This document shows, piece after piece, positions 1 to 39,491 of a stretch of DNA of 39,491 nucleotides. Numbering within the stretch: position 1 is the stretch's first letter; each line of letters begins with the position of its first letter. The stretch is from positions 1-39,491 of the IMG/VR virus record IMGVR_UViG_3300035670_000561; one strand, given 5' to 3'. This stretch comes from a virus. The notes under the pieces were generated by a model. It was not told the origin of the DNA. It searched no databases and was given only the letters and a program-made list of their open reading frames with translations. A program made the position numbers and the translations under genes.

Positions 1-2
1 TG

Positions 3-227
3 GGTTACAAGTACCCCGGCGCTGAGTACATCAATGACCAGGTTGCGCACACTGGCCGCTTTGGCAAGATTGTGGCGCTTGAGAACACGGTGATTGCTGC
101 GCTGACTGCGCTTGACTACACCGGCAATGCATTGACCAGCGTGACGCTCAATGCAAGCTGCGAGCTTGAGGGTGTGTTTACCAGTATTGACTTGGCTTCG
201 GGCTCAGTCGTCGCTTACAAGCTCTGA
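3..227 (+). CDS. C-terminal part of a head-region protein (5' end outside window)
   Basis: An open frame enters from the left edge and gives 74 codons before TGA at 225-227. I do not recognise a named family. The residues end in a pattern of short beta-rich segments (CELEGVFTSIDL, GSVVAYKL) that I associate with small phage structural or decoration proteins. It lies just before the head-tail connector genes, and its stop overlaps the next start (TGATG). If the window ends are joined, the frame continues from the major capsid gene at 38630. That could mean a capsid C-terminal extension, or a separate small gene whose start lies in missing sequence; the second seems more likely because the two parts look unrelated. 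Confidence 0.6.
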   Translation, partial: GYKYPGAEYINDQVAHTGRFGKIVALENTVIAALTALDYTGNALTSVTLNASCELEGVFTSIDLASGSVVAYKL

Positions 228-586
228 TGGCACTTGCGCTGTCGCTGCAGAATGTTGCCAGCAAGGTGCTTGCCAAGCTTGGCGGCGAGGTTACGATTCG
301 TCGCATTACGCTGAGCAGCTACAACACAACTACGGGCGCGATTGCCGAGACGGCCACGGACATTGGCGTTAGGGGAGTGCTGGAAGACGTCAATATCCGC
401 GAAGTCAACGAACTGGTGCAGGCCAGCGACAAGAAGCTAATCGTCGCGGCCAAGGACTTAAACGGCACGGTGCCGACCACCGTTGACAAGGTGGTGATTA
501 ACACCGTAGTGCATCAAATCATCCGCATTACCACGATTGAGCAAGACAATACGGCCATCACCTACGAGCTTATTCTGAGGGCATGA
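227..586 (+). CDS. head-closure / head-tail joining protein
   Basis: A 119-residue protein, predicted mostly beta after a short N-terminal helix (LQNVASKVLAKLGGEVTIRR). Size, composition and place between the capsid region and an HK97-gp10-like gene match the stopper or head-closure proteins that seal the portal of long-tailed phages. The central IRITTIEQ segment and the polar loop before it fit the connector beta-barrel. The start ATG overlaps the preceding stop and the end overlaps the next start (ATGA at 583), so translation is probably coupled through the connector genes. The function rests on position and fold impression, not on a catalytic motif. Confidence 0.6.
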   Translation: MALALSLQNVASKVLAKLGGEVTIRRITLSSYNTTTGAIAETATDIGVRGVLEDVNIREVNELVQASDKKLIVAAKDLNGTVPTTVDKVVINTVVHQIIRITTIEQDNTAITYELILRA

Positions 587-996
587 GCAACCTGCCCATC
601 CGCGATATTGGCAACTACATGGGCGACCAGCTTGAGAAGCTGTTGCGCGTGACGGTGCTGGAAACAGATAGCAGGCTTAAGCAGCAAAGCCCCGTTGATA
701 CTGGCCGGTTTCGCTTTAGCTGGCAGATTGGCGAAAACGCCGCAGCAAGTACGCCTGCGCCTGAAGGGCAATACGGCACTGCCATTACGCCGCCCAAGGG
801 CAGCAATTACCAAGCAGGGCAAGAAAAGCTGGGCAACTATTACAGCATCCATAACAATCTGCCATATGCTGAAGCTCTAGCAACTGGCGTACCACGCGGA
901 AGCAAGCAAGCACCTGCAGGCTGGGTAGACCGCACAGCCCGTGAAATGCAGAACTTTGTCAATACCAACTGGGAACGCATCAAGAGGGAAAGCTGA
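583..996 (+). CDS. HK97 gp10-like neck / tail-completion protein
   Basis: A 137-residue protein with an N-terminal helix followed by SPVDTGRFRFSWQ, the PVDTGRLR-S hallmark of the HK97 gp10 family. These proteins sit at the head-tail interface or tail end during joining. The rest includes NNLPYAEALATG, the usual N-x-x-P-Y-A-x-x-L-x-x-G segment of the family, and a C-terminal helix (AREMQNFVNTNWERIKRES). Family length is about 100-150 residues, so it appears complete. It overlaps both neighbours by 1-4 bases and belongs to the connector set ahead of the tail-tube genes. Confidence 0.85.
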   Translation: MSNLPIRDIGNYMGDQLEKLLRVTVLETDSRLKQQSPVDTGRFRFSWQIGENAAASTPAPEGQYGTAITPPKGSNYQAGQEKLGNYYSIHNNLPYAEALATGVPRGSKQAPAGWVDRTAREMQNFVNTNWERIKRES

Positions 997-1421
997 TGGC
1001 TGCTGCAAACCTCAACACCATCCGCGCCACCATCGAGGGCAGGCTTGCAACAGAGCTGGCGCTGTCGCCTGCTATTCCGGTGGTGTTCCACAATCAACCT
1101 TATGTGCCAACACCCAATAGCTCATGGGTGCAGTGTCTTGTCAACTTTGGCGCTAATGAGTATCTAACCCAAGGCGGCACCACCGGCAGTAACAACAGCA
1201 TTATTGGCGTGATTGCTATCAATATCTTTACGCCGCTTGGCGTTGGTCCCGGCGCTAACCTGACGATTGGTAAGCGCATCAGAGACCTTTACAATAGGCA
1301 AGTGGTGTCAGGGGTTTACTTTGACCCGCCTATCGGACCCGAGGTTGTTGCATCGCCAGCGCCAGAGGGTTTCTTTCAAACACAGGTCAGACTGACCTTT
1401 GAAACCTTCGAGGACCTTTAA
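996..1421 (+). CDS. tail terminator protein
   Basis: A 141-residue protein with an N-terminal helix (LNTIRATIEGRLATEL), then SPAIPVVFHNQPYVPTPNSSWVQ and an FTPLGVGPGANLTIGKRIRDLYNR helix. This arrangement matches tail-terminator-like proteins, including the DUF4128 type, which cap the growing tail tube and set its final length. Its place between the gp10-like gene and the tail-tube gene is the canonical terminator position in lambda-like gene order. It starts within the preceding stop (TGATG) and ends two bases before the tail-tube gene. Confidence 0.75.
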   Translation: MAAANLNTIRATIEGRLATELALSPAIPVVFHNQPYVPTPNSSWVQCLVNFGANEYLTQGGTTGSNNSIIGVIAINIFTPLGVGPGANLTIGKRIRDLYNRQVVSGVYFDPPIGPEVVASPAPEGFFQTQVRLTFETFEDL

Positions 1422-1423
1422 TC

Positions 1424-1840
1424 ATGGCTTTTTACCGAGGGCAGCAAGGCAGCGTCAAGTTCGATGATGCCGGCTCCAGCGCTGCAGCAATCGCCAGCAC
1501 CCGCTCGTGGTCTTTGACCGTCGAGAAAGAATCGCTTGACACCACCGCACTGGGCGATACTTACCGCGCGAATGTGGGTGGTCTAATCAGTGGCAGCGGC
1601 ACTGTTGAGCTGATGTACACCGCCAGCAGCGCTGATGAGACCAACGTATTCATTGAGCACGTCAACACCGTTACCGATGCTGGCACTGCGCTGTTTGAGC
1701 TGTTCCTTGATACGACCGGCACTAAAAAAATCAGCTTTGACGGTGTGATTACCTCGGCTGAATACTCGGCTACCGTGGGTGAGATTGAAGTGATTACCAT
1801 CAACTTCGTCACCAACGGCGCCATCACTCTGGACATCTGA
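1424..1840 (+). CDS. major tail tube protein, copy 1
   Basis: A 138-residue beta-rich protein. It opens MAFYRGQQGSVKF and carries RSWSLTVEKESLDTT, GDTYRANVGGLISGSG and EYSATVGEIEVITINFV, the pattern of siphovirus tail-tube subunits that stack as hexameric rings around the tape measure. It is followed after two bases by a clear paralogue (1843-2262) sharing the N-terminus, the ESLDTT segment and the C-terminal ATVGEIEV segment. No C-terminal Ig-like domain is present in either copy. Which copy forms the bulk tube cannot be told from sequence. Confidence 0.85.
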   Translation: MAFYRGQQGSVKFDDAGSSAAAIASTRSWSLTVEKESLDTTALGDTYRANVGGLISGSGTVELMYTASSADETNVFIEHVNTVTDAGTALFELFLDTTGTKKISFDGVITSAEYSATVGEIEVITINFVTNGAITLDI

Positions 1841-1842
1841 CC

Positions 1843-2262
1843 ATGGCTTTCTATCGCGGGCAGCAGGGCACAGTCTTTTTTGATAAGGCTGGCAGTGGCG
1901 GTCTTTCTGAGATTGCTGCAGTACGGTCATGGTCGATGACCGTTGAGAAGGAGTCGCTTGACACCACCGTTCATGGCGCCACCTATCGCGCCAATGTGGG
2001 CGGCCTGATTAGCGGCTCTGGCACCATCGAGGTGATGTACGACGCGCCCGCCGCTGGTGACAAGCTGGACTTGATTAAGGACGTCAATCAAGCCACCGAC
2101 GAGGCTGATGCCTTTGTCGAACTGTATTTGGATGAGTCGGGCGGCAAAAAAATCACCGGCAACATTGTGGTGACAAGCACCGAATACTCCGCTACTGTTG
2201 GCGAGATTGAAGTTGTGACCATCAACTTCGTCTCTAGCGGTACTCTCACTCTGAGCATCTAA
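1843..2262 (+). CDS. major tail tube protein, copy 2 (tandem paralogue)
   Basis: A 139-residue paralogue of the preceding gene; by eye well over half of aligned residues match. Conserved blocks are MAFYRGQQG, TVEKESLDTT, TYRANVGGLISGSG and EYSATVGEIEV. Differences cluster in the middle (about residues 65-100), the likely surface loop and ring-ring contact region. The frame is intact, without stops or frameshifts, so both copies are probably functional. Likely roles are a mixed tube, a special ring at one end of the tail, or a recently duplicated spare. Its stop overlaps the start of the tail-assembly chaperone gene. Confidence 0.82.
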   Translation: MAFYRGQQGTVFFDKAGSGGLSEIAAVRSWSMTVEKESLDTTVHGATYRANVGGLISGSGTIEVMYDAPAAGDKLDLIKDVNQATDEADAFVELYLDESGGKKITGNIVVTSTEYSATVGEIEVVTINFVSSGTLTLSI

Positions 2263-2618
2263 TGCCAGTTCCACAGCGCCCCGTCGATTTGCTCGCCGGG
2301 GCATTTGACCTTAACCAGCGTCGTAAGTTCAGCATCAAGAATCCTGCGGGCGAAGTTGTACTAGACCTGTACTTCAAGCCCATCACTCGCGCCGACCGCA
2401 AGCGTGCAACAACGCTGGCAGGTAGCGACGAGGCTTTGGAAATCAGCACGCAGATGCTGTGCCAGATGGCAGAGCTGGAAGATGGCAAAAAAGCTTTTGC
2501 ACCTGCTGATGCTGCCAAGCTGCAGCGTGAGCTGCCTGAAAGCGTGCTGAACGAACTTGAGCTGTTTCTATTTGGCCTTGGCGGTGACGACAGCCTAGAA
2601 GAAGCAAAAAAAGACTGA
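2262..2618 (+). CDS. tail assembly chaperone, short form (G-like)
   Basis: A 118-residue acidic protein in the position of lambda G, between the tail-tube genes and the tape measure. It contains a small beta domain (RKFSIKNPAGEVVLDLYFKP) and a helical C-terminal half ending LEEAKKD. In lambda-like phages G and its frameshifted form GT coat the tape measure and recruit tail-tube subunits. The last codons GCA AAA AAA GAC TGA contain a run of seven A residues, a classical slippery site, and an open frame continues in the -1 register immediately after it. Confidence 0.82.
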   Translation: MPVPQRPVDLLAGAFDLNQRRKFSIKNPAGEVVLDLYFKPITRADRKRATTLAGSDEALEISTQMLCQMAELEDGKKAFAPADAAKLQRELPESVLNELELFLFGLGGDDSLEEAKKD

Positions 2619-2788
2619 GCCAGGATAACTGGCTGTTTTTTGAGTTTTTCCTGGCATCCGAGCTTGGCATGACGGTCAGCCGGTTACGGACTGAGCTGAC
2701 CGATGCAGAGTTCATGCACTTCGCTGCGTACTACGAGCTGAAAGGCGAACGTGAGAAGGAAGCTATGGACAAAGCACGACGCCGGTAA
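2262..2788 (+). CDS. tail assembly chaperone, long form by -1 frameshift (GT-like)
   Basis: Reading G to the A-run and slipping back one base joins residue 117 to 58 further codons that end at TAA 2786-2788, giving a 175-residue product. The T part reads in steps DNWLFFEFFLASELGMT, VSRLRTELTDAEFMHFAAYY, ELKGEREKEAMDKARRR. The short helical segment with FMHFAAYYELK is typical of T domains of G-GT chaperones, which bind the tail-tube protein. The T frame fills the whole space between G and the tape measure start. That would otherwise be an unexplained 180-base gap, so expression by frameshift is strongly supported by arrangement. The proportion of GT made cannot be predicted here. Confidence 0.82.
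2606..2612 (+). promoter_or_regulatory. -1 ribosomal frameshift slippery heptamer (G to GT)
   Basis: Seven consecutive A residues positioned as A AAA AAA in the zero frame, two codons before the G stop codon. Tandem lysine tRNAs can re-pair after moving back one base, and the next codon in the new frame is AGA at 2612-2614. No obvious strong hairpin is needed to explain the site, because A-runs alone slip in bacteria. Confidence 0.78.
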
Positions 2789-2797
2789 ACTGACGCT
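2786..2797 (+). promoter_or_regulatory. TAAACTGACG junction motif, copy 1
   Basis: TAAACTGACGCT lies exactly between the GT frame (TAA is its stop codon) and the tape measure ATG at 2798. The same ten-base core occurs at 15142 and 34071, each time starting with the stop codon of the upstream small gene. TAAACT fits the TANNNT form of a bacterial -10 box. If used as such, transcription would begin at or beside the ATG and give a leaderless message. Its role is inferred only from recurrence and position. Confidence 0.35.
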
Positions 2798-4930
2798 ATG
2801 GCAGTCTCCAACGTCGAGCTTAGGGTTGATGCGCGCAATGCCATCAGTGCATTGCAGCAGGTCAATCGCAGCTCTGCTCAGACTGACGCTTCGTTTAATA
2901 AGCTGAAAAGCGCCACCGATGGCCTTTCAAATGCGTTTGCTGGGCTAGCAGCGGGCGCAGCAGCATTTAATGCACAACGGATAGCCACATCGTTTATTGC
3001 TGCTGCTAATGCCGCTGATGGCGCGCAACGTCGCATCAGACTGGTCAGCCAAGGCTTTGATGATTATCGCAGCGTTTTGCAAACAGCAGAAGCTGCTGCA
3101 ACCAAATTTGGACTGTCGCAGACGCAGGCTGCTAGCGCAATTGCTGACATTTATACCAGACTGCGGCCTGTTGGTTTTCAGCTCAACGAAATCAACGCTA
3201 TTTATGAAGGTTTTAATACTGCGGTCAAATTAAGTGGTGTCAGCGCAGAAGCCGCGTCTAGCGCATTTTTGCAACTGTCGCAAGGCCTAGGCAGCGGCAC
3301 ATTGCAAGGCGATGAGCTGCGCTCAGTTTTGGAGCAGATGCCAGCCATTGCGCAGGCAATCGCCAATGAGATGGATATCAATGTCGGCAGCATTAAAGAG
3401 TTCGGCTCGCAAGGCAAAATCACTTCTGACATCATTGTTCGCGCACTTGACCGCGTGCGCACTGATGGTGCAGGCAAGCTGGCAGAGTCTCTTGACACAC
3501 CGCAGCAGCGTGTTATTGACCTGCAAAATGCATTTCAAGACTTTCAAATTGAAGTTGGCAGCGCTGTTGCGCCTGCTGTTATTGGTTCCATCAAAGGCAT
3601 TACAGAGGCGATTCGAGAGGCTACAACTTTTATCGGCGACCTGAAAACCGGCTTTGATGTTTTAGCAGCAGCGGCTGGCGGTCTTGGCAATATCGAAGCT
3701 GGACTGGGTGGCATCAACAGCAAATTAAGCCAAATTGGCGCCAACAAGGGCTTAGCTACCTTGATTGACTTTTTGCTGCTTGGTGGTCCTTCTATCTTGG
3801 GCGCGATTGGCACTATTGGCCAACGACGACGCGGTAGGGCAGGTTATGCAGCACCTGCCGGACCAGAGATGCCGGTGCGCTTGTCTATGCAAGGACGCAC
3901 ATTTGGCAGGGGTGGTGGCGCCGCCCGCGGCGAAGGCAGCAAAGCAGCCCGCGAGGCTGAACGCGCTGCAGAAGCAGCAACTAAAGAGCAAGAGCGCGTT
4001 GCACAACTTATCCGTGACCGTTTGGCAGAGGGTCAAATTCTGCAGATTAAATCAACGCTGCAAGACAAAATCAGCGCTGCTGAAATGGCAGGCGACCAAA
4101 TGCTGGCAGCTAGATTGCAAGGCCAACAGAAGGAAATTGACCTGCAATACAAATACGCTCAAGCATTAGCGCAAGAAAAAGATACTCGTGCCCAACAGGC
4201 AATTATCTTTGAGGCGCAAACTGCTCTTGTAGCGAATCAACGCGAAGTGCAGCGCGAATTAAACGAATTGCAAAACAAAAGCGCTAAAGACCAAATCGCC
4301 GCCTTAGAAGGAATTTTGACCTTAGAAGTTCAATTGACAGAACAGCAGAAGCAACAAAAAGAAGTTGCTGATGGCATTGCTAACACAATTGGTCAAGGAA
4401 TGACTGCCGCATTTGATGCAATTATTCAAGGCAGCGAGGATTTTGGCGCTAGCTTGCGACGTATTGCATCTGGCGTGCTGATTGATATCGCCAAGCAGTT
4501 GCTACAGGTATTCGTCATTCAAAAGGCCATCAACGCGATTAGCGGATTGTTTGGTGGCGGCGGTGGCGGCTTTTCTTATGCAGGCGTATCCGTAAATCCG
4601 TTGACTGTTGGGTCGTTACCAAGTTTTGGTGGTCCTGTTGGATTTAGCACTGCTGGCTTGGGTTTCCGCGCTAATGGCGGCAGCGTCCGCGCAGGGCAGC
4701 CGTACATCGTTGGCGAGCGTGGTCCTGAGCTGTTCATGCCGGGACGTAGCGGCGGCATTGCACCTGCTGGCAGCTTTGGCGGTGGCGCCAATGTGGTCGT
4801 CAATGTCGATGCCAAGGGCAGCAGCGTTCAAGGCGATGGCGGTCAAGCTAAGGCGCTTGGTGCTGTCATAGGTGCCGCGGTGCAGGCAGAATTGATTAAG
4901 CAGAAGCGTCCCGGAGGCTTGCTGTACTGA
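2798..4930 (+). CDS. tail tape measure protein
   Basis: A 710-residue protein starting MAVSNVELRVDARNAISALQQ, the typical N-terminal helix of tape measures. Residues about 60-250 contain a tape-measure core with repeated Ala-rich helices (SGVSAEAASSAFLQLSQGLG, LRSVLEQMPAIAQAIA). A hydrophobic Gly-rich region follows, then a long charged coiled coil at about 390-540. The C-terminus has GQPYIVGERGPELFMPG, a common tape-measure ending. At about 0.15 nm per residue, a rule of thumb, the tail would be near 100 nm. It starts ten bases after the GT frame and overlaps the next gene by one base. Confidence 0.93.
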   Translation: MAVSNVELRVDARNAISALQQVNRSSAQTDASFNKLKSATDGLSNAFAGLAAGAAAFNAQRIATSFIAAANAADGAQRRIRLVSQGFDDYRSVLQTAEAAATKFGLSQTQAASAIADIYTRLRPVGFQLNEINAIYEGFNTAVKLSGVSAEAASSAFLQLSQGLGSGTLQGDELRSVLEQMPAIAQAIANEMDINVGSIKEFGSQGKITSDIIVRALDRVRTDGAGKLAESLDTPQQRVIDLQNAFQDFQIEVGSAVAPAVIGSIKGITEAIREATTFIGDLKTGFDVLAAAAGGLGNIEAGLGGINSKLSQIGANKGLATLIDFLLLGGPSILGAIGTIGQRRRGRAGYAAPAGPEMPVRLSMQGRTFGRGGGAARGEGSKAAREAERAAEAATKEQERVAQLIRDRLAEGQILQIKSTLQDKISAAEMAGDQMLAARLQGQQKEIDLQYKYAQALAQEKDTRAQQAIIFEAQTALVANQREVQRELNELQNKSAKDQIAALEGILTLEVQLTEQQKQQKEVADGIANTIGQGMTAAFDAIIQGSEDFGASLRRIASGVLIDIAKQLLQVFVIQKAINAISGLFGGGGGGFSYAGVSVNPLTVGSLPSFGGPVGFSTAGLGFRANGGSVRAGQPYIVGERGPELFMPGRSGGIAPAGSFGGGANVVVNVDAKGSSVQGDGGQAKALGAVIGAAVQAELIKQKRPGGLLY

Positions 4931-5271
4931 TGGCCACTTTTCCTGCTATTACGCCCAGCTATGGCGCTGTAAAACGCAGTGAGCCAAGGGTTAATGCTGT
5001 GCAGTTCGGCTCTGGCTACGAGCAGCGGGTTGTATTTGGCATCAATCAAAATCCAAAGGTATGGGAACTGAGCTGGAACAACATTACTGAAGCCAACGCT
5101 GACACCATCGAGGCATTCCTTGACGCACGCGCTGGTCAAGAGGCATTTGACTGGACGCCGCCTGATGAAGGGACCAGCTACAAATGGGTGTGCCAGCAAT
5201 GGGACAAGCAGATTAACTACACAGGCCGCGCAACGATCACAGCGACTTTCAGGCAGGTCTTTGAAGCATGA
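4930..5271 (+). CDS. minor tail protein, lambda M-like
   Basis: A 113-residue protein of the Phage_min_tail family. Key features are the N-terminal FPAITPSYGAVKRSEPRV, the FGSGYEQRVVFGINQNPKVWELSW segment split around the strand turn, and a final ATITATFRQVFE strand. Lambda gpM acts in assembly of the tail-tip initiator before the tape measure is loaded. Its location right after the tape measure and before an L homologue is the lambda order M-L-K-I-J. Stop and start overlap both neighbours (TGATGG at the tape measure, ATGA at 5268). Confidence 0.88.
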   Translation: MATFPAITPSYGAVKRSEPRVNAVQFGSGYEQRVVFGINQNPKVWELSWNNITEANADTIEAFLDARAGQEAFDWTPPDEGTSYKWVCQQWDKQINYTGRATITATFRQVFEA

Positions 5272-5978
5272 CCACGCCAACATCAATTCAAGAGCAGATT
5301 CAATCGCTTGAGCCATCAGCGATTATTGAACTGTTTCAGTTGCAGCTCACTGCTGCTGTCAATGGCATTGATACAACTTTTTACTACCATGCTGGCACCA
5401 ACAGCCTGACTGCTGATGTGGTGTTTGCGGGCATCACCTATGCGGCAACTGCTGTTCAAGTCGAAGGGTTTGAAGTCAGCTCAAGAGGCGTACTGCCGCG
5501 ACCGACATTGCGTGTTGGCAATACTGCTGGTGCGATCTCGGCATTGCTGCTGGCGTATAACCCGCTGCAGGCCAAGATGACACGCATCCGCACCTGCAAA
5601 AAGTTTCTTGATGCGGTGAATTTCTCAGGCGGCAATCCGACTGCTGACCCAACCGCCAAGTTTGCCGATGAAGTGTATTACATCGACCGTGTTAGCAAGG
5701 AGAACCTGCAGCTTGTTGAGTTTGAGCTGACGAGCAAGCTGGACCTGACCAATCTTGCCTTGCCGGGGCGGCAGGTGATGGAATACTGCCCATGGCGCTA
5801 TCGCGGCGCTGAATGCGGCTACAGAGGCACGGCATACTTTGACGTGAACGACAATCCGACAACGCTTGCCAATGATGCATGCGGCAAACGGTTTTACAGT
5901 TGCAAAATCAGGTTTGACTCGCAAGGCATCACTGACTACCCCCATGGCGGCTTCCCTGGCTCACGCATCCAAATCTGA
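5268..5978 (+). CDS. minor tail protein, lambda L-like with four-cysteine cluster site
   Basis: A 236-residue homologue of lambda gpL, a tail-tip protein. The N-terminal part has GFEVSSRGVLPRPTLRVGN, typical of the family. The C-terminal part carries EYCPWRYRGAECGYRG and, later, DACGKRFYSCKIRF. These four cysteines correspond to the positions that hold an iron-sulfur cluster in lambda gpL, so the same cofactor is likely here. It overlaps the M-like gene by four bases, and its last 35 bases overlap the JAB-domain gene that starts at 5944. Confidence 0.88.
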   Translation: MTTPTSIQEQIQSLEPSAIIELFQLQLTAAVNGIDTTFYYHAGTNSLTADVVFAGITYAATAVQVEGFEVSSRGVLPRPTLRVGNTAGAISALLLAYNPLQAKMTRIRTCKKFLDAVNFSGGNPTADPTAKFADEVYYIDRVSKENLQLVEFELTSKLDLTNLALPGRQVMEYCPWRYRGAECGYRGTAYFDVNDNPTTLANDACGKRFYSCKIRFDSQGITDYPHGGFPGSRIQI

Positions 5979-6279
5979 CGCCGAGGCACATGCCAAGCAG
6001 GATGCACCGTTTGAAGCATGTGGATTGCTGGTGCAAGATTCTGAAGGGCAGCGTTACTGGCCGTGCCGGAATCTATGCGACGAGCCAGAGCGGCATTTCG
6101 TGATGGACCCGCGTGATTATTACCGTGCCAGCCTGAACGGAACGATTGTTGGCATTGTGCATAGTCATCCCAAAGGCCAAGAGCCGAGCGGACTTGACCG
6201 TAAAGCTTGCAAGCAAAGTGGGCTGCCGTGGTTCATTTATCAACTGCCGCAAGATCAATGGTTGACCATCGAACCCTGA
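5944..6279 (+). CDS. tail-tip JAB/MPN metallopeptidase-like protein (N-terminal half of lambda K)
   Basis: A 111-residue protein with the JAMM zinc-peptidase pattern: an upstream glutamate in FEACGLL, then HSHP and a following S-x-x-D (HSHPKGQEPSGLD). The end, KQSGLPWFIYQLPQDQW, is also typical of phage K proteins. Lambda K joins this domain and an NlpC/P60 domain in one chain; here they are separate overlapping genes. I chose ATG 5944 over the longer frame from 5866, because the extra 26 residues only mirror the L gene and add no domain. Likely roles are tip assembly and local wall or protein cleavage during entry. Confidence 0.8.
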   Translation: MAASLAHASKSDAEAHAKQDAPFEACGLLVQDSEGQRYWPCRNLCDEPERHFVMDPRDYYRASLNGTIVGIVHSHPKGQEPSGLDRKACKQSGLPWFIYQLPQDQWLTIEP

Positions 6280-6647
6280 TTGGCCGTGATTGGGATTACG
6301 GCAAACAAGACTGCTACACGATTGTGCGTGATTACTTTGCGTTGCAGGGCATTGCGCTGCCTGATTTTGAGCGCCCTGATCATTTGGAGTTGACGCCAAG
6401 CATCTACCTACGCGAGGCGGTCGCATTGGGTTTTGAGCGTGTCACCTTTGAGCAACGACGGATTGGCGATGTGGCCATCATGAAACTGGGTACTGCCGAA
6501 CCGATGCACGCTGCGGTTTTTGTAGAGCCGTGGCAAATTCTGCATCAGAAGCGCGGCGCGCCTAGTGCCGTCGAGTGGCTGTCCAGTTATTATGTGAGAA
6601 GCATTGCTGCGGTGTATCGCTATGCAGCGGGTTCGTCTGCTGGGTGA
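6258..6647 (+). CDS. tail-tip NlpC/P60 peptidase (C-terminal half of lambda K)
   Basis: A 129-residue protein beginning MVDHRTLIGRDWDYG. The segment YGKQDCYTIVRDYF carries the catalytic cysteine of NlpC/P60 peptidases. A later GDVAIMKLG and EPMHAAVFV supply the conserved turn and the likely catalytic histidine. These enzymes cut the peptide stems of peptidoglycan, and in tails they help DNA cross the cell wall. I chose ATG 6258 because it falls just before the domain; the upstream in-frame 17 residues lie wholly inside the JAB gene. It overlaps the JAB gene by 22 bases and the I-like gene by 26 bases. Confidence 0.82.
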   Translation: MVDHRTLIGRDWDYGKQDCYTIVRDYFALQGIALPDFERPDHLELTPSIYLREAVALGFERVTFEQRRIGDVAIMKLGTAEPMHAAVFVEPWQILHQKRGAPSAVEWLSSYYVRSIAAVYRYAAGSSAG

Positions 6648-8112
6648 GCTGGGCGAACGATTCGGCGCTGAGTACACCTACCACAACTTGCGCCATCCGG
6701 CTGATGCCATCAAATTGCTGTGCATCAACAGGCCAGATTTTAAGGATTACCTGCTGAGCGCCGAAGAGAACGGCATTGGATTTAAGGTCATCCAAGGCGG
6801 CGAGGATATGGGCTATGAGGATTTGCTGCTGCCTTTTGGACAGAACGACCTGACCATTGTTCCAGTTGTATCCGGTAGCGGCGACAGCTTTGGGCAGATT
6901 CTTCTTGGTATCGGCTTGATTGCAATTTCATTTTTGCTGCCAGGTGCAGGCTTGTTTGGTGCTGCAAGCATCTTTGGTGCGACAGCAGCCACTGCTGGTA
7001 TTGCTGGCACACTGACAACAATCGGTACAGCCTTGAGCGCGGTTGGCGCTTCGTTGATTCTTGGCGGCGTGGCAAATATGTTGTCGCCACAGCCGCGCAT
7101 TCCAGACCTCAGTGGTGACCGCTTTGGCAGCGGTAGCCGCAACAGAACAGGCGGACCAACTAATGTCACACGCGGCGTTGATGGCGTGCAGTCGTATGCC
7201 TACACAGGCGCCGCTAATACCGTGGGTGTTGGCGCAACGGTGCCACTGGCTTACGGCAAGGTTTTGATTGGCAGCCATCTACTGCGGTCCAAGGTAGAAG
7301 TAGCTGATGAGTCAGATCCGCCGCTAAACAGCATCAAAAAGTCTGGACCGGATACGTTCTTGATTGGTGGTGAAAAATTAACGACTGAGTTCTCAGATGT
7401 TTCTGGCGCTGTTGTTAAACGGGTCTTTCCAGACAAAACAACCTTTGGAAGCGCTGGAAGCATTACCAATACCAGTTATGCGACCGTCAATCAACAGAGT
7501 CTTGTCGCGACACCAAATACCCAATCCCCCTTCCCAAACATCACGAATACGACAACATCCAGCTCATCTCTTGCATTGTTTGGCTTGGCCGAACCTGTAA
7601 CGACCACAGCTACCCAGCCGGTTGCACCAGCTTTTAATCCTTTTGATATATCAGCGCTTACAACAACAACAACGCCAACAGTTACCAATGCAACGACAAA
7701 CATTTTGGCGACCGGCACAAACTCGTCGTCTGCAACATTGTCTGTTCCGGGCTTAAATTCGCTGAGAAGTAATTTCAATGTTGCTTTTAACCTTGCCAAC
7801 GGATTGTTCAACTATGCAGCAGGCGTTAACACGACCTTGGTAGATGCGTTTATCACCTATGAAATTGCGGTCTACAAAGATTCCATTGATCCGGTCAACC
7901 TTATGGCAGTAGACCAAGCTAGTATTCAAGCCTTGTTAATGCCGGTTCAGGACAATATCACATGGATGCACAAGATGGAGCTACCTGAATTGTCGTACAC
8001 AAACGCTGTTGTCCAAGTCAAAATTATTGATACCGATGCCTACACGCCCGGCATGAACGGCAATACGCCGATTTCGCTCAACCTTCTTGCCATTGGCTTT
8101 GAACTGACCTGA
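6622..8112 (+). CDS. tail assembly protein, lambda I-like with a long C-terminal extension
   Basis: A 496-residue protein. The N-terminus (MQRVRLLGELGERFGAEY) and the early domain with FKVIQGGEDMGYEDL match lambda tail assembly protein I. A hydrophobic Gly/Ala-rich stretch follows at about residues 90-155, typical of family members. After SYAYTGAANTVGVGATVPLAYG, the chain continues with a Thr/Ser-rich linker and a beta-rich end for roughly 300 residues, far longer than lambda I (about 223). I chose ATG 6622, because the six extra residues of the longer frame (6604) are not family-like. The protein works just before J in tip assembly. Confidence 0.78.
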   Translation: MQRVRLLGELGERFGAEYTYHNLRHPADAIKLLCINRPDFKDYLLSAEENGIGFKVIQGGEDMGYEDLLLPFGQNDLTIVPVVSGSGDSFGQILLGIGLIAISFLLPGAGLFGAASIFGATAATAGIAGTLTTIGTALSAVGASLILGGVANMLSPQPRIPDLSGDRFGSGSRNRTGGPTNVTRGVDGVQSYAYTGAANTVGVGATVPLAYGKVLIGSHLLRSKVEVADESDPPLNSIKKSGPDTFLIGGEKLTTEFSDVSGAVVKRVFPDKTTFGSAGSITNTSYATVNQQSLVATPNTQSPFPNITNTTTSSSSLALFGLAEPVTTTATQPVAPAFNPFDISALTTTTTPTVTNATTNILATGTNSSSATLSVPGLNSLRSNFNVAFNLANGLFNYAAGVNTTLVDAFITYEIAVYKDSIDPVNLMAVDQASIQALLMPVQDNITWMHKMELPELSYTNAVVQVKIIDTDAYTPGMNGNTPISLNLLAIGFELT

Positions 8113-8113
8113 T

Positions 8114-11100
8114 ATGGCACTTAACTCAGTTTCGACAATTAAGGTTCTCGACCTGCTTTGCGAAGGTCCGATTGGCGGCATTATCGGCGGCGCAAAGGGC
8201 ATTTACCTGAATGAAACGCCAATTCAAAATGCTGACGGCACATACAATTACCAAGAATCTGATTGGGCATGGTCAACAAAAATTGGTGGCAGCAATCAAG
8301 CCAAGCCAACATTCTTTAACGATGGCGTATCGCAAATCGTTGAAGTCAACCAAGAGATTGGCGAAAATTATTCAGAAGTATTGGACGCCAATAACGAAGT
8401 AGTCAGCCGTGACTATGGTCCCGGCATTGTCATCAGGCAGATTACAGAGCCTCAAATCAGCAATGTGCAATTGCTGTTTACCGTGCCGCGTTTGTTTTCG
8501 GTGGCGCAGGAAAGCCTTGCCAAGGGTCAATTTTTTGGCGGCACCATCAGGATTCGCATTTTTGTGCAGGCAAAAGGCAGCGGCGCTCCGTATGTGCTGG
8601 CGCAAGACAAAACCATCAACGGCATCTCGACCAACAATTATCAGTTCCTAACTGGCTTGATCAATTTGCCTAGCTTCGGCAGGGCGCCTTGGAATATCAA
8701 GGTCGAAAAGCTGGACCTTGGCGAAGAGCATTTTGAGGTTAAGTACACCAGTTTTCAGGACATTTCCCAGAAGACATCACTTGCCAACGGTCGCGGTAAT
8801 CAAATCATTTGGTCGGCAATTACCGAAATTGTTCAGCAAAGCGTCAATTACAACTATTCGGCATACAGCGAGTTATCGCTATCTACAAAATCATTTGCCA
8901 ACCTTCCGTCACGCGCATACTTTATTCGCGGCAGGCTGGTCAAAATTCCAACAGGTGCTGCTGTTCAAGAAGATGGCAGGCTGACATTTAATGATGGGGC
9001 ATTTGACGGGTCGCTGCAGACCACAGAAAAGTGGACAACCTGTCCCATCTGTTGCTTTTATGACCTGCTGACCAATACACGCTATGGCGCTGGTCAGTTT
9101 GTCGAAGGGCAAAACCTGAGCTGGATTGACCTTTATCCATTGGCCAAATATGCCAATCAGCTTGTTACCAACCCAGATGGCACGCAGGAACCACGCTTTG
9201 CTTGCAATGTGGTCATTGGCGACCGTGCTGATGCTTACAGCGTGCTGCAGGACATGTCTTCGGTGTTTCGAGGCATTTTGTTCTGGTCAAGCAATGTCAT
9301 TCAAATGGCTGCTGACCATGGCAACCTTGATGGCACCAATCTTGCTGTCGCTCACATTTACAGCAATTCCAATGTCATCGGTGGCGCATTTGAGTACAGC
9401 GGCAGCTCGTTGAAGTCACGCAGCACCAGCGTGCGCGTCAGGTTCAATGACCCTGAAAGCCTTTACAAGCCCAACATGGTGGTCGTAGAGGATGCTGACC
9501 TGATTGCCAAATATGGCTATCAAGTCAAAGAAATCATTGCATTTGGCTGTACATCTAAGTGGCAAGCCCAGCGTGCTGGCCTGTGGGTGCTGCGTACCGA
9601 GGCGCTAGACGAAGAGGTCGTTACGTTCAAAACCGGCCTGCAAGGTGCCGTTGTACTACCCGGCCAGATTTTTGCGGTGGCTGATGAGCTGCGGCAGGGT
9701 ACGCGCATTTCGGGGCGTATTGCTTCTGCAACGACTACATCCGTTGTGGTTGACCAAGCCATCACGCTGCCATCTGGCGCCAATCCAAAGCTGACCTGTC
9801 TGCTGCCCAATGGCACTGTCGAAACGATTGCAATCAGCAGCGTTAGCGGCAGCACGATCAGCCTGAGCAATGCTTTCACGGCAGCGCCTAATGCGCAGTC
9901 AATCTGGTCGATTACGACCGATGGCGTTGAGAATCAAAAGTTCAGATGTATCGGTGTTGCCGATGGCGGTGACGGTACGTTCACAATTACAGGCGTCACG
10001 CATAACGACAGTATTTATGCATCGGTTGATGCTGGCAAGGAACTGTCCTTTGCCAACCTGACAACATTTGACGAGCCGCCGCCTGCGGTTTCCAACATCT
10101 CGTTTAATGCTGGTCAGATTAACGATGGCACTTCATTGAAAGTGCAAGTCAATGTGTCTTGGACAAAAGGCACATCAGGCACGACATTTGGCTATGAGGT
10201 CAAATACAAGACATCGCAAAACAACAAGATTGAAACGATTACAACGACCAATCCAAACGTTGCGATTGACAACCTGCTGCCTGGCCAGACTATTCAGGTT
10301 GAGGTTGCAGCATTAGGGCTTGGGTTCCGCAAAAAGTCGCCAACCGTAAGCGGGCAGTTCACGGTTCCATCATTCTCGTCAAGCACCAACTTTGTAGCGC
10401 CGACGCAAAAGCTTCCCGAGGACCCTGCTGATGTAACGCTTGAGCAGGTTTCCGGCAATCAGGTCATTTTGCGTTGGCGCAAGCCTGCAGGTGTTGGCAG
10501 CAGTCTGCTGATTGCAATCATTAGGCATAGCAGCAAAACCGATGGCACCGGCGAATGGCAGGATTCAACACTGCTCAGTGATTCGGTTTCGGCTGATACG
10601 ACCTACGCCGTGCTGCCAAAAATTGACGGCGAATACTTGCTGAAGTTCCAAGGTACTGATGGTCAGCGCAGTGCCAATGCACGCAGCGTTGTACTTGACC
10701 AACCTGACCCCATTCCGCTGCTCAGTATCACAACAGTACGGGAAGACCAAGACACGCCGCCATATCAAGGGCAAAAAGAAAACGTCTTCTATTCGGATGA
10801 ATACGACGCGCTTGTTATTGATGGCGATGAAACCTTGGATGGGATCACCGATTTTGACGCGATTGGATCGTTTGACTTCACTGGCAATCAGTTGCTAAGC
10901 GGCGAATACATCTTTAATAACATCGTTGACCTTGGTGCCAAGTTCACGGCCAAGTTCAATCGCATCCTGACAACACGCGGCCTGTATCCAGCAGACCTGA
11001 TTGATAGCAGAACAGAGTTGCTTGACCGCTGGACTGATTTTGACGGCACAATTGCAGATGACACTTCTACCGAGTTGTTCTTCCGTACTAGCAATACAGC

Positions 11101-11566
11101 CACGGTCGATGCATTTTTCTTGCTTGAGACTGGTGATAACTTGCTGCTAGAGACTGGCGACAAGTTTGAGTTGCAGTCTGATATTGACTTTGGCGAGTGG
11201 GTGCCGATGTACAACGGCCAATACGCTGGCCGTCAATTCCAGTTCAAGGCGCGGCTGACAAGCGCCAGTACAGATCAAACGCCATTGGTCGATGAGCTGG
11301 GCTTCGAGATGGTTATGGAGGCCAGAACCGAGCAGAGCGCAACCATCCCCAGTGGTGCTGCCGCCAAAGCTGTGCTGTATGACAAGGCGTTTTACCAAAC
11401 ACCTGCGCTTGGCTTGACTGCATTCAACCTTGCGACAGGCGATTATTATGAGGTGACATCCGCTTCCAGGACTGGTTTTACGGTGACTTTCCGCAACAGT
11501 GCAGGAACAGCCGTAAATCGCAACTTCCAGTATGTTGCAAGCGGCTACGGCACTGAACAGACCTAA
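8114..11566 (+). CDS. tail tip / host-specificity protein, lambda J-like
   Basis: A 1150-residue protein starting MALNSVSTIKVLDLLCEGPIGG, a typical J-family opening (V-x-LLCEGPIGG). The N-terminal 450 residues match the hub part. Two fibronectin-III-like stretches follow around residues 660-850 (NVSWTKGTSGTTFGYEVKYK and NQVILRWRKPAG), then a beta-rich C-terminal part with LLLETGDNLLLETGDKFEL, a short internal duplication. The C-terminal end normally contacts the host receptor. It starts two bases after the I-like gene and is followed two bases later by the fibre gene. Its size is close to that of lambda J (1132). Confidence 0.9.
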   Translation: MALNSVSTIKVLDLLCEGPIGGIIGGAKGIYLNETPIQNADGTYNYQESDWAWSTKIGGSNQAKPTFFNDGVSQIVEVNQEIGENYSEVLDANNEVVSRDYGPGIVIRQITEPQISNVQLLFTVPRLFSVAQESLAKGQFFGGTIRIRIFVQAKGSGAPYVLAQDKTINGISTNNYQFLTGLINLPSFGRAPWNIKVEKLDLGEEHFEVKYTSFQDISQKTSLANGRGNQIIWSAITEIVQQSVNYNYSAYSELSLSTKSFANLPSRAYFIRGRLVKIPTGAAVQEDGRLTFNDGAFDGSLQTTEKWTTCPICCFYDLLTNTRYGAGQFVEGQNLSWIDLYPLAKYANQLVTNPDGTQEPRFACNVVIGDRADAYSVLQDMSSVFRGILFWSSNVIQMAADHGNLDGTNLAVAHIYSNSNVIGGAFEYSGSSLKSRSTSVRVRFNDPESLYKPNMVVVEDADLIAKYGYQVKEIIAFGCTSKWQAQRAGLWVLRTEALDEEVVTFKTGLQGAVVLPGQIFAVADELRQGTRISGRIASATTTSVVVDQAITLPSGANPKLTCLLPNGTVETIAISSVSGSTISLSNAFTAAPNAQSIWSITTDGVENQKFRCIGVADGGDGTFTITGVTHNDSIYASVDAGKELSFANLTTFDEPPPAVSNISFNAGQINDGTSLKVQVNVSWTKGTSGTTFGYEVKYKTSQNNKIETITTTNPNVAIDNLLPGQTIQVEVAALGLGFRKKSPTVSGQFTVPSFSSSTNFVAPTQKLPEDPADVTLEQVSGNQVILRWRKPAGVGSSLLIAIIRHSSKTDGTGEWQDSTLLSDSVSADTTYAVLPKIDGEYLLKFQGTDGQRSANARSVVLDQPDPIPLLSITTVREDQDTPPYQGQKENVFYSDEYDALVIDGDETLDGITDFDAIGSFDFTGNQLLSGEYIFNNIVDLGAKFTAKFNRILTTRGLYPADLIDSRTELLDRWTDFDGTIADDTSTELFFRTSNTATVDAFFLLETGDNLLLETGDKFELQSDIDFGEWVPMYNGQYAGRQFQFKARLTSASTDQTPLVDELGFEMVMEARTEQSATIPSGAAAKAVLYDKAFYQTPALGLTAFNLATGDYYEVTSASRTGFTVTFRNSAGTAVNRNFQYVASGYGTEQT

Positions 11567-11568
11567 CC

Positions 11569-13389
11569 ATGGCAACCCACGATTACGTCATCTCCAATGC
11601 ATCTGGTGCGGCAGTCCGTGCTGACCTGAACAATGCGTTGGCGGCCATCGTCAGCAACAACAGCAGCGCGACAGAACCGAGCACGACGTACTCGTACATG
11701 CTTTGGGCGGATACTGGCAGCAGCCCGCCGGTGATGAAGCTGCGCAATGCGGCTAATAGTGGTTGGGTGACGCTGTTCCAGCTTGACGGCGAGTGGTCGG
11801 TTATCCCGTTTGAAAATGGCACCGCTGCGGCGCCGTCGATTTATTTCAAGGACAGCGGCACTGATACGGGCTTATTCAGCGGTGGCACTGATCAGGTCAA
11901 CATCACCACAGGCGGCACAGAGCGTGTGGAGTGGGGCACCAGCGAAGTGGTGTTCAACGATGGCGGCGAGAACTATGACTTCCGCATCGAGGGTGATACC
12001 AACTCATCGCTGTTCTTTGTCGATGCTTCGACTGACCGCGTAGGGATTGGCACTACTTCGCCTGACTTTGGATTAGACGTAAATGGAACAGTAGGCATTA
12101 CTGAAGGCAGCCCGGTTTCTTGGCACGATGGATCAGGAAATCTGGCGGCTCGTATTTACGCAACCTCTGGAGATGAACTGCGTTTTGACAGAGGAAGCGG
12201 CGCAAGTCGTTCTCTGACCATCGACAGCTCGGGCAGGTTGTTAGTTGGCACGTCTTCTGTTATTACGAATGGCTGGGGCGGCACTGGCGGTTTATTTCAG
12301 GTTGCAAAAAATGATTTTCTGCCCATCGGTCTTTTTACATATAGCAGTACAGCCGCAGATGGATACTGTCCGTATTTTGAGCTTCATCGAGCCAGAGGAA
12401 GTCAGGCAAGTCCAACCATAGTAAGCAGTGGTGATGAACTTGGTGAAATTAACTTTTATGGACACGACGGAAGTACCTTTACTCGTGGTGCATCCATTCG
12501 CTCTTATGTAGACGGCACCCCCGGCGCTAACGACATGCCGGGCAGGCTCGCTTTTTACACAACGAGCGATGGCTCGAGCAGTCCGACCGAGCGCATGAGG
12601 ATTACAAATGATGGGGCGCTACTGGTAAACAATACAAGTGGATCGGCTGGTAATAATGGGTTTATTGTTGCCGTAACTGGGGAGTCTTATTGTACGGCTT
12701 CTTCAAATCGTGTTTTCCGTGTCAACCGACTTGTTGATGACGGAACACTCGTTGACCTTGTTCAAGCTAACGTAACTGAAGGCACAATCTCCGTCTCCGG
12801 CAACACCGTCAGCTACAACCAGTTCCTTGGCTCTCACTGGGCGGCACTAACTGACTGGAGTCGCCCAGAAATCAAAATTGGCACCATCCTTGAAACCATT
12901 AATGAGCTGACCGATTGGAAATACGCCGTCATTGAAGTCGAAGGCGAACAAAAGAAAATCTGCTACAACGGCACAGAAGAAATCGGCAGCACTGTCACCG
13001 TTGAATACGAGGGCGAAGAGTACGAAGGCATTGTCGAGCTGGAGACCAACCCAAAATTCAACAAGGCGGTCAAGGTCAAAGTCAACGACACTGCCGCATC
13101 AAAAGCGGTTTACGGTGTTTTTGTTGGATGGAACACTGACAAGAGCGGCGATGGTGGCATCTGGAACGACATGTACGTGGGTGCCGTTGGTAACTACGTC
13201 ATCCGCATGGCAGCAGGCCAAGAACCTGAGATTGGTGATTTGGTTGAAGCCGATGGCACTGGTTGCGCTGTGGTTCAAGACGATGACATCATCCGCACCA
13301 AGACAGTTGCCAAGATCACCAGCACCATCCCGCAGGTGACCTACGACGACGGCTCATTCCTTGTGACCTGCGTTTTGTACTGCGGATAA
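11569..13389 (+). CDS. tail fibre protein with conserved C-terminal domain
   Basis: A 606-residue protein. The N-terminal part holds TYSYMLWADTGSSPPVMKLRN, a common phage fibre attachment segment. The middle is built of beta repeats such as RVGIGTTSPDFGLDVNGTVG and SGRLLVGTSS, typical trimeric fibre shaft motifs. The last 150 residues (AVYGVFVGWNTDKSGD, NDMYVGAVGNYVIRM, DDIIRTKTVAKITSTIP, ending VTCVLYCG) form a domain I recognise from many phage fibres; it may act in folding or trimerisation. Codon use changes to more A/T-rich in about 12050-12790, suggesting an exchanged segment. It probably binds the cell surface. Confidence 0.8.
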   Translation: MATHDYVISNASGAAVRADLNNALAAIVSNNSSATEPSTTYSYMLWADTGSSPPVMKLRNAANSGWVTLFQLDGEWSVIPFENGTAAAPSIYFKDSGTDTGLFSGGTDQVNITTGGTERVEWGTSEVVFNDGGENYDFRIEGDTNSSLFFVDASTDRVGIGTTSPDFGLDVNGTVGITEGSPVSWHDGSGNLAARIYATSGDELRFDRGSGASRSLTIDSSGRLLVGTSSVITNGWGGTGGLFQVAKNDFLPIGLFTYSSTAADGYCPYFELHRARGSQASPTIVSSGDELGEINFYGHDGSTFTRGASIRSYVDGTPGANDMPGRLAFYTTSDGSSSPTERMRITNDGALLVNNTSGSAGNNGFIVAVTGESYCTASSNRVFRVNRLVDDGTLVDLVQANVTEGTISVSGNTVSYNQFLGSHWAALTDWSRPEIKIGTILETINELTDWKYAVIEVEGEQKKICYNGTEEIGSTVTVEYEGEEYEGIVELETNPKFNKAVKVKVNDTAASKAVYGVFVGWNTDKSGDGGIWNDMYVGAVGNYVIRMAAGQEPEIGDLVEADGTGCAVVQDDDIIRTKTVAKITSTIPQVTYDDGSFLVTCVLYCG

Positions 13390-13430
13390 ACCTCTTAGTC
13401 CTACTCTCTACTCACCCCGCCGACACCATC

Positions 13431-13763
13431 ATGACTACCACCTACACTTGGGCGATTGCCAACCTTGAGCGCGAATCTGCCGATGGTTACGTTTTCACGG
13501 CGCATTACGTCGTGGCTGCCATCTCGGATGAGCTTGACGCTGAAGGCAATCCCTACAGCGCCAGTGCTTACGGCAGCATCGGTCTGGAGCGTCCCAGTAA
13601 AAAGCTGATTCCATTTGACAGCTTGACGCCTGAAATCGTTACCGGCTGGGTGAAAGACAAGCTGGGTGCCGATAAAGTGGCAGCAGTCGAAGCCGCATTG
13701 ACCGCTCAAATTGAAGAGCGCATCAATCCGACCAAACTGTCCGGCCTGCCTTGGAATAGCTGA
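13431..13763 (+). CDS. conserved phage protein between fibre genes (DUF7936-like)
   Basis: A 110-residue protein starting MTTTYTWAIANLERESADGY, followed by a mixed beta part (VFTAHYVVAAISDEL, YGSIGLERP) and a helical end (DSLTPEIVTGWVKDKLGADK, IEERINPTKLSGLPW). I recognise the pattern from small proteins coded next to fibre genes in cyanophages and other environmental phages. A role as fibre-associated or fibre-assembly protein is inferred from that neighbourhood only. A 41-base gap before it holds no clear Shine-Dalgarno sequence. It ends overlapping the next start (TGATGG). Confidence 0.7.
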   Translation: MTTTYTWAIANLERESADGYVFTAHYVVAAISDELDAEGNPYSASAYGSIGLERPSKKLIPFDSLTPEIVTGWVKDKLGADKVAAVEAALTAQIEERINPTKLSGLPWNS

Positions 13764-15007
13764 TGGCTGACCAAAAAATTACAGACCTCACAGAGCTGAC
13801 TGCTCCTGTAGCAGCAGACCTGTTGCCGATTGTTGATGATTCGGAGGCGACGGCTGCCAACAAGAACAAAAAGATTCAATACGGCACCTTCCTGCGCAAT
13901 CTGCCCAGTGGCACTGTTGGCGCTCCGGGGCTGGCATGGACTGCAGACGTTGGCCTAACCGGCATTTACCGTAGCGGCACCAACGAGACAGCCTTTGCCA
14001 ATAACAGCACCTTCATCGGCAAGTTCACCACAACCGGCTTTCAGCTTGGCACAGGCACTGCTGCGGCGCAGTTGCATCTGTTCAGTTCGGATACGACTGA
14101 CCAAGTAATTATTGAGAACACTGACAGCGGGCTTGATACAGCACCTGATTTGGTGTTGTACCGAAACAGCAGTAGCCCTGTCGCAAACGACAACCTTGGC
14201 AATATTGAGTTTCGCGGCAAGGACAGCGCGGGTAACACTCAGGTGTATGCGCAGGTTGCATCGACCATTTCTGCTGCGACAAGCGGTGCAGAGGTTGGCA
14301 TCCTTGACCTGATGAGTGCCGATGCTGGCGTGTCAGGCATGCGCTTGCGGCTTAAGGGGCAGTATGTCGGCATCAATGAAGCTGACCCCGCCTATCCGCT
14401 GCATGTGACATCAACAGTCGCCAGTACAGCATTAAATGTTGAAGCTGTTGTTGATGATGCGGCATCAGCGGCTGACATCACTTTGCTGCACAAGCGTGGT
14501 GATACCACCGTTGCGCAGGATGATGACCTGCTTAGCACGATTTACTATCGCGGCCACAATGATGCATCGCCGCCTGTCCAGCTTGATTATGCAGCGATTG
14601 AAGCCAGCGTCCTTGATGCGAGCAGTGCCACCGAAGATGGCAGGCTGCGGGTCAAGCTGGTTGATGCTGGTGTACTGACCACCAAGGTCACGCTGACACC
14701 AAGCGCTTTGACCTTTGCCGATGCAGTCAATCTCGCATTTAATACGACAACTGGCACCAAAATCGGCACTGCTACGACACAGAAGATTGGCTTTTATAAC
14801 GCCACGCCAGTTGTGCAGCCAACGGCTATTGCCAACATCACCACAACCGCAACGACTGGTTCATTGCCAACGGCTGATGGTAGTGTCACGATTGCTGATG
14901 CAGCGGCACCTACCGTTGCAGAATTGCTTGAATACTGCGTTGAGCTGGAAGCCAAACTAGAGGCTGCTCTTGCTCACCTTCGCACACTTGGATTGATTGC
15001 TACCTGA
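13763..15007 (+). CDS. second tail fibre / structural protein
   Basis: A 414-residue protein starting MADQKITDLTELTAPVAADL and LLPIVDDSEA, a common opening of phage fibre and appendage proteins. The body has many short beta segments (GLTGIYRSGTNETAFANNST, GTGTAAAQLHLFSSDTT, YVGINEADPAYPLHV), which suggest a trimeric beta shaft. The C-terminal 40 residues form a likely coiled coil (VAELLEYCVELEAKLEAALA). It probably decorates the tail tip together with the 11569 fibre. It overlaps its upstream neighbour by one base and the 45-residue gene downstream by one base. Confidence 0.75.
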   Translation: MADQKITDLTELTAPVAADLLPIVDDSEATAANKNKKIQYGTFLRNLPSGTVGAPGLAWTADVGLTGIYRSGTNETAFANNSTFIGKFTTTGFQLGTGTAAAQLHLFSSDTTDQVIIENTDSGLDTAPDLVLYRNSSSPVANDNLGNIEFRGKDSAGNTQVYAQVASTISAATSGAEVGILDLMSADAGVSGMRLRLKGQYVGINEADPAYPLHVTSTVASTALNVEAVVDDAASAADITLLHKRGDTTVAQDDDLLSTIYYRGHNDASPPVQLDYAAIEASVLDASSATEDGRLRVKLVDAGVLTTKVTLTPSALTFADAVNLAFNTTTGTKIGTATTQKIGFYNATPVVQPTAIANITTTATTGSLPTADGSVTIADAAAPTVAELLEYCVELEAKLEAALAHLRTLGLIAT

Positions 15008-15144
15008 TGGCTGTAAAGAGCAAGACAGGCACTGCTCGTATTGAGCACAAGCCCGGACCACCAAAGACAACCAGCATTGGCTACGGTCAGCACAGCAGGC
15101 CACGGCGTCGCGGCAAAAAACCGCTCAGAGGTCAAGGTCGATAA
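15007..15144 (+). CDS. 45-residue basic protein of cyanophage type
   Basis: ATG 15007 overlaps the fibre stop. The product begins MAVKSKTGTARIEHKPGPPK and ends with an Arg/Lys/Gly-rich tail (RPRRRGKKPLRGQGR). I recognise the KTGTARIEHKPGPPK opening from small proteins in several cyanophages; the function is not known to me. The strong positive charge suggests nucleic-acid or membrane-surface contact. Its stop codon is the first three bases of the TAAACTGACG motif that precedes the membrane-protein gene at 15154. Confidence 0.72.
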   Translation: MAVKSKTGTARIEHKPGPPKTTSIGYGQHSRPRRRGKKPLRGQGR

Positions 15145-15153
15145 ACTGACGGC
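15142..15153 (+). promoter_or_regulatory. TAAACTGACG junction motif, copy 2
   Basis: TAAACTGACGGC starts with the stop codon of the 45-residue gene and ends directly before ATG 15154, the same 12-base offset as copy 1. It sits at the entry to the lysis cluster, a plausible place for a phage-specific late promoter. No matching -35 hexamer is shared between the three copies. Confidence 0.35.
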
Positions 15154-15405
15154 ATGATTGAAATCGTCGCTGCTGTCGCTGGTGCATCCATTTCAGTGGC
15201 GGCGATGGGTGCCATGGGTTTTTCACGGCGCAATGATGAAGCCCGTGATGCTGTTATCAGATTGACTTCTGCCGTAGAGCACATCGCCACACAACTTGAA
15301 ATCCTGCATACGGACATCAAAGACGACCGCAAGGAGACTTTTAAGCGTCTTAACGGGGTCGAGCAGCGTGTGACTATGCTGGAAGCACGGCCACCTATGT
15401 GCTGA
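15154..15405 (+). CDS. small membrane protein with coiled coil, lysis cluster
   Basis: An 83-residue protein with one N-terminal hydrophobic helix (about residues 3-22, IVAAVAGASISVAAMGAMG) and a charged coiled-coil part (SAVEHIATQLEILHTDIKDD, RLNGVEQRVTMLEARP). This one-helix plus coiled-coil form is seen in holin-associated and spanin-like proteins, but I see no lipobox and no firm family match. It lies one base ahead of a second small membrane protein and upstream of the endolysin, so a role in membrane permeabilisation or its timing is likely but unproven. Confidence 0.65.
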   Translation: MIEIVAAVAGASISVAAMGAMGFSRRNDEARDAVIRLTSAVEHIATQLEILHTDIKDDRKETFKRLNGVEQRVTMLEARPPMC

Positions 15406-15406
15406 C

Positions 15407-15547
15407 ATGGATTTTCTTTCGCATCCTGCCTTTTGGATTGTTGTTGCTGCCGCATCTGAGCTGATTGCACTCAGCCCGCTCAAGAGCAACGGTGTCATCC
15501 AACTTGTGTTTCAAATCCTTAAGCTCATCAAAGCAAAAAAGGTCTAG
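15407..15547 (+). CDS. small membrane protein, candidate holin (short form)
   Basis: A 46-residue protein: MDFLSHPAFWIVVAAASELI then ALSPLKSNGVIQLVFQILKL and a basic end IKAKKV. Residues 8-24 are a probable transmembrane helix and residues 30-42 an amphipathic or second membrane helix. I recall similar small proteins from cyanophages. Size, charge at the C-terminus and location two genes before the endolysin fit a holin or pinholin. The last codons GCA AAA AAG GTC TAG hold a perfect A AAA AAG slippery heptamer, see the long form. It starts two bases after the preceding gene. Confidence 0.65.
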   Translation: MDFLSHPAFWIVVAAASELIALSPLKSNGVIQLVFQILKLIKAKKV

Positions 15548-15804
15548 TCCGCTTTGGCAAGCCGCTTTGGGAGCGGCGTTTAGAGCAAGCCATCAGGCAA
15601 TGGTGGTTTGAAAAGACGCTGCCTGCAAAGCTGGATAAAGCAGAAGCGGATTGGCATGCAACACAGCCGCCGATGACACCTGAGCCCATCATCGTCGAGC
15701 ATCCGATTGATGATGAGCTGCAAACCGGCGATAGCCGCTTACTAGGCGGCGCAATGTCCATTCATGCACCGTGGGACCGTGGCGAAAACACCAGTCAGAC
15801 TTGA
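15407..15804 (+). CDS. long form of the candidate holin made by -1 frameshift
   Basis: Slipping back one base at A AAA AAG (15535-15541) joins the membrane segment to 87 more codons, ending at TGA 15802-15804, total 132 residues. The added part begins GLVRFGKPLWERRLEQAIRQ, continues WWFEKTLPAKLDKAEADW and has a Pro/acid-rich middle (PPMTPEPIIVEHPIDDE). The -1 frame is open from 15523 and has no ATG, GTG or TTG until 15670, so it cannot start by itself at full length. It fills the otherwise empty 230 bases before the endolysin. I infer a regulated pair, for instance effector and inhibitor of the same membrane complex. I know of no family for the extension. Confidence 0.62.
15535..15541 (+). 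promoter_or_regulatory. A AAA AAG slippery heptamer
   Basis: The sequence lies in the correct register (GCA AAA AAG in zero frame), two codons before the TAG of the 46-residue gene. A AAA AAG is the heptamer used in Escherichia coli dnaX and is among the most slippery in bacteria. The long open -1 frame directly follows. Confidence 0.65.
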
Positions 15805-16855
15805 GGCGCTGTTTCGCTACTGGCGCGGACTGCCGCATCAGGCCGCGGCCATCGTCGAGCTTGAGCAGGAACTGCTAAAGGCGGCGCCTGATTTGTTGAA
15901 TAGAGACCAGCCATGGTTCAACACATGGAGCCAAGACGGCAAGCAAGCTGACCTAAGCGATGCGCTGAAGCTGATTCAGCAGTTTGAGGGCTGCCATCTT
16001 GAGGCGTACAAATGCCCTGCAGGCGTGTGGACAATCGGCTGGGGTACGACGCGCTACAGCGATGGCCGCAAGGTCAAGCAAGGCGACAAAATCAATCGCG
16101 TCGAGGCTGACACGCTCTTGCGCGGTGAAGTTGACCGCATTGCCGAGCGACTGCGTACCACCGTGCCGCGGTGGCAAGAGCTGCAGGATCATCAAAAATC
16201 TGCACTCATCAGCTTTGCCTACAACCTGGGCGCCAATTTCTACGGCACTGCTGGCTTTGAGACGATCACCGCCAAACTGCGCGATGGCAAGTGGGATGAA
16301 GTGCCCGCGGCATTGCTGCTGTACCGCAATCCTGGCAGCAGCTTTGAAGCTGGCCTGAGGCGCCGCCGCGAAGCAGAAGGCAGGCTATGGAGCAAAGGCC
16401 ATCTGCGGCCTGTCGAGACGCAGCAGCAACCGGCCAAGCTATCGCCTAGCAGCCCGTTCAGTGCGCGCATCACGCCGCACATCCGCATCGGTGAGTTCGC
16501 GCTTGACCAAGAGGCGCGCAGGTTTGACCATCAGTATCAAATCGACACCGCTGCTGAGCTGGCTGCATTCCTTGAGCGGGTGCGTGTGCAGTTTGGCGGT
16601 AAGCCCGTTGTGGTTACGAGTGGCTATCGCCCGCCCGCCATCAATCGCTCAGTCGGTGGCGCCAGTGGCAGCGAGCACCTTTACAACGCACCGGATGTTG
16701 GAGCGGTGGACTTTTTTATTCATGGCGCAGACATCTACAAGGTTCAAGAGTGGTGCGTCAAGAACTGGCCGTATAGCACTGGACTGGGCGCGCCCAAGGG
16801 CTTCGTGCATCTAGGCATACGCAAGGGCAGGCCGCGTCTCACCTGGCCTTATTAG
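15779..16855 (+). CDS. endolysin: GH24 lysozyme fused to M15-type peptidase
   Basis: A 358-residue two-domain cell-wall hydrolase. Residues about 60-205 are a phage lysozyme: the catalytic glutamate is in QQFEGCHLEAYKCPAG, followed by VWTIGWGTT and, later, HQKSALISFAYNLG. Residues about 225-358 are an M15/VanY-like zinc peptidase: SGYRPPAINRSVGGASGSEH, VGAVDFF and KGFVHLGIRKGRPR supply the H, D and H ligands. No signal peptide is visible, so release needs a holin. I favour GTG 15779 (AKTPVRLEALFRYWRGLPH, with GGGA upstream); ATG 15764 gives five more residues. It overlaps the frameshift extension by 26 bases. Confidence 0.9.
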   Translation: MAKTPVRLEALFRYWRGLPHQAAAIVELEQELLKAAPDLLNRDQPWFNTWSQDGKQADLSDALKLIQQFEGCHLEAYKCPAGVWTIGWGTTRYSDGRKVKQGDKINRVEADTLLRGEVDRIAERLRTTVPRWQELQDHQKSALISFAYNLGANFYGTAGFETITAKLRDGKWDEVPAALLLYRNPGSSFEAGLRRRREAEGRLWSKGHLRPVETQQQPAKLSPSSPFSARITPHIRIGEFALDQEARRFDHQYQIDTAAELAAFLERVRVQFGGKPVVVTSGYRPPAINRSVGGASGSEHLYNAPDVGAVDFFIHGADIYKVQEWCVKNWPYSTGLGAPKGFVHLGIRKGRPRLTWPY

Positions 16856-16883
16856 ACTCTTCGTGTAAGCCGCTACAAACGGC

Positions 16884-17738
16884 ATGGCGATCACCATTAA
16901 AAGGCTGACGCCTGAACTGTTAGAAGTTCGCATACCGTACCACAGCTTTAAGGATTCCACAACCTTTTTGCTGGCGTCCGATATCCATTTGGATAACCCC
17001 AAATGTGACCGCAAGCTATTCCTGCAGCATCTTGACGAGTGCCGCGCCATCAATGGCAAGGCACTTTTTTTTGGCGATGTCATGTGCCTTATGCAGGGCA
17101 AGAAAGACCGCCGCGGCAGCAAAGGCGACATCAGGCCAGAGCACCTTGGCGGCAACTACTTTGACCTTGTATTCCGCGAGTCAGCCGACCTGCTGAAGCC
17201 TTATGGCGACATGATCCTGATGATGGGTGATGGCAACCACGAAACCGCTGTCCTCAACAATCAAGAAATTGACCCGCTAGAGAACGTAGTCCGGTTGATG
17301 CGTAACGATGGCGCCATCACCGAACACATGGGCTACCAAGGCTTTGTTCGGTTTGTCTTCCATCAAGAAGAGCAAGGCTGCGTTAGGACGTGCACGCTGT
17401 TCTTCCATCACGGTGCATGGGGCGGCATCGTTACCAAAGGCACCATGGGCGGCGGACGCTATTCGCAGATTGCGCCTGATGCCGACATCGTGCTCAATGG
17501 CCACAACCACGAGCGCAGCATGGTTGCACATCCGTGCTACCGCATCAATGCCAACGGCAAGGCATGGATTGAACAGCGCTGGCACCTGCAAACCGGCACC
17601 TACAAGCAAGAGTTTGGCGCTACTGGCGGCTGGGCAATTGAGCGGATTGTGATGCCCAAGAGCCTTGGCGGGATATGGCTGACACTGCAACCACGCAAGC
17701 GCGGCGGTGTTGACATCGCCTGCAGTCCCACCGTATGA
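16884..17738 (+). CDS. calcineurin-like metallophosphoesterase
   Basis: A 284-residue protein with the full metallophosphoesterase motif set in order: SDIHLD (D-x-H), FFGDVM (GD), GDGNHE (GNH-E), FFHHGAWG (metal histidine) and NGHNHE (GH-x-H). Two divalent metals would be held for phosphomonoester or phosphodiester hydrolysis. It is a stand-alone domain without the capping domain of Mre11/SbcD. Substrate cannot be told; nucleic-acid ends or a small signalling nucleotide are both possible. It lies 28 bases after the endolysin and overlaps the next small gene (TATGAGG). Confidence 0.85.
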   Translation: MAITIKRLTPELLEVRIPYHSFKDSTTFLLASDIHLDNPKCDRKLFLQHLDECRAINGKALFFGDVMCLMQGKKDRRGSKGDIRPEHLGGNYFDLVFRESADLLKPYGDMILMMGDGNHETAVLNNQEIDPLENVVRLMRNDGAITEHMGYQGFVRFVFHQEEQGCVRTCTLFFHHGAWGGIVTKGTMGGGRYSQIAPDADIVLNGHNHERSMVAHPCYRINANGKAWIEQRWHLQTGTYKQEFGATGGWAIERIVMPKSLGGIWLTLQPRKRGGVDIACSPTV

Positions 17739-17917
17739 GGCAGTACGTCCTTGAGATTGAGTACACCATCGTTGTTGAAAGCGACAACGAAGACCCGCAA
17801 GAGGTATCAGACGACTTTGTGGCGCGGCTCACTGAGTTAGCGCCGTCTAATGATCACATCCTGGGCTTAGCGGTCCAAGTGCTACCCATCCCCGAATTGC
17901 GTGGACCACTTGATTGA
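17735..17917 (+). CDS. small acidic protein, unknown
   Basis: A 60-residue protein: a strand (QYVLEIEYTIVVES), an acidic turn (DNEDPQEVSDDF) and a helix-strand end. I do not recognise a family. The start overlaps the metallophosphoesterase stop by four bases and the end overlaps the HNH gene by 17 bases, so it belongs to the same message. The compact alpha-beta layout could be a partner of either neighbour. Confidence 0.55.
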   Translation: MRQYVLEIEYTIVVESDNEDPQEVSDDFVARLTELAPSNDHILGLAVQVLPIPELRGPLD

Positions 17918-18200
17918 TGGCTCAAACCTCATTCCAAAGCGCAATGCAAAGCATCAGTTCAGAAAACAAATCTTCGAGGCATGGGACCATCAATGCGCCT
18001 ACTGCGGCGTGCCGGCTGACACGCTGGACCATGTAAGGCCAAGACATAAAGGCGGCGCTACCGTCACCAACAACCTTGTGCCTGCTTGTAAAAACTGCAA
18101 TCGCAAGAAAGGCAGCGAAGACTGGCGCGAATGGTTTAGCCGTCAAAATTCATGGACCGAAGTTCGCGCTCAAGCAATTCAGGATTGGTTGCTTGATTAA
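17901..18200 (+). CDS. HNH endonuclease
   Basis: A 99-residue protein with a complete HNH finger: CAYCG, then LDHVRPRHKGGATVTNNLVP and ACKNCNRKKG. The two CxxC pairs bind a structural zinc, and DH...N form the nuclease core. Free-standing phage HNH proteins nick DNA and may assist packaging or act as mobile endonucleases; neither is decided here. It starts with GTG (alternative TTG 17910), inside the previous gene. Its last 65 bases run opposite to the small - strand gene at 18136-18312, making a convergent gene overlap with no terminator in between. Confidence 0.82.
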   Translation: MDHLIDGSNLIPKRNAKHQFRKQIFEAWDHQCAYCGVPADTLDHVRPRHKGGATVTNNLVPACKNCNRKKGSEDWREWFSRQNSWTEVRAQAIQDWLLD

Positions 18201-18312
18201 GCATCTGATGATAAAAAATCAATGCCTGCCACGCCTGGCGGTGGTCTTTACACATACCATTTAGGCACACTCGATAGGTATCCCCCACTTTGTGAATCGT
18301 TGGCAGCGACAT
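18136..18312 (-). CDS. small conserved cyanophage-type protein
   Basis: A 58-residue protein starting MSLPTIHKVGDTYRVCLNGM, then CKDHRQAWQALIFYHQMLNQ. I have an impression of similar small proteins from cyanophages; the function is unknown to me. It is read leftward after the sigma gene and overlaps the sigma 3' end by 65 bases in another frame. Its own 3' end overlaps the HNH gene from the opposite strand. The longer frame to 18318 would use a TTG start; ATG 18312 is preferred. Confidence 0.5.
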   Translation of the reverse strand: MSLPTIHKVGDTYRVCLNGMCKDHRQAWQALIFYHQMLNQATNPELLERELRSMNFDG

Positions 18313-19192
18313 GACCAAGTGGGGTGTCGTCCAAGGGGTTGCTCATCAGCATACGCAGGCGGTTGATGCCGCGTCGCTCAAGGTTTTGCAGTTTGGTCTT
18401 GTTCATGCCTAACTGCTTTTCCAAAGCGCTCCAAGTTACAGGCACGGCAAGGCTTCTGGCCTGCATTACTTGTTGCGTTGTTGGGTCTAAATACTTTGCA
18501 AAGTATTCCATCATTTGACCTATTTCTTGGCTTTTTGTTACATCATCTTCAAGGCAAGATGGGTCGGCAATCGTGTCACAAATTGACCCGCTATCTGCGT
18601 CGTTAATTTTCTGGTCAAGGCTGGTAACGCGGTAAGCGCGCTTCAGCATCATCGACAGCTCTTTGGTGTCCATTGCTATTGCTTCTGCCAACTCGCTAAG
18701 CGTCGGCTCACGGCCAAGCCTGTGTCCCATATCCTGCGCTGTGCGGTTGATTTTGAACAGCAGTTCATGCAGCGACGATGGCAGGCGAATCATTGCATCC
18801 TGCATGATGAGCGCCCGCGTGATGCCTTGGCGGATCCACCAATAGGCATAGGTCGAGAACTTGTAGCCGCGGCTTGGGTCGAACAGCTCAACGGCACGCG
18901 CAAGGCCGATATTGCCTTCCTGAATCAGGTCCATCAGCTCAAGCGTCTTGTTCTGCCGTCTGTCGTATTTGCGCGCTACATGGACCACGAGCTGCAGGTT
19001 GGATTGGATAAACCGCTGCCGTGCGCGTTCGCCGCTGCGCACTTCGCGCTTTTCATCGGGCGTCAAAGACCTTGTTAAATCCTTTAATTCTCTCCATTTC
19101 ACAACACGTCTGCCAAGTTGTATCTCTTGCTCCGCTGTTAGCAGTGGATACTTAGCAATACTGTTGAGATAGTCTTTGATGCTGTCGGCCAT
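18248..19192 (-). CDS. RNA polymerase sigma factor, sigma-70 primary/group 2 type
   Basis: A 314-residue sigma factor. Region 1.2 is DSIKDYLNSIAKYPLLTAEQ; region 2 reads NLQLVVHVARKYD, LMDLIQEGNIGLARAVELFD and GYKFSTYAYWWIRQGITRAL; region 3 follows from RLPSSLHELLFKI. In the 2.4 helix the -10 contacting Q and T (WIRQGIT) are kept. Region 4.2 is altered: MNKTKLQNLERRGINRLR replaces the usual VTRERIRQIEAKALRKLR, changing residues that read the -35 box. It probably redirects host RNA polymerase to phage promoters. It is the next-to-last gene of the leftward operon, which suits a switch to later transcription. Its start overlaps the divergent gene at 19194. Confidence 0.93.
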   Translation of the reverse strand: MADSIKDYLNSIAKYPLLTAEQEIQLGRRVVKWRELKDLTRSLTPDEKREVRSGERARQRFIQSNLQLVVHVARKYDRRQNKTLELMDLIQEGNIGLARAVELFDPSRGYKFSTYAYWWIRQGITRALIMQDAMIRLPSSLHELLFKINRTAQDMGHRLGREPTLSELAEAIAMDTKELSMMLKRAYRVTSLDQKINDADSGSICDTIADPSCLEDDVTKSQEIGQMMEYFAKYLDPTTQQVMQARSLAVPVTWSALEKQLGMNKTKLQNLERRGINRLRMLMSNPLDDTPLGHVAANDSQSGGYLSSVPKWYV

Positions 19193-19193
19193 G

Positions 19194-19433
19194 ATGAATC
19201 CACTGGTTCACACAATGGAAGCACAGTTCCATGGCGCTGCCAACGCTAGCATGTTGCGCCAGTTACATGCTGCAAAAGATTGGAACGCTTTGCTTGAATA
19301 TGCCCTGCTGTTAGCCGAGCAAGAGGCAAGCCAGCGTTCCCAAATCCAATGGCTAGCGGCAGAAGCCATGCGCTCATGCAGCATCCAAGACTGGCACTTG
19401 GCCGCGGCCAAAGACCTTGCTGGCCGTGACTAG
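19194..19433 (+). CDS. small helical protein on the opposite strand within the early module
   Basis: A 79-residue all-helical protein (MNPLVHTMEAQFHGAANASM, LRQLHAAKDWNALLEYALLL, AEQEASQRSQIQWLAAEAMR). The regular heptad-like Leu/Ala spacing and the sensible composition make it a likely gene; similar small proteins occur in cyanophages by my recollection. It is the only rightward gene in an 8-kb leftward block. Its start lies next to the sigma start codon, and its 3' end overlaps the dCTP deaminase gene by 60 bases. ATG 19191 is an in-frame alternative start. Function unknown. Confidence 0.58.
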   Translation: MNPLVHTMEAQFHGAANASMLRQLHAAKDWNALLEYALLLAEQEASQRSQIQWLAAEAMRSCSIQDWHLAAAKDLAGRD

Positions 19434-19925
19434 TTTGTCGTTGTTGTAATGGCCAACAGTGGCATAGCTGAGCGCTGGCCGTTGGCTCATGCGGAAAAAG
19501 ACCATCTGACCGATTTTCAGCCCCGGATAAATCGGGAGCGGTTGCAGTTGCCGCTGGTTCTTTAGCTCAAGCGTTAGCGTGCTGCCATGCCAGCCGGGGT
19601 CCGCGTAACCGGCATGCAGATTTTCGTAGCCCTCTCGTGCACGGCTTGACTTCAGAAAAAACAAGCCCGCGATGTCTTCTGGCATGTTGAACGTCTCCAT
19701 TGTCTGCGCCAGTACAAATTGCCCTGGCACCAGCTCGTAGGGATGTTCAGCGCTGTAATCCTTGATGGACAGCGGAATCATCTGCGCCGACTGGACTGAT
19801 TCGAGCATGATGAGGTCACCTAGCCGCAGGTCAAGGCTGGCAGGGTTAATCAGCTCTTCGTCGCAGTTCTGCACCAAGCCCTCATTGCGGATGAGGTCTT
19901 GGATTTCGGTATCACACAGAATCAT
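19374..19925 (-). CDS. dCTP deaminase / dUTPase family enzyme
   Basis: A 183-residue protein starting MILCDTEIQDLIRNEGL. Family motifs are INPASLDLRLGD, then FLKSSRAREGYENLHAGYAD, PGWHGSTLTLELKNQ and PIYPGLKIGQMVFF. The S-S-x-A-R-x-G and DPG-x-x-G-x-x-T-L-E patterns form the trimer active site in this family. It would convert dCTP to dUTP, or directly to dUMP in bifunctional members, feeding thymidylate synthesis. The 20 extra N-terminal residues of the longer frame (19985) lie in the upstream gene, so ATG 19925 is preferred. It overlaps the zinc-ribbon gene by 14 bases. Confidence 0.85.
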   Translation of the reverse strand: MILCDTEIQDLIRNEGLVQNCDEELINPASLDLRLGDLIMLESVQSAQMIPLSIKDYSAEHPYELVPGQFVLAQTMETFNMPEDIAGLFFLKSSRAREGYENLHAGYADPGWHGSTLTLELKNQRQLQPLPIYPGLKIGQMVFFRMSQRPALSYATVGHYNNDKLVTASKVFGRGQVPVLDAA

Positions 19926-20247
19926 TGTTCGCCGCCAATCCGGTGTACAGAGCATGCATGGGATGGTCCTTGTCATGCCGCCCATCAGCGGCGTACAACG
20001 CCTCTAGGTCGTCCTGGCGCTGTTGTTGTTCGATTGGGTTGCAGTCGGGGTTCATGTGTGGTTTTTTGCCGATGTAAATGATGTCGTACTTGGAGACCGA
20101 TTGCTCATGCGGCTGCCGTGTGTACCAGCGATGGTCACAGGCATTGCATTTGCGGCGGCGGATGATGCCTTTGTCGGTGCTGTTGGTGACTATCACATAG
20201 TTGCGATAGCTGCCGCATTTAGGGCATGGAACTTGAACGGCTGGCAT
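19912..20247 (-). CDS. zinc-ribbon protein, NrdR N-terminal-like
   Basis: A 111-residue protein whose first 45 residues form a zinc ribbon: CPKCGSYRNYVIVTNS then RRRKCNACDHRWYT. Spacing and the RRRKC-x-x-C-x-x-R-W-x-T pattern resemble the DNA-binding ribbon of NrdR, the repressor of ribonucleotide reductase genes, but the ATP-cone is missing. The C-terminal half is polar and rich in D, H and Q. It may be a small transcription regulator or a DNA-binding adaptor. It overlaps the RHH gene upstream by 29 bases and the deaminase downstream by 14 bases. Confidence 0.65.
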   Translation of the reverse strand: MPAVQVPCPKCGSYRNYVIVTNSTDKGIIRRRKCNACDHRWYTRQPHEQSVSKYDIIYIGKKPHMNPDCNPIEQQQRQDDLEALYAADGRHDKDHPMHALYTGLAANNDSV

Positions 20248-20473
20248 CTTCGAGGGTTTGCGCCATAACAGCAGCGCTGCGCAGCATAGTGCTCAGCTTG
20301 ACTGGTTTCATCTCCTTCCAGCAGGCGTAGCGAATGGCCTGCCGAAAGCCCATTGAAATGTTACCGTCGCCAAGCGCACGGGCTGCCTCGATTTCCTCTT
20401 GGCTCATGCGGATATTGACGGTAAAATTACGCCCTTTTCCTTTGGGGCGGCGGTCGTTTAACTTATCAGCCAC
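20219..20473 (-). CDS. ribbon-helix-helix-like small protein
   Basis: An 84-residue protein with a basic N-terminus (DKLNDRRPKGKGR), a beta strand NFTVNIRMS, then helices EEIEAARALGDG and ISMGFRQAIRYACWKEM. Strand plus two helices is the ribbon-helix-helix layout of Arc/CopG-type DNA-binding dimers. The tail (LRSAAVMAQTLEDASRSS) is helical. It is a plausible regulator of the early operon. It overlaps the DUF3310 gene by 16 bases. Confidence 0.6.
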   Translation of the reverse strand: MADKLNDRRPKGKGRNFTVNIRMSQEEIEAARALGDGNISMGFRQAIRYACWKEMKPVKLSTMLRSAAVMAQTLEDASRSSSMP

Positions 20474-20661
20474 TGCATATACCAGTTGGCTTTACGCAGT
20501 GATTCATTGCCGCCTTTGTGTTGTTCGCGCCAGATGTACTTAAGGACATTGCCCTTACAAAATCCGCGGAACTCTTCAGGTGTCAATGCAGCTTGTATGG
20601 CTTCGATACATTCGATGCCGCCTTGCGTGTAATGCTGCGGATGATTAACTAGGTCGGTCAT
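20458..20661 (-). CDS. DUF3310 protein
   Basis: A 67-residue protein with the DUF3310 signature: VNHPQHYTQGGIECIEAIQA, then FRGFCKGNVLKYIWRE and KGGNESLRKANWYMQWL. The family is common in phages, usually among nucleotide-metabolism and replication genes as here. Its biochemical role is not established to my knowledge. It starts inside the 50-residue gene at 20645-20797 and ends inside the RHH-like gene. Confidence 0.85.
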   Translation of the reverse strand: MTDLVNHPQHYTQGGIECIEAIQAALTPEEFRGFCKGNVLKYIWREQHKGGNESLRKANWYMQWLIS

Positions 20662-20797
20662 CTTGCATTAGCTCCATCAAGTTAAGGATGTGCGCTGCAA
20701 ATGCCGTATGCGTCATGACAGCATGGGTGCCCGGAGGCACCCCATAACTGTCACGCCACCATTCATCAAAAGCTACTTTGAGGGTGGCTTCGTCCAT
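20645..20797 (-). CDS. 50-residue conserved small protein
   Basis: ATG 20797 overlaps the SSB stop codon (ATGA). The product is MDEATLKVAFDEWWRDSYGV, PPGTHAVMTHTAFAAHILNL then MELMQDDRPS, ending at TAA 20645-20647. It is too short for most gene callers but well formed, and it fills the 135 bases between SSB and the DUF3310 gene. I recall similar EEWW-x-D-S-Y-G-x-PPGTHAVM proteins from cyanophages. Function unknown. Confidence 0.7.
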   Translation of the reverse strand: MDEATLKVAFDEWWRDSYGVPPGTHAVMTHTAFAAHILNLMELMQDDRPS

Positions 20798-21111
20798 CAG
20801 AAGACAGCCTCCTCTTGCTGACGTGGCGGCAGTGAAAAGTCCTGCACATCCAGCTCAAGCGACTGGCCTTGCGTGCCGTCTTTCTTTTCATAGGTGCGCA
20901 GCTTGCCGCGACCTGAGACGGTAACTTTTGAACCTTTGGTGAAATACTTCATCACCGTTTCAGAGCGCTTACCCCACACTTGGCAGTTAATCCAAGTGGT
21001 CTCATCTTTGCCGGTGGTGGTAGCAATAGTGAAGTTAGCAACTTGCGAGCTGCCAACATCTTTCAATTCAGGGTCACGGCCAAGGTTGCCGTGTGCAGTA
21101 ATGACAAGCAT
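20797..21111 (-). CDS. ssb: single-stranded DNA-binding protein
   Basis: A 104-residue OB-fold protein: MLVITAHGNLGRDPELKDVG, then VANFTIATTTGKDETTWINC, QVWGKRSETVMKYFTKGSKV and SGRGKLRTYEKKDGTQ. These are the bacterial-type SSB strands. The C-terminus ends EEAVF, a shortened echo of the acidic tip (D-D-D-I-P-F) that recruits partners. It would coat single strands during replication and Bet-mediated annealing, consistent with its place beside Bet and the exonuclease. Confidence 0.92.
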   Translation of the reverse strand: MLVITAHGNLGRDPELKDVGSSQVANFTIATTTGKDETTWINCQVWGKRSETVMKYFTKGSKVTVSGRGKLRTYEKKDGTQGQSLELDVQDFSLPPRQQEEAVF

Positions 21112-21113
21112 GA

Positions 21114-21335
21114 TCAGGGATTTAAAGGTGTGATTGAATTGGCTTCTTCAAAGGCCAGAACGTCCGCAAGGGCATATCTGACCCGTGATTCGCCAAGCGG
21201 TAGGCCGAAGCGTGGAACCGTGTAATGCGGTGGTCCTTGCTTGCGGAGCCGCTGCGCCTTGATGGTACTAGGTTTTAGCCCCCAGCGCACGGCTAATTGT
21301 TCAGTTGTTAGAAACAATTTCGTCCTCCTTTTCAA
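21114..21335 (-). CDS. helix-turn-helix DNA-binding protein
   Basis: A 73-residue protein: [37 protein letters not shown] and [14 protein letters not shown]. This is the winged-helix form of excisionase-like/MerR-type domains (helix-turn-helix, a PP-x-x-x-x wing, and the V-x-Y-x-x-x-D-V-x-x-F end). In phages such proteins act as small regulators or DNA-bending factors. No integrase is present, so regulation is more likely than excision. It overlaps the Bet gene by 35 bases, and TTG 21317 is a possible shorter start. Confidence 0.7.
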
Positions 21336-22053
21336 GCATCAACTGCAGCAACTTGTCGTGTTGCTCCTGCGTGATTTCGCCAGCCTCTAAGCGTGCGGTC
21401 ATGCGCGGTTGCAGCTCTTCAAGGTCCTTCAGGCTTTTGGCCTTGGCGATTGCCGCAGCGCCAGCAGTGAAGGTCTTATTGGTGTCCTTTGCCTTGACCT
21501 CAGGCAATGCAGGCGCAGGCTCGACGGCGGTGACGGTCACAGGTTCGGCCTGCTCCATCTCGTCGGTGGTATAGACACCAGACATGTCCGCCGGAAATGC
21601 TTTACGCAGCGCAAGCGCTTCGGAGCATTTGGCAATCATGGTGGCGGGCATCTTCGACCAAAGCCCTTGACCTGCGTTGTAATCGGCAAATCGTGCGACG
21701 CCAACGAACGGATGCTGGCTGCCCTTGCGGTGCACGATGGTCTTGGCCGCGGCAGGCGGTTTGGTGCTAAGCCATACGTCTTGCCATTGGCCATCTTCAC
21801 CGCACCAATGCGTTTCGCTGCCGTCTAGCTGTCCGGTACGCTCGGCAATAGCACGCAAGCCGTCGATTCCAGCTTGAATGGTCATCTTGCCGCCGCGCTT
21901 GATGGCGTAAATCTGCTTGCTGAATGGGTCAAGGCCAGTGCGTTGACAGGCATAGGCAAACAGCCTTAGCTCGTCGTTGCTGCAGCCCGGAGCAATGGTG
22001 CTACTGATGAGCTGCTGCTGGTCAGGTGTCCAAGTGGTAATTGCTGTCGTCAT
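21301..22053 (-). CDS. bet: Bet/RecT-family single-strand annealing protein
   Basis: A 250-residue recombinase of the lambda Bet group. Signature stretches are [50 protein letters not shown] and [20 protein letters not shown], followed by SGVYTTDEM. It anneals complementary single strands and can promote strand invasion-like events in phage replication and packaging substrates. The C-terminal 80 residues are a charged helical tail, variable in the family. It lies one base after the exonuclease gene, the standard two-component arrangement. Confidence 0.93.
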
Positions 22054-22839
22054 TTAGAAGGTTTCGGTTTGGATTGGATTTGATGCCCATTTGGGCAAGC
22101 TGAGGGTTTGCACCGTGTCGCTGTAGCCAGGCCACACATTTGCGGCTTGGCATCCGGCAATCACGTCAAGTGCATTGTCCCGCGTGGTTCGCCCTAATGC
22201 AAGGGCATCGGCGTCGAGTTCATACACCGCAACAGCGTGCGGGTAAGTCTTCTCGACTGCGACGAACACAAACCGCTCAGCGCCGTGCAGGCCGGCAAGA
22301 TAGTGCGCCGCCTGAACGTGGTAAGCGAAGGTTGCCACGCTGCGGGCAAATGCCTGCGGGCTGGCGTCGGTGGTCGTCTTGATATCAACCACCGTTGAGC
22401 CGAAGTACCAGTCAGGACGGCACTTGCAACGCATGCCACTGGATAGGTCATCCCACCAGAACGACTGCTCTGCCTTGCCGGTTTGCAGCAGCGCTGCTGC
22501 AGCAGGATGGTTGCGCACTGCAGCAGCCATGCCAAGCGCAAGAGCCATGTCGCTGCTGGTTACAGCTTCAATGCCTTCGGCTTCCATGGCGGCGGCCTGC
22601 TCTTTACCGGCTTTGGTGTTGCGTGCGCCGCAGACGCCATAGCGCTGCAGCAACTCATCCGGTTCAAGGATGGCGCAATGGGCAAGGCTGCCCAGCTTCA
22701 TCGCCGCCGTTGGCTCAACCGGCTTGCGGTCGGGGTCAACGTACCGGCTCCAGTAGTGGTAAGGCGACTGCATGACCGCCTTGAGATGACTGGCGCTGAC
22801 GGCTGGGTCAGCGTGGTACTGCTCGTTGGTGATGGTCAT
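22054..22839 (-). CDS. RecE-like PD-(D/E)XK exonuclease (DUF3799 type)
   Basis: A 261-residue nuclease. The N-terminal NEQYHADPAVSASHLKAVMQ and SPYHYWSRYV plus KLGSLAHCAILEP are typical of RecE-like/DUF3799 proteins. The active site is visible as CRPDWYF (metal aspartate) and VVDIKTTTD (D-x-K), followed by YHVQAAHYLAG. It should digest double-stranded ends from 5' to 3' and hand the strand to Bet. It overlaps the downstream-coded 66-residue protein gene by four bases. Confidence 0.92.
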   Translation of the reverse strand: MTITNEQYHADPAVSASHLKAVMQSPYHYWSRYVDPDRKPVEPTAAMKLGSLAHCAILEPDELLQRYGVCGARNTKAGKEQAAAMEAEGIEAVTSSDMALALGMAAAVRNHPAAAALLQTGKAEQSFWWDDLSSGMRCKCRPDWYFGSTVVDIKTTTDASPQAFARSVATFAYHVQAAHYLAGLHGAERFVFVAVEKTYPHAVAVYELDADALALGRTTRDNALDVIAGCQAANVWPGYSDTVQTLSLPKWASNPIQTETF

Positions 22840-23036
22840 GGTGCCACACCTTCGCGCAGTTGACGATGCAGCCGTGATGACGGTCCGTAGGTGGCATAGA
22901 CCTCGGGAAATGCCAGCAGCAGCCGCTCACGGTTGATGGGGTCAGCCTTGAGGCCAGTTTCAGCCAAGGACTTAAAAAAGCTGCCGGCGTATTGCGCCGC
23001 GGTGATGAAGGTCCAATAGCGGTCTTGGTCGGTCAT
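22836..23036 (-). CDS. small protein upstream of the exonuclease, unknown
   Basis: A 66-residue helical protein: MTDQDRYWTFITAAQYAGSF, FKSLAETGLKADPINRERLL and LAFPEVYATYGPSSRLHRQL. I do not know a family. Translation is coupled to the exonuclease gene (ATGA overlap at 22836-22839). Upstream on the coding strand comes a GC-rich hairpin, about 22 bases before the start, which may influence expression. Confidence 0.6.
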   Translation of the reverse strand: MTDQDRYWTFITAAQYAGSFFKSLAETGLKADPINRERLLLAFPEVYATYGPSSRLHRQLREGVAP

Positions 23037-23057
23037 AAAATGATGTTGGTAAGGATG

Positions 23058-23080
23058 AGGGGGCTTGCGCCCCCTTTTTT
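23058..23080 (+). terminator. Rho-independent terminator reading rightward
   Basis: AGGGGGC, loop TTGC, GCCCCCT form a seven-base-pair GC-rich stem, directly followed by six T residues on the + strand. Read leftward, the hairpin is preceded, not followed, by the A/T run, so it should act only on rightward transcripts. All genes nearby are leftward. It may therefore block antisense transcription, or end a rightward transcript that passes convergently through the early module. Confidence 0.75.
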
Positions 23081-23120
23081 GTTGCCGAGATTGGGCGCGG
23101 CTCTCGGCTGGCCGCGTAGG

Positions 23121-23318
23121 TCATGCCCACTCGACGGAGCAGCCCCAATCGGCCAGTTCTTCAAGCACCCAGCCAATCTGGCTCTTCGGGTACTGAATGG
23201 ACTGCGGCAGGATGTCCCCAGCGCGAGAAGCCAGCCACTTGCGGCCAGTTTCCGTCTGAGCGCTTACGGCCACCTGAGTGGTACCGAAGCCCTTGCCGGT
23301 GCAGAGAATGTCAGCCAT
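23121..23318 (-). CDS. small protein, unknown
   Basis: A 65-residue protein starting MADILCTGKGFGTTQVAVSA, continuing QTETGRKWLASRAGD, and ending with an acidic helix EELADWGCSVEWA. I do not recognise a family. The longer frame uses TTG 23369, but ATG 23318 is preferred because a possible promoter lies between. It is the first gene of a probable separate leftward unit. About 80 bases separate it from the next gene, and these hold the rightward terminator. Confidence 0.5.
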   Translation of the reverse strand: MADILCTGKGFGTTQVAVSAQTETGRKWLASRAGDILPQSIQYPKSQIGWVLEELADWGCSVEWA

Positions 23319-23341
23319 GGGTTCAACCCCGAACTGCACAC

Positions 23342-23369
23342 ATCCTACACCATGGTCCGCCGTGGTCAA
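23342..23369 (-). promoter_or_regulatory. candidate leftward promoter
   Basis: On the - strand TTGACC (23369-23364), a 16-base spacer, then TAGGAT (23347-23342) resemble sigma-70 -35 and -10 boxes. The predicted start of transcription near 23335 leaves a short leader to ATG 23318. It would drive the exonuclease-Bet-SSB-sigma unit independently of the helicase unit. The evidence is sequence resemblance only. Confidence 0.35.
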
Positions 23370-23371
23370 CC

Positions 23372-23722
23372 CTAGGCAGTCATATTCCGCAACAATGCCT
23401 CGGCATCCTCGACGCTGCGGGCAATGCCAGCAATGCCGCCTGCTGCCTGTACCGCCTCAAGCCACTGCTTCTGCTCTGGCTGCACCCTGCCGGTTGGCGT
23501 CTTGACCTCGATGCTGGTGAACACCGCTACCTGCTGGCCGACCATCTCCGGTGTAACCGTGCGCGTGGTCCAACCAATCAGGTCAGCGCTGCCCTTGCAT
23601 AGACCGAACTGCACAGGCCGGCCATTGGCGTCACGCAGTGTGCCAGTGTTATTGCGGAAGACTCGCGTGTCGCCTTTGCTGATGGCAAGGCGGATTTCCT
23701 GCTGAATGCGTTGTTCGCTCAA
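23372..23722 (-). CDS. VRR-NUC domain nuclease
   Basis: A 116-residue VRR-NUC protein. Typical features are the N-terminal SEQRIQQEIRLAIS, FRNNTG, GLCKGSADLIGW with the metal-binding aspartate, and TSIEVKTPTGRVQPEQKQWL with the E-x-K catalytic pair. Stand-alone phage members can cleave branched or flap DNA structures. Next to a helicase and recombination genes, resolution of replication or recombination intermediates before packaging is likely. It overlaps the helicase gene by four bases. Confidence 0.9.
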   Translation of the reverse strand: MSEQRIQQEIRLAISKGDTRVFRNNTGTLRDANGRPVQFGLCKGSADLIGWTTRTVTPEMVGQQVAVFTSIEVKTPTGRVQPEQKQWLEAVQAAGGIAGIARSVEDAEALLRNMTA

Positions 23723-25074
23723 ACCATGCCATGACGCTTGGCCAACCTAGCTTGATAAACCCGCTCTGCCCAGCCGCGTTTATAGCCGCGTTGCTGCGCC
23801 AGCTTGCGTAGGTCATCCAAGGACTGTGCGCTGCCTTGCTCGCGGCGTTGCTGGCGTTGTAGCTCTTGTAGCTCACCCTCAACCACCTTTAGCTCCCTGG
23901 CCTCCTGTGGCGCGAACACATGCCCGCACTCGCGGCAGACTTGCGCAGCGCTTGGGCTGGTGCTAAAACACTGCGGGCACACCTTGACCGATGGCGCTTG
24001 GTCGCGGTCGCGCTTGGCGGCGCCATCTAACGTCCATTCGCGTTCTTCTAGGTGATGACCGAGGCGCAGGGTATTGCCAACATGGTCAAGCACCACGGCT
24101 GTCTTGTTGCCACTGGGGCGCAAGCATCGGCCAATCATCTGCAGATGCAAGCCGACCGACTGCGTTGGCCTGAGCAAGATGCAGCCGCCGACGCTTGGCA
24201 CGTCCACGCCTTCGCCAATGAGTGAGCACGATGTGAGCACCTTTAGCCTGCCGGTGCCAAGTGCTGCTAGTAGGTCACTGCGCTGGTCCGTGGTCATGGT
24301 GCCGTCAATGCTGGCCGCGGCGATGCCTTGGGATAGAAATAGGGATGCCACGGCTTCAGCATGTGCCACCGAGCAGCAGAAGGCAATCGCAGTTTGGCCT
24401 GACAAGTGCTTTTTGTAGTGACTCACGCAGTCGCCCATGATGGTGACGACGCGCTCCTCGGCTTGCTTGGTGTCAAAGTCACCCATGCGCTTACGCAAGC
24501 CGCTGGCGTCAAAGCCCGGCGGTGCCAACACACGGGCAGCGGCGAGGTAGCCGTTATCAGTCAGCCACTGGGCTGATGGTCCTTGCACCATTGCCTCGTA
24601 GTGGTCGCCAAGCCCACGTCCGTCGCCTCTAACTGGTGTCGCCGTCACGCCCAAGACATGCGCCTTATGGAAGTGCTGCAGCACAGCAGCCCACTGATTA
24701 GCGCTGGTGTGGTGTGCCTCGTCAACGACCAGCAGATTGAAGAACTCCTGCGGCAGCTTGTGCAGCCTGCGGGCTAGCGTCTGCACACTGGCAACCTGCA
24801 CGGCATGGCTCAGGTCCATGCTGCGGCTGGATTGGATACGGCCATGTGTCACGCCCATGCCATTGAGCGCCTTGCTCGCTTGGTCCAGCAACTCAGCGCG
24901 GTGGACAAGGATACACACGCGGTTGCCTTTCTTGGCAGCGGACTGGGCGATGTAGCTAAAGCACACGGTCTTGCCGCCACCGGTTGGTAGCACAGCTAGG
25001 ACTGAGCGCTTGCCGAGCTGGTATTGCAGGCGGATGTCGGTAATCAGTTGTTGTTGGTAAGCGCGGAGTTGCAT
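23719..25074 (-). CDS. superfamily 2 DNA helicase
   Basis: A 451-residue helicase starting MQLRAYQQQLITDIRLQYQL. Motifs in order are LPTGGGKT (Walker A), VVDEAHH (DEAH box), GVTATPVRGDG (motif III), then TSCSLIGEGVDVPSVGG and HLQMIGRCLRPSGNKT (motifs V and VI). A C-terminal zinc ribbon reads CPQCFSTSP and VCRECGHVF, and a helical tail follows. It is similar to phage recombination/repair helicases of the UvsW/RAD25-like type. It probably moves branched DNA, with the adjacent VRR-NUC acting on the products. Confidence 0.92.
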   Translation of the reverse strand: MQLRAYQQQLITDIRLQYQLGKRSVLAVLPTGGGKTVCFSYIAQSAAKKGNRVCILVHRAELLDQASKALNGMGVTHGRIQSSRSMDLSHAVQVASVQTLARRLHKLPQEFFNLLVVDEAHHTSANQWAAVLQHFHKAHVLGVTATPVRGDGRGLGDHYEAMVQGPSAQWLTDNGYLAAARVLAPPGFDASGLRKRMGDFDTKQAEERVVTIMGDCVSHYKKHLSGQTAIAFCCSVAHAEAVASLFLSQGIAAASIDGTMTTDQRSDLLAALGTGRLKVLTSCSLIGEGVDVPSVGGCILLRPTQSVGLHLQMIGRCLRPSGNKTAVVLDHVGNTLRLGHHLEEREWTLDGAAKRDRDQAPSVKVCPQCFSTSPSAAQVCRECGHVFAPQEARELKVVEGELQELQRQQRREQGSAQSLDDLRKLAQQRGYKRGWAERVYQARLAKRHGMV

Positions 25075-25076
25075 AG

Positions 25077-25814
25077 CTATATCAAACTCATTTGTTGATT
25101 AATGGCAGATGACTCAATCGCGCCATTTGGAGCGCTAAGCACGCCGACAACGATGAAAGCATTTCTTTTGGATGCAAGATTACCAATAATAAAATAAGGA
25201 TTTCGATAACGATAAATTGACTGAAAAGGATTGCTGCGACCTGTTCTAATCGCTTCATACACATCCCATGCAACCACGGTTTTCTCAAAAGATCGCTTTG
25301 TGCCATCAACCATGCGATGACCCTTGACTTTCACTTTAAAGCCTGGATACCAAATACCTTTTTCTTCCATTAACTTGCATCTTTCCAGTTCTTTTGCGTC
25401 ACTTGGATCGCTTGGCGACAAATGCTCCTGCCATAATTTAAAACCGCGAGATGGAATCAATACGCCAATGCTTGACCTGTCCTCATTAAGCTCATTTTCA
25501 TACCTGTATTGGCCAAGGATTTTGTTGTGCAACTCTGTTTGCTCGCGCTGGCTTATGTTGACAGAACGGCCAAGAACCGAGCCGTATTGCCAAGTTTCGC
25601 GTCTGTTATCATTAGTCAAATTCTCTTTGTCGCCCTCAAAAGTGAATCGTTGCCAACGCTTAATAGCTGGTGAGCGATCAAGCCGAAATGGTAAGCAAAA
25701 TCTAAGGAATTGCTCAGATGGCTCATGAAATGCAATCGTGCAAATGTGTGGTTCGCGTTTGCGGCCAGCAATGACACGAGCCTGTGCTAAACAAACGCAA
25801 TCTTCAAAAATCAT
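25077..25814 (-). CDS. unrecognised protein, A/T-rich accessory gene
   Basis: A 245-residue protein starting MIFEDCVCLAQARVIAGRKR, with ICTIAFHEPSEQFLRFCLPF near the start. Other visible segments are IGVLIPSRGFKLWQEHLSPS, KVKGHRMVDGTKRSFEKTVV and YIIG-like strands near the end (NPYFIIGNLASKRN). No catalytic motif is evident. The early block (HICTIAF, then FLRFCLPFR) recalls an uncharacterised family of proteins with R-L-Y-P-x-P-F-R, but I am not sure. The gene is visibly A/T-richer than its neighbours, suggesting recent acquisition. ATG 25820 and TTG 25823 are alternatives; ATG 25814 has AGAGG at good spacing. Confidence 0.68.
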   Translation of the reverse strand: MIFEDCVCLAQARVIAGRKREPHICTIAFHEPSEQFLRFCLPFRLDRSPAIKRWQRFTFEGDKENLTNDNRRETWQYGSVLGRSVNISQREQTELHNKILGQYRYENELNEDRSSIGVLIPSRGFKLWQEHLSPSDPSDAKELERCKLMEEKGIWYPGFKVKVKGHRMVDGTKRSFEKTVVAWDVYEAIRTGRSNPFQSIYRYRNPYFIIGNLASKRNAFIVVGVLSAPNGAIESSAINQQMSLI

Positions 25815-26601
25815 CGCCATCAACCTCTTCTATCTTGGAGACCAAGTAATCGCCATGGCAGCGTTGCGGATAGCACCAGCAGCCAAGAACCTTGCCGCGT
25901 AATTCATCCAAACGATTGTGAAGGCTAAACTTTCGCGGAAAGAAGATTTCGTAAGAATCGCAAACCGTATCGCGGTCGCCATCGTCGGGTATTTCAAATG
26001 GATTACCCCAATCGCTGTTGCGATCAATGCGGGCAAATCTGCCAGTTGTTTTTGCCCAATGCAGTAAAGCTCTGTCGCTGTCTTGGTGCATGTTGGCAAC
26101 TACTATGCCGCCAGCTTCTACGATTGCTTTGCGCTTAAGTTCCGATTCTGACCATTCATATTCTGGTCTTACTTCTTCGACAGCCCGTGTAACAATCGCT
26201 TCAGTTAATCTGCCTTGGTTTTCATCCTTGGCGATTTCCTGCGCTTTGGTGTAGGCGGCGACAAGGGTTTCGTCGTCATTCTTAACGGAGACCAGTGGAC
26301 GTAAATGGGTTTCGGGCGTTGCCCCGACAAACTTAGGCCCGTTCGGGCCTAGCTCTCGCTTTAGCGCTTCTTCGACTTGAGCAGCGTGCAACTGTTTGCG
26401 GATTGTCCGCTCGTGCAGCTCAGGGAACTCTTCCATGCAGCAAGCAGTGAAGCTGCGGTAGCCGAGCGCCTTCCAGCCTTTTCGGCGGTCAAGGTCGTAG
26501 ATGCGAGCGCGCACTGTGTTGATGCCACGCTTAATGTCATCTACCGCCTGGCGGGCTTCAGCTTGTGTCATATCCGCATTGGACACTTCAATCGTGGTCA
26601 T
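25804..26601 (-). CDS. DUF4326 protein with N-terminal ParB/KorB-like helical part
   Basis: A 265-residue two-part protein. The first 150 residues are helical and charged (ADMTQAEARQAVDDIKRGIN, YRSFTACCMEEFPELHERTI), like the DNA-binding half of some phage ParB-like or methylation-associated proteins. The last 100 residues form a DUF4326 domain: VVANMHQDSD, RIDRNSDWGNPFEIPDDGDR, and GKVLGCWCYPQRCHGDYL. The conserved CWC-x-P-x-x-CHG suggests metal binding or catalysis; the role is unknown to me. It is the first gene of the leftward operon, facing the divergent operator, and overlaps the next gene by 11 bases. Confidence 0.75.
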   Translation of the reverse strand: MTTIEVSNADMTQAEARQAVDDIKRGINTVRARIYDLDRRKGWKALGYRSFTACCMEEFPELHERTIRKQLHAAQVEEALKRELGPNGPKFVGATPETHLRPLVSVKNDDETLVAAYTKAQEIAKDENQGRLTEAIVTRAVEEVRPEYEWSESELKRKAIVEAGGIVVANMHQDSDRALLHWAKTTGRFARIDRNSDWGNPFEIPDDGDRDTVCDSYEIFFPRKFSLHNRLDELRGKVLGCWCYPQRCHGDYLVSKIEEVDGDDF

Positions 26602-26620
26602 TAGGGTTGGGGCTCCAAGG

Positions 26621-26659
26621 GCTTGCTAACACTAGCACTGGCCGCTAGGCTGTGCAAGC
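26621..26659. promoter_or_regulatory. divergent promoter pair with a centred dyad operator
   Basis: The 73-base gap between divergent genes holds a dyad centred on 26640: outer arms GCTTGC/GCAAGC (26621-26626, 26654-26659) and inner arms CTAGC/GCTAG (26632-26636, 26644-26648). Rightward, TTGCTA (26623-26628), 17 bases, TAGGCT (26646-26651). Leftward, TTGCAC (26657-26652), 17 bases, TAGTGT (26634-26629). Both -10 boxes fit TANNNT. The shared symmetry suggests that one dimeric or tetrameric regulator covers both promoters. The nearby RHH protein (26675) is the obvious candidate, but the partner is inference. Confidence 0.45.
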
Positions 26660-26674
26660 TCACCGCTAAAACTC

Positions 26675-26839
26675 ATGGAGCTAGCTCACCCGCTTTCTGT
26701 CCAATTCACGGCTGAGCAGCTTGCCTGGCTTGATTCCCGCCGCGTTGCTGGTCTGTCTCGTTCCGCAGTGTTACGGCTCGTTGTCGAAGAAGCCATGCGC
26801 CTGCATCGTGACGGCATCTTGCCTGCTACTAAGCGATGA
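26675..26839 (+). CDS. 54-residue ribbon-helix-helix regulator
   Basis: ATG 26675 opens a frame reading MELAHPLSVQFTAEQLAWLD, then SRRVAGLSRSAVLRLVVEEA and MRLHRDGILPATKR. Strand (LSVQFT), helix, a GLSRSAVLR turn and a second helix form a classical RHH domain. Dimers bind short repeated operators. It is the first gene of the rightward replication operon, 16 bases after the dyad operator, and overlaps the primase-helicase start (ATGA). Autoregulation of the divergent promoters is likely. Confidence 0.78.
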   Translation: MELAHPLSVQFTAEQLAWLDSRRVAGLSRSAVLRLVVEEAMRLHRDGILPATKR

Positions 26840-29304
26840 CCATCCTTGACGCAGCACGCGGCAGGTGGCCTGACCTGCTGCAGCAACTTGCTGGCCTGAC
26901 GCCAGACCAGCTCACCGATAAGCACCAGCCGTGCCCGCTTTGTGGTGGCCGCGACCGTTACCGCTTTGACGACCAAGACGGCAGCGGCTCATGGTTCTGC
27001 AACAAATGCGGCGGCAAAGCCTGCACTGGCGGCGGCGGCAACGGCATGGACCTGCTGATGCGCCGCACTGGCTGGGATTTTGCCGAAGCAGCAAAGCGCA
27101 TTGAACAGCACCTGACCGTGATACCAGCACCGCCGACCGATGGCGCTGAGCATGTTTGGCGCTACACCGACACCTTTTATGTATGCCGTTTTGCCGGCAA
27201 GCGCATCCGTCCGCTGTGGTGGGATGGTGACGCATGGCGGTGGAAGGCACCACCATCACCGCGTCCGTTGTATTGGGCACGGCGTGATGTCAACCTGCCG
27301 CTGCTGATTGTCGAAGGCGAAAAGGCCGCTGATGCAGCCGCTGCACTGCTGCCAACCCATGCAGTGCTCACGTGGCCGTCAGGCTGCAAGGCCATTGACA
27401 AGGCCGACTGGTCGCCGGTATCCGGTCGCCGTTGCGTGCTATGGCCTGATGCCGACATGCCAGGCCGTGAAGCAATGGCCAAGCTGGCGCCGCGGTTATT
27501 GCAGGCTGGCGCAACACAGGTCCGCATCGTGCATCCGCCAGAAGGCGTGCCAGAAGGCTGGGACCTTGCTGATGCCGATTGGTCACAGGCGCAGGCAGCG
27601 TCACATCTGATGCGGCATCGCTCGGCGCCGGTTGAGATGCCCGAGCCGGTTGTCGAGCTTGAGTTAGCACCGATTGCCGAGCCAGAACCCATCCCGCAGG
27701 CCGATAGCTGCTTCACTTGCCTTGGCTTTGACAACGACTCCTTTTATTACCAGCCTCACAGCACTGGACAGGTCACGCGACTGTCACGCAGCAGCCATAC
27801 CGGAACCAATCTGGTTTCACTTGCGCCGCTCCCATACTGGGAAACCTTGTACCCAAGCCGCACCGGCGTCAACTGGACTGCAGCAGCCAGCAGTCTCTTT
27901 GAACGCCAGTCGCAGGTAGGCGTCTACAGCCCTGACCGCATCCGTGGCCGCGGCGCATGGTGGGATAAACGCTCAAGCGTGCTGCACCTTGGCGACCGTC
28001 TTGTAGTTGATGGTGCTAGCCGTGATGTCAGCGCTGGCGTTGATGGCAGCGCATACCTTTATCAGCGCCTTGCGCGGCTCCGTGGTCCTGGCGCTGCTGA
28101 GCCACTTAGCGACACAGAAGCCTTTGTCATCGCAGAGCTGGCCGAGCGCTTCCACTGGGAAGTGCCGGCATCTGGCCTGCTGCTGGCCGGCTGGGTTGCA
28201 CTGGCACCCATCTGCGGTGCACTGGACTGGCGGCCACATGCATGGCTCACGGCAGGCGCTGGCTCCGGTAAGTCCGCCATCCTTGACCGTTACATCTCGC
28301 CGCTGCTAGGCGACATGGGCTTGGTCGTGGCTGGCAACACCACAGAGCCCGGCATCCGTCAAGCGCTCCGCGCCGATGCGTTGCCCGTGGTTTTTGACGA
28401 GGCCGAATCCAATGAGCGCACGGACCAGCAGCGCATGCAGGCCATTCTTGGCCTAGCCCGTGTTGCCAGCTCGGAGTCCAAAGCCCACACGCTTAAGGGC
28501 AGCCCCGAAGGTGACACGCAGCGGTACACCATTAGGTCAATGTTTCTCATGTCGTCGATTGCTACTGCCCTGAAGCAGGGCGCCGACAAGTCACGCTTTG
28601 CGCAGCTCACATTGCGCAACCCAAATGAACTGCCAAAAGACGAACGTATCGCGCACTGGGAAGCACTCGACAAGGACCTTGACCGTTATGTAACAGAAGC
28701 TGTCGGCCAGCGATTGCAGGCACGAACCGTTGCACTCATACCTGTAATCAGAGAAAGCGTGCGCATCTTCACCCGCGCAGCAGCAGAGGCTTTTGATAGC
28801 CAACGCCTTGGCGATCAGTACGGCACGCTGTTAGCTGGCGCATGGTCTTTGCAGTCCAGCAAGGTCGTCACACGCGAACAAGCATGGCAATTGATTGAAC
28901 AGAACAACTGGGAACCGTATTCGCAATCAATTGAAATACCAGATGAAAAGCGCTGCCTGCAGCGCATCCTGCAGCATCAACTTCGCGTCGAAGGTGATAA
29001 AACTGTCACCCGCACTATTGGCGAGCTAGTAGACCTTGCCCTGCATCATGGGCACGACATGACCGTTACACCAGACCTTGCATCGGCCACGCTTGGCCGC
29101 AATGGCATCAAGGCGGAGCAGGGCTGCATCTGCGTATCGAACACCGCCAATGCCGTGGCTGGCATCCTGTCCGATACGCCGTGGAGCAACTGCTGGCCGA
29201 CCGTGCTGGCGCGTTTGCCTGGCGCCGAGAAGGTGGGCGTTATTTGGTTCAAAGGTTCAGGCGGTAACAGTCGAGCGACCAAAATCCCGCTTGAAGCGGC
29301 CTGA
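26836..29304 (+). CDS. primase-helicase
   Basis: An 822-residue replication protein. Residues 33-58 form a zinc ribbon of phage primases (CPLCGG... FCNKCGG, cysteines 33, 36, 55 and 58). A Toprim-like part follows, with LLIVEGEKAADAAAAL and RRCVLWPDADMPGREAM. The C-terminal half carries a DUF927/D5-like ATPase: GAGSGKSAILDRY (Walker A, about 473-485), then LPVVFDEAESNE (Walker B) and FLMSSIATA. It would unwind and prime DNA at the fork. No DNA polymerase gene is present, so its primers are probably extended by host Pol III on the phage clamp. It overlaps the RHH gene by four bases and precedes the iteron region. Confidence 0.9.
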   Translation: MTILDAARGRWPDLLQQLAGLTPDQLTDKHQPCPLCGGRDRYRFDDQDGSGSWFCNKCGGKACTGGGGNGMDLLMRRTGWDFAEAAKRIEQHLTVIPAPPTDGAEHVWRYTDTFYVCRFAGKRIRPLWWDGDAWRWKAPPSPRPLYWARRDVNLPLLIVEGEKAADAAAALLPTHAVLTWPSGCKAIDKADWSPVSGRRCVLWPDADMPGREAMAKLAPRLLQAGATQVRIVHPPEGVPEGWDLADADWSQAQAASHLMRHRSAPVEMPEPVVELELAPIAEPEPIPQADSCFTCLGFDNDSFYYQPHSTGQVTRLSRSSHTGTNLVSLAPLPYWETLYPSRTGVNWTAAASSLFERQSQVGVYSPDRIRGRGAWWDKRSSVLHLGDRLVVDGASRDVSAGVDGSAYLYQRLARLRGPGAAEPLSDTEAFVIAELAERFHWEVPASGLLLAGWVALAPICGALDWRPHAWLTAGAGSGKSAILDRYISPLLGDMGLVVAGNTTEPGIRQALRADALPVVFDEAESNERTDQQRMQAILGLARVASSESKAHTLKGSPEGDTQRYTIRSMFLMSSIATALKQGADKSRFAQLTLRNPNELPKDERIAHWEALDKDLDRYVTEAVGQRLQARTVALIPVIRESVRIFTRAAAEAFDSQRLGDQYGTLLAGAWSLQSSKVVTREQAWQLIEQNNWEPYSQSIEIPDEKRCLQRILQHQLRVEGDKTVTRTIGELVDLALHHGHDMTVTPDLASATLGRNGIKAEQGCICVSNTANAVAGILSDTPWSNCWPTVLARLPGAEKVGVIWFKGSGGNSRATKIPLEAA

Positions 29305-29552
29305 CCGTTAGGCACCGTTCGGCGGAAAACCGTTGGTATGACTGGAAACTAACGCTCCTAACGCTCCTAACGGTTTCTGGAGAGAGCCCCCCTATAAGAG
29401 AGAAGGTGTAGGTGTGTGGGTAGGTGGTGTGCGTTCTCTTGTATGTATGTATCTCTTTTAGCGTTAGGAGTGTTAGGTTAGGGGCTAAGCCCAGTGGTGG
29501 CGGGCGATTTCCGCCGAACGCCCACCGTTAGGCGACCGTTAGGACCGTTAGG
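29304..29552. repeat. iteron-like repeat region, candidate replication origin or operator
   Basis: A 255-base non-coding gap carries many copies of ACCGTTAGG-like units. Forward copies: 29304-29312, 29314-29322 (TTCGG variant), 29329-29336 (short), 29524-29532, 29535-29543, 29544-29552. Inverted tandem 9-mers of the form CCTAACGCT lie at 29348-29374 (three), with matching AGCGTTAGG and AGTGTTAGG at 29460-29477. Segments 29349-29365 and 29460-29476 are complementary over 17 bases with one G-T pair. Between them lie a G-rich run (29405-29431), three GTAT repeats (29441-29452) and a T-rich stretch. An iteron origin or an RHH-bound partition or control site are the two main readings. Confidence 0.7.
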
Positions 29553-29559
29553 AATCCGC

Positions 29560-29856
29560 ATGAAGGAAGTCAAAGTCCGCTTCAGCACTGAAGACTTGGC
29601 CGTTCTGGACCAGCAGGCAGCCATGGCAGGCGTCAGCCGCAGTGAACTCATTCGCAGCAGGGCGCTTGTTGCAAACTGTGACCGTGCACTCAGCGTGACC
29701 GCGTATCACCGTCTAGTGTCGGACGCCCTCACCAATGTGCGTGGTGATATGCCGCGCCGCATGGTTGAGCATCTCGTCGCGTTCGTCATCACATGGATCG
29801 CATCAAAATCACCGTCAAGCAGCAGCCCGTCATCAACCGACTGCATGACTGCATGA
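29560..29856 (+). CDS. ribbon-helix-helix DNA-binding protein next to iterons
   Basis: A 98-residue protein starting MKEVKVRFSTEDLAVLDQQA, then AMAGVSRSELIRSRALVANC. Strand VKVRFS, helix and the G-V-S-R-S-E-L-I-R helix are a CopG/Arc RHH domain. The C-terminal half is helical, ending in a Ser-rich tail. It starts eight bases after the last ACCGTTAGG unit, so autoregulation or iteron binding is likely. ATG 29560 is chosen over 29494, since the earlier frame would read through the repeats. It overlaps the next gene by 64 bases. Confidence 0.75.
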   Translation: MKEVKVRFSTEDLAVLDQQAAMAGVSRSELIRSRALVANCDRALSVTAYHRLVSDALTNVRGDMPRRMVEHLVAFVITWIASKSPSSSSPSSTDCMTA

Positions 29857-29993
29857 TTCAGGCGCTTGCATACGCAGCCGCCATTCGTGACAATGCACAA
29901 GATGACCAGCAACCGATACCGGCTGAACTGGTCCAATCGTTCACCGCTGATTACGAGCGGTTGATTTCCATCCTTACCGAAGCTGCCTCATGA
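29793..29993 (+). CDS. small helical protein ahead of the clamp gene, unknown
   Basis: A 66-residue protein starting MDRIKITVKQQPVINRLHDC, then MIQALAYAAAIRDNAQDD and FTADYERLISILTEAAS. No family is recognised. It overlaps the RHH gene by 64 bases in a different frame, and its stop overlaps the clamp start (ATGA), so it may mainly serve to couple translation to the clamp. Composition is sensible for a soluble helical protein. Confidence 0.55.
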   Translation: MDRIKITVKQQPVINRLHDCMIQALAYAAAIRDNAQDDQQPIPAELVQSFTADYERLISILTEAAS

Positions 29994-31027
29994 AACTCAT
30001 CACAACGCAAGCTGACCTCAGCTATGCCTTGCGCACCGTCGCGCCAGCCGTCAGCAACAACCCAAGCCATCCCATCCTGAGTAGTTGCCTCATTGCTGCT
30101 GCCGATGGCGCTATGACCATCACCGGCTACAACTTGGAGCTGGGCATCACTGTGCGTGTACCTGCTGCCATTGACACCGCCGGCACGGTTGCGCTTCCGT
30201 ATCGCCTGCTGGCTGGCCTTGTCAGTCGCATGGACGATGGGGAGCCTGTAACCCTGTCAGATGGCTCTGTAAGCGCCTCTAGCGGCTCTTACACCCTTGC
30301 CGCGTGTGATGCAGCCGATTACCCATCGCTGCCCATTGTAGAGGCTCCTAGCGCCGAGTTGGACCTAACCGCTGGTGTACGCGCCTGCATGGTGGCGGCA
30401 AGCAGTGATGCCAGCAAGCAAATCCTTCAGGGCATCCACATGGCCGATGGCGTCATGGAAGCCACCGATGGTCATAGACTCATGCGCGTGCCGGTAGGGC
30501 TCCCCAAGGGCATCGACCTCGTGCTACCGGCCACCACAATGAAGCTGCTGCAAGACCGCAGCATCACCGTGGCAGCAGCAGGTGGCCAAGCGGTTATCGA
30601 TGCCGGCGATGGCATCACCATCTACAGCCGCATCCTTGATGGCAAGTACCCCGACGTGGCCAAGCTCATCCCTGCCGAGTTTGAGCACACCATCACGCTT
30701 GACCGGCACCGCTTTGCCCGTGCACTGGAGCGTGTAGCGCTCATCGCAGACGCTCACAACAGCATCATCAAGCTGACCGCTGGCAAGCAGTTGACAATCA
30801 CCGCTGAAGCCGATGCCAACAACGGCACCGAAACCATCGCCTATACCGGCAGCGCCAAAGGCACATGGGGCTTCAACGTGCACTACCTGCTGGATGGCCT
30901 AAAAGCGATGCGTGGCAGTGATGTCATCACCATCTCTGCTAACGCATCAACAGCACCTGTAGTATTGCAGCCAGCAGAGGAATCTGGTATGACCTATCTG
31001 GTCATGCCGGTGCAAATCAGAGAATGA
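29990..31027 (+). CDS. dnaN: DNA polymerase III beta sliding clamp
   Basis: A 345-residue clamp, slightly shorter than bacterial DnaN (about 366). Features are the start MKLITTQADLSYALRTVAPA, NPSHPILSSCLIAA, TGYNLELGITV, then GIHMADGVMEATDGHRLMRV at the domain 1-2 turn, ILDGKYPDVAKLIP in the middle, and YLVMPVQIRE at the end. All three domains appear present. The ring would tether host replicative polymerase on phage DNA and recruit other clamp-binding proteins. It is directly followed by the methyltransferase (overlap of four bases). Confidence 0.92.
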   Translation: MKLITTQADLSYALRTVAPAVSNNPSHPILSSCLIAAADGAMTITGYNLELGITVRVPAAIDTAGTVALPYRLLAGLVSRMDDGEPVTLSDGSVSASSGSYTLAACDAADYPSLPIVEAPSAELDLTAGVRACMVAASSDASKQILQGIHMADGVMEATDGHRLMRVPVGLPKGIDLVLPATTMKLLQDRSITVAAAGGQAVIDAGDGITIYSRILDGKYPDVAKLIPAEFEHTITLDRHRFARALERVALIADAHNSIIKLTAGKQLTITAEADANNGTETIAYTGSAKGTWGFNVHYLLDGLKAMRGSDVITISANASTAPVVLQPAEESGMTYLVMPVQIRE

Positions 31028-32190
31028 CATCCATTAAGGACCTCAAGTCCGACCATAAAAACGCCCGCAAGCGTACAGATCGCTCCGCCAAACTCATCGC
31101 TGAATCGTTGCAGCGTTATGGCGCGGCTCGCAGCATTGTCATCGACGAAGAGAACCGTATCCTTGCGGGCAATGGCACCATCGAAGGCGCCAAGGCAGCA
31201 GGCATCAAAAATGTCCGCGTCATCGAAACCGATGGCACCGAGATCATCGCCGTTAAGCGCACCGGCCTATCAGAAGACGAAAAGGTTGGACTGGCACTAG
31301 CCGACAACCGCACCAGTGACCTGTCCGATTGGGACAAGGACATGCTGCAGCAACTCAGCGAAGAGCATGACATCGCCCCATGGTTTGACGCCGATGACCT
31401 AGCTGCCATCCTTGGTGAAGCTGAGCAGCTACCGACTGAAGGCTTGACTGATGCGGATGACGTACCCGAGGTACCGGCAGAGCCCATCACCAAGCCAGGT
31501 GACCTATGGATTCTTGGTAATCACCGCTTGCTGTGTGGTGACAGCACTTACGTGCTAGCCGTTGAGAGATTGATGGATGGGCAGAAGGCGGACATGGTGT
31601 TCACCGATCCGCCTTACAACATTGGCTACCAAGACATGGGCGCCAAGTTTAAAAAGATTGCAAACGACAAGATGAGCGATAATCAGTTTTTGGACTTTTT
31701 GCGCTCAACGCTGATGCCTTGCGAAGTAATGTATGTCTGCTGTTCTTGGCAATACGCGCATCTGTTCAAGCAAGCTCTATTGGAAATCGAAAAACCTGCA
31801 AAGTCGATGATCGTCTGGGATAAAGTGAATCCAGCGCAAAACCTCGATCTTTACTACAAGCAGCACGAAATCATCTTTTATCACGGACCGTTTGGCGGGC
31901 AGTCTACTGTTCGCGGAGATGTCTGGCAGCTTAAGCGACAGCGCAACACTTTGCATCCAACGATGAAGCCGGTTGAGTTGATTGAGATGGCGTTGCAAGA
32001 CCACCCTGACCGAAAGCTAGTGTTTGATGGCTTCGGCGGCTCTGGCAGCACTCTCATTGCCTGTGAACGCCAGCACCGCCACGCACGCCTCATGGAACTC
32101 GACCCCGCCTACTGCGATGTAATTGTTCAACGGTGGCAGGATTTCACTGGTAAACTCGCTACCCTTGAATCACAACCCGAGGCGTTCTAA
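31024..32190 (+). CDS. ParB-domain fused DNA methyltransferase (beta class)
   Basis: A 388-residue fusion. Residues 1-130 are a ParB-N-like domain: SLQRYGAARSIVIDEENRIL, AGNGTIEGAKAAGI and EKVGLALADNRTSDL. The methyltransferase part carries FTDPPYNIGY (catalytic DPPY, motif IV) before FDGFGGSGSTLIACE (motif I, S-adenosylmethionine binding). This order marks beta-class N4-cytosine/N6-adenine enzymes. No cognate restriction enzyme is seen, so it probably protects phage DNA from host restriction or marks DNA for packaging. The middle (about 31650-31960), which contains the target-recognition part, is A/T-richer than the flanks. Confidence 0.9.
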   Translation: MTSIKDLKSDHKNARKRTDRSAKLIAESLQRYGAARSIVIDEENRILAGNGTIEGAKAAGIKNVRVIETDGTEIIAVKRTGLSEDEKVGLALADNRTSDLSDWDKDMLQQLSEEHDIAPWFDADDLAAILGEAEQLPTEGLTDADDVPEVPAEPITKPGDLWILGNHRLLCGDSTYVLAVERLMDGQKADMVFTDPPYNIGYQDMGAKFKKIANDKMSDNQFLDFLRSTLMPCEVMYVCCSWQYAHLFKQALLEIEKPAKSMIVWDKVNPAQNLDLYYKQHEIIFYHGPFGGQSTVRGDVWQLKRQRNTLHPTMKPVELIEMALQDHPDRKLVFDGFGGSGSTLIACERQHRHARLMELDPAYCDVIVQRWQDFTGKLATLESQPEAF

Positions 32191-32513
32191 TGGCCGCCCG
32201 AGATTCTTATAAAGGGCAAGCAATCGAAAGGGCAAAGCGCTTTGCTCGCATCATCGCCAACGGTGGTCGGCGCTCGGACTGCTTGCGCTATGCCGAAGAA
32301 AATTGGGGGATTAAGGCAAGCGCCTGCGACCAATATCTCAAAATGGCGCGGGACCAGTTAAAAGCCGACTGGGACATTGAACGCCCGCAGATGGTGGCTG
32401 ACCTGCTAAGCCAGTGCAGCACCTTGCAGATGGAGGCACGTCGTGCTGGGCAATATCACATTGCGCTTGGCGCTATCAATACGGCAGCCAAGTTGGCGCA
32501 GCTTTGCTCGTGA
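32190..32513 (+). CDS. terS: terminase small subunit
   Basis: A 107-residue helical protein: AIERAKRFARIIANGGRRSD, CLRYAEENWGIKASACDQYL and KMARDQLKADWDIERPQMVA. A helix-turn-helix-like first half and a helical oligomerisation part with QMEARRAGQYHIALGAINTA are typical of terminase small subunits. It would recognise the packaging site and regulate the large subunit. It ends inside the large-subunit start (GTGA). Confidence 0.83.
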   Translation: MAARDSYKGQAIERAKRFARIIANGGRRSDCLRYAEENWGIKASACDQYLKMARDQLKADWDIERPQMVADLLSQCSTLQMEARRAGQYHIALGAINTAAKLAQLCS

Positions 32514-33859
32514 GCATTCTTGCAGCAGCCCGTGAAGGGCATGTGCTGATGCAGCTCAACCATGGCGGCGAGCTGACGGATGTTGACAGCTTGTTAGCGC
32601 GCATCAGAAGCGACCTGCACCCCGGACAGCTTGCGTTTGTTGATGACAGCAGCACGCAGATTCTTGGTATCAGCGCCGGCTATGGCGCCGGCAAGACACG
32701 GGCACTGTGCGCTAAAGCTGTGATGCTGGCCGCGGCCAATCAAGGCTTTATCGGTGCGGTGATGGAGCCGACCGGACCGCTTATTAGGGATATTTGGCAG
32801 ACGGATTTTGAGACATTCCTTGAGGCGTATGACATTCCGTACACCTTCCGTGCATCACCACTGCCGGAGTACATGCTGCACCTGCCAGGCGGTGATACAA
32901 AAATCCTGTGCCGCAGCTTTGAGAACTGGAGCCGCATTATTGGTTTGAACCTTGCATGGGTGCTGGCGGATGAGATTGACACGGTGACGCCCAGCATTGC
33001 CAATAAGGCATTCCCGAAAATCCTTGGCCGACTCCGCAGCGGCAACGTGCGGCAGTTTGGCGCGGCATCAACGCCTGAAGGATTCCGGTGGATGTGGAAC
33101 ACGTTTGGCACTGATGAAGCAAAGCAGCGCAGCGACCGGCATCTCATCAAGATGCGCACCAGCGACAACCCGCACCTGCCGCCGGACTTCATCGAGCGGC
33201 TAGAGGCCAACTACGACCCAAGCCTGCTGCGGGCGTATCTGGACGGTGAGTTCGTCAACCTGACAACAGGGCAGGTGTATGACAGGTTTGATAGGGCTAA
33301 GCATGTAACGGCCAGCGTGCCGGACATCAGCCGCGAGCCACTGCGTATTGGCGTTGACTTCAACGTCGGCAATATGTCTGCGGTCATTGCCGTGCGGCTT
33401 GGTAATGGCTTGACTGTCATCGACGAGATTGCAGGCGCGCATGACACCGACGCATTGGCGCAGGAAATTCAACGGCGCTACCCACAGCGGCAGGTTTACG
33501 TCTACCCCGACGCATCAGGCGGCAACCGCAGCACCAACGCAAGCCAAACTGACATCCAAATCCTTGAGCAGTATGGCTTCAGTAACCAGTCGTCTCGGAG
33601 CAATCCTCCCGTCCGTGACCGGGTGGCTGCTGTTCAAGCTTTGCTGGAGAACGGCAAAGGCCAAGTGAGGTTGCAGGTAGCAGGTAGCTGTAAGCGGGTG
33701 ATTGAGTGCCTTGAGCTGCAGTGCTACAACGAGCGCGGCGAACCCGACAAGGATGCTGGTTTTGACCACATGAACGATGCCTTGGGCTACCTAGTCTGGC
33801 GTGAGTTCAACCCGCTACATGCCGGCGCTGGCCGCGGCACGGGCGTCCGCCTCTATTAA
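32510..33859 (+). CDS. terL: terminase large subunit
   Basis: A 449-residue packaging motor and nuclease. GISAGYGAGKTRAL (about 54-67) is Walker A; WVLADEIDTV is Walker B; FGAASTPEGFRWMW is the coupling motif. The nuclease part shows RIGVDFNVGNMSAVIAV with the first metal aspartate, VYPDASGG with the second and DHMNDALGYLVW with the last acidic residues. I chose GTG 32510, which overlaps the small-subunit stop; the longer frame at 32414 only mirrors the small subunit. Packaging mode (pac or cos) is not decided. Confidence 0.93.
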   Translation: MSILAAAREGHVLMQLNHGGELTDVDSLLARIRSDLHPGQLAFVDDSSTQILGISAGYGAGKTRALCAKAVMLAAANQGFIGAVMEPTGPLIRDIWQTDFETFLEAYDIPYTFRASPLPEYMLHLPGGDTKILCRSFENWSRIIGLNLAWVLADEIDTVTPSIANKAFPKILGRLRSGNVRQFGAASTPEGFRWMWNTFGTDEAKQRSDRHLIKMRTSDNPHLPPDFIERLEANYDPSLLRAYLDGEFVNLTTGQVYDRFDRAKHVTASVPDISREPLRIGVDFNVGNMSAVIAVRLGNGLTVIDEIAGAHDTDALAQEIQRRYPQRQVYVYPDASGGNRSTNASQTDIQILEQYGFSNQSSRSNPPVRDRVAAVQALLENGKGQVRLQVAGSCKRVIECLELQCYNERGEPDKDAGFDHMNDALGYLVWREFNPLHAGAGRGTGVRLY

Positions 33860-33874
33860 CAAGTGTAACAAGAG

Positions 33875-33903
33875 TTGACCACGGCGAAGCAGGGTGCCAT
33901 GCT
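33875..33903 (+). promoter_or_regulatory. weak candidate rightward promoter after terminase
   Basis: TTGACC (33875-33880), a 17-base spacer and CATGCT (33898-33903) lie in the 70-base gap after the terminase gene. The 13 bases GTTGACCACGGCG also occur in the candidate promoter at 23370-23358 on the other strand. The -10 match is poor, so this is a low-confidence call. It could support transcription of the portal-to-capsid genes. Confidence 0.25.
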
Positions 33904-33929
33904 TAGGTCATCCCAAGCGGATTTCAACC

Positions 33930-34073
33930 ATGATCAACAACCCTTGGATTAACCGCATCGCCGCTATCGTCATCCTGCTCGGCGTCTATGTCGCAGGCGT
34001 TGACTCAGGCCGCGAGCGTGCCGTTGAAGCGCATCAAAACCACCCCGCCTGCCATCAGAACCTGAAGCCGTAA
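33930..34073 (+). CDS. 47-residue membrane protein
   Basis: ATG 33930 opens MINNPWINRIAAIVILLGVY, then VAGVDSGRERAVEAHQNHPA and CHQNLKP. One transmembrane helix at residues 9-26 is followed by a short charged tail. There is no lipobox. Function unknown; small inner-membrane proteins between packaging genes could be lysis or exclusion factors. Its stop codon is the first part of the third TAAACTGACG motif. Confidence 0.6.
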   Translation: MINNPWINRIAAIVILLGVYVAGVDSGRERAVEAHQNHPACHQNLKP

Positions 34074-34082
34074 ACTGACGGC
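34071..34082 (+). promoter_or_regulatory. TAAACTGACG junction motif, copy 3
   Basis: TAAACTGACGGC begins with the stop of the 47-residue gene. At the place where copies 1 and 2 have ATG there is ATT here, and the portal start GTG lies further on at 34103. The conservation despite the missing start codon argues for a DNA or RNA signal rather than a translation signal. Confidence 0.35.
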
Positions 34083-34102
34083 ATTGTCAGCAGCTAGCGG
34101 TC

Positions 34103-35548
34103 GTGTATAGCGGTTACAACTTCTATGACAGGCCGCTGGCGCAGCGCACCGTAACGCAGGTCAACGACCCCAACACCAGTTGGTACGCGCAAGAGCCACA
34201 TTGGGTTCTGATCGAAGACCTGCTGCAAGGCACCTACGGCATGCGCAAAAAACATCGCCGCTACCTGCCACAAGAGCCACGCGAGCTAGATGAGTCCTAC
34301 GACAACCGCCTAGCCCGTAGCGTTTGCCCGCCGTATTACATCCGCCTTGAGCGCATGTTGGCTGGCATGTTGACCCGCAAGCCTGTGCGTCTTGATGACA
34401 CAGCAGATGTAATCCGCGAGCAGCTTTTTGACGTAGACCTGCAAGGCAATGACCTCAACGTCTGGACCTATGAAGCAGCCCGCAAGATGGTCCGTTATGG
34501 CCACGTTGGTACTTTGGTGGATGCGCCTGCTAATGGGGGTAGACCTTATTGGGTGACCTACACGCCACGGCAAATCCTTGGCTGGCGCACCGAAACGCAA
34601 GAGGGCAAGCAAGTCCTGACCCAACTGCGGCTTAGTGAAGTCGTCACCGTGCCCGATGGTGAGTTTGGCGAAAAGGCTGTTGAACAGGTGCGCGTGCTAA
34701 CGCCAGGTGAATACCGCATCCACCGCAAAGATGACAATGGCGAGTTCACTGTCGTTGATGAAGGGCGCACAAGCCTGAGCGAAATCCCGTTCAGCATCGC
34801 CTATGCGCAACGACATGGCTTCATGGAGTCGCGCCCTCCGCTTGAGGATATTGCAGAGCTGAACCTTAAGACCTACCAAGTGCAGTCGGACCTCGACAAC
34901 CAACTGCACATCAGCGCTGTGCCAATGCTGGCGTTTTATGGGTTCCCGTCTGCCGCTGAAGAGGTATCAGCCGGACCAGGCGAGGCGATTGCATTCCCTG
35001 CCGAAGGGCGCGCTGAATACATCGAGCCAGCAGGTCGCAGCTTTGAGGCGCAGTTCCGCAGGCTTGAGCAGCTTGCATTGCAAATCAACGAGCTGGGCTT
35101 GTCGGCAGTGCTAGGTCAAAAGCTGTCAGCCGAGACCGCCGAGGCAAAGCGCATCGACCGCAGCCAAGGCGACAGCACCATGATGGTCATCGCGCAGAAC
35201 ATGCAGGACATGATTGACAACAGCCTGCAGTTTCATGCGCAGTACCTCGGCAATGCCACCGCTGCTGGCAGCGCTTATGTCAACCGCGACTTCCTTGGCG
35301 CACGCCTTGAGCCGCAGGATATTACCGCGCTGCTGTCGCTTTACACCGCTGGCACTATCAGCCAAGAAACGTTGCTGCGTGAACTGGCCGAAGGCGATGT
35401 CCTTGGCGATAATTTTGATGTAGACGAAGAGCTGGAGGCCACTTCAAATGCGGGCATGGACCTACCGTCTACTGGATTGGCTGACAGACTGGTTGGTAGC
35501 GCTGATGATAGTGGTGGAACCGAGGAAACCGAGGAAGCAGGAGCTTGA
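34103..35548 (+). CDS. portal protein (DUF4055 type)
   Basis: A 481-residue protein. The N-terminal half has MRKKHRRYLPQEPRELDESY, RLARSVCPPYYIRLERMLAG and DLQGNDLNVWTYEAARKMVR, typical of DUF4055 portals. Later come FSIAYAQRHGFMESRPPLED and LNLKTYQVQSDLDNQLHIS, then SAETAEAKRIDRSQGDSTMM, the helical stem region of portals. Twelve copies would form the DNA gate in the capsid vertex. The start is GTG; no clear Shine-Dalgarno sequence is seen. It is followed by a small gene after seven bases. Confidence 0.88.
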   Translation: MYSGYNFYDRPLAQRTVTQVNDPNTSWYAQEPHWVLIEDLLQGTYGMRKKHRRYLPQEPRELDESYDNRLARSVCPPYYIRLERMLAGMLTRKPVRLDDTADVIREQLFDVDLQGNDLNVWTYEAARKMVRYGHVGTLVDAPANGGRPYWVTYTPRQILGWRTETQEGKQVLTQLRLSEVVTVPDGEFGEKAVEQVRVLTPGEYRIHRKDDNGEFTVVDEGRTSLSEIPFSIAYAQRHGFMESRPPLEDIAELNLKTYQVQSDLDNQLHISAVPMLAFYGFPSAAEEVSAGPGEAIAFPAEGRAEYIEPAGRSFEAQFRRLEQLALQINELGLSAVLGQKLSAETAEAKRIDRSQGDSTMMVIAQNMQDMIDNSLQFHAQYLGNATAAGSAYVNRDFLGARLEPQDITALLSLYTAGTISQETLLRELAEGDVLGDNFDVDEELEATSNAGMDLPSTGLADRLVGSADDSGGTEETEEAGA

Positions 35549-35555
35549 TTACACG

Positions 35556-35768
35556 ATGTGTAAGTTGCCAGATGAGATTCTGGCAATTATCCGCACGACA
35601 TGGTACAAGAACGGTAAGCCTGATGAGGTTGACGAGATTGTGCTACTAGAAGATGGGCAGAACGGCTACGAAGCCTTTGCTGCTGTGATTACAACAGCGC
35701 TTACAAAAGGCGCAAGTGTAAGCATTAGGTCGCAATACAAGCCAGAGCAGCTTGGCATTATCACATGA
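35556..35768 (+). CDS. small conserved protein between portal and MuF genes
   Basis: A 70-residue protein starting MCKLPDEILAIIRTTWYKNG, then KPDEVDEIVLLEDGQNGYEA and TALTKGASVSIRSQYKPEQL. No family is recognised. I chose ATG 35556 with GGAG upstream; the longer frame from 35448 lies inside the portal gene and is not convincing. Its end overlaps the MuF gene by four bases, so it is expressed with the head genes. Confidence 0.6.
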   Translation: MCKLPDEILAIIRTTWYKNGKPDEVDEIVLLEDGQNGYEAFAAVITTALTKGASVSIRSQYKPEQLGIIT

Positions 35769-36964
35769 GCACACCAGAAGCGCTATATCGCAATGCGATT
35801 GACCTGAACAGGTTTAGCAATAGTGTTGCGCGACGGATTATCAATGCTTACAACGACATCATTATTGATAGCGTTAATCAGCTTCGTGCTATTGACGAGC
35901 TGGCTGCACCTGTTAAGGCAGCCAGACTGCGTGCCATCCTTGCGCAGCTCAAGGACAGCCTTGCCACATGGGCTGGCGATGCAACCGAGCTGACCGCCAC
36001 CGAGCTGCAGGGCATTGCCGAGCTGCAGTCTGATTTCGTTGCCAACCAGTTAGCACGCGCGCTACCTGCTGGCAGCCGCGATGCAGTGCGCACTGTTGAA
36101 ATCAGCCCGCAGTTTGCGCAGAGTGTTGTCACCACCGACCCGACGCAGCTCAATGTGGTCGCACTTTCTGACGACCTTGTAGCCGCAGTACAAGGCGCCC
36201 CGACTACGTTTTCGCTGACCGCTGCCCAAGGTGCGACTATTACGCTGCCCAACGGCGAGGTAGTCACCAAGGCATTCAGAGGCATTGCGGTTGACCAAGC
36301 CGAGCGGTTCTCGCAGGTGGTACGGCAAGGGCTGCTGACCGGCGAGCCAACAGCAGAAATTGCTAGGCGCCTTGTTGGCAGTTTGGAGTTTGGCGAGCGT
36401 GCCCGTAACGTGCGGCAGCTCATCGCGGCAGGCGGGCAGGCAACAGCGGTAGCCGACAACCAAGTGCTAGCACTGGTGCGCACTAGCGTTAACCAAGTAG
36501 CCAATACCGCCAGCCAGCAGGTTTATGAGGCGAATCAAGACATCACTAAGCGCTATCGCTATGTGGCCACATTGGACACCCGCACGAGCAGCATTTGCCG
36601 TGCATTGGATGGTCGAGAGTTTGAATACGGCAAAGGACCATTGCCGCCGCAGCATTTCAACTGTCGCTCGACGACTGTGCCGGTGATTGACTACGACGAG
36701 CTGGGCTTTACACCGCCACCAGCAGGCACCCGCGCAAGCCAAAGCGGTCAGGTGCCTGCAAATGAATCGTACGGCCAGTGGCTTGCAAAGCAAGACCTAC
36801 CAACCAAGGCCAAAGCCCTAGGCGCCAATAAGGTTGCCTATTTCGACAAGCTGTCGGCCAAGTATGGACCCAAGGATGCCATCGCCAAACTGGTTCGTGA
36901 CGATGGGTCGGAGCTAACCTTAGACCAGCTACGAGCTAGGTACGGTGCCACTGAAAAAAGGTAG
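35765..36964 (+). CDS. MuF-type head morphogenesis protein
   Basis: A 399-residue protein. The C-terminal half holds the MuF pattern: [40 protein letters not shown] and [17 protein letters not shown]. The C-R and P-P-x-H-x-N-C-R-S residues are family marks. The N-terminal half is helical and Ala-rich. MuF proteins are minor capsid components bound near the portal, and some are injected. A C-terminal tail (RYGATEKR) overlaps the next small gene, which starts GTG 36945. Confidence 0.9.
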
Positions 36965-37088
36965 CTCACGAAAAACCATCTCGGCCAACATCAAGGCTGA
37001 GATGAAGGCTGGCAAGCCGCAAAAGCAAGCCGTGGCCATCGCCCTATCGAAAGCTGGTAAATCTCGCAAGCGTAAGCGCAATGCCTAA
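36945..37088 (+). CDS. 47-residue basic head-region protein (DUF6496-like)
   Basis: GTG 36945 opens [20 protein letters not shown] (with the initiator as Met), then [20 protein letters not shown] and RKRKRNA. The phrase KKG[28 protein letters not shown] is a recurring small phage protein. Function is not established; the strong positive charge suggests DNA or scaffold contact in the head. It overlaps the MuF end by 20 bases and the next tiny ORF by eight bases. Confidence 0.82.
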
Positions 37089-37149
37089 GTACACCGGACC
37101 TGCCAAGCCTCAAAAGCCAATGCCTAAGAAGGGAGGCAAGAAGAAATGA
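37081..37149 (+). CDS. 22-residue Lys-rich mini-protein
   Basis: ATG 37081 lies within the previous gene's end and opens [19 protein letters not shown] followed by KKK and TGA 37147-37149, which overlaps ATG 37146 of the next gene (ATGA). The AAGGGAGG just before the end also provides an excellent Shine-Dalgarno for the next start. The ORF may be a real peptide or merely a translational bridge. Composition (eight Lys, five Pro in 22) is like a nucleic-acid-binding tail. Confidence 0.45.
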
Positions 37150-37367
37150 AACGCGGCGACCGTGTGAGCTGGATGTACCAAGGTGCCCGCACCTTTGGTG
37201 TTATCACAAGCATTGGTGGCGAGCGTGCAACCATACCCACACGTGGCGGCGGCAGCGTCACCCGTGTCGGCAGCATGGATGACCCCATCGTGCGGATTAA
37301 GTCGGAGTCAACCGGCAATGCCGTTATCAAAAAGCGGTCAGAGCTGAAGCCAGCACCACGGCGATGA
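37146..37367 (+). CDS. Tudor-like DUF2945 / HVA1-family protein
   Basis: A 73-residue protein: [20 protein letters not shown], then a beta part ending SMDDPIVRIKSES and NAVIKKRSELKP. The GDRVSW opening, the DDP-x-x-x-I/V-x-S-E pattern and the final K-x-S-E-L-K/x-P match the small Tudor-fold domain named after hypervirulence-associated proteins. Function in phages is unknown. Strong Shine-Dalgarno GGGAGG lies upstream. It overlaps the next gene by four bases. Confidence 0.8.
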   Translation: MKRGDRVSWMYQGARTFGVITSIGGERATIPTRGGGSVTRVGSMDDPIVRIKSESTGNAVIKKRSELKPAPRR

Positions 37368-37636
37368 TTAGTTACCGCGGCGAGCAGTTTGACGGCTACA
37401 ACAAGCCAAAGCGGACGCCGAAGCATCCGACAAAATCACATGCGGTGCTCGCCAAAGAAGGTGACACGGTGCGGCTAATCAGGTTTGGGCAGCAAGGCGT
37501 CAGCGGCAGCCCACCGCGAAAAGGAGAATCAGCAGCGGACAAAGCCAGGCGGGCATCCTTTAAGGCAAGGCACGCCAGTAACATTGCCCGCGGCAAGATG
37601 TCTCCGGCGTATTGGGCGGACAAGGTGAAGTGGTGA
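37364..37636 (+). CDS. conserved basic head-region protein
   Basis: A 90-residue protein: MISYRGEQFDGYNKPKRTPK, HPTKSHAVLAKEGDTVRLIR, FGQQGVSGSPPRKGE, then RRASFKARHASNIARGKMSP and AYWADKVKW. I recognise this type from head regions of many phages (KSHAVLAKEG, IRFGQQGV, KARRxSFKARHAxNI). The positive charge and position before the scaffold suggest a minor head or DNA-associated role. Its last 77 bases overlap the opposite-strand gene at 37560. Confidence 0.8.
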   Translation: MISYRGEQFDGYNKPKRTPKHPTKSHAVLAKEGDTVRLIRFGQQGVSGSPPRKGESAADKARRASFKARHASNIARGKMSPAYWADKVKW

Positions 37637-37826
37637 CACGCTCCTGCGCGTGTATCCAGTCTTTTAGCTCGCTGATGTAACCACGCAGCTCATGCGCTTT
37701 GGCCGCGTGCCAACCGTTACCACTGGTGCGATAGAGATGCTCATGGCGGTCTACCGCATCAAGGCATTGCTTGATAAGCGGATTCCACGGCTCACGCACG
37801 GGCGTATTCCATTCCCGCTTTGACAT
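37560..37826 (-). CDS. opposite-strand helical protein inside the head module
   Basis: An 88-residue protein: MSKREWNTPVREPWNPLIKQ, CLDAVDRHEHLYRTSGNGWH, AAKAHELRGYISELKDWIHA. The first 63 residues look like a real protein, with regular amphipathic helices, and I recall similar cyanophage proteins with RHEHLYRTSG. The last 25 residues lie over the 37364 gene and are poorly structured. It accounts for the 37637-37830 stretch, which has no rightward gene. Promoter not identified. Confidence 0.6.
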   Translation of the reverse strand: MSKREWNTPVREPWNPLIKQCLDAVDRHEHLYRTSGNGWHAAKAHELRGYISELKDWIHAQERVTTSPCPPNTPETSCRGQCYWRALP

Positions 37827-37877
37827 GGCAGCCGTGCGCCATTACCATGACAGCGTAATTAAGCCTGCGGCTTATTC

Positions 37878-38558
37878 ATGTCTGACGAAACACAAGCTCA
37901 GGAGCCTGCGGCTACCGGGAGCGACAACACAGAAGCACTGCAACGCAGTGTCGAAGCGCTTGAGCGCAAAAACCAAGAGCTAATCGCAGAATTGCGACAG
38001 GCCAAAAAGAGCAAAGCTCCTGATGGTGTCAATGTTGAAGAGCTTCTTGAGTTCAAACGAAACTACGAGCAACAGCAACTCGAATCACAAGGAAAGTACC
38101 AAGAAGCCAGACAGGCTTTGGAGCAACAATTCCGTGAGGCGACGGCGCAAAAGGACCAGCGCATTGCGGACCTTGAAGCCCGCGTCCGCGAGCTAGAGCT
38201 GATTACGCCAGCCGTCACTGCATTGGCTGACATCGTGCACGACCCTGATTTGGTGCTTAAGACCAAACTGAGCGCCGACAAAATCGAGCGCGAAGCTGAT
38301 GGCACTGTTGTTGTCGTTGACGGCTATCAGCGCACGCCTGTCCATGAATGGGCGAAGCAGTCACTGCCTAGCTGGATGCAGAAGCAACCTAAGCCGCAGG
38401 GCAGTGGTGCGCCATCAGGCGGCGCTACATCAGGCGGCATTCCACCGGGGATGACCAATCCGTTCAACAGAGAAACATTCAACCTGACTGAACAAGCTCG
38501 TTTGTTTAGAACGGACCGTGAATTGTACGACCGCATGAAAGCAACAGCCAACCGCTAA
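37878..38558 (+). CDS. capsid scaffolding protein
   Basis: A 226-residue acidic protein. Residues 15-115 form a long coiled coil (ALQRSVEALERKNQELIAEL, YQEARQALEQQFREATAQKD, RIADLEARVRELE). A small alpha-beta part and a Gly/Pro-rich linker (KPQGSGAPSGGATSGGIPPG) follow, and a C-terminal helix-rich end FNLTEQARLFRTDRELYDRM likely contacts the coat protein. Location immediately before the major capsid gene is standard. A short inverted repeat (AAGCC/GGCTT) lies just upstream of the start. Confidence 0.85.
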   Translation: MSDETQAQEPAATGSDNTEALQRSVEALERKNQELIAELRQAKKSKAPDGVNVEELLEFKRNYEQQQLESQGKYQEARQALEQQFREATAQKDQRIADLEARVRELELITPAVTALADIVHDPDLVLKTKLSADKIEREADGTVVVVDGYQRTPVHEWAKQSLPSWMQKQPKPQGSGAPSGGATSGGIPPGMTNPFNRETFNLTEQARLFRTDRELYDRMKATANR

Positions 38559-38618
38559 GCTATCGCTAACCGGCTGCGCTGGTGCTATCGGGCTGCGCCC
38601 ACACCGTAAACCAATTCT

Positions 38619-38623
38619 GAGGA
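38619..38623 (+). promoter_or_regulatory. strong Shine-Dalgarno of the capsid gene
   Basis: GAGGA lies six bases before ATG 38630. Most other genes in the window start by overlap with the previous gene and lack such a site, so this marks the capsid gene for high independent translation. The 71-base leader (38559-38629) contains two GGCTGCG-type repeats, and GTAAAC resembling part of the TAAACTGACG motif, but no clear promoter. Confidence 0.6.
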
Positions 38624-38629
38624 TGACTC

Positions 38630-39491
38630 ATGGCGACTCTTCGCTCTGACATCATCATCCCCGAGGTATTTACGCCTTACGTCATTGAGCAAACCACCCA
38701 GCGTGATGCCTTTTTGGCTTCCGGCGTGGTGCAGCCGATGGCTGAGCTGAATGCCACTGAGGGTGGTGACTTTATCAACGTTCCTTTCTGGAAAGCCAAC
38801 CTGTCCGGCGACTTTGAAGTGCTGTCTGACAGCTCTTCGTTGACCCCCGGCAAAATCACTGCTGACAAGCAAGTCGGCGTGATTCTGCACCGTGGCCGTG
38901 CTTTCGAGGCTCGTGACCTGGCTGCTCTTGCTGCCGGTGCCGACCCGATGGCTGCCATTGGCGCCAAGATTGCTGACTATGTTGCCAACCAGCGCCAGAA
39001 GGACTTGCTGTCCTGCTTGGCCGGTGTGTTCGGCAGCCTGGGCGGCACCAGCAGCAGCGCTGCTTTCTTCGGTCTGACCATTGATGGTGAGTCCGGCGAT
39101 ACCCCCACCACACTGAGCCCCCGCCACGTTGCTGAGGCTAAGTCCCTGCTGGGTGACCAAGGCGACAAGCTGACCGCCGTTTGCATGCACAGCAAGGTCT
39201 ATTACGACCTCGTTGAGCGCAAGGCGATTGACTATGTGACCGCCGCCGAAGCTCGTCAGACCCCTGACGCCTCGATGCCTGATGCATTCGCTGGCAGCAT
39301 TGCCGGTGCATACGCTGGCAGCTTGAGCGTGCCCACCTACTGCGGCCTGCGTGTCATCGTTTCTGATGATGTGCAAGTTGACAGCGGCGAGTACGCCACC
39401 TACTTCTTCACCCAAGGTGCTGTCGCCTCCGGCGAACAGATGGCAATGCAGACCGAAACCGACCGTGACATCCTCGCCAAGAGCGATGCCA
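38630..39491 (+). CDS. major capsid protein (3' end outside window)
   Basis: The first 287 codons of a major capsid protein: MATLRSDIIIPEVFTPYVIE, GGDFINVPFWKANLSGDFEV, HRGRAFEARDLAALAAGADP, TAVCMHSKVYYDLVERKAID and GLRVIVSDDVQVDSG. The layout (N-terminal arm, beta-rich P-like strands, C-terminal Y-FFTQGAVASGEQ strand) matches HK97-fold coat proteins related to those seen in environmental phages. It ends mid-frame after AKSDA; family members normally continue about 50 residues. It has its own scaffold gene, so no delta domain is expected. Confidence 0.9.
   Translation, partial: MATLRSDIIIPEVFTPYVIEQTTQRDAFLASGVVQPMAELNATEGGDFINVPFWKANLSGDFEVLSDSSSLTPGKITADKQVGVILHRGRAFEARDLAALAAGADPMAAIGAKIADYVANQRQKDLLSCLAGVFGSLGGTSSSAAFFGLTIDGESGDTPTTLSPRHVAEAKSLLGDQGDKLTAVCMHSKVYYDLVERKAIDYVTAAEARQTPDASMPDAFAGSIAGAYAGSLSVPTYCGLRVIVSDDVQVDSGEYATYFFTQGAVASGEQMAMQTETDRDILAKSDA

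Follow-up and report, generated by a model that had tools for sequence, protein, structure and literature searches.

The locus analysed here raises the question of how a phage marks the start of its own genome replication and of which protein reads that mark. The window, i.e., the whole stretch of DNA under study, is a virus record of 39,491 bases, in which a dense array of short repeats lies between a primase-helicase gene and a sliding clamp gene. Three genes define its surroundings:

26836 to 29304, plus strand: primase-helicase gene, 822 aa, the proposed initiator binding the array (Pfam Zn_Ribbon_Prim, PHROG DNA primase)
29560 to 29856, plus strand: RHH-like gene, 98 aa, adjoining the array (weak NikA-like/RHH_1 match)
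29990 to 31027, plus strand: DNA polymerase sliding clamp gene (Pfam DNA_pol3_beta domains 1-3)

The array is very probably the replication origin of the phage, and its units would be read by the phage's own primase-helicase. This reading is supported at the sequence level by the array itself, the fixed positions of its units, their concerted change between lineages, a covariation found exclusively in the wing of the primase-helicase and the joint exchange of the wing domain and the array. The original prediction had placed an origin first among its hypotheses and proposed to check whether relatives retaining the neighbouring genes also keep the units; they do keep them, the word changing in concert, and the hypothesis is well supported. 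The covariation of the unit with the C-terminal wing of the primase-helicase, which is the main point, had no place in that prediction. Nor did the cumulative GC skew that it suggested as a check reveal a clear origin signal, since over the whole contig it is lowest at the end, and a weak local minimum lies at 31.4 kb.

The array starts about 2 bases past the stop codon of the primase-helicase gene (29304) and comprises 12 heptamer sites with at most one mismatch to CGTTAGG at 29306-29552, seven of them exact and five carrying one mismatch. As anticipated, there are thus at least eleven copies in both orientations within about 250 bases, the region is non-coding between the primase stop at 29304 and the RHH start at 29560, and the centre holds GTAT repeats and a T-rich stretch. 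The layout is as follows:

29306 to 29312, plus strand: outer left unit, CGTTAGG, exact
29316 to 29322, plus strand: outer left unit variant, CGTTCGG, one mismatch
29348 to 29354, minus strand: inner left unit, CGTTAGT, one mismatch
29357 to 29363, minus strand: inner left unit, CGTTAGG, exact
29366 to 29372, minus strand: inner left unit, CGTTAGG, exact
29373 to 29461, no strand: centre between the inner unit groups, proposed melting region, containing AGAGAGCCCCCCTATAAGAGAGA and CTTGTATGTATGTATCTCTTTT
29462 to 29468, plus strand: inner right unit, CGTTAGG, exact
29471 to 29477, plus strand: inner right unit, TGTTAGG, one mismatch
29476 to 29482, plus strand: near-unit, GGTTAGG, overlapping and possibly incidental, one mismatch
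29514 to 29520, minus strand: outer right unit variant, CGTTCGG, one mismatch
29526 to 29532, plus strand: outer right unit, CGTTAGG, exact
29537 to 29543, plus strand: outer right unit, CGTTAGG, exact
29546 to 29552, plus strand: outer right unit, CGTTAGG, exact

Such a density is not expected by chance. One 7-mer occurs seven times in 253 bases, while no 7-mer exceeded four copies in 1000 dinucleotide shuffles of the same stretch; in shuffled whole genomes the 7-mer maximum was six copies, reached once in 20. Outside the array, the whole 39.5 kb contains only two further exact copies of CGTTAGG. The inner groups, at 29348-29372 on the minus strand and 29462-29482 on the plus strand, flank a centre of 89 bp that is only mildly AT-rich. 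Because the units are inverted, the flanks of the centre form complementary arms (29346-29365 and 29460-29479, with 90% pairing over 20 nt), which do not constitute a separate feature.

The array is not particular to this record. Four scans of viral contigs yielded about 230 loci, 150 of them distinct after de-duplication, and clustering at 97% gave 77 clusters. About 10-12 units are kept in nearly all viral relatives, at near-constant distances from the primase stop, and the array lies directly 3′ of the primase-helicase gene in relatives down to about 59-66% identity. Their layout consists of three units in plus orientation and three in minus orientation, a centre of about 90 bp, then two plus, one minus and three plus units, the two groups around the centre being common to 75 relatives. 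The slot occupied by the minus-strand variant at 29514 in the window holds a true unit in relatives, e.g., at position 216 on the minus strand in L095. The unit word varies by lineage and is near-uniform inside one array. The words found are GTTAGG, GTNAC (mostly CGTAACA/TGTTACG or CGTTACA), GTGAGG, GTGAGA and GTAAGA, the last sometimes mixed with GTCAGA or GTTAGA. All of these lineage words match [C/T]GTNA[C/G][A/G], and the same classes emerge from the top 6-mer counts without this pattern. Different units can be found between primases that are up to 99.8% identical in their core.

The centre is less constrained in sequence than in length. Across 75 relatives it measures about 91 bp with a mean GC of 46%, its sequence is variable and often made of simple repeats, and a GTATGTAT-like motif occurs in 25 of the 75. 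The simple repeats of the centre, in the window (29373-29461) and in relatives, include CT, GT and TATTA. Many lineages, and also phage phi1422, keep AGCCCCCCTTATA on the left of the centre and GTATGTAT or TCTAT with a T-run on the right. The quadruplex potential ascribed to the G-rich strand holds for the window, where a two-tetrad G pattern is present; the same pattern occurs in only 5 (plus strand) and 10 (minus strand) of 75 relatives, so the quadruplex is not conserved. Strong local DNA hairpins of 12-15 bp are seen in the spacers between outer and inner units in lineages such as L190, L224 and L246; they are possibly single-strand priming signals of some lineages, not a general property. 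Arm hairpins were considered as a general feature and rejected, being absent in many lineages (mean z of -1.2 on the left and -0.8 on the right). Since hairpins are strong in some lineages and absent in others, they are no defining part of the array.

The changes of the unit word can be followed into the primase-helicase itself, where they are accompanied by changes in two residues of a C-terminal domain:

28921 to 29301, plus strand: C-terminal winged-helix domain, aa 696-822, proposed origin-binding domain (AlphaFold2 pLDDT 93.5)
29239 to 29241, plus strand: codon of V802, in the wing strand; serine at 802 accompanies G at unit position 4 (covariation)
29245 to 29247, plus strand: codon of W804, where the wing strand ends; GTNAC accompanies R, GTNAGG accompanies W, and GTNAGA accompanies Y or H (covariation)

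Of the 77 clusters, 46 were binned as GTNAC; residue 804 is arginine in all 46 of these and in no other cluster. It is tryptophan in 13 clusters, all 13 GTNAGG, and tyrosine in 16, all 16 GTNAGA if the hybrid array of L194 is scored by its left half; the two clusters with histidine comprise one GTAAGA and one GTAAGG (L142). One of the 46 GTNAC clusters, L243, was mis-binned through one weak unit, its actual repeat being GTAGAC in ten copies, and the result for residue 804 is unchanged without it. All 822 primase columns were scanned in the 68 full-length clusters with a cut-off of U>=0.95. Unit base 6 is fully predictable from one column alone, residue 804 (R with C; W, Y or H with G). Among the GTNAG types, G at base 4 is likewise fully predictable from a single column, residue 802, where it goes with serine. 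Within the first 284 residues no column does better for position 6 than a U of 0.52; residue 804 scores 1.00. When traced on a helicase-core tree (aa 290-695), the unit class switches 14 times or more. Counts by cluster exaggerate independence, and the strict sign test is confined to six pairs: in 6/6 independent pairs on well-supported branches, residue 804 changes as expected (p 0.03). Because the unit word changes in step with one or two residues of the primase-helicase, the start signal appears largely predictable from the protein sequence. Assembly chimerism may affect individual contigs, but it cannot explain the overall pattern, which recurs in many contigs from different samples.

Natural exchanges between close relatives offer a second view of the same relationship. 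The helicase cores of L219 and L227 are 99.8% identical and the flanking DNA is about 95% identical on both sides, while the stretch that begins 300 bases ahead of the primase stop and ends about 300 bases beyond it is only 35-71% identical. Winged-helix domain and array thus moved together in a single exchange; the RHH protein differs by about one residue and the clamp is unchanged. The comparison of L057 with L052 gives the same pattern. L095 (GTGAGG) and L102 (GTTAGG) share 90-95% identity across the larger part of the primase, and their divergence is greatest in the last part of the primase and in the array. The confinement of the covariation to residues 802 and 804, together with this cassette exchange, suggests that the C-terminal domain sets iteron specificity. 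A hybrid array occupies the first 260 bases after the primase stop in L068/L194 (IMGVR_UViG_3300016265_001324): its left half carries GTGAGA, matching its own Y804 primase, and its right half GTTACA. It may be a recombinant with a breakpoint in the centre or an assembly chimera.

The predicted structure places both residues on one strand of the wing of a C-terminal winged-helix domain. The model of aa 285-822 is of moderate quality (pLDDT 71.5), and the Foldseek neighbours of its helicase part are the NrS-1 helicase, SaPIbov1 Rep, PriRep1 and the poxvirus D5/E5 proteins, NrS-1 being the best fold match (E 1e-4) and SaPIbov1 Rep and PriRep1 having a prob of 0.9 or more. An SF3/D5-like or MCM-like helicase followed by a C-terminal winged helix is thus found, in a model of moderate overall quality. 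A separate model of the C-terminal domain (aa 696-822), built from 60 sequences, shows a winged helix with high confidence (pLDDT 93.5). Foldseek gave no significant match for this domain alone; in VIA-align its best matches are TcpK and SaPIbov1 Rep 443-552, with a modest Z of 4.8 each and an rmsd of 3.5-3.6 over 83 and 91 residues, respectively, followed by SCCmec Cch (3.4) and PriRep1 (2.5). Profile search of solved structures found no homologue among SaPI Rep or P4 alpha proteins, and the fold match to SaPI-type Rep may reflect remote homology. The P4 origin-binding domain is not among the fold matches, an absence that proves nothing. In the model, residues 802 and 804 are domain positions 107 and 109, in a strand spanning 103-109, just before the hairpin that connects it with the next strand (116-123). 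Side chains at a spacing of two along a strand point to the same side.

The relationship was also followed beyond the discovery set. For Synechococcus phage S-H1, GTTAGG was predicted beforehand from V-I-W and then found in the array. Among distant isolated phages, 34-41% identical, Bdellovibrio phage phi1422 (34-38%) has arginine and 12 GTWAC units directly after the primase, with the inner-pair layout of the window and a GTATGTATCTATATTTC stretch resembling that of the window. Acjo_20 (34-38%) has arginine and 14 GTWAC units upstream of the primase, and MQ-4 has lysine and 16 GTWAC units about 1.6 kb downstream of it. No array was found in Bordetella PY223 or Microcystis Mwe-JY13. KLER1-1 (L255; 37% identity) is an exception to the code, having arginine yet GTAAGC-type and GTTAGC-type repeats. 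Together with L243 (R, GTAGAC) and L142 (H, GTAAGG), it indicates that the code is incomplete far from the window. Two interleaved repeat families, TGTAAGC-like and GTGCTAACAA-like, lie just after the primase at 48700-49168 of L255. Downstream of the primase in L242/L243, GTAGAC occurs ten times alongside R804, a word outside [C/T]GTNA[C/G][A/G].

Other readers and other functions can be envisaged for the array. The units could be template sites at which the primase domain starts primers, as the NrS-1 polymerase does at TTTGGTTA, rather than binding sites of the winged helix. Units are indeed present on both strands, and the best fold match of the helicase part is NrS-1, whose primase recognises short template motifs; the covariation, however, lies in the C-terminal wing, and no column of the N-terminal 284 residues tracks the units well, which makes this reading improbable. 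Priming inside the array may still be a second use of it. The second hypothesis of the original prediction, an operator or partition site, fares slightly worse; here the neighbouring RHH protein would bind the array and thereby regulate its own gene, the clamp operon or segregation. The RHH gene starts 8 bases past the last unit, and its product weakly matches the NikA-like and CopG families, which bind short repeats. However, the gene is absent in 52/77 clusters that keep the array, and its product is near-identical in L219 and L227 despite their different units, so that the RHH protein is not the unit reader; the ribbon K-V-R-F is, besides, common to GTTAGG, GTNAC and GTAAGA phages. We consider this reading quite unlikely.

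It is very unlikely that the arms are kept for their pairing in DNA or RNA, in a terminator, attenuator or cruciform, and that this pairing, instead of protein binding, drives the sequence. The predicted 17-base arms (29349-29365 and 29460-29476) do pair, matching at 16/17 positions, and spacers between units form strong local hairpins in some lineages. Yet pairing gives no reason for the direct copies to change along with the inverted ones, as they do, and the change follows protein residues 802 and 804; local hairpins are absent in many lineages, and Rfam returned no match from 26.5 to 31.1 kb. Equally slight is the chance that the array serves packaging or late-promoter control and adjoins the primase gene by accident. 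The terminase does lie 3 kb downstream, yet the unit type tracks the primase wing, and in the more distant phages the array stays next to the primase or not far from it, although it precedes the gene in Acjo_20 and lies some 1.6 kb past it in MQ-4.

For the array as a replication origin read by the primase-helicase, we infer binding, ring loading, melting, a bidirectional start and the source of the polymerase as follows. The C-terminal winged helix of each helicase subunit would bind one [C/T]GTNA[C/G][A/G] unit. From the covariation and the model, residue 802 would read unit position 4, and residue 804 positions 6-7, in the major groove. Chemistry would lead one to expect arginine at a C:G pair, whose G lies on the other strand; no standard rule accounts for W, Y or H as readers of GG or GA. 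The two inverted unit groups would load two helicase rings facing apart across the central 90 bp; this positioning is proposed by analogy with SaPI Rep, which appears to bind its iterons as two hexamers. The rings would then melt the central 90 bp, the attached primase domain would make primers, and bidirectional replication would start with the phage clamp and probably a host polymerase. Indeed, no family A, B or C DNA polymerase was found in the record, which makes use of a host polymerase for phage replication likely. More tentatively, and with somewhat less confidence than doubt, the two wing residues may form a readable code through which phages repeatedly switch origin identity, either through exchange of wing domain and array as a cassette or through conversion of a dozen units in concert; relatives or satellites in the same cell would thereby be unable to fire one another's origins.

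In its anatomy, the system of the window works, by analogy, like the SaPI, SCCmec and P4 kind, i.e., a known kind of mechanism. In satellite phage P4, primase and helicase are likewise fused in one initiator, the alpha protein, which binds iterons with a C-terminal winged helix. The SCCmec initiator Cch is among the fold matches of the C-terminal domain, and the isolated C-terminal helicase domain of Cch2 binds short repeats just downstream of its operon; in that system, however, the primase is separate and there are three AAGTG repeats, as opposed to a dozen heptamers in two inverted groups. More generally, the C-terminal domain of SaPI and SCCmec initiators binds iterons just downstream of their own gene. 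The closest layout is that of the Pri-Rep origins of phage-inducible chromosomal islands (SaPIbov1 Rep, E. coli PICIs), in which a proposed melting region lies between two iteron sets right after the 3′ end of the initiator gene, the iterons being read by the C-terminal domain of the helicase; Rep 443-552 of SaPIbov1 also resembles the winged-helix domain of the window. Unlike these islands, the system described here belongs to tailed phages that encode capsid, portal, tail and terminase themselves, and primase and helicase form one protein with a zinc-ribbon primase, for which no sequence similarity to the island Reps was found.

Two further systems share single aspects. Geminivirus iterons are conserved in position and layout, vary in sequence among close relatives and match the cognate Rep, which is, however, an unrelated rolling-circle initiator of a single-stranded DNA genome. 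TcpK of plasmid pCW3 is a winged helix whose beta-wing reads tandem 9-base repeats in the major groove and is a precedent for wing reading; it differs in being a small conjugation accessory protein that acts at oriT and is not a helicase. The two-residue wing code and the switching of units appear to be new, and no paper on this phage origin or on the wing code was found among open-licence papers. The island-type layout, described as unique to phage-inducible islands, would extend to tailed phages with their own virion genes. The code is testable and would make the origin sequence of many uncultivated phages predictable from the protein alone. How origins change specificity is a long-standing question for iteron replicons, and the near-isogenic natural pairs L219/L227 and L095/L102 bear on how and why they do so without breaking.

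The genes around this locus complete the picture of the window. Downstream of the clamp, at 31024-32190, lies a gene whose product matches ParB-like proteins in its N-terminal part and DNA methyltransferases in its C-terminal part, and the minus strand at 18248-26601 encodes a sigma-70-like factor, a dCTP deaminase-like protein, an SSB, a RecT and an ExoVIII-like nuclease. Virion genes are also present (terminase, portal, head, tail tape measure and tail fibre), which sets the window apart from phage-inducible islands, defined as elements that lack virion genes of their own and depend on a helper.
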